Shown in pieces: positions 1-40,266 of a DNA stretch of 40,266 bases. How positions within the stretch are numbered: position 1 is the first letter of the stretch; the number at the start of each line of letters is the position of its first letter. The position numbers and the translations under genes were made by a program. Where the stretch lies: assembly GCA_947629685.1 (NCBI GenBank), contig CANREP010000016.1:1-40266 (forward strand). The letters run 5' to 3'. Below the pieces are notes generated by a model. The model was not told the DNA's origin and made no database searches. It saw nothing but the letters and a program-made list of their open reading frames with translations. This DNA comes from an uncultured Phascolarctobacterium sp. (GTDB lineage: Bacteria > Bacillota > Negativicutes > Acidaminococcales > Acidaminococcaceae).

Positions 1-2775
1 TGCGTCGCCGCCGCGGTATTTTTCCAGCGCCATGTGCACGATTAGGCCGGTTATATAGGCAGGCAGCTGTCCGCCCTGTTCGCTCTCCGGCTCAACCGCA
101 GGCAGTCCCAGCTGCTGATAATAGTACCTGCGCTGACAGTACAGATATGTTTGCAGCGCCGTTGCCGAAAATATCCTGCGTCCAGAAGCAGCATACATTG
201 CCAGCGGCGCCGCTGCCTGCAGCATCGCCTCGTCCGGCCTTGTCTTTGCCGCAGGCTGTACCTGCCCGACAGCGTCTGGCAGAGTTTCTGCGTCTATCAC
301 AGTAAATTGTACCAGGCCGCTGTCTGCCAACATCTCTTTCAGGCTTCTAAACCAGCTTTCCGCGCTGCTTTCTTTATCCATACAGAAAGCGCCGGACATA
401 ATCAGCCTGTTTTTAGCCCTGGTCATTGCCACATAAAGCTGCCGCTTGCGTTCTTCTTTCTGAAGCAGCTGATCAATTTTCTTTAATTTCTGCAGTACGC
501 TGCTTTCCGCCATGCTGCCATCCGGCAGCACCGCCTTGATGCCCAGCCCCAGCTGCGGCTGGAATCTGATTTCCGTTAAATCTCCTTGCGAGCCTGCGTC
601 CAGCATGGGCAGCAGCACCGTGCCGAATTCCAGTCCCTTAGATTTATGGATAGTCATAATCGTCACAGCGTCGTCGGCTTCTAAATTAGCCGCGGTTTCT
701 CGGGCGCCGGAAGCGATAAGTGCCGCGACATATTCCAGCCAGGAGGCCAGCGTCCCCTGTCTGCCGCTGCTGTATTCCGCCGCCAGACGGCGCAGCTTGA
801 CTGCATTAGCCAGTTTTGCTTTGCCGTTTTTCTGCAGCGAAAGGACTGCATCTATCTTAAGCAGCTCCCAGACCCGCTGCCACAGCTCCTGCAGCCCTAA
901 AAGGGCCGCATCCCGGCGCAGCTTTGTCAGCACTTCCCGCGCCCGCAGCAGCAACGGCCGCTGCGCTTCTTTCACAGCAGCCACGTCCGTTGTCATCAAA
1001 CTGTCCCACAAGCAAGCGTTGCCCTGCTGCAAAAAGAGTACTGTGATTGTTTCGTCATCCAGTCCAAAGTACGGCGAGCGCAGTACGCCTGCCAGTTCCA
1101 GGCTGTTATGCCTGTTGTGCAGCGCCCGCAGCAGATTGAGCAGGTCCAGTACTTCCTGCCGCGTGTAAAAGCCCCTGCCGTCGATAACCTGATAAGGTAC
1201 CTGCCGCGCCTCCAGCGCTTCGGTCAGCACGTCGCAGCGGGTCATGGCGCTCAGCAAGACCGCTATCTCGCCATAACTGGTACCGTCTGCGTGCAGCGCG
1301 GCAATGCGTTCAGCCACGGCTGCCGCTTCCAGCCGTCTTTTCTCCACTGCCTGTTCTTTAAGATACCCGGTCTGCATCAGTTCCGGCTTTTCTTCACTGA
1401 AAACGTGGGGATGCAGAGCCTCAAAAAAGATAGGCTCGTTGACGTCTACGCCTAAAAGACCGGCAAACACTTCGTTGCAGGCCGCCAGAATCGTATCGGC
1501 GGTACGGAAATTATCGTTCAGCGTTATTATCCTGCCGCCGCTGGCCTCGATGTCGCGCCGTACCTGGGCAAAGACGCTCACATCCGCCCCACGGAAACGA
1601 TAGATGGACTGCTTAGGATCGCCTACGACAAACAGCCGGCTGCCGCGCAGTTCCGTATGTGTGCCGCCGCACAGCAGGTAGACCAGCTGCTTCTGTTTCT
1701 CGTTGGTGTCCTGGAATTCATCCACCATGATATAACGGTATTTCTGCCGGTAAGCTTCACAGATACGCGGCTGTGTCTTGAGCAGGGCCAAAGCATAATT
1801 TTCCAGATCGTCAAAGTTCAAAAAATCAGCTTCCTGACGCTGCTGCTGTAAAAAAGCGGCAAAACCGGCGGCCACGCGCTGCCAGCTTTCCGCCAGCGGC
1901 AAAGCCGCCTTATCGGCGCAAATCAGTTCCAGCTGTTCATACAGCAGCCTGCTTTCCTTGACCAGCTCTTTCAGCCTGGTATTGGCAGCCAGTACGCCTG
2001 CATATGTCTTATAGGCAGCCATGTCTGCCGGGTCCTGACGGATACCTTCCAATACCTCGGTAAGATTTTCCGCCAGCAGCTGCAGCTGCTGCGCCTGTTT
2101 ACTGCCCCTGACCTCGTCGCGCCGCTCCGTCAGTTCCTGCAGCAGCAGGCAAAGCTTCTCCTTGACTTCGTCTTCCTGCCCGATATTTTCCCGGTAGCCG
2201 ACAACCGCGTCGGCGCACTCAGCTACTTCCGTCAGCTGCGGCAGCAGGCTCTGCAGCTGGCGCATGACGCCGAAAGCGCCGTAGGTTTCTGTCAGACGCT
2301 GCAAGTCTGCCTCCTGGTTGCGCAATCCCGTCAGAAAATATTTTTTCAGACAGTCTTCCACGAAACGGTCGCCTTCAAATTCGTCCGCCACCTGGAAAGA
2401 CGGGTCCAGCGCCGCTTCGACAGGGTTTTCTTTCAGGATACGGTTGCACAGGCTGTGAATCGTGGTAATCTGCGCACGTTCCAGCTCCTTGAGCTGCTGC
2501 CGCCAGAAGTTCCTGTTGGCCGCATCCGTATGCGCCAGCACGTCCATGCTGCGGCGCACTCTTTCTTTCATTTCTGCCGCGGCCTTACGGGTGAAGGTGA
2601 TGGCCAGTATCTCGCCGGCAGAAAGCTTCTGCCCCTGCTCCAGGCTGCGGCGCAAGATATACAAGAAACGCTCTACCAGCACACGGGTCTTGCCGCTGCC
2701 TGCGCCTGCAGACACCGCCACATTAGCATCTACAGTCGTAATCGCCTGCAGCTGCTGCGGGGTAAAATCAGCCAT
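1..2775 (-). CDS. addA: AddA, ATP-dependent helicase/nuclease subunit A (partial, 3' end outside window)
   Basis: This is the helicase subunit of the AddAB (RexAB) double-strand-break resection complex. It starts at ATG 2775, whose first bases overlap the addB stop by 8 nt, so the two are translationally coupled. Residues 23-30 read AGAGSGKT (Walker A), V351-DEFQDTN is the Walker B/motif II, and GDPKQSIYRFRGADV follows as motif III, all typical of UvrD-like superfamily 1A helicases. The frame is open for 925 codons to base 1, where it has just reached GLIVHMALE, resembling the conserved His segment that opens the C-terminal RecB-like nuclease domain. The nuclease Asp and Lys residues would lie outside the window. 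AddA is usually about 1,200 residues, so roughly a quarter is missing here only because the window ends. Confidence 0.97.
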   Translation of the reverse strand, partial: MADFTPQQLQAITTVDANVAVSAGAGSGKTRVLVERFLYILRRSLEQGQKLSAGEILAITFTRKAAAEMKERVRRSMDVLAHTDAANRNFWRQQLKELERAQITTIHSLCNRILKENPVEAALDPSFQVADEFEGDRFVEDCLKKYFLTGLRNQEADLQRLTETYGAFGVMRQLQSLLPQLTEVAECADAVVGYRENIGQEDEVKEKLCLLLQELTERRDEVRGSKQAQQLQLLAENLTEVLEGIRQDPADMAAYKTYAGVLAANTRLKELVKESRLLYEQLELICADKAALPLAESWQRVAAGFAAFLQQQRQEADFLNFDDLENYALALLKTQPRICEAYRQKYRYIMVDEFQDTNEKQKQLVYLLCGGTHTELRGSRLFVVGDPKQSIYRFRGADVSVFAQVRRDIEASGGRIITLNDNFRTADTILAACNEVFAGLLGVDVNEPIFFEALHPHVFSEEKPELMQTGYLKEQAVEKRRLEAAAVAERIAALHADGTSYGEIAVLLSAMTRCDVLTEALEARQVPYQVIDGRGFYTRQEVLDLLNLLRALHNRHNSLELAGVLRSPYFGLDDETITVLFLQQGNACLWDSLMTTDVAAVKEAQRPLLLRAREVLTKLRRDAALLGLQELWQRVWELLKIDAVLSLQKNGKAKLANAVKLRRLAAEYSSGRQGTLASWLEYVAALIASGARETAANLEADDAVTIMTIHKSKGLEFGTVLLPMLDAGSQGDLTEIRFQPQLGLGIKAVLPDGSMAESSVLQKLKKIDQLLQKEERKRQLYVAMTRAKNRLIMSGAFCMDKESSAESWFRSLKEMLADSGLVQFTVIDAETLPDAVGQVQPAAKTRPDEAMLQAAAPLAMYAASGRRIFSATALQTYLYCQRRYYYQQLGLPAVEPESEQGGQLPAYITGLIVHMALEKYRGGDA

Positions 2776-5755
2776 CTTCCTCACTCCTTTCTTCTGCCAA
2801 AAGGCCGATACGGCAGATATTTTTAAGCGGACAGAAAGCGTTGCAGTTTTTCTGCGGCCGCACGGAAAAATCACCGTGATAAATGCTTTCCACATAACCG
2901 GCCAGCAGTCTGCGGCAGAACTCCTCAAAGCTCTGCCAGGGCGCCTGCGTATCCGCAAATAATTTATCATTGACTTTAAAAGAGGTATTGCCAAGTTTTT
3001 CAAAAGCTATGCTGGCCTGACGCTTCGCCTGCTTCAATACCAGGTAGCCGCCTCCGGCCACGCGCTTATGCGGCTCCATAGCCGCTGCGGCCAAAAGATA
3101 GACCGGCAGCTGCAAATCCAGCCCTGCAGCCAAATCGCTGCCAGACGGCGCTGCAGAACGCTTGTAGTCGGTAATAAAAAGCCTGCTGCCGTCGCTGTCG
3201 ATGCGGTCGATACGTCCCTCCAGATGTACCTGGCTGCCGTCGCTCAGTTCCAGCGGCAGCCCAGTTCCCTCTGCCCGCCGGAAGCTTAGTTCCGTAGCGC
3301 AGGGGACAAACTCTTCCCACTGCTGCTGCTCGCCATATTCATATTGCAGCCACTGCAGCAGCAGGTTTTTCATCCGCCGCGCTTCTGACTGCCAGAAGAC
3401 ATTGCTGCCGGCAGCGTGCTTTTCTGCATAAGCGGCGAAAACGGCGTCAAAATCAGCCAAAAGTTCTTGCTGCAGCAGTTCTGGCGCATATTTGCCCAGC
3501 TTTTCGTGCAGATGCCTACCGACAAATCTTGCCAGGACTTCGTGCAGCAGCGAGCCTTCATCTGCCGGCTCCAGATTTTCGCTTTTTTCTTCGCTGCCGC
3601 TCTCGCCCCAGATATACTGGCCCAAAAAGCTGAACGGGCAGGCAGCGTACACTTCCAACCGCGAAGCGCTGAACGTGCGTCCTGCTTTCCTGCTCACCTG
3701 TTTTTGCAGCGCGGCGTCATGCAGCCTGCCGTTATACAAATCGCAGCCTGCGCGCAGCTCATCGGCAGCAGCAGCCGCTACCGTACCTGCGCCTGCCGCC
3801 TGCTGCAGCCATTCAGTCTCCCAATGCTCTGCCGCCAGTAAAAGCTCAGCCAGAGAGGCCGGCTCTTTCACCGGCTCCGTGATAACCGCATTGCTGAACA
3901 GCTTGCACAGCTCATCCACATAAGCCGAAGCGCCTGCAGCATCGTCCTCATGCCAGGTAACGGTTAAATGCCCGGCACATTGAGCGGCGGCTACCGCAAA
4001 GAAATAATCGTCTTCCGCATAAGCCTGCGCCGTCGTCGGCATATCTATTCCTACAGCCGTCAGCTCGGCACGCTCCCGGTCGTCATAAAGCCAGTTTTCG
4101 CTGCTGCCGGCAGGGAACTCGCCTTCCCGCACGCCCATGAGGAAGACCTGCTCGTACTGTCTGCCCTGTACATTGACTACTTCAGATACCAGCACGCCGT
4201 CGGCACGGCCTTCCGCCAGGATAATTTCCGTCTCCCGGGCCGCTTCGGCAAGGATTTCCTGCAGCTGCGGCAGCGTCAGCATATTTTTTTCTAATCTGCA
4301 GGTCTTATAATCTTCAGTCAGCTGCCGGAAACAGTCCAGCAGCGCCTCCTGTGCCGCCAGACAGCTTTTGATGCCCGCCAGCGGCTGCTCGCCCTGCCGG
4401 TAACGTTCTCCCAGCAGCTGCGGCAGCCGCAAGTCGCTGATAAACTCCGTCAGCAGCGCCAGATAATCCGGCAGACAGCCGGAGGCAGGCAGCTCCTGTA
4501 GCAGCTGCTCCGTCCTAGTCAAAGCCGCGTCTTCACCGCCCGCCTGCAGCACATGGTAATCTTCCTGCAAGGCCGCGCCGGACATATAATATTTGTTCTG
4601 CCGCAGTTTCTGCACCTGTTCCGTATCGCTGCTGAAAATAATCTTACCCAGCTCCGAGCACAATAGCGACGCATATGCTTCCGCACCGCTGCGTCCGCCT
4701 CCCGCCGCTGCCAGCGCCAGGCCGATAAATTCCGTCAGCGGCTGTACTGCCAGCTGCGCCGTCTGCGCCAAAGAAACAGGGATGCCGTATTCATCGGCAA
4801 TCTGCCGGATACCGCTGTAATCGCGCAGGCTGCGCACTGCGACAAGGATGTCTTCCGCAGCTATGCCCTGCCGCAGCAGCTGTTTTACCCGGGTAAACGT
4901 CCAGCGTATCTCCTCTTCTCTGCTTTTAAAACGGCACAGGGTTATATTCTCCATAGGCTGCACATCGGCAGCAGTAAAAAGCTGACGGCCCAGATGACGC
5001 AGTCCCTCTTTCTGCGGCAGCTCCGGCGCATAACGCTCCACTTTGCAGAAACCTGCCAGCGCCGCATAAGTGTTTTCCGCCGCCTGGAAGACGCTTTCGC
5101 GCCCTGCTTCATACATCAGTCCCACGCTCAGCTGACAGTGCCTGCTCAGCGCCCGCAAAAATTCCAGCTGCAGCACGTCAAAACTGTAAAAATCGCTGAT
5201 ATAGATATACTTCCAGGGTATCTTTACCTGCTCGGCAGCCAGCACGCTTACAGCCAGACGATATTTACCCTCTAAGTCAAACCATTTATTGTTTTTCAGA
5301 TACTGACGGTACAGCACATACAACTCGGCCAGTTCTCTATCCTTTTCGCCGCCGCGTTCTGTCAGCGCAGTATGTATCTGCTGCTCCGTAGCGCCGCTGC
5401 GCGACAGCTGCCCCAAAACCGAAGCTGCCGCTTTGACAAAGCCTTTCTTGCCCGTCAGCCGCCGGAAATATTCCAGCTGCGACTTATTGCCCAGGTATTC
5501 CAGCAGATCGCGCGTAATCAGCTCCTGGCTGCGCCTGTTGATTTCGTCCAGATAGACGTAGCCGTTGCTGTTTAAAATTGTTGATGCCAGCTCATCGATA
5601 CCGCCGCAGTTGACGGCAGCTTCTTTCTGCGCCTGCAGCCGCAGCTGTCTGTTGGGCAGCACCAGGATGCTGTCCTCATAATCTTGCTGCCCCATCTGTT
5701 CATAAAAAAGCCTGCGGGCCGTACAGCCCAGCGGCACACAGTATAATACAGCCAT
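2768..5755 (-). CDS. addB: AddB, ATP-dependent helicase/nuclease subunit B
   Basis: AddB is the second nuclease subunit of AddAB and partners the adjacent addA product. The C-terminal PD-(D/E)XK nuclease shows GRIDRID followed by D863-Y-K865. Cysteines C706, C971, C975 and C981 fit the iron-sulfur staple that wraps this nuclease, although the last three are spaced C-x3-C-x5-C, where Bacillus AddB has C-x2-C-x5-C as I recall it. The N-terminal segment CVPLGCTARRLF sits where the Walker A loop should be but lacks GK[ST], so ATPase activity is doubtful, as in RexB-type proteins. The frame is open to a TTG at 5770, but GGAGGT lies 5 nt upstream of ATG 5755, which gives a 995-residue protein. It is the first gene of an addB-addA operon. 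Confidence 0.96.
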   Translation of the reverse strand: MAVLYCVPLGCTARRLFYEQMGQQDYEDSILVLPNRQLRLQAQKEAAVNCGGIDELASTILNSNGYVYLDEINRRSQELITRDLLEYLGNKSQLEYFRRLTGKKGFVKAAASVLGQLSRSGATEQQIHTALTERGGEKDRELAELYVLYRQYLKNNKWFDLEGKYRLAVSVLAAEQVKIPWKYIYISDFYSFDVLQLEFLRALSRHCQLSVGLMYEAGRESVFQAAENTYAALAGFCKVERYAPELPQKEGLRHLGRQLFTAADVQPMENITLCRFKSREEEIRWTFTRVKQLLRQGIAAEDILVAVRSLRDYSGIRQIADEYGIPVSLAQTAQLAVQPLTEFIGLALAAAGGGRSGAEAYASLLCSELGKIIFSSDTEQVQKLRQNKYYMSGAALQEDYHVLQAGGEDAALTRTEQLLQELPASGCLPDYLALLTEFISDLRLPQLLGERYRQGEQPLAGIKSCLAAQEALLDCFRQLTEDYKTCRLEKNMLTLPQLQEILAEAARETEIILAEGRADGVLVSEVVNVQGRQYEQVFLMGVREGEFPAGSSENWLYDDRERAELTAVGIDMPTTAQAYAEDDYFFAVAAAQCAGHLTVTWHEDDAAGASAYVDELCKLFSNAVITEPVKEPASLAELLLAAEHWETEWLQQAAGAGTVAAAAADELRAGCDLYNGRLHDAALQKQVSRKAGRTFSASRLEVYAACPFSFLGQYIWGESGSEEKSENLEPADEGSLLHEVLARFVGRHLHEKLGKYAPELLQQELLADFDAVFAAYAEKHAAGSNVFWQSEARRMKNLLLQWLQYEYGEQQQWEEFVPCATELSFRRAEGTGLPLELSDGSQVHLEGRIDRIDSDGSRLFITDYKRSAAPSGSDLAAGLDLQLPVYLLAAAAMEPHKRVAGGGYLVLKQAKRQASIAFEKLGNTSFKVNDKLFADTQAPWQSFEEFCRRLLAGYVESIYHGDFSVRPQKNCNAFCPLKNICRIGLLAEERSEEDG

Positions 5756-5828
5756 TTTTACCTCCGTCAAAACACTTTATCTTATTATTGTATCATAAAT
5801 GCATCGTTTATTTGCAGATCAGGTAAAA

Positions 5829-5854
5829 GAAAAAACGCTGCCGTAAAGGCAGCG
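5829..5854 (-). terminator. Intrinsic terminator after glyS
   Basis: A 7-bp stem CGCTGCC/GGCAGCG (5836-5842 with 5848-5854) with a 5-nt loop is followed on the minus strand by six U residues (5835-5830). It closes the glyQ-glyS transcript. A T-run on the other side (5856-5860) could also let it work on plus-strand transcripts. Confidence 0.85.
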
Positions 5855-5875
5855 CTTTTTCAGCAAATTATAATC

Positions 5876-8023
5876 TTATTGTACGATATAGCCCAAATCG
5901 CCTACAGCATGGGTAATATCCTTAACTGCGGACAGGAGAGCCAGACGGTTGTTTTTAATCTTTTCATCGTTATCCATAACCATGACGTCTTCAAAGAACT
6001 GGTTAACGGGAGCGATCAGACGGCAGGACAGTTTGAGCACTGCCGCATAATCAAATTTAACGGTGGCAGCCAGCAGCTCGCTGTTGAGAGCAACGACTGC
6101 ATCATGCAGCGCTTTTTCAGATTCGTGCTGGAACAGGCCGGTATTGATAGCAGTCTCCTCTTCAATCTTCTTGCAGAGGTTAGCCACACGGGTTGCAGCC
6201 TGGATCAGCGCTTCTGCTTCCGTCTCTGCCACAAAATCGTTCAGAGCACGGGCACGCATATACAGGTCGGCAATATCGTCGTTGCGTTTTTCTGCCAGTA
6301 CTGCGTCCACTACGTCGTAGCGCATACCCTGTTCGATCATCATATTTTTCAGACGCTGTCTGATAAATTCCATAATCTGGGGCACCAGCTGACCAGTCTG
6401 TTCGGACGGGATATTCAGCAGATACAGCATACCTGCCAGCAGTTTGAGCATGGACAGATGATAGTTGCCGTCGATGATGATATTGATAACGCCGAGAGCC
6501 TGACGGCGCAGCGCATATGGATCCTGAGAGCCGGTAGGAGCCAGTCCGCGGGAGAAGGTAGCGGCAATGTTGTCCAGCTTGTCGGCAATGCCTACGATAC
6601 GGCCGATATGGCTTGCAGGCAATTCGTCACCGGCAAAACGCGGCAGATAATGTTCGTAAATGCCCTGTGCTACAGCCGGAGCTTCGCCGTCCAGTTTGGC
6701 ATATTCGCGGCCCATTACGCCCTGCAGTTCGGTAAATTCGATTACCATGCCGGTAACAAGGTCAGTCTTGCACAAAAGGGCGGTGCGGTCAAGTTTATCT
6801 TTGTCAACCTTGATATTAAGACCGAAAGCAATCATGTCGGCAGCTTTTACCAGACGGCTGCTCTTATCGTACATATTGCCCAAGCCTTCCTGGAAGGAAA
6901 CAGTTTTGAGTTTTTCCAGACGGTCTTCCAATTTCAGCTTACGGTCTTCATTGAAGAAGAATTCAGCGTCGCTGAGACGTGCGCGCAGCACGCGTTCATT
7001 ACCGTGAGCAACTATGTCCAGATGTTTTTTGCCGCCGTTGCGGACGGTGATAAATTTATTCATCAGGCTGCCGTCTTCATTGAGCACCGGGAAATAACGC
7101 TGATGCTCGCGCATCGGGGTGATGATGCATTCTTTCGGCAGGCTGAGGAATTTTTCTTCAAATTTGCCGCACAGCGCGGTCGGCCATTCAACCAGATAGT
7201 TTACTTCTTCCAGCAGATCTTCGTCGATTTCGGCTCTGCCGCCTTCAGCCACAGCCAGGTCGGCAACCTGCTGACGGATCAGTTCGCGGCGTGCGTCCTG
7301 GTCTACCATGACGAAATGATCGTATAATACCTGTTCGTAAACATCGGCATTGGCAATTTCTACTGCGCCCTGGGTGCCGATAACGGCAGAAGCTACGGTG
7401 TTGGTAACCTTGCTGGCAACTTTTTCCAAAAAGCCCTGCGCATCCTTAGCGTCGGTAATGGACGGAGTCAGGAAACGGTGGCCGCGGGAATATCTGCCGG
7501 ATTTTACGCCGGTAATCTCCACGGGGATGATTTTTTCACCGAACAGCGCAACCAGCCAGCGGATAGGACGTACGAATCTGAAATCATGGTCAGCCCAGCG
7601 CATGTTTTTCGGGAAGTTGAGAGAAGTAAGGATGTCCATCAAAAGTCCGGGCAAAAGCTCCAGAACGGGTTTGCCGGCCAGATGTTTTACTGCATAAACA
7701 TATTCGCCGCGAACTTCGAGAGCGCTTACATCCACGCCCTGGCCGCGGGCAAAGCCCATAGCAGCTTTGGTAGGTTCGTTGTTGACGAAAGCAATCTTCA
7801 CGGACGGGCCTTTGGCTTCTACTACGCTGTCGGCCTGCGCTTCTGCCACGCCGGAAGCGATAAAGGTCATGCGGCGGGGAGTGCCGTATACTTTGACAGC
7901 TTCAAAGGGGATGCGCAGCTCGTCCATCTTCTTTTCTGCCAGTTCCTGTAACTGTTTTAAGATACCGGGCATAAACTTTGCCGGGATTTCTTCAGTGCCT
8001 ATTTCAAATAATAATTTTTCCAT
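5876..8023 (-). CDS. glyS: Glycyl-tRNA synthetase beta subunit
   Basis: This is the beta subunit of the bacterial alpha2beta2 glycyl-tRNA synthetase, which carries the tRNA-recognition and HD-like domains. The 715-residue length is normal for the family (about 690-720). The start [17 protein letters not shown] is the highly conserved GlyS N-terminus. Further landmarks are the RYSRGHRFL segment and the C-terminal anticodon-binding part with FFEDVMVM near the end. The ATG at 8023 shares one base with the glyQ stop (TAATG), so translation is coupled to glyQ and 1:1 production of subunits is expected. Transcription is controlled by the T-box upstream of glyQ. Confidence 0.97.
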   Translation of the reverse strand: MEKLLFEIGTEEIPAKFMPGILKQLQELAEKKMDELRIPFEAVKVYGTPRRMTFIASGVAEAQADSVVEAKGPSVKIAFVNNEPTKAAMGFARGQGVDVSALEVRGEYVYAVKHLAGKPVLELLPGLLMDILTSLNFPKNMRWADHDFRFVRPIRWLVALFGEKIIPVEITGVKSGRYSRGHRFLTPSITDAKDAQGFLEKVASKVTNTVASAVIGTQGAVEIANADVYEQVLYDHFVMVDQDARRELIRQQVADLAVAEGGRAEIDEDLLEEVNYLVEWPTALCGKFEEKFLSLPKECIITPMREHQRYFPVLNEDGSLMNKFITVRNGGKKHLDIVAHGNERVLRARLSDAEFFFNEDRKLKLEDRLEKLKTVSFQEGLGNMYDKSSRLVKAADMIAFGLNIKVDKDKLDRTALLCKTDLVTGMVIEFTELQGVMGREYAKLDGEAPAVAQGIYEHYLPRFAGDELPASHIGRIVGIADKLDNIAATFSRGLAPTGSQDPYALRRQALGVINIIIDGNYHLSMLKLLAGMLYLLNIPSEQTGQLVPQIMEFIRQRLKNMMIEQGMRYDVVDAVLAEKRNDDIADLYMRARALNDFVAETEAEALIQAATRVANLCKKIEEETAINTGLFQHESEKALHDAVVALNSELLAATVKFDYAAVLKLSCRLIAPVNQFFEDVMVMDNDEKIKNNRLALLSAVKDITHAVGDLGYIVQ

Positions 8024-8904
8024 TATTTATTTTCCCCCTTTTTCAAGAGCGGGAAGCCCAATTTTTCACGCTGTTCTACATAAGCGGCAGCGCACAGACG
8101 CGCCATGGCGCGCACGCGGCCGATATAGGCTGTACGTTCGCTTACGCTGATAGCGCCGCGGGAATCCAGCAGGTTGAAGGTATGAGAGCATTTCAGTACG
8201 TAATCATAAGCGGGGCGGATATAACCCAATTCGATAACGCGTTTAGCTTCTGCTTCATATTTATCGAACAAATCGAATAACAAATCAGTATCGGCAACCT
8301 GGAAGTTATAGTAGGACTGCTCCACTTCGTTGCTGTGGAAAACGTCGCCGTAGGTAACGCCGTCAACCCATTCAACGTCGAATACATTTTCTACGCCCTG
8401 AATATACATGGCCAGACGTTCCAGACCATAGGTGATTTCTACGGTTACAGGTTTTACGTCGATGCTGCCAACCTGCTGGAAGTAAGTAAACTGAGTGATT
8501 TCCATACCATCCAGCCATACTTCCCAGCCCAGACCCCAGGCGCCCAGAGTCGGAGATTCCCAGTTATCCTCTACGAAACGGATATCGTGTTCTTCCTGAC
8601 GGATACCCAGCTCAGCCAGACTCTGCAGATAAAGCTCCTGGATATTTTCCGGGGAGGGTTTTACAATGACCTGGAACTGATGATGCTGGAACAGACGGTT
8701 GGGGTTGTCGCCGTAACGTCCGTCAGCAGGACGGCGGGACGGCTCCACATACGCTACGCGCCAGGGTTCCGGTCCCAGTACGCGCAGGAAGGTGGACGGG
8801 TTCATCGTGCCCGCGCCTTTTTCAATGTCGTAGGGCTGCGCCATGATGCAATTCTGCTCAGCCCAGAATTTCTGCAGTTTCAAAATAATCGTTTGAAAAT
8901 TCAT
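8023..8904 (-). CDS. glyQ: Glycyl-tRNA synthetase alpha subunit
   Basis: This is the catalytic class II alpha subunit of glycyl-tRNA synthetase. The 293-residue product begins [19 protein letters not shown], the standard GlyQ start, and contains [28 protein letters not shown] and [10 protein letters not shown], which belong to the glycyl-adenylate site. The frame stays open upstream into the leader RNA, but GGAGG is 6 nt before ATG 8904 and family alignment supports this start; the longer 43-residue extension is leader translated in silico. It forms a two-gene operon with glyS and is preceded by a glycine-type T-box with a terminator. Confidence 0.97.
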
Positions 8905-8928
8905 TTTCTGCCTCCTATTTCCTGTTAC

Positions 8929-8978
8929 AAAAACGAAAATCTCCGTCTCTGTAACAAATATGTTACAGGGACGGAGAT
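8929..8978 (-). terminator. T-box regulated terminator hairpin
   Basis: The leader ends in a long hairpin: 8939-8955 pairs with 8962-8978 around a 6-nt loop with one mismatch, and a T-rich run (8938-8929) follows on the minus strand. The T-box sequence just upstream can form the competing antiterminator, so this hairpin should form when tRNA-Gly is charged. Confidence 0.88.
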
Positions 8979-9135
8979 GTACACTCCGCGGTTCCACCCT
9001 GCTTGACTGCTGTAATAATGCAATCCGCCTCAAGCAATATTTATTTACGGCTCCAAAGCGCCTTCACCCGCTGTCGCCGGCTTGCACCGTCCCGGCTCGC
9101 TTGTCTTGCAGGCTACTCCTCTTCTTCATAGCTTA
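8929..9135 (-). ncRNA. Glycine T-box riboswitch leader of glyQS
   Basis: The minus strand carries the T-box consensus AGGGTGGAACCGCGG at 9001-8987, followed by the terminator hairpin. Upstream is a stem I with the apical loop motif GGTGCAAG between GCCGG/CCGGC arms, and on its 3' side GTGAA-GGC, where GGC (glycine codon) is the likely specifier. Uncharged tRNA-Gly would pair with the specifier and with the T-box bulge to stabilise the antiterminator and switch on glyQ and glyS. The specifier assignment is read by eye and not from a covariance model. Confidence 0.9.
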
Positions 9136-9141
9136 AACTCA

Positions 9142-9170
9142 AATATAGCAGAATCAATCTATTTTGTCAA
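9142..9170 (-). promoter_or_regulatory. Consensus sigma-70 promoter of the glyQS T-box leader
   Basis: TTGACA (9170-9165) and TATATT (9147-9142) are separated by exactly 17 bp on the minus strand, with a predicted start near 9135. The -35 box begins one base after the recO stop codon. Confidence 0.85.
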
Positions 9171-9920
9171 TCAGCAAATGTCCAGCCTGTTCAAATAGTC
9201 CAGACTTTTTAAGGGCTTATCGGTCTGGAACAGCAAAAACCTGCACAGCAGCCGTTCCAGCTCCATCAGGTTAGCGCCGCGCACGCTGAATTTCTGCGGC
9301 GACTGAAAATCAAGCTGCTGCAGCTGCGTCAAGAGCCTGCGCGTCCCGGCGCTGAAAGGTTCCTCGCCGCCGGCAGCGCACTCGCAGCAGATAAGACCGC
9401 CCTGCAGCGGACTAAACCGGCAGTCTTCATCGGCTTCCGGCGTCCTGCCGCAGACCACGCAGCTTTCCGTTTGGGGAGCAAAGCCTGTCAGCGCCAAAAG
9501 CTGCAATATATAAGCCGCCGTCACTAAGCGGGGATTGTGCTTCTTGAGCACCGGGAAGACCTGCTCCAGCAGTTCGTAAATTTCCGGCTGCGGCTGATGA
9601 TCCTCGGTCATAACGGCAGTTATCTCGCTGATTACCGCGCCGTAGGCCATCTCTTTGAAATCAAAGCCCAGGGGCAGGCGCAGCAGTTCGCAGCTTTTGA
9701 GCCGGTCGATTTTCTGTCCCGCCGTTATTTCCAGCTGCAGGCTGGCAAAGGGCTGCAGCAGCCTGCCTGCCGTATTACGCACATAGCGGGCGCCGTAAGC
9801 GATAAAGCGCACCTTGCCGTGCTCACGGGTAAAACAGACGGCATATTTGTCCGCCGTCTGCCAGTTGCGTACCATGAGCACTACGCCCTGATCACTGATA
9901 TTGTTCGTCCTGTCCTGCAT
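9171..9920 (-). CDS. recO: RecO, DNA repair and recombination mediator
   Basis: RecO loads RecA on SSB-coated gaps together with RecR and anneals single strands. The predicted protein has an N-terminal OB-fold segment (QGVVLMVRNWQTADKYAVCF) and the RecO zinc site CVVCGRT...LICCECA. Length is about 249 residues, normal for the family. The frame opens further upstream at 9995 but that part would lie entirely inside the CorC-type gene; ATG 9920 (MQDRTNN), with a GGGATGATGAAG sequence before it, is preferred. Nearby ATGs at 9929 and 9926 cannot be excluded. It overlaps the preceding gene by about 29 nt and is the last gene of the phoH-ybeY-cdd-era-recO group. Confidence 0.92.
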   Translation of the reverse strand: MQDRTNNISDQGVVLMVRNWQTADKYAVCFTREHGKVRFIAYGARYVRNTAGRLLQPFASLQLEITAGQKIDRLKSCELLRLPLGFDFKEMAYGAVISEITAVMTEDHQPQPEIYELLEQVFPVLKKHNPRLVTAAYILQLLALTGFAPQTESCVVCGRTPEADEDCRFSPLQGGLICCECAAGGEEPFSAGTRRLLTQLQQLDFQSPQKFSVRGANLMELERLLCRFLLFQTDKPLKSLDYLNRLDIC

Positions 9921-11175
9921 CTTCATCATCCCGTACCCGCACTGCCCGCACGCGCAGCACACGGAAGCCTTCGGCCTGCAGTACGGTAAAATCATAGCAG
10001 CCTATGTCTACTTTGTCGCCCACTTCCGGCTTACGTCCCAACAGCCCGAAGATATAGCCGCCGATAGTGTCCTCCTCCGGGTCGTCAAAGCTGATGCCGA
10101 GGATATCCGTGATTTCATCCAGCAGCACCAGGCCGTCAAACTCGTATTCCGTATCAGACAGCTTGACGATGTCGTCCGGCTCGTCGGCTTCATGCTCGTC
10201 CTGAATCTCGCCGACGATTTCTTCCACCAAATCTTCCACAGTAACCAGCCCTGCCGTACCGCCGTATTCATCGGCCACCAGAGCCATCTGCTGGTGCTTC
10301 TGCTGCAGCATCTGCAGTACCTTTACCGTGGACATAGCCTCAGGCACTACGCTGATAGGACGCATAATCTGCCGGAAATCAAAGTTTTCGCTGCGAGAAT
10401 CCAAGTCAATCAGATCCTGCACATGTATGATGCCGATAACATGGTCCTTGTCTTCGTCGCACAGCGGATAGCGGGTGTGCTTGCCGTCACGCACTACCTG
10501 CAGGTTTTCTTCCAGCGAATCATCCGTATACAGGCACACCATATCCTGACGCGGCACCATGACCTCTCTGGCCACGCGGTCGGCAAAATCAAAGACGTTG
10601 TCAATCATCCTGCTCTCCGCATGGTCCAGCTGTCCGTGCTGCTCGCTGGCGCTGACAATCTTACGCAGTTCTTCCTCGCTGCGGGAAATATCCTCCTTGG
10701 GCAGCTGGGAAATGCCCAACGCCCCCAGTACCAAGCGCGCTACCTTGTTGAACAGCAATACCAGCGGATACAGCAGGTAATGGACGAGTACCAGCGGGTA
10801 AGAAACCAGCAGCACCACCTTTTCTACCTTGCTGACCGCAATGGCGCGGGGTACCAGCTCGCCGAAGACTACATGCAGGAAGACGACGAACAAAAATGAA
10901 CATGCCCAGGCCAGGCCCTTGTCCATAACGCCGTCGGCAGCCAGCAGACGGGCAAAAAGCGGCCCGCCCAAAATGCCCAGCAGTACGGAAGAAGCCGTAA
11001 TGCCCACCTGGATGGCGCTGAGATACGTCTCGCGCTTACGCGAGATACGCAGCACGATAGAAGCCGTACCCTCGCCATGCTGCTCCATTTCTTCCAGCCG
11101 GCTGGAACGCACGCGCACCAGTGAATATTCTGCTAATACAAAAAAACCGTTTAATAAAACTACCAGGATTACCAA
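9892..11175 (-). CDS. CorC/HlyC-type membrane protein with DUF21 and tandem CBS domains
   Basis: This is a polytopic inner-membrane protein of the hemolysin C/CorC/MpfA family, linked in other bacteria to magnesium efflux or homeostasis. An N-terminal DUF21 membrane domain (about residues 1-150, several hydrophobic helices and NGFFVLAEYSLVRVRSSRL) is followed by a CBS pair starting at EVMVPRQDMVCL, and a C-terminal CorC_HlyC domain with DTIGGYIFGLLGRKP. The coordinate given starts at TTG 11175, which has no ribosome binding site. AAGGAG at 11231-11226 points to a start about 14 codons further upstream, near an ATC at 11217 just after an in-frame TGA (11223-11221); the added segment IDGDPAIRLISEIL would suit the family. 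It sits between era and recO. Confidence 0.88.
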   Translation of the reverse strand: MVILVVLLNGFFVLAEYSLVRVRSSRLEEMEQHGEGTASIVLRISRKRETYLSAIQVGITASSVLLGILGGPLFARLLAADGVMDKGLAWACSFLFVVFLHVVFGELVPRAIAVSKVEKVVLLVSYPLVLVHYLLYPLVLLFNKVARLVLGALGISQLPKEDISRSEEELRKIVSASEQHGQLDHAESRMIDNVFDFADRVAREVMVPRQDMVCLYTDDSLEENLQVVRDGKHTRYPLCDEDKDHVIGIIHVQDLIDLDSRSENFDFRQIMRPISVVPEAMSTVKVLQMLQQKHQQMALVADEYGGTAGLVTVEDLVEEIVGEIQDEHEADEPDDIVKLSDTEYEFDGLVLLDEITDILGISFDDPEEDTIGGYIFGLLGRKPEVGDKVDIGCYDFTVLQAEGFRVLRVRAVRVRDDEDAGQDEQYQ

Positions 11176-11246
11176 TAAGATTTCGCTAATCAGTCTGATA
11201 GCAGGATCGCCGTCGATAAGTCATCACTCCTTAAAAAATTTTCTGC

Positions 11247-12155
11247 TCAATCATTATAACCGAACTGTTTCAGCGCCTTATCCTTGTTGCGCCAGTCGGC
11301 TTTTACCTTCACCCACAAATCAAGGAATACCTTGCAGCCCAAAAGTCCTTCAATATCTGCGCGCGCCTGCTGGCCAATCTTTTTCAGCAGGCTGCCTTTA
11401 GCGCCGATAACGATGCCTTTTTGGGAATCACGCTCTACAAAAATCGTAGCGCGGATATAAACGTCGTCGTTGTCGCGTTCCTTAAATTCTTCCACCTCTA
11501 CCGCGATAGAATGCGGAATCTCGTCGCGGGTCAGCAGCAGGATTTTTTCTCTGATCATTTCCGCCGCGATAACGCGCTCTGGCTGGTCGGTAATCATGTC
11601 GTCAGGGAAATACGCCGGTCCTTCCGGCAGATGCCTGGTAATTTCTGCCACCAGTCCCGGAAACTCTTCATCCTCCAGCGCCGAAACAGGCACCACCGCC
11701 GCAAAATCATAGGTCTTGCTGTAGTCGTCGATAATGCGGAACAGCTTCTCCTTATCCTGCAGCTTGTCAATCTTGTTGACTACCAGGATGACCGGGGTCT
11801 TGACCTTCTGCAGCAGCTCGGTGATATATTCCTCGCCGGCGCCGCGCTTTTCAGAAGCGTCCACCACGAACAGGATGACGTCCACTTCCTTTAAGGTATT
11901 TTCCGCCGTGCGCACCATGTATTCACCCAGTTTATGATGGGGCTTATGGATGCCAGGCGTGTCCAGGAACATGATCTGGGCGTTATCCGTATTCATAATG
12001 CACATGATTTTATTTCTGGTAGTCTGCGGACGGTCGGACATAATGGCGATTTTTTCGCCGATCAGATGATTGGTCAGCGTGGATTTGCCCACGTTAGGAC
12101 GACCGACAATAGCCGCAAAACCGGCATAATGCTTTTTGCTTTCTATGTTAATCAA
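11247..12155 (-). CDS. era: Era, ribosome-assembly GTPase
   Basis: Era is an essential GTPase that binds the 3' end of 16S rRNA during 30S maturation. The G1 loop GRPNVGKS is at residues 18-25, the G3 motif DTPG at 65-68, NKID at 127-130 and the SAL loop of G5 later. The C-terminal KH domain includes GIVIGAKGSLLKKIGQQAR. Length (302) is typical. No ATG is available near the N-terminus. The coordinate uses TTG 12155, but GGAGG ends at 12156 with no spacing, so ATT 12152 or ATA 12146 may be the true initiator. It lies 11 nt after cdd. Confidence 0.95.
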   Translation of the reverse strand: MINIESKKHYAGFAAIVGRPNVGKSTLTNHLIGEKIAIMSDRPQTTRNKIMCIMNTDNAQIMFLDTPGIHKPHHKLGEYMVRTAENTLKEVDVILFVVDASEKRGAGEEYITELLQKVKTPVILVVNKIDKLQDKEKLFRIIDDYSKTYDFAAVVPVSALEDEEFPGLVAEITRHLPEGPAYFPDDMITDQPERVIAAEMIREKILLLTRDEIPHSIAVEVEEFKERDNDDVYIRATIFVERDSQKGIVIGAKGSLLKKIGQQARADIEGLLGCKVFLDLWVKVKADWRNKDKALKQFGYND

Positions 12156-12166
12156 CCTCCAGATAC

Positions 12167-12541
12167 TTACAGAGTAAAGCCGTAGGGCAAAAGCTCCTCC
12201 GGCGTGTATATTTTAAAATCGCCGCTGATGTCGGCTAAAATAATCCTGGGAATCTTAAACTCCGTCATCACCTGACGGCAGGCGCCGCAAGGGGAAACAG
12301 GCCCCTCGGTATTAGCAACAACGCAGAGAGCCGCAAACTCTCTTTCTCCTGCTCCTATGGCCGCAAAAATTGCACAGCGCTCTGCGCAGCAGCTTAACCC
12401 GTAGGAAGCATTCTCCACATTGCAGCCGGTAAAGATATTACCTGCCGCTGTGCGCACCGCCGCTCCCACGGCAAAATTGGAATAGGGCGCGTAGGCATTC
12501 CTGCGGGCCGCCAGCGCCGCCTCGAAAAGCTCCTTATCCAT
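12167..12541 (-). CDS. cdd: Cytidine deaminase
   Basis: This enzyme hydrolytically deaminates cytidine and deoxycytidine in pyrimidine salvage. The 124-residue, single-domain (homotetrameric type) protein has the catalytic C52-A-E54 with E54 as proton shuttle and P-C85-G-A-C88 as the other zinc ligands. NAYAPYSNFAVGAA near the N-terminus is the family signature. The frame continues to a GTG at 12550 directly after the ybeY stop, but AGGTGAGG precedes ATG 12541 and the family starts there. It lies between ybeY and era, the usual Firmicute order. Confidence 0.95.
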   Translation of the reverse strand: MDKELFEAALAARRNAYAPYSNFAVGAAVRTAAGNIFTGCNVENASYGLSCCAERCAIFAAIGAGEREFAALCVVANTEGPVSPCGACRQVMTEFKIPRIILADISGDFKIYTPEELLPYGFTL

Positions 12542-12550
12542 CGGCCTCAC

Positions 12551-13045
12551 CTATTTCTGCTCCAGATCCAGATATTCTTCGGACAGGCGGATTTCGCGCA
12601 GCGCCTCTTCTTCTTTAGCGCGCATTACTTTCTTGTCCTCGTCCGTCATATGGTCGTAGCCCAACAGATGCAGCAGTCCGTGCACGGCAAGATACACGAT
12701 TTCGCGCTCCAAGCCGTGGCCGAACTCCTCGCCCTGGCGCTGGGCGGTTTCTGCCGAAATGATAATATCGCCCAAAAGATGTTCTTCCGGCCCGTCCACC
12801 AGCGCCGGCTCTTCTTCGTCGCCTTCGTCCAGCGCAAAACTCAGCACGTCCGTAGGCCTGTCCACGTTGCGGTACTCGCGGTTCAGCGTATGGATTTCTT
12901 CATCGTCCACGATGGTGATGTCCACCTCGGTCATATCGTCCAGCCCATGCAGGCGGGCCACGGCGTTCAGTCCGTCATGCAGCCGCTTTTCCATGTATTC
13001 GCTTAAACTTATCTTCTGCTGATCATTTTCAAAATTGATGATCAT
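12551..13045 (-). CDS. ybeY: YbeY, endoribonuclease / rRNA maturation factor
   Basis: YbeY is a metal-dependent RNase needed for 16S rRNA 3'-end maturation and ribosome quality control. The zinc signature H122-GLL-H126-LLGYD-H132 is intact, and RPTDVLSF is the other conserved segment. At 164 residues it has normal length plus a short acidic insert (ALDEGDEEEPALVDGPEEH). The ATG overlaps the phoH stop by 4 nt (ATGA), with GGAGG inside the end of phoH as ribosome binding site. Confidence 0.95.
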   Translation of the reverse strand: MIINFENDQQKISLSEYMEKRLHDGLNAVARLHGLDDMTEVDITIVDDEEIHTLNREYRNVDRPTDVLSFALDEGDEEEPALVDGPEEHLLGDIIISAETAQRQGEEFGHGLEREIVYLAVHGLLHLLGYDHMTDEDKKVMRAKEEEALREIRLSEEYLDLEQK

Positions 13046-14025
13046 TGTTCTTCCTCCGTCTGTCTGCGCTTCTCAAAATTTTCGTAGGCCCTGATAATAG
13101 AGCCGACAATTTCATGGCGCACCACGTCATGCTCGTCAAATTTTATAATACCGATGCCGTCCACGTAACGCAGGATGCGGGCCGCGTCTTTCAGGCCGCT
13201 GCTTTTGCCTGCGGGCAGGTCGATCTGGGTGATGTCGCCGGTAATAACCATCTTGCTGCCGAAACCGAAACGGGTCAGGAACATCTTCATCTGTTCCGGC
13301 GTAGTATTCTGCGCCTCGTCTAAGATGATAAAGGAATCATTGAGCGTACGCCCGCGCATATACGCCAGCGGCGCAACCTCGATAGTACCCCGGGATAAGT
13401 GCTTCTGGAAGCTTTCGCTGCCCAGCATATCGTACAGACCGTCATACAAAGGCCGCAGATAAGGGTCTACCTTGTCCTGCATATCGCCGGGCAGAAAGCC
13501 GAGCTTCTCGCCTGCTTCCACCGCGGGACGCGTCAGCACAATACGCTCTACTTCTTTCCTCTTTAGCGCCGCCACGGCCAAAGCTACCGCCAGGTAGGTC
13601 TTGCCGGTGCCGGCCGGGCCGATACCCAGCGTAATAAAATTATGCCGGATGGTTTCCACATAATTCCACTGTCCCAGCGTCTTGGCCTTCACCTGCCGCC
13701 CGCGGCTGTTAGTAATGATATTGTCCGCATACATGCGATGCAGTTTATCTGTACGCCCCTCTTTCACCATGAAGACGCTGTAGCGCACATCATGCACCGT
13801 CAGCGGCAGCCCCTGCCGGTACAGGAACAACAGCTCCGTAAAAAGCTGCCTGAGCTGTTCAACCTCTTGCGCCGGCCCATCCAGCGAAATCTGATTGCCC
13901 CGGGCCAGAAGCCTGCTGGTAAAAGAATCGCGGATAATGCGCAGAAATTCCTCGTTTCTGCCGCAAATCCCTACCATCTCCTGTTGGTCAACGGTCTCGA
14001 TAACATAATCCGTCTGCTGCAACAA
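13042..14025 (-). CDS. phoH: PhoH-family ATPase
   Basis: This is a PhoH/YbeZ-like ATPase that commonly partners YbeY in RNA metabolism. Walker A GPAGTGKT is at residues 136-143 and Walker B LDEAQ at 235-239, with RPAVEAGEKLGFLPGD between them, typical of PhoH. The N-terminal ~115 residues form the extra domain seen in YbeZ/PhoH-like proteins. Translation starts at TTG 14025 with GGAGG 7 nt upstream. It is directly coupled to ybeY by an ATGA overlap. Confidence 0.94.
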   Translation of the reverse strand: MLQQTDYVIETVDQQEMVGICGRNEEFLRIIRDSFTSRLLARGNQISLDGPAQEVEQLRQLFTELLFLYRQGLPLTVHDVRYSVFMVKEGRTDKLHRMYADNIITNSRGRQVKAKTLGQWNYVETIRHNFITLGIGPAGTGKTYLAVALAVAALKRKEVERIVLTRPAVEAGEKLGFLPGDMQDKVDPYLRPLYDGLYDMLGSESFQKHLSRGTIEVAPLAYMRGRTLNDSFIILDEAQNTTPEQMKMFLTRFGFGSKMVITGDITQIDLPAGKSSGLKDAARILRYVDGIGIIKFDEHDVVRHEIVGSIIRAYENFEKRRQTEEEQ

Positions 14026-14042
14026 TCTATTTCCTCCTCAGC

Positions 14043-14597
14043 CTAGCGCTTTTCTATGGTAATCTTCTTGATAACTACGTCCTGCAATGGTTTATCGTTG
14101 CCGTCCGTAGCCACGCGGCCGATTTTACGCACCACGTCCATGCCCTTGGTCACCTTGCCGAAAACAGCGTGACGCCCGTCCAGCCGCGGACAGGGCTCCA
14201 GGGTAATGAAGAACTGGCTGCCGCCGGTATTAGGGCCGGCATTGGCCATAGAGATGACGCCGGCGCTGTCATGGAGCAGCTTGCTGGTAAATTCGTCCTT
14301 AATAGTATACCCGGGGCCGCCGGTACCATTACCGTTGGGGTCGCCGCCCTGAATCATAAAGCCATCGATAACGCGATGAAAAATAAGTCCGTTGTAAAAG
14401 CCCTTATCTGCCAGGCTGATGAAATTAGCGCAGGTATTCGGGGCAAGGTCGGTTGCCAGCTTCACCTCAAAAGAGCCCATACTGGTTTCAAAAACTGCCG
14501 TAGCGGGCTCAGCTTTGGGAGCTTCGGCTTCCTTGCCGCAGGCAGAAGCGGCCAGCGAACATACAAGCAGCATACATATCAAAAATAACTTTTTCAC
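14043..14597 (-). CDS. Cyclophilin-type peptidyl-prolyl isomerase, probable lipoprotein
   Basis: This is a secreted cis-trans proline isomerase. The protein has a hydrophobic signal ([20 protein letters not shown]) with Cys as likely lipidation site, although the -3 residue is Ala, not Leu. The cyclophilin core follows: [15 protein letters not shown] holds the catalytic Arg, then GSQFFIT and [11 protein letters not shown]. The frame begins at 14627, but GGAGG sits 6 nt before GTG 14597 and directly abuts ATG 14603, so GTG is preferred, giving 184 residues. It would act at the outer face of the inner membrane or in the periplasm. It lies 17 nt upstream of phoH and could share its transcript. 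Confidence 0.9.
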
Positions 14598-14661
14598 ATT
14601 CATCCTCCGAAAAATATATTTCCACATTATATATTATACATCTAATTGGCAAAAAAATAAA

Positions 14662-15387
14662 TTATGCAAATTGCTGCAGCCACCTGCAGATAATTTCTCC
14701 GGCCTCGTCGCTGCAGCAGGTAAAGCTGTGGTCTCCCTGCGGAAAGATGTGTAATTCCTTATGCACATTCAGCAGCGCAAAATTACGCCGCGCCTGTTCT
14801 ACATTGACCGTCTCATCCGCCGCACCGTGCAGGATAAGCACCGGCCGCTGCTGCCAGCTGCGCAATACGGCGTCGATGTCGTATTTATCTATATCCGTCA
14901 GAAAATCCGGCGTCAGAGCCAGCTTGCCCCGCTCGTCTGCCAGATGCAGCGTAACGCCGCTGTCTAAAAGCTTATATTGCTCTTGCCCTAACGCCTGCAG
15001 GAAAGTTTCGCGCAGATTATTGGGCGTTGCCCATAAAATCAGGCCGGCAATACTTTCATCCTGCGCCGCCGTTAGCAGCGACGCCGCGCCCCCTAAGCTG
15101 CGTCCCAACAGGATAATTTTTCTGTCCGGCAGCCGCTTGCGCACCGCCGCGATGACTGCCTGCAATTCTTCAATCTGCCGGGAAAGGATCTGACTGCCGT
15201 TAAAGTTGAAGCGCACTACATTTACATATTGCCGCGCCCTGCCAGCCAAAGCTATAGCACGTCCGCCGCCGTCTCTGCTGCCGCGGAAGCCGTGCGCCAT
15301 AATAAGCACCGGGGCCTCAGCCTTTGCGCAGCTGTTCACGATACATTCGATTGCTCCATAGGGACCTGTAAAAGTAAAATTCTGCAT
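14662..15387 (-). CDS. Alpha/beta hydrolase (serine esterase-like)
   Basis: This is a cytoplasmic alpha/beta-hydrolase of unknown substrate, with no signal peptide. The nucleophile elbow is G95-R-S97-L-G, the acid is probably D191 in HGAADETV and the base H220 in GDHSF, so the catalytic triad is complete. The oxyanion HGF motif (AHGFRGSRDGGG) is at residues 32-42. Length (241) fits small esterases and dienelactone-hydrolase-like proteins. The frame extends to GTG 15399 (two GTG codons in a row); ATG 15387, with a weak GGTGAAG before it, is chosen. Specific activity cannot be told from sequence. Confidence 0.85.
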   Translation of the reverse strand: MQNFTFTGPYGAIECIVNSCAKAEAPVLIMAHGFRGSRDGGGRAIALAGRARQYVNVVRFNFNGSQILSRQIEELQAVIAAVRKRLPDRKIILLGRSLGGAASLLTAAQDESIAGLILWATPNNLRETFLQALGQEQYKLLDSGVTLHLADERGKLALTPDFLTDIDKYDIDAVLRSWQQRPVLILHGAADETVNVEQARRNFALLNVHKELHIFPQGDHSFTCCSDEAGEIICRWLQQFA

Positions 15388-15464
15388 TTTCTTCACCACG
15401 CTTAATATCTTTATACTTCCTTAGCAAATTTTTTTCGGTATTATTTAGTTAATTACACATAAAA

Positions 15465-15504
15465 CGCAAAAAACCTGCTGCAAGCTTACGCTCACAGCAG
15501 GTTT
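15465..15504 (-). terminator. Strong intrinsic terminator after the DASS transporter gene
   Basis: A 15-bp stem (15471-15485 with 15490-15504, two G-T wobbles) has a GTAA loop and is followed by six U residues on the minus strand. It separates the transporter transcript from the downstream hydrolase gene. Confidence 0.92.
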
Positions 15505-15534
15505 ACTTGTTTCCCGTATTTAATTCAGATTAAA

Positions 15535-16809
15535 TTATTTGCCGGGGAAGAAAGGCCATACCATCGGGATGATAATCAGGGATACGATAAATGCTACGAT
15601 TACCAGACCGGTACCAGCTTTTACGTAGTCCATGAATTTGTATCCGCCAGGGCCAAGAACCAGGGTGTTCGGAGGAGTACCAACAGGAGTTGCGAATGCG
15701 CAGGAAGCTGCAACCGCAATTGCCATCAATACTGCTTTCGGGTCAGCACCCAGTTGTTTGGAGATTGCAATGCCGATCGGGCACAGCAGAGCTGCAGATG
15801 CAGTGTTGGACATGAATTGTGTCAGGCCGCAGGACAGGATGAAGAGTACTGCAGTAACAACCATCGGGGAAGGAGAACCGCCCATCAGGCCAACGCAGAA
15901 TTCAGCAACCAGTTTACCAGCGCCAGTTTTGTCCATTGCGGAAGATACAGGCATCATACCAGCGAACAGGAAGATGGTTACCCAGTCGATGGAAGCATAT
16001 GCTTGTTTTTCAGTCAAGCAGCCGGTCAGTACGCAAACCAGAGCACCGATAATTGCTGCCATTTCCAGGGTTACGCCCGGGATGCCGATTGCCATGGTGA
16101 TAACAACCAACAGCAGGATAACGCCGGAGATGATCATTTTGTTAGTGGAAGTAGAAGAAGCTTCGATTTCTTGTTCGATTTCCTGGTCAGCATCCAGTTC
16201 AACTTTCGGCAGGAGGTGTTTGCCGATGAACATCATGTAGAGCATACCTGCTACGGATACAGGAATACCGATCCAAGCGAATTCGAAGAAGCCGAATGCC
16301 GGCAGACCAGCTGCAGTCATAGCGCCGGTTGCGATGATGTTAGGCGGAGTACCAACCATGGTGATGATACCGCCCCAACCGCAAGCAAATGCCAAAGGCA
16401 TCAACTGACGGGAAGCCGGAATCTTAGCTGCTGCGCAGATACCGAGTGCTACAGGAAGCAAGCAAGCTGCGGTACCAGTGTTGGACAATACAGAAGAAAG
16501 TAAAGTACCAACGAGCATCAGGCCGAACATCAGGCTGTTTTCACCGGTACCACACATTTTAACAACAGTGTTACCGATTTTCTGAGCCAAGCCGGTGTAG
16601 AACATTGCTGCACCTACAACGAACATACCTGCGAACAGTACTACGGTAGAGTCGGACAAACCGGAGAATACTTGTTTAGCAGGAATGAAACCTAACAGGC
16701 CGCATGCGATAGCGCCTGCCATTGCAGTAATTGCCAGAGGGATAAGTTCAGTTACGAAGAAAAGTGCAACTACTGCCAACAGAATTAAACATTTTACTGC
16801 TGGGGACAT
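15535..16809 (-). CDS. DASS/SLC13-type dicarboxylate (anion):Na+ symporter
   Basis: This inner-membrane carrier of the divalent anion:sodium symporter family (VcINDY/SdcS-like) most probably imports C4-dicarboxylates. Both diagnostic SNT motifs are present (109-111 and 334-336), each followed by a GTPPN motif (153-157 and 377-381), marking the two inverted repeats that build the Na+ and carboxylate sites. About 11 hydrophobic helices and an acidic cytoplasmic linker (203-222) are visible. At 424 residues it is slightly short for the family. AAAGGAGG lies 8 nt before the ATG. It stands as a single transcription unit with its own promoter, a 5' hairpin and a strong terminator, and its promoter carries the TGTTGC-N4-GCAACA palindrome shared with the nearby CRP/FNR-type gene. 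Succinate as substrate is an inference. Confidence 0.93.
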   Translation of the reverse strand: MSPAVKCLILLAVVALFFVTELIPLAITAMAGAIACGLLGFIPAKQVFSGLSDSTVVLFAGMFVVGAAMFYTGLAQKIGNTVVKMCGTGENSLMFGLMLVGTLLSSVLSNTGTAACLLPVALGICAAAKIPASRQLMPLAFACGWGGIITMVGTPPNIIATGAMTAAGLPAFGFFEFAWIGIPVSVAGMLYMMFIGKHLLPKVELDADQEIEQEIEASSTSTNKMIISGVILLLVVITMAIGIPGVTLEMAAIIGALVCVLTGCLTEKQAYASIDWVTIFLFAGMMPVSSAMDKTGAGKLVAEFCVGLMGGSPSPMVVTAVLFILSCGLTQFMSNTASAALLCPIGIAISKQLGADPKAVLMAIAVAASCAFATPVGTPPNTLVLGPGGYKFMDYVKAGTGLVIVAFIVSLIIIPMVWPFFPGK

Positions 16810-16838
16810 TTTCTGTTCCTCCTTTATAAAGTTTTTTA

Positions 16839-16855
16839 CAAGCTTTATCAGCTTG
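16839..16855 (-). other. 5'-terminal hairpin of the DASS transporter mRNA
   Basis: CAAGCT and AGCTTG (16855-16850 with 16844-16839) can form a 6-bp stem starting within a few bases of the predicted transcription start. Such 5' stems can protect an mRNA from 5'-end-dependent decay; this function is inferred. Confidence 0.5.
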
Positions 16856-16859
16856 CAAA

Positions 16860-16868
16860 ATTATAATA
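16860..16868 (-). promoter_or_regulatory. -10 region of the DASS transporter promoter
   Basis: On the minus strand TATTATAAT offers two overlapping -10 boxes (TATAAT at 16865-16860, TATTAT at 16868-16863). No good -35 box is seen at the right spacing; the palindrome at 16890-16905 occupies that area, as expected for an activator-dependent promoter. Confidence 0.7.
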
Positions 16869-16889
16869 CCAATTTTTGTCAAAAACTTC

Positions 16890-16905
16890 TGTTGCTAAAG
16901 CAACA
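16890..16905. promoter_or_regulatory. Operator A: palindrome TGTTGC-N4-GCAACA upstream of the DASS transporter
   Basis: This perfect palindrome with 6-bp arms is centred at 16897.5, about 41.5-44.5 bp upstream of the predicted start, depending on which -10 box is used. The minus-strand sequence TGTTGCTTTAGCAACA is identical to operator C. Size and symmetry match CRP/FNR-family sites. Confidence 0.75.
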
Positions 16906-16990
16906 CTTTCCGGCTTACACCGCCACTTACCATGTCTATATCACTTTTTTTAGTTTTTTAATTACAGGGATAGAATATTGACAGAAAGTG

Positions 16991-17020
16991 CATAAAAAAA
17001 CAGGGCGGCTCATCAGAGCC
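16991..17020 (-). terminator. Possible weak terminator below the AraC-type relic
   Basis: A 5-bp stem GGCTC/GAGCC with a 4-nt loop is followed on the minus strand by GCCCTG and then seven T residues. The gap between stem and T-run makes it a weak candidate. Confidence 0.35.
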
Positions 17021-17079
17021 ATCGTGCTGAAAGCGGGCCTAAAGTTTACACACGGTGAGCTTTAAGGTGAAATCAATCC

Positions 17080-17520
17080 TCAGTTTTTCGTTCTGTCTTT
17101 TAAACATTCCCGAGGTGAAGTGCTGAAATAGTGCCGGAATGCCTTGTAAAAATTACTGCTGTTGCAATATCCAGGCATATCGGCCTTTCTACTGGCAGAT
17201 AAGTTTATTCCAGCAGCAATTTCACACGTCGCATCCTGGATGCCAGCAGGATTTCAGAAAAAGTCCGCCCTGTCTTTTTCGGCAGAAGTTTGGAAAGATA
17301 CACCGGATGATATCCAAAGTGTGCGGCAGCAGATGCTGATGTCATGGTATCCGAGTTAGTCTCTATATATTGTACAATCTGGTCTTCCAAAAACTCCTTT
17401 ACCGCCAGACGCGAAGGAAAAAAATTCATGTAAAGCACAAGCACAGTATGAGTGTTCATTGCCTGCATCCTGCAGGACTGATACCTGTATTCCTTGTGCA
17501 TAGAAAAAAGCCGCACTTCC
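17080..17520 (-). pseudogene. Remnant of an AraC-family transcriptional regulator
   Basis: The minus strand encodes recognisable AraC C-terminal sequence in pieces. One frame gives VKEFLEDQIVQYIE, then FGYHPVYLSKLLPKKTG (first helix-turn-helix) and RMRRVKLLLE, followed by an in-frame TAA (17205-17207). Translation continues TYLPVER in the same frame after that stop, and then the expected second helix-turn-helix (GYCNSSNFYKAFRHYF and SPRECLK) appears in another frame, ending at TGA 17080. So there is at least one nonsense codon and one frameshift. The N-terminal ligand-binding part is missing or unrecognisable. It sits between the DASS transporter and the CRP/FNR-type gene and may be a dead former regulator of the locus. 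Confidence 0.8.
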
Positions 17521-17572
17521 AAAATTGAAAGTGACAGCTTTTTCTTGCCCCAAAATAAAATTTTCCGTAAGT

Positions 17573-17607
17573 AAAATCGGACACCGGCGCTTATGCGTCC
17601 GGTGTCC
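17573..17607 (-). terminator. Intrinsic terminator after the CRP/FNR-type gene
   Basis: A 12-bp GC-rich stem with one bulged base (17579-17590 with 17595-17607) around a 4-nt loop begins 9 nt after the regulator stop codon. The following T-run on the minus strand is short (GATTTTAC). Confidence 0.75.
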
Positions 17608-17615
17608 GGCATAAT

Positions 17616-18308
17616 CTATTGTTTCGCTGTTTCTTTGTCTGTTTTATCCAGCAGTTCAAAGACATTCTTTTCAAAATTTATCAGGCCTTCTTCACGCATC
17701 CGGGAAAGCTCGCGGGTCAGCGCGCTCCTGTCGGCGTCAAGATAATTGGCCATATCGGTGCGGTTAAAGGGGACGACTACTTTCCTGCTGCCCTGGCTGG
17801 CTGCTTCCTGCTCCAGATAGGCCAGAATCTTGCCTTTCAGGGTTTTCTTGCAGAGAATCTCGGTTTTCTCAATCAGCTTGGTGTTATTGTCTGCCAGGAT
17901 AGCCACGATATTGCAGGCCAGTTTGCCCTGCAGCAGCTTATTGTCGCCGCCGGTCATCATCTTGCCGAAAGGCAGCATCAATATCTCGCTGTCGCTGGCC
18001 GCAAAATAACTGACGATACTGCGGTCGCCGCGGCGTCCGAGGAAGTTTTCCGCAAAAACGGAGCCCGCGCCTAAATTAGCGATGATGGATTTTTCGCCCC
18101 AGATATCCTCTTTAATCATCTGTACCGTGCCGTTGATGACCACGCACAGATTCTCCACGCAGTCGCCAGCCAGAAAGATATAGTCGGACTTCTGAAAATG
18201 CTTGACAAGCGCATTAGCCTTGGTCAGGACTTCTTTGATCTCGTCGCTGCCCAATCCGTCAAACAGCGGTATTTCATTGATCTTCTGCAAAGAAAGCTTC
18301 ACGTCCAT
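17616..18308 (-). CDS. CRP/FNR-family transcriptional regulator
   Basis: The protein (230 residues) has the CRP/FNR architecture: an N-terminal cyclic-nucleotide-binding-like beta-roll (about 15-120), a dimerisation helix (about 125-170) and a winged helix-turn-helix (about 178-215) with recognition helix DRSALTRELSRMREEG. Cysteines are at 50, 55, 132 and 153; there is no N-terminal Cys cluster of FNR type, so the effector (cAMP, haem, NO or redox) cannot be named. GGGTGAG precedes the ATG. Three palindromes TGTTGC-N4-GCAACA lie in this neighbourhood, one in its own upstream region, making autoregulation and control of the adjacent transporter and small RNA likely. Binding is inferred from position and family, not shown. 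Confidence 0.9.
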   Translation of the reverse strand: MDVKLSLQKINEIPLFDGLGSDEIKEVLTKANALVKHFQKSDYIFLAGDCVENLCVVINGTVQMIKEDIWGEKSIIANLGAGSVFAENFLGRRGDRSIVSYFAASDSEILMLPFGKMMTGGDNKLLQGKLACNIVAILADNNTKLIEKTEILCKKTLKGKILAYLEQEAASQGSRKVVVPFNRTDMANYLDADRSALTRELSRMREEGLINFEKNVFELLDKTDKETAKQ

Positions 18309-18351
18309 AAATACTCACCCATTTACCCTTAATTCATTTTCCTGTAATTTT

Positions 18352-18379
18352 ATTATACTTTCCCGTATATATAAGTAAA
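18352..18379 (-). promoter_or_regulatory. Predicted promoter of the CRP/FNR-type gene
   Basis: TTTACT (18379-18374) and TATAAT (18357-18352) are 16 bp apart on the minus strand, giving a start near 18345. Operator B lies about 75 bp upstream of that start. Confidence 0.55.
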
Positions 18380-18412
18380 TATTTTGTAATTAAAGTAAGT
18401 ATTATGTAAATA

Positions 18413-18428
18413 TGTTGCGTAGGCAACA
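18413..18428. promoter_or_regulatory. Operator B: palindrome TGTTGC-N4-GCAACA upstream of the CRP/FNR-type gene
   Basis: The arms match operators A and C exactly and only the 4-bp centre differs (GTAG). The position is compatible with autoregulation. Confidence 0.75.
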
Positions 18429-18537
18429 TTTATCATATTTAAAATAAATTATATATTATTTAATATATTGTAGGTAAAGTTTAGTAATTTATGTAACGGA
18501 ATATTTTAATTAAAATAAGTGCGCTGCAGAGTATTTT

Positions 18538-18553
18538 TGTTGCTTTAGCAACA
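18538..18553. promoter_or_regulatory. Operator C: palindrome TGTTGC-N4-GCAACA upstream of the predicted small RNA
   Basis: The plus-strand sequence TGTTGCTTTAGCAACA is centred at 18545.5, about 40.5 bp upstream of the start predicted from TATAAT at 18574-18579. This is the class II activator position. Confidence 0.78.
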
Positions 18554-18573
18554 GCTAACTATAAACAAAGATT

Positions 18574-18579
18574 TATAAT
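18574..18579 (+). promoter_or_regulatory. -10 box of the predicted small RNA promoter
   Basis: A consensus TATAAT gives a start near 18586. The -35 area has no consensus match and is overlapped by operator C, as expected for an activated promoter. Confidence 0.65.
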
Positions 18580-18585
18580 TTAATT

Positions 18586-18683
18586 AACAGCAAACGAGAC
18601 ATTTGCTCGGGACATTAGTTCTTCTAATGTCACAAATTTTTGGCCGAATATATGGAGTTCAGCATATATTCGGTTCTTTTTTT
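18586..18683 (+). ncRNA. Predicted ~98-nt small RNA under CRP/FNR-type control
   Basis: This non-coding stretch between the divergent regulator and ogt has the anatomy of a trans-acting small RNA: promoter with an upstream palindrome, three hairpins and a terminator. Hairpin 1 is AGCAAA/TTTGCT (18589-18607). Hairpin 2 is an 8-bp stem GACATTAG/CTAATGTC (18611-18631) with loop TTCTT. Hairpin 3 is the terminator with a T-run. A short single-stranded linker CACAAATTTTTGG lies between hairpins 2 and 3. No convincing reading frame is present. The layout resembles E. coli FnrS, an FNR-activated small RNA, but no sequence similarity is claimed. The alternative is a terminated leader of ogt, whose start is 50 nt downstream. 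Confidence 0.6.
18644..18683 (+). terminator. Intrinsic terminator of the predicted small RNA
   Basis: An 11-bp perfect stem (CCGAATATATG at 18644-18654 with CATATATTCGG at 18663-18673) with an 8-nt loop is followed by TTCTTTTTTT. It lies in intergenic DNA in the plus orientation, where no upstream gene would need it. Confidence 0.85.
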
Positions 18684-18733
18684 GTGTTAAAATAATCTTA
18701 TCCTTACATAAATTTAGCTTCAGGGTGAAAAAT

Positions 18734-19213
18734 ATGCTTTACTTTACATTTATCAGACCAACGGCGGAAATAGCGCTGACGCTTACTGCCGACGAAGACA
18801 GCCTGCTGCATATAGATTTTGGCGCGCAGCATCCAGACGGCGCTGTCTTAAGGCAAAACCCGGTGCTGACGCTGGCAGCTTTGCAGCTGCAGGAATATTT
18901 TGCGGGTCAGCGCCAGCAGTTCGCTCTGCCGTTAAAGCCTGCCGGCACAGAGTTTCAGAAACTGGTATGGCGCGCGCTGACGCGCATCCCCTACGGCTCA
19001 ACCTCTACCTATAAGGAGCTGGCGGAAGCTATCGGCAATCCAAAAGCCAGCCGCGCCGTCGGCAGCGCCTGTCACCGCAATCCGCTGCCCGTCGTCATCC
19101 CCTGCCACCGCGTCATCGGCAGCAGCGGCAGCCTTACCGGCTATGCCGGCGGACTGGAACTGAAAGCAGCGCTGCTAAAGCTGGAACAGGAGCATCCTCA
19201 AAAAGAAATATAA
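18734..19213 (+). CDS. ogt: Methylated-DNA--[protein]-cysteine S-methyltransferase
   Basis: This suicide repair protein transfers methyl groups from O6-methylguanine (and O4-methylthymine) to its own cysteine. The active-site motif is IPCHRV with C124 as acceptor, and FQKLVWRALTRIPYGSTSTY is the DNA-binding segment that contains the helix-turn-helix. Length (159) is normal for an Ogt-type single protein without an Ada domain. The frame opens at GTG 18725, but AGGGTG then serves as ribosome binding site for ATG 18734. It is one of the few plus-strand genes and ends in a terminator shared with dnaJ. Confidence 0.94.
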   Translation: MLYFTFIRPTAEIALTLTADEDSLLHIDFGAQHPDGAVLRQNPVLTLAALQLQEYFAGQRQQFALPLKPAGTEFQKLVWRALTRIPYGSTSTYKELAEAIGNPKASRAVGSACHRNPLPVVIPCHRVIGSSGSLTGYAGGLELKAALLKLEQEHPQKEI

Positions 19214-19222
19214 ATACGACAA

Positions 19223-19258
19223 AACCCCGCTGCTAATAAGCAGCGGGGTTATTTTTTT
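19223..19258. terminator. Bidirectional terminator between ogt and dnaJ
   Basis: A 12-bp perfect stem (AACCCCGCTGCT/AGCAGCGGGGTT, 19223-19234 with 19239-19250) and a 4-nt loop are followed by seven T residues on the plus strand and four on the minus strand. It serves the convergent genes ogt and dnaJ. Confidence 0.9.
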
Positions 19259-19267
19259 ACTTAACGC

Positions 19268-20416
19268 TTATTTGAAAAAGTCTTTAACCTTATTCAAAAA
19301 GCTTTTTTCTTCGGGATTGATATTGTCCTTACTGATGTCCGCAAACTTCTGCAAAGCATCCTTCTGTTTATCCGTCAGCTTGGTGGGCACTACTACCTTC
19401 ATGCGTACCAGCTGGTCGCCGCGGCTGCCGCCGCGCAGGCTGGGAATGCCCTTGCCTTTCAGACGCATAACCTTGCCGGGCTGCGTGCCTTCGGGAACTT
19501 TCATAGTCACCTGGCCGTCCAGCGTCGGCACTTTGATTTCAGCACCCAAAGTAGCCTGGACGATGTTGATAGGCACTTCGCATAATACGGTGGTACCGTC
19601 GCGTTCAAAGAACTTATGCGGCTTCACATACAGATATACGTACAGATCGCCGCTTGGACCGCCTTTGAGACCTGCCTCGCCTTCGCCGCCCACACGCAGT
19701 CTGGAGCCGTTGTCCACGCCTGCCGGGATTTTGACTTTCAGCTTCTTGGTCTTTTTCACGGTACCGCTGCCGCCGCATTCACGACACGGATTGCTGATAA
19801 TCTTGCCTTCGCCGTGGCACCTGGAACATGGTCTTTCGTTGACCATCTGCCCAAACATGGTGTTCTGGGTAAAGCGTACATAGCCGCTGCCGTGACATTC
19901 GGGACAGGTTTCCACCTTGGAGCCTGGCTCCGCGCCCTCGCCGTGGCAATGGTCGCATCTTTCCGCACGTTTCAGGGAAATTTCTTTTTCTACGCCGAAA
20001 GCAGCTTCCTCAAAGGAAATCTCCATATCGAAGCGGAGGTCGGCGCCGCGCTGCGGCCCGGCGTTAGTGCTTCTGCCGCCGCGGCCCTGACCGCCGAAAA
20101 ACATATCGAAGATATCTTCCATGCCGCTGCCGCCAAAGCCTCCGAACCCGCCGAAGCCGCCTGCGCCAGGACCTCCGCCCATGCCGCCGTTTTCAAAGGC
20201 TTCCGGGCCGAACTGGTCATACTGAGCGCGCTTCTGTTCGTCAGAAAGTACGCTGTAGGCTTCGTTGCATTCCTTGAATTTTTCCGCAGCTTCAGGATTG
20301 TCTTTATTCAAATCAGGATGATATTTACGCGCCAGTTTGCGGTATGCTTTTTTCAGCTCATCTTGGGTAGCTGTTTTAGACACACCCAGGACCTCGTAAT
20401 AATCTCTTTTACTCAA
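19268..20416 (-). CDS. dnaJ: DnaJ (Hsp40) co-chaperone
   Basis: DnaJ stimulates DnaK ATP hydrolysis and delivers unfolded clients. It is a type I Hsp40: a J domain with HPD (in [10 protein letters not shown], residues ~28-37), a Gly/Phe-rich linker ([17 protein letters not shown]), four CxxCxGxG zinc repeats ([32 protein letters not shown]) and the C-terminal client-binding domains. Length is 382. The start is TTG 20416 with AGGATGGTG upstream. It is the last gene of the hrcA-grpE-dnaK-dnaJ operon, 22 nt after dnaK. Confidence 0.97.
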
Positions 20417-20438
20417 GGTTTACACCATCCTAAATCTA

Positions 20439-22283
<1,845 letters not shown>

Positions 22284-22328
22284 CTAATTACACATACGAT
22301 TATTGGATTTATTTTCAGAGCACCGGCA

Positions 22329-22910
22329 CTATTCGTTGCTGATGACTCTTACTTTGCTGTGGCGGATGACCTTGTCATTGAGCTTGTAGCCCTTTTCAAA
22401 AACCATGTCGATGGTCTCGTCCTCCAGCTCGGGGTTTTGTCCCCGCATTACTGCTTCATGCAGCGCCGGATCAAATTTCTTGTCCTGCGCTTCGATTTCC
22501 GTCACGCCCAGTTCTTTGAACACTTCGTCAAACTGGCGGCGGATCTGTTTCAGGCCGGTCAGCATACTGTCCAGCTCCGGCTTTTGCGCAAAGCTCGTTT
22601 CGGCGCGTTCAAAATTATCCAGCACCTTGAGGAACTTGCCGACAACGCCGACTGTAACAAATGAAGAAAGCTGTTCTTTCTCACCTGCCGTACGGCGGCG
22701 GAAATTATCAAAATCAGCCTGCAGGCGCAGCAGCCTGTTCTGCAGCTCCGTAATCTGAACATCCCTGGCATCAGGCTCAGCCTGCGCCTGTTCTTCTTGG
22801 GGAGCTTCCGTCTCCGGCTGCTCTGCTGTCTGCTCGGTCTGAACATTTTCAGTCTGCTCGTTGGCGGAAGTTTCTTCAGTTTGAGTTTGTTTCAATTCTT
22901 CCTCTTGCAA
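22329..22910 (-). CDS. grpE: GrpE nucleotide exchange factor
   Basis: GrpE releases ADP from DnaK. The protein has a very acidic, Gln/Glu/Thr-rich, probably disordered N-terminus (~1-50), a coiled coil (about 52-95, LQNRLLRLQADFDNFRRR), and the C-terminal beta domain with the GrpE signature ending in GYKLNDKVIRHSKVRV. It has 193 residues. The start is TTG 22910 with AGGAGG 7 nt upstream. It lies 18 nt after hrcA and 57 nt before dnaK. Confidence 0.96.
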   Translation of the reverse strand: MQEEELKQTQTEETSANEQTENVQTEQTAEQPETEAPQEEQAQAEPDARDVQITELQNRLLRLQADFDNFRRRTAGEKEQLSSFVTVGVVGKFLKVLDNFERAETSFAQKPELDSMLTGLKQIRRQFDEVFKELGVTEIEAQDKKFDPALHEAVMRGQNPELEDETIDMVFEKGYKLNDKVIRHSKVRVISNE

Positions 22911-22928
22911 AATTCTTCCTCCTTCGTC

Positions 22929-23954
22929 TTACTTTTCCTGTTGGAAAATAGTTTTCAGATATTTGTGCAGGTAATCCATAACGGATATAACCTTGCTGTA
23001 TTCCATGCGCGTAGGGCCCAGTACGGCCATCGTGCCCACAACCTGTCCGTTAAGGCGGTAGGTTGCCTGCACCATGCTGCAGTCCTGAATACCGGTAAAC
23101 TTGTTTTCAGAACCGATAGTAATTTTAAGGCCGCTGTCCTCGCCTGCCAGAAGCAGGTCGCGCACTACTTTCTCTTCTTCAAGAATCCCCAGCAGATCCC
23201 TTACCCTGTCCATATCGCGGAACTCCGGCTGGCTTAAAAGCTGCTTAGTACCGCCCAGGAACACTCTTTGCTGCTGATGCTTGCGGTTCATCTTGTTAAT
23301 GGTGTTGAGCAGCGAAGTAAACAGCAGCTTGTCTTCGACGATATCAGTATGCACGGCGCTGAGCAGCGTTTCGCTTATGGACGAAAGCGGCTTGCCTTCC
23401 AGCAGCCTGCTGACGCGCCCTGCCATGTAGTCCAGTTCCTCGGGACGCATCCCAAGAGGTATCTCGACCACACAGTTATCGACATTGCCGTCGTCGGTGA
23501 CGATGCACAGTATCGCGTGCCTGTCGTCCAGCGGCAGGAATTTCATGTACCTGAACACCGCCGTATCGCTTTTATTGGCCAGCACCATGGAAACATTCTG
23601 CGTCATCCGCGACAATATCTTAGCCGTGGACTGGAAGATTTCATCGATGCTGCGGCGTCTTTCGCGGAACCAGCTGTTGATGAGCGCCATATCGTTATCG
23701 GTAAGGGCGCCCGGCTCCAGCAGGGAATCCACATAAAAGCGGTACGCCTGCGCCGAGGGTATGCGTCCGGCAGAAGTATGGGGCTGCTCCAGATAACCAA
23801 GCATTTCCAGGTCGCTCATCTCGTTACGGATGGTCGCCGGGCTGATGCCCAGATTATATTTGCGGGCAATGGTCCTGGAGCCCACTGGCTCTGCCGTTGA
23901 AATATAGTCTTCTATAATGAGCTGGAGAATTTTTTTCTTTCTTTCGTTTAACAT
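22929..23954 (-). CDS. hrcA: HrcA heat-inducible repressor
   Basis: HrcA represses class I heat-shock genes by binding CIRCE, with GroEL as co-factor in other bacteria. The N-terminal winged helix (MLNERKKKILQLIIEDYI, then GISPATIRNEMSDLE as recognition region) is followed by the GAF-like dimerisation core. The frame extends to GTG 23981, but that codon lies inside CIRCE; ATG 23954, with GGTGA upstream, is the standard N-terminus and gives 341 residues. It heads the hrcA-grpE-dnaK-dnaJ operon and should regulate itself. Confidence 0.96.
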   Translation of the reverse strand: MLNERKKKILQLIIEDYISTAEPVGSRTIARKYNLGISPATIRNEMSDLEMLGYLEQPHTSAGRIPSAQAYRFYVDSLLEPGALTDNDMALINSWFRERRRSIDEIFQSTAKILSRMTQNVSMVLANKSDTAVFRYMKFLPLDDRHAILCIVTDDGNVDNCVVEIPLGMRPEELDYMAGRVSRLLEGKPLSSISETLLSAVHTDIVEDKLLFTSLLNTINKMNRKHQQQRVFLGGTKQLLSQPEFRDMDRVRDLLGILEEEKVVRDLLLAGEDSGLKITIGSENKFTGIQDCSMVQATYRLNGQVVGTMAVLGPTRMEYSKVISVMDYLHKYLKTIFQQEK

Positions 23955-23974
23955 AACTTCACCCCAGTTCGTTG

Positions 23975-24001
23975 TTAGCACTCGATTGTTTGGAGTGCTA
24001 A
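23975..24001. promoter_or_regulatory. CIRCE operator
   Basis: A perfect TTAGCACTC-N9-GAGTGCTAA inverted repeat lies just downstream of the predicted transcription start of hrcA (near 24007). It is the HrcA binding site. Confidence 0.97.
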
Positions 24002-24013
24002 CACCTTGATATT

Positions 24014-24042
24014 AGAATAGCACTGCCCTTATACCTTGTCAA
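24014..24042 (-). promoter_or_regulatory. Sigma-70 promoter of the hrcA operon
   Basis: TTGACA (24042-24037) and TATTCT (24019-24014) are spaced by 17 bp on the minus strand, directly upstream of CIRCE. The promoter lies between the hemW stop and CIRCE. Confidence 0.9.
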
Positions 24043-24060
24043 TAACTTTTTTGTTAATTT

Positions 24061-25251
24061 TTATACAGTCACAAAAATTTCAAAAATGCGGTTGCCGACC
24101 TCCATACCGCTCTCAGTCAGCCTCAATATCTGCCGTTTTTCGTCATAATCTATAAATCCCGCTTCTCTCAGCGGCTCAAGCTCCGCACGGTATTTTTCCC
24201 ACACGTCCACACCATAGCGTTCACGCGCCTGCGCCAAATCTGCGCCTGCCGTTTTACGCAGATTCATAAACATAAATTCGCCCACAAGTTCAGCATCGCT
24301 TAGCAGCTCAATATCGTAAATATCCTCGCCTGCCGCGCTGCCGGCAATATACGCCGCTACATCCGCCGTCGCCGTCACACGCCTCGCGCCGTCAAAAGCG
24401 CAGGCTGCCGCACCGAAAGCCTCGTAGGGCAGATAACGCCAGTAAGCAAGATTATGCTGAGAATAAGCGCCGCTACGGGCATAGTTGGAAACCTCATAGC
24501 GTTCATAGCCGTTTTCCTGCAGAAAGCGCTGCACAAATTCATACATATCGGCCGCCGCGTCCTCATCCGGCAGCTGCACCTTTCCTGCTTGCACCAGCCT
24601 GGTCAGCGGCGTCCCCTCTTCCAAAATCAGTCCGTACACGGAAAGATGCTCAATACCCGTCGCTGTCAGCTGCTGCAAAGTATCCTCAAGGCTACGCAGA
24701 GTCTGCTGCGGCAAGCCGTAAATCACGTCCGCATTGATACGCTTAAAGCCTGCCGCCTGCGCCATGGCAACAGCGTCTAACGCCTCGCGCGCCGTATGGA
24801 TACGCCCGATTGCCGCCAGCTCGCTATCCTGCAGCGACTGCACGCCGAAGCTGACACGGTCAAAGCCAAGCTGACACAGCGCCTGCAGTTTATCCTTATC
24901 AGCCGTACCCGGATTTACCTCGATAGTCGCTTCGGCAGGCTGCTGCCACCAGCCATTATTTTTCATAGCGGCTACAATCTCGGCAATGTCCTCTGCCGGC
25001 AGCACTGAAGGCGTACCGCCGCCGAAATACACCGTCGCGGCCGGATTGACGGCCTTACCCATACGTCCCTTGCGCTCAATCTCACGGCATACGGCAGCGA
25101 CATACTCCTGCTGCATCTTTCTGTTCCGGCAGGCGTAGGAAGCAAAATCGCAGTACAGACATTTCTGCACGCAGAAAGGAATATGCACATAAACCGCCTG
25201 CACCTGCTGCCAAGAGCGCAGCCCGGTATTTTTTCCAGCTTCACACTTCAT
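24061..25251 (-). CDS. hemW: HemW-like radical SAM protein (putative haem chaperone)
   Basis: This belongs to the HemN-like radical SAM proteins now called HemW, which bind haem and are not coproporphyrinogen oxidases. The cluster motif is CVQKCLYCDF (CxxxCxxC), preceded by VYVHIPFC. FGGGTPS (SAM contact), EVNPGT and SFGVQS are conserved radical-SAM landmarks, and the C-terminal HemN_C domain follows. HemN proper has an extra N-terminal Cys, so HemW is favoured. The open frame runs back to 25611, but a good promoter lies inside that extension, and GGAG precedes ATG 25251 by 9 nt, giving 396 residues; ATG 25266 is an alternative. In many Firmicutes it sits directly between lepA and hrcA; here an accessory module separates it from lepA. 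Confidence 0.93.
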   Translation of the reverse strand: MKCEAGKNTGLRSWQQVQAVYVHIPFCVQKCLYCDFASYACRNRKMQQEYVAAVCREIERKGRMGKAVNPAATVYFGGGTPSVLPAEDIAEIVAAMKNNGWWQQPAEATIEVNPGTADKDKLQALCQLGFDRVSFGVQSLQDSELAAIGRIHTAREALDAVAMAQAAGFKRINADVIYGLPQQTLRSLEDTLQQLTATGIEHLSVYGLILEEGTPLTRLVQAGKVQLPDEDAAADMYEFVQRFLQENGYERYEVSNYARSGAYSQHNLAYWRYLPYEAFGAAACAFDGARRVTATADVAAYIAGSAAGEDIYDIELLSDAELVGEFMFMNLRKTAGADLAQARERYGVDVWEKYRAELEPLREAGFIDYDEKRQILRLTESGMEVGNRIFEIFVTV

Positions 25252-25284
25252 TTTCGTCCGCTCCATCTCTAAATTACTGACACC

Positions 25285-25313
25285 ACTATAGCATTGCCGC
25301 CTGCCGCCGTCAA
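25285..25313 (-). promoter_or_regulatory. Sigma-70 promoter of hemW
   Basis: TTGACG (25313-25308) and TATAGT (25290-25285) are 17 bp apart on the minus strand, with a start near 25278. This leaves a 5' leader of only about 27 nt and rules out the longer hemW frame. Confidence 0.82.
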
Positions 25314-25428
25314 ATCTTTCTGCAAAAAAGAAAGGGAGCCGCAAAACGCAGCTCCGAAAAATATTGCTGAAAAAATTTTTCTCGCCTGGTTCTTTTTTCT
25401 TGTCGTTAACGCCATTATAAGGGTGAGA

Positions 25429-25481
25429 TTTCTTTTCTTTTTTCTCTTTTTTATTTATTTTTTCTCTTTCTTCTTTTCTTT
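25429..25481. repeat. Homopurine-homopyrimidine mirror repeat (H-DNA type)
   Basis: Two 24-nt arms made only of T and C on the plus strand (25429-25452 and 25458-25481) mirror each other around ATTTA with a single mismatch (25440 against 25470). Mirror symmetry in an oligopurine tract is the classical requirement for intramolecular triplex DNA. It lies in the gene-free stretch 25314-25543 between the hemW promoter and the autotransporter terminator; nothing else is recognised there. Confidence 0.85.
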
Positions 25482-25543
25482 GCCCCTCTAAGATCCTGTA
25501 ACGTAGTTTAAAACAGTAACCCAAATAAGTTTCTTCCTTGTGC

Positions 25544-25576
25544 CAAAAGAAAAGCAGAACCCAAAGGTTCTGCTTT
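25544..25576 (-). terminator. Intrinsic terminator after the autotransporter remnant
   Basis: An 11-bp stem AAAGCAGAACC/GGTTCTGCTTT (25551-25561 with 25566-25576) and a 4-nt loop are followed on the minus strand by TCTTTT. Confidence 0.8.
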
Positions 25577-25598
25577 CCATGTATTAAAGATTTTTTAC

Positions 25599-28416
25599 TT
25601 AGAAGCTCCACTGCAAACCGGCATTGATCTGATACGTTTCGTCATTATCATTACCGAAGGATTTTTCAAAGTCCAGATATGGCTGCGCCTATATGTCTTT
25701 CGCCTTTGTCATCTTTATTATCCAGTTTGTCGTAGCCCAGCTGGTACATGGTGTTCATGCTTCTGAATTCATCTTTCATGCCTATACGGTCATGACGCAG
25801 TCTCACCCACATTCCTTCATCTCCGTCTATATATCTTGCTTCGCCAAGACGTTTGTTGAGTCTGTCCATATATACTGCGTTTTTATAGTTGACATGGCTC
25901 ATGTTGATGATGGTCTCACCGCTGTCTGTCAGGTCATCATCGTCGCCCGGGTCTATGGTACTGCTGCTTCTCACCAGGTAAACATTCTGACTGTTTTTAC
26001 CTTCCTCTATCTTGTCATAGGTATTTTCAACATAACTGCTTCCTGGCTTATCGTTACTTTCCGTAAAGCCACTGCCGCCATTGTAATCGCTTTCTTTACC
26101 TACATCCTGATACTTTTCTTCTGCTTCACTTTCTTTATCCATGTCTACATATTGTACGCCAAGTTCTACGTTTCTCAGTCCTCGTCCTTTGACAGCATAT
26201 GTATTTCCGAATGTTCCAGCACCATTATAGGCGCCGCCATATTCAAAGCTTCCTTCTGCATCTGCTATGGTAGCAAAACGTATTCTTTCTCCTGCTTGCA
26301 GATTCAGCAGATCTCTTTCGTTATTTACAACTAAACTCTGGCCGCGGGCAATCCAGGTAGCGCCGTTACTTAAGCTGATTTCTACATTACCGGCGCTTGT
26401 TACATCAAGAGCATTACCGTTATTATCAACAAATGCAGAATTATGGAACATAATATCTTCGTTACCTACATCTGCAAGCTCGTGATAATCGTCAACCTGT
26501 CCTTCTAATACAGAGTTTGCTCCGCTTAAATTCAAAGTAATCTGTCCACCGTTGCCGGCAAAGACATCGCCGTAAATCTGGGTTGTTTCACCGCCGATGC
26601 TGATAGTACCGCCGTTAATGCTATTGCTCCCCGAACCGGCAACAAGCGAACCGTAAACATAATACTTGCCGTCAACATCAGTCCAATCAATATTAGCACC
26701 CTGTACGCTGCGTAAAGCTATATTGTTGATTTTTTCTGAATCATCAGAAGCATCTCCAGTATATAAGCCTGAATAATCTCCATAATCAGTTTGGCTGTCC
26801 GGCAAATTTATATAAGCCTGATTAACTTTTAACTCACTTTGCTGCATATTAACAGCGGCAGCAAACTTATCGGTAGAATCCACATCATTTATATAGAGCT
26901 CATCAATCTGAACTTTCGCATCTTCATAATTTGTATTCTTATTAACACCCAAGCCTATCGCCACACCATTTTTAGACGTAACACCATCTATTCTCAATAC
27001 ATCTATATGAGAACCTTCTTCTGTACTATCAACACCTTTTGTTATCTGCAATCCATAAACATTTTTCTCTGTCGAACTTATATTTTTTATATCAACATAA
27101 CCAGCTAATAAATCCTGCTTATTAACATACAATCCATAAGTTTTTACTTTATCTGCAGTGATATTTTCAACTTTAATATTTTCTACGTTCTTCATTTTAG
27201 TATTCTCTAAAAGAATGCCGGCTAAATATCCATACGCTGTCGTAACTTTGGACTTAATATTTTTCGCTGTTAACGATAAAATATCTTTATCTGTTTGTGT
27301 ACTTGATATGTTGATACCTGTAATCTGATTAATGGTTTTACCGCTAAATAAAATATTTTCAACGTTGATACTGTCCACTGTAAATGAACCGCCATCAGTT
27401 AACTCTACGGCATCTGCATCAGAATACAAATAACTATTATTTATATCTGCAATAAGTTCCAAATCACTTACTGTAATATTATTTATGGAAGAAACTGTAT
27501 TATTAGCATTAAATCCACTCGCTATACCTTTGGCATCTTCAATAATAATATCTTTAGCTTCTATTTGTCCGCCATCAATATCAATTAAACTCTCTTTAAA
27601 TTGAACAGGAGCATTTGAATCTGTACTCTGTATCGTAATATTTCCATCAGCCTTTAAATTGCCAGTATCTATAGCAGATGTTGAAAAATCTACATCTGTA
27701 AACGTAATGTTACCAGTTTCAACAAAAACGCTTTTATCTCCAGAAATACCATATTTGACGTCACTGTTGCTGATTATAATATCGCCCGTATTAAAACTTA
27801 CTGTCTCTTTGCCTGCACTTGATTTTAATTCTATTATTCCAGCATTTGTTCCACCATTTACATTATCAATAGTAATATCACCAACACTCATACTGCTTCC
27901 AGTACCATCGTCATCAGCCATTCCTACAGAAATTAAAGAATTAATATTTGAAAAATCAACATTTTGAATTTTCAAACTGCCATTTATAGTAAGCTTACCA
28001 CCATTGGTTGTAGTACCATTTTGCCCAACTTGAATCAAAGATGTATATGTCCTTTTATAACTGCTACCCCCTAAAAGCTCTTTTGTCGGTGTTATGGTAG
28101 CCGCATCATTATCGCCAATACTAACGTTACCATGAATAGTGAGACTGGACATAGCGGCATTCTTCTGGCTATTTTCCGTTGATACGATAATCCCGCGATG
28201 TTCAACATCAGTTATACTCAATCCATTGTCTAAAGCATTAATAATATAATCCGATTCTTTATTACCAATAATATAGATAGCTCCTACTTCGTTTGTTGTT
28301 GGAGTGTAAGTATTCATTTTATCAAAATCTGCTTCAGTAATTTTTTCTGCTGCATATACACTGCCTTGCATAACACTTAATAATACCAATGCAGTAAGTA
28401 AAGTTTTTCTCTTCAT
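25599..28416 (-). pseudogene. Autotransporter adhesin with a deleted beta-barrel
   Basis: The open frame 28416-25666 encodes a signal peptide (MKRKTLLTALVLLSVMQGSVYA), a ~760-residue repetitive Asn/Asp/Ser/Ile-rich passenger of the beta-helix type and the beginning of an autotransporter barrel (EGMWVRLRHDRIGMKDEFRS, then YQLGYDKLD). It then ends abruptly after ERHIGAAISGL. In another frame immediately downstream (about 25686-25599) the last barrel strands appear: PYLDFEKSFGNDNDE and INAGLQWSF with the outer-membrane C-terminal Phe, then TAA. An out-of-frame deletion of most of the barrel (roughly 200-250 residues by family size) explains this. The passenger could be made but not displayed. 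GGGAGGAG precedes the ATG. The gene is clearly more AT-rich than its neighbours and follows an XRE regulator gene. Confidence 0.82.
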
Positions 28417-28450
28417 ATTGCTCTCCTCCCACGTGCTTTCATGTTAAATA

Positions 28451-28489
28451 AAACAAAAAGGCAAATATTCTCTGGATATTTGTCTTTTT
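28451..28489 (-). terminator. Hairpin terminator or attenuator between the XRE gene and the autotransporter
   Basis: A long imperfect stem (28455-28468 with 28476-28489, one A-C mismatch) begins within 6 nt of the xre stop and is followed by TTTTTGTTTTATT on the minus strand. No clear promoter is seen before the autotransporter, so read-through of this hairpin may set its expression. Confidence 0.65.
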
Positions 28490-28494
28490 TCTCC

Positions 28495-28818
28495 TTATTT
28501 ATCCTTATTTTTCCAGCTTACCAGCCTTAGCGCTTCTATCAGGTCTTCTAAGTCTATCTTGTTTTCAGTGGCTTTATCTTTGCCATTGTCATATCTTTCC
28601 TCATCGGCAAAGCTGTCGATGCTGCAATCCAGCGCCCTGCTTATCTTGACCGCCGTCCATAAACTGATACCCGTATTTCCCTTTTCTATATTGCTCATAT
28701 GGGTTTGCGATACTTCTATCGCTTTCGCCAGTTCTATCTGTGAAATCCCTTTCTGGATACGCAGCTTCCTTATCCGCTCACCTATTTTTTTGCAGTTAAT
28801 ATTAATTTCTTCCTGCAT
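28495..28818 (-). CDS. XRE-family helix-turn-helix regulator
   Basis: This is a small (107-residue) DNA-binding protein. The Cro/CI helix-turn-helix is clear: IGERIRKLRIQKGISQIELAKAIEVSQTHMSNIEKGNTGISL (about residues 12-52), followed by an acidic, charged C-terminal tail of unknown role. AAGGTGG lies 5 nt before ATG 28818; a GTG at 28827 lies inside that ribosome binding site. It is co-oriented with the autotransporter remnant, 78 nt upstream of it, and its promoter has a G7 tract in the spacer. Control of itself and of the surface protein is a reasonable inference; an XRE antitoxin role is possible, but no toxin gene is seen. Confidence 0.85.
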   Translation of the reverse strand: MQEEININCKKIGERIRKLRIQKGISQIELAKAIEVSQTHMSNIEKGNTGISLWTAVKISRALDCSIDSFADEERYDNGKDKATENKIDLEDLIEALRLVSWKNKDK

Positions 28819-28833
28819 AAAAACCACCTTATA

Positions 28834-28856
28834 AATATACTGTTTGACGATATATT
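28834..28856. promoter_or_regulatory. Inverted repeat, possible XRE operator
   Basis: AATATA and TATATT arms (28834-28839 and 28851-28856) flank an 11-bp centre. It lies between the predicted xre start (near 28859) and its ribosome binding site, a natural place for autorepression. Confidence 0.45.
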
Positions 28857-28865
28857 GTGTGAAAT

Positions 28866-28893
28866 ATTATAACACGTTTGCACCCCCCCGCAA
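28866..28893 (-). promoter_or_regulatory. Promoter of the XRE gene with a G7 spacer tract
   Basis: On the minus strand TTGCGG (28893-28888) and TATAAT (28871-28866) are 16 bp apart. A run of seven G residues (28889-28883) spans the end of the -35 box and the start of the spacer, so slippage would change the spacing. Confidence 0.55.
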
Positions 28894-28935
28894 GACATTT
28901 TGAGGTTGCAATACTTTCTTTATTCTGTCTTGCGG
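28888..28935. repeat. 10-bp inverted repeat next to the poly-C/poly-G tract
   Basis: CCGCAAGACA (28888-28897) and TGTCTTGCGG (28926-28935) are perfect arms around 28 nt. The left arm contains the predicted -35 box of xre. The rest of the ~300-nt gene-free stretch 28828-29126 holds only the elements listed separately here. Confidence 0.6.
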
Positions 28936-28980
28936 CTGGGACCATTTTTATTACGGCTTTTACCGAAAATCTTATACAAA

Positions 28981-29011
28981 AAAACACCGGACAAAACTTG
29001 TCCGATGTTTT
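28981..29011. terminator. Second terminator-like hairpin between lepA and the accessory module
   Basis: A 14-bp stem with one mismatch (28981-28994 with 28998-29011) is followed by seven T residues on the minus strand and four on the plus strand. It adds to the lepA terminator and insulates the module. Confidence 0.7.
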
Positions 29012-29093
29012 CAATAATCGTAATCCATATAATTTTATTAAATCTGCTTTATCAATTTATATATTTAAAATTTTAAACATAATATCCGGGCAT

Positions 29094-29125
29094 AAAAAAT
29101 ACCCTGCTATAAGGCAGGGTATTTT
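29094..29125 (-). terminator. Intrinsic terminator of lepA
   Basis: AAATACCCTGC/GCAGGGTATTT (29097-29107 with 29114-29124) forms an 11-bp stem with a 6-nt loop, followed by a run of T on the minus strand, directly after the lepA stop. Confidence 0.9.
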
Positions 29126-29126
29126 C

Positions 29127-30926
29127 TTAATCCATCTTCAAAATCGCCATGAAAGCTTCCTGCGGCAGTTCAACACTGCCTACCTGTTTCATGCGTTTTT
29201 TGCCTTCTTTTTGTTTTTCCAGCAACTTGCGCTTACGGCTGATGTCGCCGCCGTAGCATTTAGCCAATACGTCCTTGCGCATGGCACGCACATTTTCGCG
29301 GGCGATAATCTTGTTGCCGATAGCTGCCTGTACAGGGATTTCAAACATCTGACGGGGAATCAGCCCGCGCAGCTTTTCTACCAGCTGGCGGCCGCGGGAG
29401 GTTGCTTTTTCCCTATGCACGATAGCAGACAGAGCGTCGACAGGATCGCCGTTCAGCAAAATATCTACCTTTACCAGGTTGGAAGCGCGGTAGCCAGCCA
29501 GCTCATAGTCCAGCGAAGCGTAACCGCGGGTAACAGACTTCAATCTGTCAAAGTAATCATAAATAATCTCACTCAAGGGCAGCGCGTAGTGAATCATAAC
29601 CCTGTTTTCATCCAGATAGGTCATGTTCTCGTATTCACCGCGTTTTTCCTGACTCAGCTCCATAACCGCACCCACATAATCCTTGGGCACGATGATGGTA
29701 GCGTTCACATAAGGCTCTTCTACATGGTCGATAACCGTCGGGTCAGGGAAATTGGAAGGATTGTCCACCATTTCCACGTCGCCGTTGGTGCGGAACACTT
29801 CGTAAATAACGTTGGGCGCCGTAGTAATCAGACTCAGGTTGTACTCGCGTTCCAGCCTTTCCTTGATAACGTCCATGTGCAGCAAGCCCAGGAAGCCGCA
29901 GCGGAAGCCAAAGCCCAAGGCGATAGAAGTCTCCGGCTCAAACACCAGGGAAGCGTCGTTCAGCTGCAGTTTTTCCAGCGCGTCGCGCAGATTGTCGTAG
30001 TCAGAGTTTTCCACAGGGTACAGACCGCAGAATACCATAGGCGTAGCCTTACGGTAACCGGGCAGCGCCTGCTCGGCAGGTCTCAGCGCATCTGTTACGG
30101 TATCGCCGACGCGGGCGTCTTTCACGTTTTTAATTGCCGCGGCAAAGAAGCCTACCTGCCCGGGCTCCAGCGAATCTACGTTGACAATGCCAGGCTTAAA
30201 GTAGCCTACTTCCGTTACCTCAAACTCCGCGCCGGTAGCCATCATACGGATCTTCATGCCTTTTTTGATGCTGCCGTCGATAACGCGGACATACAGCACT
30301 ACGCCTTTATAAGCGTCAAACTTAGAGTCAAATACCAGCGCCTTCAGCGGCTTTTCAGCATCGCCGCTGGGAGCAGGCACCTTAGCTACGATAGCCTCCA
30401 GTACGTCCTCGATACCAAGTCCGGTTTTCGCGCTGCACAGCACGGCGTCAGACGCGTCGATGCCGATAACGTCTTCAATCTCGCGTTTCACGTGCTCAGG
30501 ATCGGCGCTGGGCAAATCAATTTTATTGACAACGGGGATGATTTCCAAATCGTTATCCAGCGCCAGATACACGTTAGCCAGCGTCTGCGCCTCGATGCCC
30601 TGGGTAGCGTCGATAACGAGCAGCGCGCCTTCGCAGGCCGCCAAAGCTCTTGATACCTCATAGGTAAAGTCCACATGACCAGGAGTGTCGATAAAGTTCA
30701 GCATATACTCCTGTCCGTCGCGCGCTTTATAAATGCTGCGCACTGCCTGAGCCTTGATGGTGATGCCGCGTTCTCTTTCCAGATCCATAGAGTCCAGGAT
30801 CTGCTCCTCCATCTCGCGTTTGGACAAAGTGCCAGTATATTCGATTAATCTGTCGGCCAGGGTAGACTTACCATGGTCGATATGGGCAATAATGGAAAAA
30901 TTACGAATTCTTTTTTGCTCCATCAT
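29127..30926 (-). CDS. lepA: LepA / elongation factor 4
   Basis: LepA is a ribosome-dependent GTPase linked to 30S biogenesis and back-translocation. AHIDHGKST (residues 14-22) is the P-loop, DTPGHVDF the G3 motif and NKIDLP the G4 motif. EF-Tu domain 2 and the EF-G-like domains III and V follow, with the LepA-specific C-terminal domain ending in GEGKKRMK-like basic sequence ([20 protein letters not shown]). At 599 residues it is full length. Two ATG codons are in tandem (30926 and 30923); AAGGAG spacing slightly favours the second. It is transcribed alone, between its own promoter and terminator. Confidence 0.97.
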
Positions 30927-30964
30927 AAGCTCCTTTACAGAAAGATATTTTATCAGTATTTTTT

Positions 30965-30994
30965 ATTATATCATTATTAAAGCCCCTCTTGCAA
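30965..30994 (-). promoter_or_regulatory. Promoter of lepA
   Basis: TTGCAA (30994-30989) and TATAAT (30970-30965) are 18 bp apart on the minus strand, with a start near 30958. Confidence 0.75.
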
Positions 30995-31164
30995 GTTCTC
31001 TGCCCCGGCATAAAACAGCTGTCGATAATTAACAATCTATATTATGGAAAGCATCGCGCCGATAAAACATCTCACGCCGTGGCGTTCACAAAAAGTTTGC
31101 TGTCCTGTTATATAATATTTGCTACAATATATTTAAGTAATTATTTAGTATGGAGGTATGACTT

Positions 31165-31704
31165 ATGAATACATTAGACGCCCTTGCAACCCGCCGTTCT
31201 ACCCGTAAATATCTGCCGCAGCAGGTAGAAAAGGAGAAAATCGACTTAATTTTAAAAGCTGCCTACGCCGCTCCTGTCGGACATGGCGCTTATAAAGACC
31301 TGCATATCGCCGTAGTCCAGAACGCCGAACTGCTGCAAAAAACTGCTGCTTACTGCGGTCAGGCATTCGGCAATGCTGCCTACAACCCGTTCTACGGTGC
31401 GCCCACTCTGATTATCGTCTCCGCCAAACCCAAGGCTGACGAACAGCTTGTCTACATCGCCGATGTAGGCTGCATTATGGAAAATATGCAGCTGGCAGCT
31501 ACCGAACTTGATTTAGGCTGCGTATACCTCTGGGCCATGCTGAACCGCATTACTCCGTGCCCCGAGCTTATTGAAGCACTGAAACTGCCGGAGGGTTATC
31601 AGGCTATTTCCGCGCTGGCGCTGGGCTATCCCGAAACGCCGCTTACTCCCAGGACCCTGGCTGATATTCCCGCAGGCAAAATCGCTACCGAATTTATTGA
31701 CTGA
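31165..31704 (+). CDS. Nitroreductase-family flavoprotein
   Basis: This is an FMN-dependent oxidoreductase of the nitroreductase fold. Visible landmarks are the N-terminal TRRSTRKYLP (FMN phosphate contact), AAYAAPVGHGAYKDLHIAVV and the C-terminal ALALGYPETP. At 179 residues it is a compact single-domain member. The true substrate is unknown; quinones, flavins and nitroaromatics are typical for the family. GGAGG lies 8 nt before the ATG. It is divergent from lepA with no clearly matching promoter recognised upstream, and 90 nt separate it from rpsT. Confidence 0.9.
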   Translation: MNTLDALATRRSTRKYLPQQVEKEKIDLILKAAYAAPVGHGAYKDLHIAVVQNAELLQKTAAYCGQAFGNAAYNPFYGAPTLIIVSAKPKADEQLVYIADVGCIMENMQLAATELDLGCVYLWAMLNRITPCPELIEALKLPEGYQAISALALGYPETPLTPRTLADIPAGKIATEFID

Positions 31705-31730
31705 TACGCAGGATTTTTTTCACAAAAACC

Positions 31731-31759
31731 TTGCTAAAACAGCCAGTCCATGATAGAAT
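31731..31759 (+). promoter_or_regulatory. Promoter of rpsT
   Basis: TTGCTA (31731-31736) and TAGAAT (31754-31759) are spaced by 17 bp, with a start near 31766. Confidence 0.75.
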
Positions 31760-31794
31760 ATTCCAGTACAAGTAATTTCAGGAGGTGAATTTCG

Positions 31795-32058
31795 TTGCCG
31801 AACATTAAATCTTCTATCCGCAGTGTAAAAACCGACGCAGAACGCCGTGCTAAAAATGCACCGATCAAAGCAGCTCTCCGTAACGCATCCCGTAAAGTTG
31901 TTGCTCTGACCGAAACCGGCGCTCAAGAAGACGCAAAAGCTACTCTGGCTACTGCTTCCGGTTTGATTGATAAAGCAGCTCGCAAAGGCATTATCCATAA
32001 AAATGCTGCAGCTCGCAAAAAATCCAGACTCGCTAAAAAAGTTAACGCTATGGCTTAA
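31795..32058 (+). CDS. rpsT: Ribosomal protein bS20
   Basis: S20 is a primary binder of 16S rRNA in 30S assembly. The 87-residue, Lys/Arg/Ala-rich helical protein begins MPNIKSSIRSVKTDAERRAK, the standard bS20 start. Initiation is at TTG 31795, 9 nt after AGGAGG; a non-AUG start of rpsT is also known in E. coli, where it is tied to autoregulation. It has its own promoter and a strong terminator. Confidence 0.97.
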   Translation: MPNIKSSIRSVKTDAERRAKNAPIKAALRNASRKVVALTETGAQEDAKATLATASGLIDKAARKGIIHKNAAARKKSRLAKKVNAMA

Positions 32059-32068
32059 TTTTGGCACG

Positions 32069-32098
32069 ACAACCTGTTATAAAGCAGGTTGTTTTTTT
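32069..32098 (+). terminator. Intrinsic terminator of rpsT
   Basis: ACAACCTG/CAGGTTGT (32069-32076 with 32085-32092) has an 8-nt loop and is followed by six more T residues. Confidence 0.9.
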
Positions 32099-32110
32099 GC
32101 CCTAAAGTAA

Positions 32111-32148
32111 AAAACTAAAGGCTGCCCGTAAGAAAACGGGCAGCCTTT
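32111..32148 (-). terminator. Intrinsic terminator of nrdR
   Basis: A 13-bp perfect stem (32117-32129 with 32136-32148) with a 6-nt loop is followed by AGTTTT on the minus strand, just after nrdR. Confidence 0.88.
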
Positions 32149-32159
32149 CATTTTTTCTG

Positions 32160-32630
32160 TCAGGAATTAACCGTATTGTTTTTGTTCATAATCCGCTGCA
32201 GCTCCTGCATGAAATTATTCACGTCGGCAAACTGGCGGTATACAGAAGCAAAACGCACATAGGCAATCTGGTCGGTCTGTTCCAAGTGCTTCATGACGAT
32301 TTCACCGATAATGGTGCTGTCAATCTCGCTTTCACCGCGCTGACGGATCTCTCTTTCCACGCTGTCGGCAATCTCCTGCACTTTTTCCAGAGAAACCGGA
32401 CGTTTTTCAAAAGCCTTGAGCAGCCCTGCCAGCAGCTTTTTACCGTCAAAAAGCTCTCTGCGCCCATCCTTCTTGCTCACTACCAGCGGCGCTTCCTCAT
32501 ATTTTTCGTAGGTGGTAAAACGTTTGCCGCATTTAGGACATTCACGGCGGCGTCTGATAGAATTACCTTCCTCAACGGAACGGCTGTCCACAACTCTGCT
32601 GTCATGGTAAGAACAAAACGGACATTTCAT
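32160..32630 (-). CDS. nrdR: NrdR, ribonucleotide reductase repressor
   Basis: NrdR senses ATP/dATP and represses ribonucleotide reductase genes. The zinc ribbon has CPFC (residues 3-6) and CPKC (31-34), followed by GKRFTTYEKYE and an ATP-cone domain (about 46-136) including VSKKDGRRELFDGKKL. Length is 156, which is normal. The gene is monocistronic. No ribonucleotide reductase gene is in the window. Confidence 0.96.
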   Translation of the reverse strand: MKCPFCSYHDSRVVDSRSVEEGNSIRRRRECPKCGKRFTTYEKYEEAPLVVSKKDGRRELFDGKKLLAGLLKAFEKRPVSLEKVQEIADSVEREIRQRGESEIDSTIIGEIVMKHLEQTDQIAYVRFASVYRQFADVNNFMQELQRIMNKNNTVNS

Positions 32631-32701
32631 TTTTTCACATCCTCACTTCAAACTGTTTATCCACTCGCACATCATATTGATATACGTCTGTATCTGTGAT
32701 T

Positions 32702-32730
32702 ATTATAACATATTGTACACTTATATGTAA
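32702..32730 (-). promoter_or_regulatory. Promoter of nrdR
   Basis: TTACAT (32730-32725) and TATAAT (32707-32702) are 17 bp apart on the minus strand, with a start near 32695. Confidence 0.65.
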
Positions 32731-32759
32731 AATAACCCTATACGCAAGCTGCCGCCCGC

Positions 32760-32793
32760 AAAAAAAGACCTGTGAAAAATTCACAGGTCTTTT
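32760..32793 (-). terminator. Intrinsic terminator of ftsZ
   Basis: A 14-bp perfect stem AAAAGACCTGTGAA/TTCACAGGTCTTTT (32763-32776 with 32780-32793) with a 3-nt loop has a T-run on the minus strand. Confidence 0.92.
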
Positions 32794-32807
32794 GTTTCTA
32801 AGTTTAA

Positions 32808-33929
32808 TCAGCCGCGCAGCCAGGGCGGAATCTCCGTATTATCGTTTCTCGGGAACGGTTTGAAAATACCTTCGCCGCTATTATGGTGTTCGCCGGTATG
32901 TTCAGGATTCTTAATCGTAGCCTGCTGGCCGCCGTAAATAGTGCGAGGGCTGCCGCCGGGCACGGAAGGATTCTTCTTTTCAAAGCCGGTAGCGATAACG
33001 GTTACTCTGATTTCATCTTCCAGGCTTTCGTCGATTACGGCGCCAAAGATGATGTTAGCGTTCGCGTCAACAGCCTCGGTAATAATATTGGAAGCTTCAG
33101 TTACGTCAAACAGGGACAGCTCTCTGCCGCCGGTAATATTGAACAGTACGCCCTGCGCACCGTCGATAGAAGCCTCAAGCAGCGGGCTCTTGATAGCAGC
33201 TTCAGCAGCGGCACGCGCGCCGCCTTCGCCTTTGGCAGTACCGATACCCATGAGGGCGCTGCCTGCGTTGGACATAATAGTCTTCACGTCGGCAAAGTCG
33301 GCATTGATGAGGCCGGGCACGCCGATCAAATCGGAAATGCCCTGCACGCCTTGGCGCAGTACGTCGTCGGCAATGCGGAAAGCATCCAGCATGGAAGTCC
33401 TGCGGTCGATAACCTGCAGCAAACGGTCGTTAGGAATGGTAATAAGGGTGTCAACCTTTTCTTTCAGATTGACGATGCCGCTTTCAGCCTGGTTCATACG
33501 GCGTTTACCTTCAAAGCAGAACGGTTTGGTAACGACGCCTACAGTCAGCGCGCCTACTTCTTTGGCGCATTCTGCTACTATATGCGCAGCGCCGGTGCCG
33601 GTGCCGCCGCCCATGCCTGCGGTAACGAATACCATGTCCGCGCCTTTCAGCACTTCCAGAATCTGGTCGCGGGATTCTTCGGCAGCCTTTTCGCCAATTT
33701 CAGGATTAGCGCCTGCACCCAGGCCCTTGGTAAGCTTTTCGCCGATCTGGATGCGTTTTTCCGCCTTGGAAAGCAGAAGCGCCTGAGCATCGCAGTTCAC
33801 GGCGATAAATTCCACACCTCTGACGCCCGCGGTAATCATACGGTTTACGGCGTTGTTGCCGCCGCCGCCGACACCGATGACTTTGATATTGGCAAGCGTT
33901 TCAATTTTAGTTTCAACATCTTCAAACAT
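32808..33929 (-). CDS. ftsZ: FtsZ, tubulin-like cell division GTPase
   Basis: FtsZ polymerises into the Z-ring. The tubulin signature GGGTGTG is at residues 107-113, preceded by [15 protein letters not shown] and followed by the T7 loop [12 protein letters not shown] short variable linker leads to the conserved C-terminal peptide TEIPPWLRG, which binds membrane tethers such as FtsA or SepF. Length is 373. AAGGGGG lies about 10 nt before the ATG. It is the last gene of the division cluster, with its own promoter and terminator; no ftsA lies upstream. Confidence 0.98.
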
Positions 33930-33966
33930 ATCTGCAAATCCCCCTTAATTCTGGGTATCAAATTTA

Positions 33967-33996
33967 TTATAAAACTGTTAAATTTTTCTATTCAAC
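33967..33996 (-). promoter_or_regulatory. Promoter of ftsZ
   Basis: TTGAAT (33996-33991) and TATAAT (33972-33967) are 18 bp apart on the minus strand in the 100-nt gap between sbp and ftsZ; the start is near 33960. Confidence 0.65.
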
Positions 33997-34029
33997 AAGC
34001 AGTCTGAAATCTCCTGCTGAATCTGAAAT

Positions 34030-34362
34030 TTATTTTCCAATATACAGGCGTCTGATTATCGCCAGATTCTGGAAAATACGCATGCCGAAAATCAGCACCG
34101 CTACCATGTATAAATCTATGCCCAGCATATTGCCCGCATAGCACAAAATCGCCGACAAAATACCATTGACAAAGAAACCGGAAATGAATACCTCGGTATC
34201 GTACTTGCCTTCCATGGCGGCCCTGATACCGCCAAGTACGGCGTCAAGTCCGGCCAGCACCGCTACCGAAAGCAGCTTTGCATATTCCAGAGGAAGCGCA
34301 AACGGGCAATAGATGCCTAAGATGATACCTATCAGCAGCCCGCCAAGGATATAATAGATCAT
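34030..34362 (-). CDS. sbp: Small basic protein (DUF1290, Sbp)
   Basis: This is a 110-residue inner-membrane protein with about three hydrophobic helices, a GGIRAAMEGKYDTEVFISGFF loop and a basic end (RRLYIGK), matching the small basic protein found beside ftsZ in Bacillus and other Firmicutes. Its function is unknown. The ATG overlaps the stop of the DUF881 gene by 4 nt. Confidence 0.9.
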   Translation of the reverse strand: MIYYILGGLLIGIILGIYCPFALPLEYAKLLSVAVLAGLDAVLGGIRAAMEGKYDTEVFISGFFVNGILSAILCYAGNMLGIDLYMVAVLIFGMRIFQNLAIIRRLYIGK

Positions 34363-35066
34363 TTCTTGCCTTCCTCCTTCTCTACCGGCTGCGCATACTC
34401 AAAAGCGCGCATACCTTTAAAGGCCGGGATATGGACGTCGTCGGACGTATTGATCTTAACGTGGATGCCCCAGAATTCAAAGGTCTCCACCACGCCACCG
34501 CGCAGACGCAGGGCGCTGTTCAGATTCTTCGGATCGCCTATCGCCTTGATAGTATACGGCGGCGCGCTGCGCACATTATTGACCGACACCGTAGGACCCG
34601 CACAGCGCACTTCGCTCATGGCTACGATACGCTGGTCGTTGAGCGCTATCGCCTCGGCTCCGGCGGCACGCAGCTCGTTTAAAACGCGCAGCAGGTCTTC
34701 GTCATGGATGATATACAGATTAGGATTTTCTCCGGCGCGGGAAGGGATGCTGCTGTCATCCAGTACGATTTCCACGCCCTTGCCCCTGACCTCGGTAGTG
34801 CCGGCCAGCAGCATCAGCCGCTCCATCTCGCTGTCGACTAAAGCGCCGCTGCCGTTTTTACGCAGATTATCCAGCTCATCTTCCAGCTGTTCTTTTTCTG
34901 CTTCCACGCTTTTCAGCCTCTCGGACAAGTCCTCTACGCGCTCAAAATGGATGCTCTTCTGTCTTTCCGTAGTTTTGAACTGTACGGAAAGCATGAAGCC
35001 CAAAACTACAAATACCAGCCCCACAACAATCCTGGCTTTTAAATCAAGTTTTACCGGTTCCTTCAT
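34359..35066 (-). CDS. DUF881 family membrane protein
   Basis: This 235-residue bitopic protein has one N-terminal membrane helix (about 13-28), a coiled coil (about 39-70, RVEDLSERLKSVEAEKEQLEDEL) and a DUF881 domain with GKGVEIVLDDS, DLLRVLNELRAAGAEAIALNDQR and PYTIKAIGDP. DUF881 proteins are encoded near ftsQ/ftsZ in Firmicutes, where the related YlxW and YlxX have no settled role. It overlaps both neighbours by 4 nt (ATGA), so the ftsQ-DUF881-sbp block is coupled. Confidence 0.9.
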   Translation of the reverse strand: MKEPVKLDLKARIVVGLVFVVLGFMLSVQFKTTERQKSIHFERVEDLSERLKSVEAEKEQLEDELDNLRKNGSGALVDSEMERLMLLAGTTEVRGKGVEIVLDDSSIPSRAGENPNLYIIHDEDLLRVLNELRAAGAEAIALNDQRIVAMSEVRCAGPTVSVNNVRSAPPYTIKAIGDPKNLNSALRLRGGVVETFEFWGIHVKINTSDDVHIPAFKGMRAFEYAQPVEKEEGKK

Positions 35067-35851
35067 TTTTTCAAATTTACCTCATTTTCACTGCCGTTAA
35101 GCCTGATATACGGTTTGGCAAAACTCAGATCAATATATTCCGCTTGAATCTTCTTATCTTTTATTTCATTAAATACGGTACAGAAAACATCCGCTTTTTC
35201 CGTTACCTGATCGGCGCTGCCTAACAGCACGGGATAACCGCCGCGCAGCTGCACTCTTACCTGGTGTCCGGCATCGACGACGATTTCCACAATCTGGTCG
35301 TTGGCGTCATGGCCTATTTTATCCAAAAAATGCAGTATATTCAGTACCCGATGGTTGGTGATGGTTTCACCGATGTAGACATTGCCGCAATCCTCGCCCA
35401 CCAGCAAAGGCGCTTTGGCATCGGGGATGGCAGCCGTCACATCGAGCACCATACCGCTGTAGTCCAGTTTCAGGTAGCTCTGGTAAGAATTGGCCACGTA
35501 GACGGCGGCCTCTCTTTCCTTGACGATAACGCGCAGCACGCCGGGCCAAAGATAACGCACATCAGCCGTCTGGAAGCGGGTATCATGCTCCAGAGCCGTC
35601 CGCACCTTAGCGGCGCTGACGGTGAACAGATTAAACGGCGGCTGCGAGCCTGCCATGTCGATAATATCCTGTTCTGTCAGTTTGCTCGTGCCCCTGATAT
35701 CGACAGAGCCGAAAGCAAACCCGGGCTGATGCACGTAACGCCAGCCTGCCGCGGCCAGCGCGACGATGACGCTTAGATATACGAGCAGGCGCAGTAAACG
35801 CAGACGTTTCCTTCTGCGGTTTTCACGTAATTTTTCACGTATAGTCTGCAT
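35063..35851 (-). CDS. ftsQ: FtsQ/DivIB-type division protein
   Basis: FtsQ links early and late divisome proteins. The protein has a very basic cytoplasmic N-terminus (RENRRRKRLRLLRLL), one membrane helix (about 22-37), a POTRA domain (about 46-115, beginning FGSVDIRGTSKLTEQDI) and an FtsQ-type beta domain (LWPGVLRVIVKEREAAVYV onward). The frame opens at TTG 35884, but GGTGG precedes ATG 35851, so the protein has 262 residues. It lies 22 nt after ddl. Confidence 0.93.
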   Translation of the reverse strand: MQTIREKLRENRRRKRLRLLRLLVYLSVIVALAAAGWRYVHQPGFAFGSVDIRGTSKLTEQDIIDMAGSQPPFNLFTVSAAKVRTALEHDTRFQTADVRYLWPGVLRVIVKEREAAVYVANSYQSYLKLDYSGMVLDVTAAIPDAKAPLLVGEDCGNVYIGETITNHRVLNILHFLDKIGHDANDQIVEIVVDAGHQVRVQLRGGYPVLLGSADQVTEKADVFCTVFNEIKDKKIQAEYIDLSFAKPYIRLNGSENEVNLKK

Positions 35852-35873
35852 ATTACCACCTACCTGTCCGTAT

Positions 35874-36812
35874 CTATTTTGCACTCACTAAAATCTTTTC
35901 ACACAGCTCCGGGAAAGAAATCCCCACCGCAGCTGCAGCTTTAGGCACCAGGCTCGTAGGCGTCATGCCGGGTACGGTATTGGCTTCCAGCACGTAACCT
36001 TGTCCTGCTTCGTCCAGCATGATGTCCACGCGGGCTACGCCGCTCAGTCCCAGCGCCAAATATGTTCTGACAGCCAGCTCCTGCACATGGGCGGTAACGC
36101 TCTCCGTCAACGGAGCAGGCACCAGATAGTCGGTCGCTCCCTTCGTATATTTAGAATGGAAGTCGTAAGAGCCGGAATGAGGCGCAATCATAATGACAGG
36201 CAGCGCTTTCGGCGCGCCGTCTTCTTCCATCAGGGCCACAGTCAGTTCCCTGCCGCTGATGCACTTTTCCACCAACACATTTTCAGAAAGTCTGAAAGCT
36301 TCTTCCAGAGCCGGGATAATCCCGCTTTCTTCTTTAACAATCACAACGCCGATACTGGATCCCTGGGTCGCCGCCTTAACTACGGTCTGTACGCCCAGCG
36401 TCCGGCAAATTGTTTCTTTTACGCGCTGCAGATCCTGCGCATCCTTTTTGCCGAAGATAAGGTAGTCGGGAGTAGAAATCTTTTCTGCTACCAAAAACTT
36501 CTTGGTAACTACCTTATCCATAGCCACGGCGCTGGCCAGCATCCTACTGCCGGTGTAAGGCATATGCAAGGCTTCCAGCAGGCACTGCAGTCTGCCGTCC
36601 TCGCCGTACATACCGTGCACGGCGTTAAAGACCACTTTGGCCCCGCAGGCTTCCAGTCTGCTGCGCAGCGTCAGCGGGTCGAGTTCGATTCTTTCTATCT
36701 GGTAGCCTTTTTCTGTCAGCGCATCGGCAATCGCCGTGCCGGTTACCCGGGAAATCTCCGCCTCAGAAGACGGGCCGCCCATTACTACTGCAACTGTATC
36801 CTGTTTATTCAT
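35874..36812 (-). CDS. ddl: D-alanine--D-alanine ligase
   Basis: Ddl makes the D-Ala-D-Ala dipeptide for peptidoglycan with ATP. The ATP-grasp protein (312 residues, Ddl-B size) has the N-terminal GGPSSEAEIS, HGMYGEDGRLQ, TQGSSIGVV (ligand-binding loop) and the C-terminal metal site ARVDIMLD...LEANTVPGMTPTS. The ATG overlaps the murC stop by 8 nt. Confidence 0.97.
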   Translation of the reverse strand: MNKQDTVAVVMGGPSSEAEISRVTGTAIADALTEKGYQIERIELDPLTLRSRLEACGAKVVFNAVHGMYGEDGRLQCLLEALHMPYTGSRMLASAVAMDKVVTKKFLVAEKISTPDYLIFGKKDAQDLQRVKETICRTLGVQTVVKAATQGSSIGVVIVKEESGIIPALEEAFRLSENVLVEKCISGRELTVALMEEDGAPKALPVIMIAPHSGSYDFHSKYTKGATDYLVPAPLTESVTAHVQELAVRTYLALGLSGVARVDIMLDEAGQGYVLEANTVPGMTPTSLVPKAAAAVGISFPELCEKILVSAK

Positions 36813-38187
36813 TTTCTTTCGCCCTCATTTCTTCCACCAGATGTTCTCCTACTTTGTAGACGTCACCGGCGCCGATAGTCATAATCAAATCGCCGGCAGC
36901 AGCGCAGTCTTTCAGACACGCTGCCACTTCCGCCAGCGCAGGAATGTATTCCACCTGCTGGCCGCGGCTCCTGATGCCTTCTGCCAAAGCCTTGCTGCTG
37001 ATCCCCTCGATAGGGTCTTCGCCAGCAGAATAGATATCCGTCAAAATCAGCTTATCGCAGCCTGCAAAACAGCCGCAGAATTCTTTAAACAGCAGCTGAG
37101 TGCGGGTGTAGCGGTGAGGCTGGAAAACACAGATCAGCCGCCGGGGCTGCGTTTGACGCGCCGCCCTGAGCGTTACGCCTATTTCCGTCGGATGGTGGGC
37201 ATAATCGTCTACCACCCAGACGCCGCCAACTCTGCCTTTAGTCTCAAAACGGCGTTTCGCGCCGCCGAATCTATGCAGCGAAGCCAAAATGCTCTCTACG
37301 GCTACGCCCATTTCCCTTCCGGCAGCAAAAGCTCCCAGCGAATTGAGGACATTATGCCTGCCCGGCACCGTCAGCCTTACCTCGGTAACGAAACTGCCGT
37401 CAACATACAGGCTGTAAACCGTCCCATCCGCATTATAACGGATCTCACGGGCCGTATAATCAGCGCCGGATTTCTCCATGCCGTAAGTAATCACCGGCAC
37501 GGCGGTCTCTCCTGCCAGACGTCTTACTTTATCATTATCCACGCAGAGGATGGCTTTGCCGCCAGGCTTGATATTAGCCAGGAACTGTCTGAAGGCAGCG
37601 TAAATATTTTCTTCTGTTCCGTAATGATCCATATGATCATTTTCAATATTAGTCACCACCGCCAGGAAGGGATGGAATTTTAAAAACGAGCCGTCGCTTT
37701 CATCAGCTTCTGCAACTACGAAGCGTCCTGCGCCGTTACGGGCGTTACCGCCCAAGCTGCTTACTTCGCCGCCGATAACGACTGTCGGGTCCACGCCGCC
37801 TTCGGCAGCGATGCAGGAAATCATGGCGCTGGTCGTAGTCTTGCCGTGTGCTCCGGCTACGGCAACACCTGCCGCAGCATTGAGCAGTTCTGCCAGCACA
37901 TCGCTGCGGTGCAGCACCGGGATGCCGCCGGCCTTGGATGCGACCAGTTCAGGATTATCCTGATGGATAGCAGTAGAAATAACTACTGCATCAGCATGTG
38001 CAATCTGTCCGGCCTTGTGTCCGATATAGATTTTTGCACCCTCCTGCGCCAGATGCGCCGACATACGTCCCTGCGCCAGGTCGGACCCGCTTACATGGTA
38101 GCCCCTTTTCAGCAAAACATAAGCAATAGCACTCATACCGGCGCCGCCGATGCCGATGAAATGAATATTATGCAAATCCTTGATCAC
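36805..38187 (-). CDS. murC: UDP-N-acetylmuramate--L-alanine ligase
   Basis: MurC adds L-alanine to UDP-MurNAc. GIGGAGM (12-18) binds the UDP-sugar, AGAHGKTTTS (111-120) is the ATP loop, ENDHMDHYG and HPTEIGVTL are further Mur-ligase signatures. Length is 460. Initiation is at GTG 38187 with GGGAGG 7 nt upstream. In many Firmicutes murB follows murC; here ddl follows directly. Confidence 0.97.
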   Translation of the reverse strand: MIKDLHNIHFIGIGGAGMSAIAYVLLKRGYHVSGSDLAQGRMSAHLAQEGAKIYIGHKAGQIAHADAVVISTAIHQDNPELVASKAGGIPVLHRSDVLAELLNAAAGVAVAGAHGKTTTSAMISCIAAEGGVDPTVVIGGEVSSLGGNARNGAGRFVVAEADESDGSFLKFHPFLAVVTNIENDHMDHYGTEENIYAAFRQFLANIKPGGKAILCVDNDKVRRLAGETAVPVITYGMEKSGADYTAREIRYNADGTVYSLYVDGSFVTEVRLTVPGRHNVLNSLGAFAAGREMGVAVESILASLHRFGGAKRRFETKGRVGGVWVVDDYAHHPTEIGVTLRAARQTQPRRLICVFQPHRYTRTQLLFKEFCGCFAGCDKLILTDIYSAGEDPIEGISSKALAEGIRSRGQQVEYIPALAEVAACLKDCAAAGDLIMTIGAGDVYKVGEHLVEEMRAKENE

Positions 38188-38199
38188 AAAAGTGCCTCC

Positions 38200-39303
38200 C
38201 TAATCCTTTATTAGGTCCAGTGCCTGCCGTGCAATGGTTTCCGCCGCCTGCGGCCTGCCCAGTCCTTGTGCAGCTTGCTGCATCTTCTTAAGCTCTTCAT
38301 TATGTACCAGTAAATGTTCGATAATCTCTAACAGACTGTCGCCCGTCAGCTCCCTGTCCAGCACCACTTTGGCTGCGCCGCAGGCTTCTACCGCCCGGGC
38401 GTTGAATTCCTGATGATTAGCCGTAGCGTAAGGATAAGGAACAAGCACCGAAGGAATACCCTTCGCCATCAGCTCTGCCAATCCGATTGCTCCGGCTCTG
38501 AACACTGCCATATCGGCCGCTGCCAACGCTGCCGGCATATTGTGCAGATACGGTTTGACGATGATGTTCTCAGCTTCCGTCCCCTGTTTGCGCAGCTTCT
38601 GCAGATACTCTTCATAATTAACGTCGCCGGTCACGTGCAGCACCTGCACGTCATGACGGCCTGCCAGCGCAGCCTCTACCTCCAGCATGGCGTTATTGAT
38701 GCTGCGCGCGCCGCGGCTGCCGCCGGAAACAAGCACCGTCTTCTTTTCCTTGTCCAGCCCCAGTTCCGCTATGGCTGCTTCCTTAGTATAGGACAGGATC
38801 TCCGTCCTGATGGGATTGCCCGTAAATACCTTGGCCGTCCCGCCGGAAAAATATTTTGCTGCTTCCTTATAGCCCAGGAAAACTTTTTTTACATAGTGAC
38901 ACAGTATCTTATTGGTGACGCCCGGCATCGCGTTCTGTTCCTGGATACAGGTCGGTATCCCTTTAAGCGCCGCCGTCAGCACCACCGGCCCGCAGACATA
39001 GCCGCCAGTACCGATGACCAGGTCAGGTTTTTCCCGGCTGATGATGCTGTAGGCATCGTGCAGTCCCTGCACCAGTTTGACAGCGCTGCGCAGCGTATCA
39101 AGGCTCAGACTGCGCCGGAAACCGGCTACTTCTATAAATTTCAGCGGATACCCGTACCGTGGCACGATATCCTTTTCCAGCCCGTGTTCGGTACCGATGA
39201 AAATAATCTCGGCAGCCGGAGCAAGTTTCTTTATCTGATCCGCGATGGTCAGCGCAGGATAAATATGTCCTCCTGTGCCGCCGCCGGAAAGAATGACTTT
39301 CAC
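38200..39303 (-). CDS. murG: MurG, lipid II synthase
   Basis: MurG transfers GlcNAc to lipid I at the inner face of the membrane. The GT28 glycosyltransferase shows SGGGTGGHIYPAL at the N-terminus, IGTGGYVCGPVV, VSGGSRGARSIN and the UDP-GlcNAc site FRAGAIGLAELMAKGIPSVLVPYP. The frame opens at ATG 39321, but AAGGAGG is placed 8 nt before GTG 39303, giving the standard start MKVILSGGGTGG and 367 residues. It lies 18 nt after murD and 12 nt before murC. Confidence 0.97.
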   Translation of the reverse strand: MKVILSGGGTGGHIYPALTIADQIKKLAPAAEIIFIGTEHGLEKDIVPRYGYPLKFIEVAGFRRSLSLDTLRSAVKLVQGLHDAYSIISREKPDLVIGTGGYVCGPVVLTAALKGIPTCIQEQNAMPGVTNKILCHYVKKVFLGYKEAAKYFSGGTAKVFTGNPIRTEILSYTKEAAIAELGLDKEKKTVLVSGGSRGARSINNAMLEVEAALAGRHDVQVLHVTGDVNYEEYLQKLRKQGTEAENIIVKPYLHNMPAALAAADMAVFRAGAIGLAELMAKGIPSVLVPYPYATANHQEFNARAVEACGAAKVVLDRELTGDSLLEIIEHLLVHNEELKKMQQAAQGLGRPQAAETIARQALDLIKD

Positions 39304-39321
39304 TTCGGAAGCCTCCTTCAT

Positions 39322-40266
39322 CTATCTGATCAGAGCGCGTACCAGCTGCTTGAAGCAACGCCCGCGCTCGGGATAATTCTTGAACATATCATACGAGGAG
39401 CAGGCCGGCGACAGCAGTACGGTCTGAGGCTCGTGCGCCGCTTCGTAAGCTTTCTGCACCGCGTCGGCAAAAGAATCTGCCAGCAGGATATTTTCCACGC
39501 CGCAGTCCTTAGCCGCCTGATAAAAACGCTCCTTCGCTTCTCCCAGCAGGATGAGCAGATCGGTTTTTTCTTTAACGACCTGCATCATGGTTGCCAGCTC
39601 GGTCATCTTGTCATGCCCGCCTGCCAGCAGGATGATGTGCCCTTTAGGAAATGCTTCCAGCGCTTTGATGGCCGAATCCGTATTGGTCGCCTTGGAATCG
39701 TTATAATAGGGCACGCCGTTGATAGTCGCCACATATTCCAGCCGGTGCTCGATACTCTTAAAATTTTTCAGTACCTCGGCCATGTCGGCAATCTTCACGC
39801 CGGCAAAAAAGCCGCAGGCAACAGCCGCCAGAATATTCTCTTCGTTATGGCCGCCAAACAGATGCACTTCGTCTACCCGGCAGACAGGATATTGCTGCCC
39901 CTGCCAGCTGATAGTAAAAACGCCGTCTTGGATATAGACGCCTTCTGCCAGCGTCTCTTTGCGGCTGAAATAGCATACGCGGCCGCGTGCTTCGTCAACC
40001 CAGCTGCGCACCTCGTCATCGTCGTAATTGAGCACTGCCACCTGCTGCGGTCCCTGCTGCAGCAAAATCTTTTTCTTAGCCGCACCGTAAGCCTGCATGG
40101 TATGATGCCTTTCCATATGGTCGGGCGTCAGATTAAGCACTACGGCGATATCTGGGCAAAAATCCCTGACAAATTCCAGCTGGAAGCTGGACAGCTCGGC
40201 AGCAATCCAGCTGTCGGCAGAAAGTCCTTCTGTTTCCTTGGACAGCGCCAAACCGATATTGCCACC
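39322..40266 (-). CDS. murD: MurD, UDP-MurNAc-L-Ala--D-glutamate ligase (partial, 5' end outside window)
   Basis: MurD adds D-glutamate. The visible 314 C-terminal residues start in GGNIGLAL and include AELSSFQLE, LNLTPDHMERH, YNDSKATNTDSA, LLAGGHDK and LLSPACSSYDMFKNYPERG, all Mur-ligase/MurD signatures. About 135 N-terminal residues, including the ATP loop, lie outside the window. ftsW (spoVE), often between murD and murG, is not here. Confidence 0.96.
   Translation of the reverse strand, partial: GGNIGLALSKETEGLSADSWIAAELSSFQLEFVRDFCPDIAVVLNLTPDHMERHHTMQAYGAAKKKILLQQGPQQVAVLNYDDDEVRSWVDEARGRVCYFSRKETLAEGVYIQDGVFTISWQGQQYPVCRVDEVHLFGGHNEENILAAVACGFFAGVKIADMAEVLKNFKSIEHRLEYVATINGVPYYNDSKATNTDSAIKALEAFPKGHIILLAGGHDKMTELATMMQVVKEKTDLLILLGEAKERFYQAAKDCGVENILLADSFADAVQKAYEAAHEPQTVLLSPACSSYDMFKNYPERGRCFKQLVRALIR

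Follow-up and report, generated by a model that had tools for sequence, protein, structure and literature searches.

The window, a stretch of 40,266 nucleotides from an uncultured Phascolarctobacterium sp., carries a predicted small RNA gene (18586..18684, plus strand) beside the gene for a CRP/FNR-family regulator. We propose, with a probability of about 0.78, that this RNA is a regulator-activated, trans-acting base-pairing sRNA that blocks translation of SLC13/DASS anion symporter mRNAs, probably favouring one paralogue over the others. The CRP/FNR-family protein would bind GTTGC-N4-GCAAC about 41 nt upstream of the start and activate the sRNA promoter in class II fashion, giving an RNA of about 98 nt that would end at its own terminator. 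The loop and 3′ arm of hairpin 1 (GAGACAUUU), together with a single-stranded linker and an arm of hairpin 2 (GCUNGGGNCAU), would pair with SLC13/DASS mRNAs from the start codon to codon 8, which should keep ribosomes from binding and reduce synthesis of the transporter. For this regulator, direct activation of the DASS gene linked to it, and probably of its own gene, is predicted as well.

Phascolarctobacterium lives on succinate that other bacteria of the gut produce, a compound to which the host and pathogens alike respond as a signal. The sRNA probably helps decide which transporter copies Phascolarctobacterium makes, and the predicted circuit of regulator, sRNA and target offers a directly testable account of how uptake could be tuned in a succinate specialist.

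Structure and conservation of the small RNA gene

In the window sequence the RNA gene is compact, consisting of a promoter, three hairpins and a terminator within about 98 nt. Its −10 box, TATAAT (18574..18579, plus strand), follows the upstream operator C after a gap of 21 nt. The 98 nt fold at −30.1 kcal/mol, compared with −14.1 ± 2.7 for shuffled sequences (z = −6.0), and none of 200 shuffles folded as well. For hairpin 1 (18589..18607, plus strand), the window sequence alone allows two alternatives, CGAG/CUCG, which is the minimum free energy form, or AGCAAA/UUUGCU. The homologues favour the latter, as AGCAAA-CGAGACA-UUUGCU, in which a single C-G pair is replaced by U-G; its loop and 3′ arm form the first seed. 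Hairpin 2 (GACATTAG/CTAATGTC; 18611..18631, plus strand) has 5 of 7 pairs changed on both sides among homologues. Hairpin 3 with its U-run (18642..18683, plus strand), in which 8 of 11 pairs are changed on both sides, is an intrinsic terminator made of a stem-loop at 18642-18675 followed by CTTTTTTT. The corresponding P. faecium RNA is predicted to be about 105 nt long and to begin just before AAAGCAAACG.

Homologues were found by blastn across 61 relatives, which placed them in other genera of the family, and by a covariance model search of 380 genomes of the class, 9 of which have the sRNA. These nine genomes represent 5 genera, all in the one family that contains Phascolarctobacterium, and when 84,980 species were scanned for exact copies of hairpin 1 plus the linker, Phascolarctobacterium alone was returned, including P. 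faecium DSM 14760. Hairpin 1, 19 nt long, does not vary among 8 of the 9 homologues; the ninth (G017) keeps it with the C-G to U-G change, in a block shifted by a 2-nt insertion. In hairpins 2 and 3, 13 pairs are changed on both sides against 3.5 expected, a value reached by none of 500 shuffles, and the signal is lost when the pairing partners are slid. The alignment was fitted to the structure and so favours it, yet with an effect of this size, and given the slide control, we judge the structure safe. Conserved secondary structure, as expected of a trans-acting base-pairing sRNA, is thus present. In two genomes, coding genes contain matches to the loop of the terminator, but these are same-sense and probably due to chance.

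An earlier note, made from the sequence of the window alone, had described a TATAAT box behind operator C, a non-coding stretch with three clean hairpins, no plus-strand gene upstream that would need the terminator, and ogt about 50 nt further on. The box, the divergent orientation of the upstream crp gene (17616-18308) and the distance to ogt (ATG at 18734, or GTG at 18725) are as it stated; the hairpins stand as a conserved and unusually stable structure (z = −6.0), and only the cleanness of hairpin 1 has to be qualified by its two alternatives. Two of the checks it proposed were run. Comparison of the stems among relatives found the hairpins conserved, with compensatory changes in hairpins 2 and 3. 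The Rfam search gave no match at the gathering score, and at a permissive E-value (up to E = 5) nothing credible, FnrS included, was found across 18500-18740, in agreement with the note's statement that it knew of no described family. We conclude that this is a new family of a known kind of sRNA, none of whose members is catalogued in Rfam.

The position of ogt raises another explanation, namely a 5′ leader or an attenuator belonging to that gene, and ogt also lies downstream in a second genome of the same genus. In other genera, however, ogt is absent at this place: in g16, g3 and g17, and likewise in P. faecium and G017, other genes come after the RNA, in some cases on the opposite strand, and yet RNA, operator, promoter and terminator persist. 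Because the element persists without ogt, the RNA is not an ogt leader; as a general explanation this is already refuted, and we find it barely credible. The pattern instead agrees with the note's choice of a separate RNA, which, judged from its sequence and surroundings, would be an intergenic unit with its own promoter and terminator, independent of a neighbouring gene, as is typical of trans-acting base-pairing sRNAs.

The neighbour that is kept beside the RNA is the divergent CRP/FNR-family gene. A regulator orthologue of at least 62% identity adjoins 8 of the 9 sRNAs; for the ninth (G022), which lies near a contig end in a 73% complete genome, none was found. Conversely, 8 of 10 genomes with such an orthologue have the RNA beside it. 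In the other two, G027 (L063) and G072 (L064) of genus g17, the regulator and its operator are kept and no RNA is found at that place.

Operators, the regulator and comparison with FnrS

The regulator gene, crp (17616..18308, minus strand), encodes a protein with Pfam domains cNMP_binding and HTH_Crp_2 and is the predicted activator. Operator C (GTTGCTTTAGCAAC; 18539..18552, plus strand), the predicted activator site of the sRNA promoter, is centred at about −41 from the predicted start. The operator GTTGC-N4-GCAAC is a perfect palindrome at all nine homologues, and at all nine promoters the −10 box starts 29-30 nt from the operator centre, which is the geometry of class II CRP/FNR promoters (centre near −41.5, −10 box starting ~29-30 nt past the centre). 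From the palindrome and this fixed spacing, activation of the RNA by the adjacent CRP/FNR-type protein is predicted, as the earlier note had supposed.

The same palindrome stands before crp and before the crp-linked DASS gene, mostly with 30-31 nt to the −10 box. Operator A (GTTGCTTTAGCAAC; 16891..16904, minus strand), 88 nt from the DASS start, shows class II spacing to a −10 box TATTAT (16868-16863) and is conserved ahead of the crp-linked DASS gene in other genera. Operator B (GTTGCGTAGGCAAC; 18414..18427, minus strand), upstream of the regulator gene, predicts autoregulation and occurs with the orthologues in g1, g16 and g17, including two genomes without the sRNA. Of the four perfect operator sites in the genome of the window, three lie at crp, at the sRNA and at the crp-linked DASS gene; the fourth falls within a gene for a MATE transporter, probably by chance.

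Between operator B and the regulator gene, a block GTAAATATTTTGTAATTAAAGTAAGTATTA (18380-18410) is near-identical in g1, g16 and g17, and may serve the regulator gene as core promoter or be another binding site. Between the regulator and the DASS gene stands an open frame of 135 aa (17205-17612, minus strand) that has no Pfam hit and reads like a remnant of an AraC-type HTH protein; the gap between these two genes is much shorter in the sister genome G001.

The earlier note had likened the RNA to FnrS, and here only part of its claim can be kept. FnrS of E. coli is under the control of an activator of the CRP/FNR superfamily and represses by base pairing with mRNAs (PMC10993149). The overall logic, in which a CRP/FNR-family activator drives an sRNA, is shared, and so is the base pairing with mRNAs, predicted in our case. 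Kinship with FnrS and the FNR or anaerobiosis logic, however, fall away. The two RNAs have no relation in sequence or in Rfam, and here the sRNA gene is physically linked to the gene of its regulator. The regulator shows no conserved set in the FNR cysteine pattern, most of its cysteines are not conserved, the P. faecium orthologue is without the GDC..NLC pair, and the NCBIfam Fnr score is 21.5 against a cut-off of 228. All nine homologues carry GTTGC-N4-GCAAC and not the FNR box TTGAT-N4-ATCAA. Finally, the predicted targets are DASS transporters rather than mRNAs of aerobic metabolism, and the hosts are anaerobes. Thus, an FNR-activated anaerobic sRNA of the FnrS type is very improbable indeed.

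Other known sRNAs resemble the proposed one in single aspects. Spot 42 and CyaR are CRP-controlled carbon sRNAs and likewise form a post-transcriptional arm of a CRP-family carbon regulator, but they are unrelated in sequence, whereas the RNA of the window is predicted to answer to a dedicated local regulator and to act on one transporter family. FsrA of B. subtilis, an iron-sparing RNA under Fur control that represses dctP, is a Firmicutes sRNA directed against a C4-dicarboxylate transporter; it differs in that control and function, in the transporter family and in sequence. In Salmonella, OxyS alters succinate utilisation through CspC, with a kissing pairing near the ribosome-binding site (PMC10965054). 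It thus also touches succinate utilisation, but acts indirectly via CspC and is activated by OxyR.

Complementarity to DASS translation starts

The crp-linked, presumably co-regulated gene (15535..16809, minus strand) encodes a succinate-type SLC13/DASS anion symporter, with a TIGR00785 score of 212.4 bits against a cut-off of 198.6 and homology to VcINDY; its substrate is probably succinate or a similar dicarboxylate, and it is a predicted sRNA target. A conserved 24-nt antisense core, CGAGACATTTGCTCGGGACATTAG (18595..18618, plus strand), with seeds GAGACAUUU and GCUCGGGACAU, is complementary to DASS translation starts, the conserved CGAGACAUUUGCUNGGGNCAUUAG being antisense to the initiation region of the mRNA. 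On DASS mRNAs the site is bipartite, reading AUGUCCCNAGC, 4 nt looped out, then AAAUGUYU(C), and extends from the start codon to codon 8. In the window it is AAAUGUCCCCAGC-AGUA-AAAUGUUU (16787..16811, minus strand), with a pairing energy of −22.3 kcal/mol that none of 300 shuffles reached, and in P. faecium 12 contiguous bases from the AUG match perfectly.

Gene starts were called by a simple script and sampled at ~20% of each genome, with the crp-linked regions included deliberately. Among the 415 starts thus sampled in the genome of the window (G000), DASS genes took ranks 1, 2 and 3 (−29.3, −28.2 and −22.3), while the other starts had a mean of −10.5 (sd 2.8) and a best value of −21.8. The crp-linked DASS gene of P. 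faecium ranked first of 356 (−25.1; next −17.8), and when the sample was later extended by two more DASS copies, these too outranked every other gene. The target hypothesis came from these two genomes, and G026, from a third genus, served as a further test, in which a DASS gene ranked first of 324 (−29.7; next −22.8). Specific complementarity to the mRNA initiation region, with DASS starts in first place, is therefore seen in three genera. When the full RNA was used and intramolecular folding allowed to compete, a DASS gene was still first in all three genomes, although the crp-linked one of G000 dropped to 23 of 415. In each of the eight genomes for which both genes were available, at least one DASS start pairs at −23 to −30 kcal/mol, with none of 300 shuffled cores as good. 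A genome-wide search for the bipartite site found its exact matches at DASS starts in every genome having one.

These results come from predictions with bulges allowed. A first prediction, limited to ungapped duplexes under strict accessibility, had ranked the crp-linked DASS gene of G000 260th of 415 because such duplexes cannot span the 4 nt that loop out, and already placed its paralogues 5th and 11th. Duplex prediction with the full-length sRNA was uninformative, as it ignores intramolecular structure. No clear case of compensatory change tracks the pairing between sRNA and target, and a U-to-C change in the linker in g1 breaks one pair. Plain non-targets also occur among the DASS genes, namely two copies in G026 and distant ones in G001 and G017, for which the predicted pairing is poor. 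All three genomes tested encode Hfq.

Some further matches were observed. The CU-rich hairpin 2 region of the P. faecium RNA is also predicted to pair with the Shine-Dalgarno region of the regulator's own mRNA (L141:9790; ddG −23.9, 2nd of 363), whereas the highest-ranking hits in the other two genomes do not include this pairing. In G027 and G072, one DASS paralogue each begins with MSK (AUGUCUAAAGC) instead of MSQ or MSP and is without the CCC match. Genus g16 yielded ~10-25 additional matches to the bipartite site, which we set aside, as the copies examined belong to a dispersed parS-bearing repeat and not to mRNA starts. The repeat, ATGTCCC[CT][CT]TCNNNNAAATGTTT, is dispersed in ~10-25 copies in G026, G068 and G032 (L213-L222), and in the copies examined it runs into CACGTGAAACA, so that it includes the parS palindrome TGTTTCACGTGAAACA together with a conserved stretch upstream of it.

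Transporter paralogues and alternative modes of action

Between 2 and 8 DASS paralogues were matched per genome. P. faecium (G003) has at least five copies plus fragments, one copy being split in two near the end of contig C1, and the family seems to be expanding there by duplication. According to the passages searched in one paper (PMC7568257), P. faecium consumes and grows on succinate, and two SLC13/DASS genes reach a far higher TPM when it is co-cultured with a producer of succinate; those passages mention neither a regulator nor an sRNA.

In 7 of 8 genomes the strongest DASS target has no operator near its start, and the operator-bearing genes pair less well. Since the best match to the RNA is usually found in operator-less paralogues, the circuit as a whole would probably bring about a switch from the other DASS paralogues to the regulator's own transporter. 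We put this switch forward as a hypothesis, since the eight genomes are not independent, two G026 copies pair poorly despite having no operator, and G017 shows no paralogue bias. The locus might then be a self-contained transporter-switching cassette, in which the regulator turns on its own succinate-type transporter and the linked sRNA silences siblings elsewhere in the genome, an idea to which we give somewhat less than even odds. Silencing through paralogue-graded complementarity to the start codon region belongs to the same reading and is held just as tentatively.

The RNA could also pair with DASS mRNAs and activate or stabilise them, so that regulator and sRNA would push succinate uptake the same way. 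This would make a simple coherent circuit, given the direct activation of a DASS gene that is predicted for the regulator as well. The site, however, reaches from the start codon to codon 8, a region in which pairing as a rule prevents initiation, and the best-paired paralogues usually lack an operator, so activation appears unlikely. Still less do we expect that the hairpins sequester a protein or a riboswitch RNA and that the DASS complementarity is secondary. What speaks for this is a motif, GCAAAC-NN-GACATTTGC, common with 1-2 differences to hairpin 1 and to the regulatory hairpin of an AdoCbl riboswitch in the same genomes. Yet by our own estimate chance alone would give about 0.27 such matches per genome, an A for G change breaks the kissing pair, and the conservation of hairpin 1 is already explained by DASS pairing. 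The riboswitch hairpin itself does not favour DASS starts, the best of which ranks 129 of 415.

Repression of DASS translation remains our preferred reading; the second RNA with nearly the same hairpin, set aside here, turned out to be the downstream hairpin of that riboswitch. The AdoCbl riboswitch is a conserved intergenic element with its own promoter (G000:C29:5822-5838, L054; also L030, L031, L039, L050, L051, L055 and L056), followed by a CU-rich stretch and a terminator, with no same-strand gene directly behind. The locus is a candidate for a riboswitch-controlled non-coding RNA in four genera, for which EutX/Rli55 provides the comparison.

What the first reader, a model, noticed from the sequence alone, without database searches (positions are those of the whole stretch)
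25599..28416. Autotransporter whose passenger survives but whose beta-barrel has been excised
The frame is intact through a signal peptide, a long passenger and the first barrel strands, then jumps to the last ~27 residues (ending QWSF, stop) in another frame. The lost part is the middle of the barrel only. A recombination between short repeats (GGCGCAGC-type sequence is at the join) would explain it. The remnant may be a decayed gene or a silent store of passenger sequence for recombination with paralogues; the second idea is speculative.
Basis: partly seen in the sequence, partly recalled or inferred. Interest (0 to 1): 0.6.

Follow-up and report, generated by a model that had tools for sequence, protein, structure and literature searches.

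The report
Autotransporter gene broken by internal deletion
A gene for a bacterial surface protein has lost the middle of its membrane anchor through a short deletion that also shifts the reading frame, so it is most likely a recently broken gene and an ordinary case of surface-gene decay.

Summary
On the minus strand a 916-codon frame (28416-25666) runs through a signal peptide, a long passenger and the first ~45 residues of a PF03797-type barrel. It then shifts frame, and the last 26 residues of the same barrel (25679-25602, ending QWSF) follow in another frame. Relatives complete at this end carry 190-195 residues in between, so 572-587 nt are missing. The join is a 4-bp microhomology (CATA), not a GGCGCAGC repeat.

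Passenger and linker show no other damage, and the linker pair is conserved (dN/dS 0.10 against its nearest relative), so the break looks recent. The gene sits with a Cro/C1-type regulator in a 3.5-kb islet between lepA and hemW that the congener lacks (one AATAC there, two here).

No second copy of this barrel class was found in the own assembly: not in the searches, and not at either end of the 43 other contigs. The idea of a passenger store therefore has no partner here. Close relatives encode the barrel fused in the same gene, so a separate barrel partner is also unsupported. An assembly artefact is unlikely but cannot be excluded without reads. Verdict: an autotransporter pseudogene, low interest.

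The parts
25666..28416 (-). truncated autotransporter ORF, 916 codons (native residues 1-913, then 3 out-of-frame residues and stop)
28351..28416 (-). signal peptide (MKRKTLLTALVLLSVMQGSVYA), read by eye; no predictor was run
   Evidence: similar N-termini in relatives
26341..28350 (-). passenger; no full-length relative found, best partial matches 41-60% identity in three genomes of another genus
25678..26340 (-). conserved linker and start of the barrel (residues 693-913), 80% nt identical to L048
25678..25681 (-). deletion join: 4-bp microhomology CATA
25599..25679 (-). last 26 barrel codons (YLDFEKSF...QWSF) and stop, out of frame with the ORF; overlaps the join by 2 nt
28495..28818 (-). 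Cro/C1-type HTH regulator (PF01381), 107 aa, same strand, just upstream
25581..29123 (.). islet (regulator + autotransporter) between lepA and hemW, AATAC at both edges (29123-29119 and 25585-25581); absent from the congener G001
29127..30926 (-). flank: lepA (name recalled; 99% identical in G001)
24061..25266 (-). flank: hemW-like gene (name recalled; start codon not determined)

Best explanation
This is a pseudogene of a classical (type Va, PF03797-type) autotransporter. The regulator-autotransporter islet entered between lepA and hemW in this lineage, or was lost from the congener. The autotransporter later lost 572-587 nt of its barrel by an illegitimate deletion at a 4-bp microhomology, which also shifted the frame. 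Shown: the anatomy, the missing segment relative to intact members, the join, the empty site in the congener, and that no other copy of this barrel class was found in the assembly. Inferred: the deletion is real in the organism, it is recent, and the 916-aa product, having no barrel, cannot be displayed and is degraded or stays in the periplasm.
For: Frame and tail. Intact relatives with 190-195 residues at the gap. No PF03797 match in the window ORF at E<=1, while three relatives match at 1e-31 to 9e-39. Microhomology CATA with both arms seen in relatives. The segment was not found elsewhere in the genome. Recent: 913 native codons without a stop, the tail unbroken, linker dN/dS 0.10 over 221 codons against L048, and 4 changes on the window branch against 6 on the L048 branch where two outgroups agree. 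Islet: (empty site); lepA next to hemW without an islet in 20 of 29 non-own hemW loci examined, including G001. Decay in the same family: one G019 member is split by a frameshift at a T6 run.
Against: No second strain of the species and no reads were available, so the deletion rests on one assembly. dN/dS could be measured only for the linker and barrel start, not the passenger, and it averages two branches; 4 against 6 changes is a small count. The ancestral barrel of this very gene is unseen: the right arm comes from the congener at other loci and the left arm from L048. In the other 9 of 29 hemW loci lepA was not seen, so an islet there cannot be excluded.
Confidence: 0.86

Rival explanations
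1. Assembly artefact: the barrel is intact but repeated in the genome, and the assembler skipped it.
For: Autotransporter barrels do break assemblies in this genus. G001 contigs C10 and C12 begin with the same 141 bp of this barrel's end, and own contigs C21 and C29 end in the same 77 bp of another barrel class. L048 also ends inside its barrel.
Against: Those repeats ended contigs; no false join was seen there. Four bp is far below the 77-bp overlap seen here, and there is no run of N. Neither side of this barrel class was seen at either end of the 43 other own contigs, where a collapsed repeat should leave traces.
Confidence: 0.09
2. Silent passenger store: the truncated gene is kept as a donor that recombines with a paralogue carrying a complete barrel.
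For: Shared exact barrel stretches between loci in the congener (141 bp) and, for another class, in the own genome (77 bp) suggest barrels are exchanged or homogenised. L048 and the window share linker and signal-peptide DNA (80% and 78%), while DNA similarity in the passenger was not detected.
Against: No paralogue of the same barrel class was found in the own assembly, and no DNA of this passenger was found in the other loci fetched by then, except short matches of 70-74% over 99-186 nt in G019 and G028.
Confidence: 0.03
3. The truncated 916-aa product is functional as a periplasmic or released protein.
For: The frame is open for 916 codons with a signal peptide and an upstream regulator.
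Against: The out-of-frame tail is still almost unchanged, as expected after a young accident. None of the members read ends at this place.
Confidence: 0.02

Closest known systems
Classical (type Va) autotransporters with PF03797 barrel, such as EspP, Hbp and BrkA (solved barrels matched by the intact relative L039)
   Same: Signal peptide, long passenger, linker, barrel start and end; intact relatives match PF03797 and EspP
   Different: 190-195 barrel residues are missing and the C-terminal strand is out of frame; no PF03797 match
Decayed autotransporter genes, e.g. capC/capD of Campylobacter (PMC7168839; abstract and section list seen)
   Same: Lineage-specific inactivation of autotransporter genes of patchy distribution
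   Different: There premature stops and frameshifts are reported; here an internal frame-shifting deletion, seen in a single genome
Autotransporter adhesins of Veillonella parvula (PMC7549365; abstract and section list seen)
   Same: Many autotransporters in one diderm Firmicute genome (that the window is from this group is my guess)
   Different: Those were tested in adhesion; this one has no complete barrel

Membership tests
type Va autotransporter (PF03797) | N-terminal signal peptide | tested here: inconclusive
   Read by eye from the sequence; similar N-termini in relatives; no predictor run
type Va autotransporter (PF03797) | complete C-terminal 12-strand barrel | tested here: not met
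   No PF03797 match at E<=1; 190-195 residues missing against relatives. In L042 about 190 of the 234 residues in the PF03797 match (870-1103) correspond to the lost part (worked out by hand)
type Va autotransporter (PF03797) | last strand in frame, ending in an aromatic residue | tested here: not met
   QWSF is present but out of frame
type Va autotransporter (PF03797) | beta-helical passenger | not tested
   No structure was predicted; Pfam found no passenger family above cut-off
silent cassette with an expression-site paralogue | second copy with complete, homologous barrel in the same genome | tested here: not met
   the limit is a 44-contig draft
two-partner or split secretion | separate barrel gene next to the passenger gene | tested here: not met
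   Neighbours are lepA and hemW, syntenic with G001; the regulator is an HTH protein

The most novel reading that the evidence does not exclude
In this genus autotransporter barrels are homogenised between loci while passengers turn over; barrel-less genes such as this one are then not dead but donors from which a passenger can be moved onto a complete barrel.
Probability: 0.04. Interest if true: 0.55.

Novelty: new member of a known kind. Interest (0 to 1): 0.16.

Why it matters
It is a clean example of how surface-protein genes come and go: a small regulator-autotransporter islet found in one species and absent from its congener, already broken by a short deletion. It also warns that draft genomes of such bacteria lose or break repeated barrels, so counts of autotransporters from drafts are likely too low.

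Tried and rejected
Separate barrel partner: rejected (neighbours are lepA and hemW; barrels are fused in the relatives read). Segment moved elsewhere in the genome: rejected at the level of the assembly. Repeat-mediated deletion by GGCGCAGC: rejected. Phage origin of the gene: no match in 50,697 phage records and no relative among viral contigs. Literature on passenger exchange by gene conversion: 2 papers held all the terms (listing only); autotransporters in the supposed family: the only listed paper with all three terms is a pig E. coli review (listing only). Finding the same species by name: the only named relative is L048, filed under a Lachnospiraceae MAG. In that genome (G061, 3.0 Mb) only that contig matched, so I suspect a stray contig; this was not tested further. 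The organism was not identified. That it is a Negativicute is recall and inference.

Weak or irrelevant hits at the contig ends, told in full: besides C18, C21 and C29 (another barrel class), there were hits in C30 (8795-11461) and in the far part of C29 to other frames of 300 codons or more that were in my comparison set and that I take for non-autotransporter or antisense frames, and one 35-residue, 43% hit in C41 (3617-3817, E 3e-5). None of these was followed up.

Full report
WHAT IS THERE. The minus-strand ORF 28416-25666 codes 916 residues: MKRKTLLTALVLLSVMQGSVYA (signal-peptide-like), a long passenger, a linker and the start of a barrel (...NMSHVNYKNAVYMDRLNKRLGEARYIDGDEGMWVRLRHDRIG...GERHIGAAI), then SGL and a stop. 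In another frame, from 25679, the last 26 residues of such a barrel follow up to a stop at 25601-25599. The coordinates of the finding (25599-28416) are right.

WHAT IS MISSING. Relatives were found (a match in 13 of 61 genomes, the own included, most of them only in the barrel). I fetched and read members in G019, G034 and G028, plus L048 and later one in G068. Ten members complete at this end have 191-196 residues from DYM to the end of YAF, so 190-195 codons plus 2 nt are lost here. The intact members match PF03797 (L042 10-254 of 255; L039 10-254; L048 12-214 up to its contig end), and the barrel of L039 matches solved EspP, BrkA and Hbp barrels. The window ORF has no PF03797 match at E<=1.

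THE JOIN. The left arm in L048 is GGCGCGGCCATA|GAC. The right arm in the congener G001 is AGCTACGCATA|TCTGG. The window reads GGCGCAGCCATATCTGG. The two arms share CATA, in different frames, which explains the frameshift. No GGCGCAGC copy lies at the right arm in G001. Four bases of homology fit an illegitimate deletion.

AGE. There is no other stop in the 913 native codons, and the tail differs from relatives at few sites. Against L048 the linker and barrel start (221 codons) give dS 1.11, dN 0.114, ratio 0.10. Where two outgroups agree, 4 amino-acid changes fall on the window branch and 6 on that of L048. So no excess of change is seen after the loss, which suggests a recent event. The passenger could not be tested: it has only partial relatives in 3 of the 58 other genomes of the family (G068, G019, G028, 41-60% over 101-256 residues). 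Of these, G068 and G028 have intact genes with the same barrel, and the G019 gene is split in two frames at GGTTTTTTGATAC.

THE SETTING. On the same strand lie lepA (99% identical in G001), the regulator, the autotransporter and hemW. In G001 the neighbourhood is syntenic, but lepA and hemW are separated by a short spacer only. The alignment breaks at AATAC, present once in G001 and twice in the window (29123-29119, 25585-25581), so the islet is about 3.5 kb. Its G+C is 37% against 51% for the window. Of 30 hemW loci held, one is the window's own; in 20 of the other 29 lepA lies close by without room for an islet, and in 9 lepA was not seen in the stretch. This favours gain in the window's lineage over loss in G001.

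THE REGULATOR. The 107-aa HTH protein (PF01381) belongs to a family with 9 members each in the own genome and G001 at E<=1e-5. At least 8 of these 18 lie within 1 kb of an autotransporter or its end: own C16, C21, C6 and C1:35402; G001 C11:126722, C9, C12 and C10. Three of the 18 (own C4, G001 C13 and C1) were not inspected, and own C19 lies at a contig start. The nearest one (78% identical, G001 C11) stands just upstream of a different autotransporter of 1185 aa. So the pair looks like a recurring unit, with the regulator before or after the autotransporter; regulation itself is inference.

IS THERE A PARTNER? In the own genome there are six PF03797 barrels and none of this class was seen. 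The window protein finds only itself. The barrel start finds itself and a 35% match. The missing part of the barrel from L048 finds a 45% match in another full autotransporter and a weak 27% one. The tail DNA finds itself plus a 19-nt match (E 0.09), while the same search finds both G001 tails at 82-85%. Both ends of the 43 other own contigs (71 loci) gave no hit that I could assign to this class; one weak 35-residue hit in C41 was not followed up. So nothing seen in this assembly could receive this passenger by homologous exchange at a barrel of its own class.

IS IT AN ARTEFACT? Barrels do break assemblies here. G001 contigs C10 and C12 share their first 141 bp, within the end of this very barrel class, and own contigs C21 and C29 share their last 77 bp within another class. 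These numbers equal k-mer sizes that common short-read assemblers use (recalled). But such repeats end contigs, and a join over 4 bp without N is not how they usually fail (recalled). I hold an artefact unlikely (0.09), not excluded.

VERDICT. The repeat at the join and the silent store are not supported. Loss of autotransporter genes by lineage is known (PMC7168839, abstract seen). Low interest.

Noticed in passing
L115:1-141 and L117:1-141 (G001 C12 and C10); L106:1-77 and L155:1-77 (own C21 and C29): Contigs begin or end with exactly shared stretches of autotransporter barrel (141 bp in the congener, 77 bp in the own genome): barrels are near-identical between loci there and drop out of the assemblies.
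   Followed up: partly
window 28495-28818; L105:4687-5043; L118:7052-7390; L119:2175-2516; L121:2064-2432; L111:6425-6799: A small Cro/C1-type HTH gene recurs next to autotransporter genes across the family; at least 8 of 18 such HTH genes in the own genome and the congener lie within 1 kb of one.
   Followed up: partly
L039:3848-7185 (G019 C1): A relative of this gene is split into frames of 759 and 369 codons by a frameshift at a run of six T: decay, phase variation or a sequencing error.
   Followed up: partly
L048:1-3087: The nearest relative of the linker sits on a short contig filed under a Lachnospiraceae MAG; probably a stray contig. Its passenger is unlike the window's at DNA level, though linker and signal peptide DNA match.
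   Followed up: partly
L114:1103-4498 (G001 C2): An exported 1131-aa protein with a signal peptide and a lysine/alanine-rich end lies near another HTH gene of the same kind; no barrel seen at its end.
   Followed up: no
L040:6154-6855, L041:8508-9326, L042:2221-2961: In another genus of the family, members of this autotransporter class have a divergent gene next to them whose C-terminus looks like sigma-70 region 4 (by eye).
   Followed up: no
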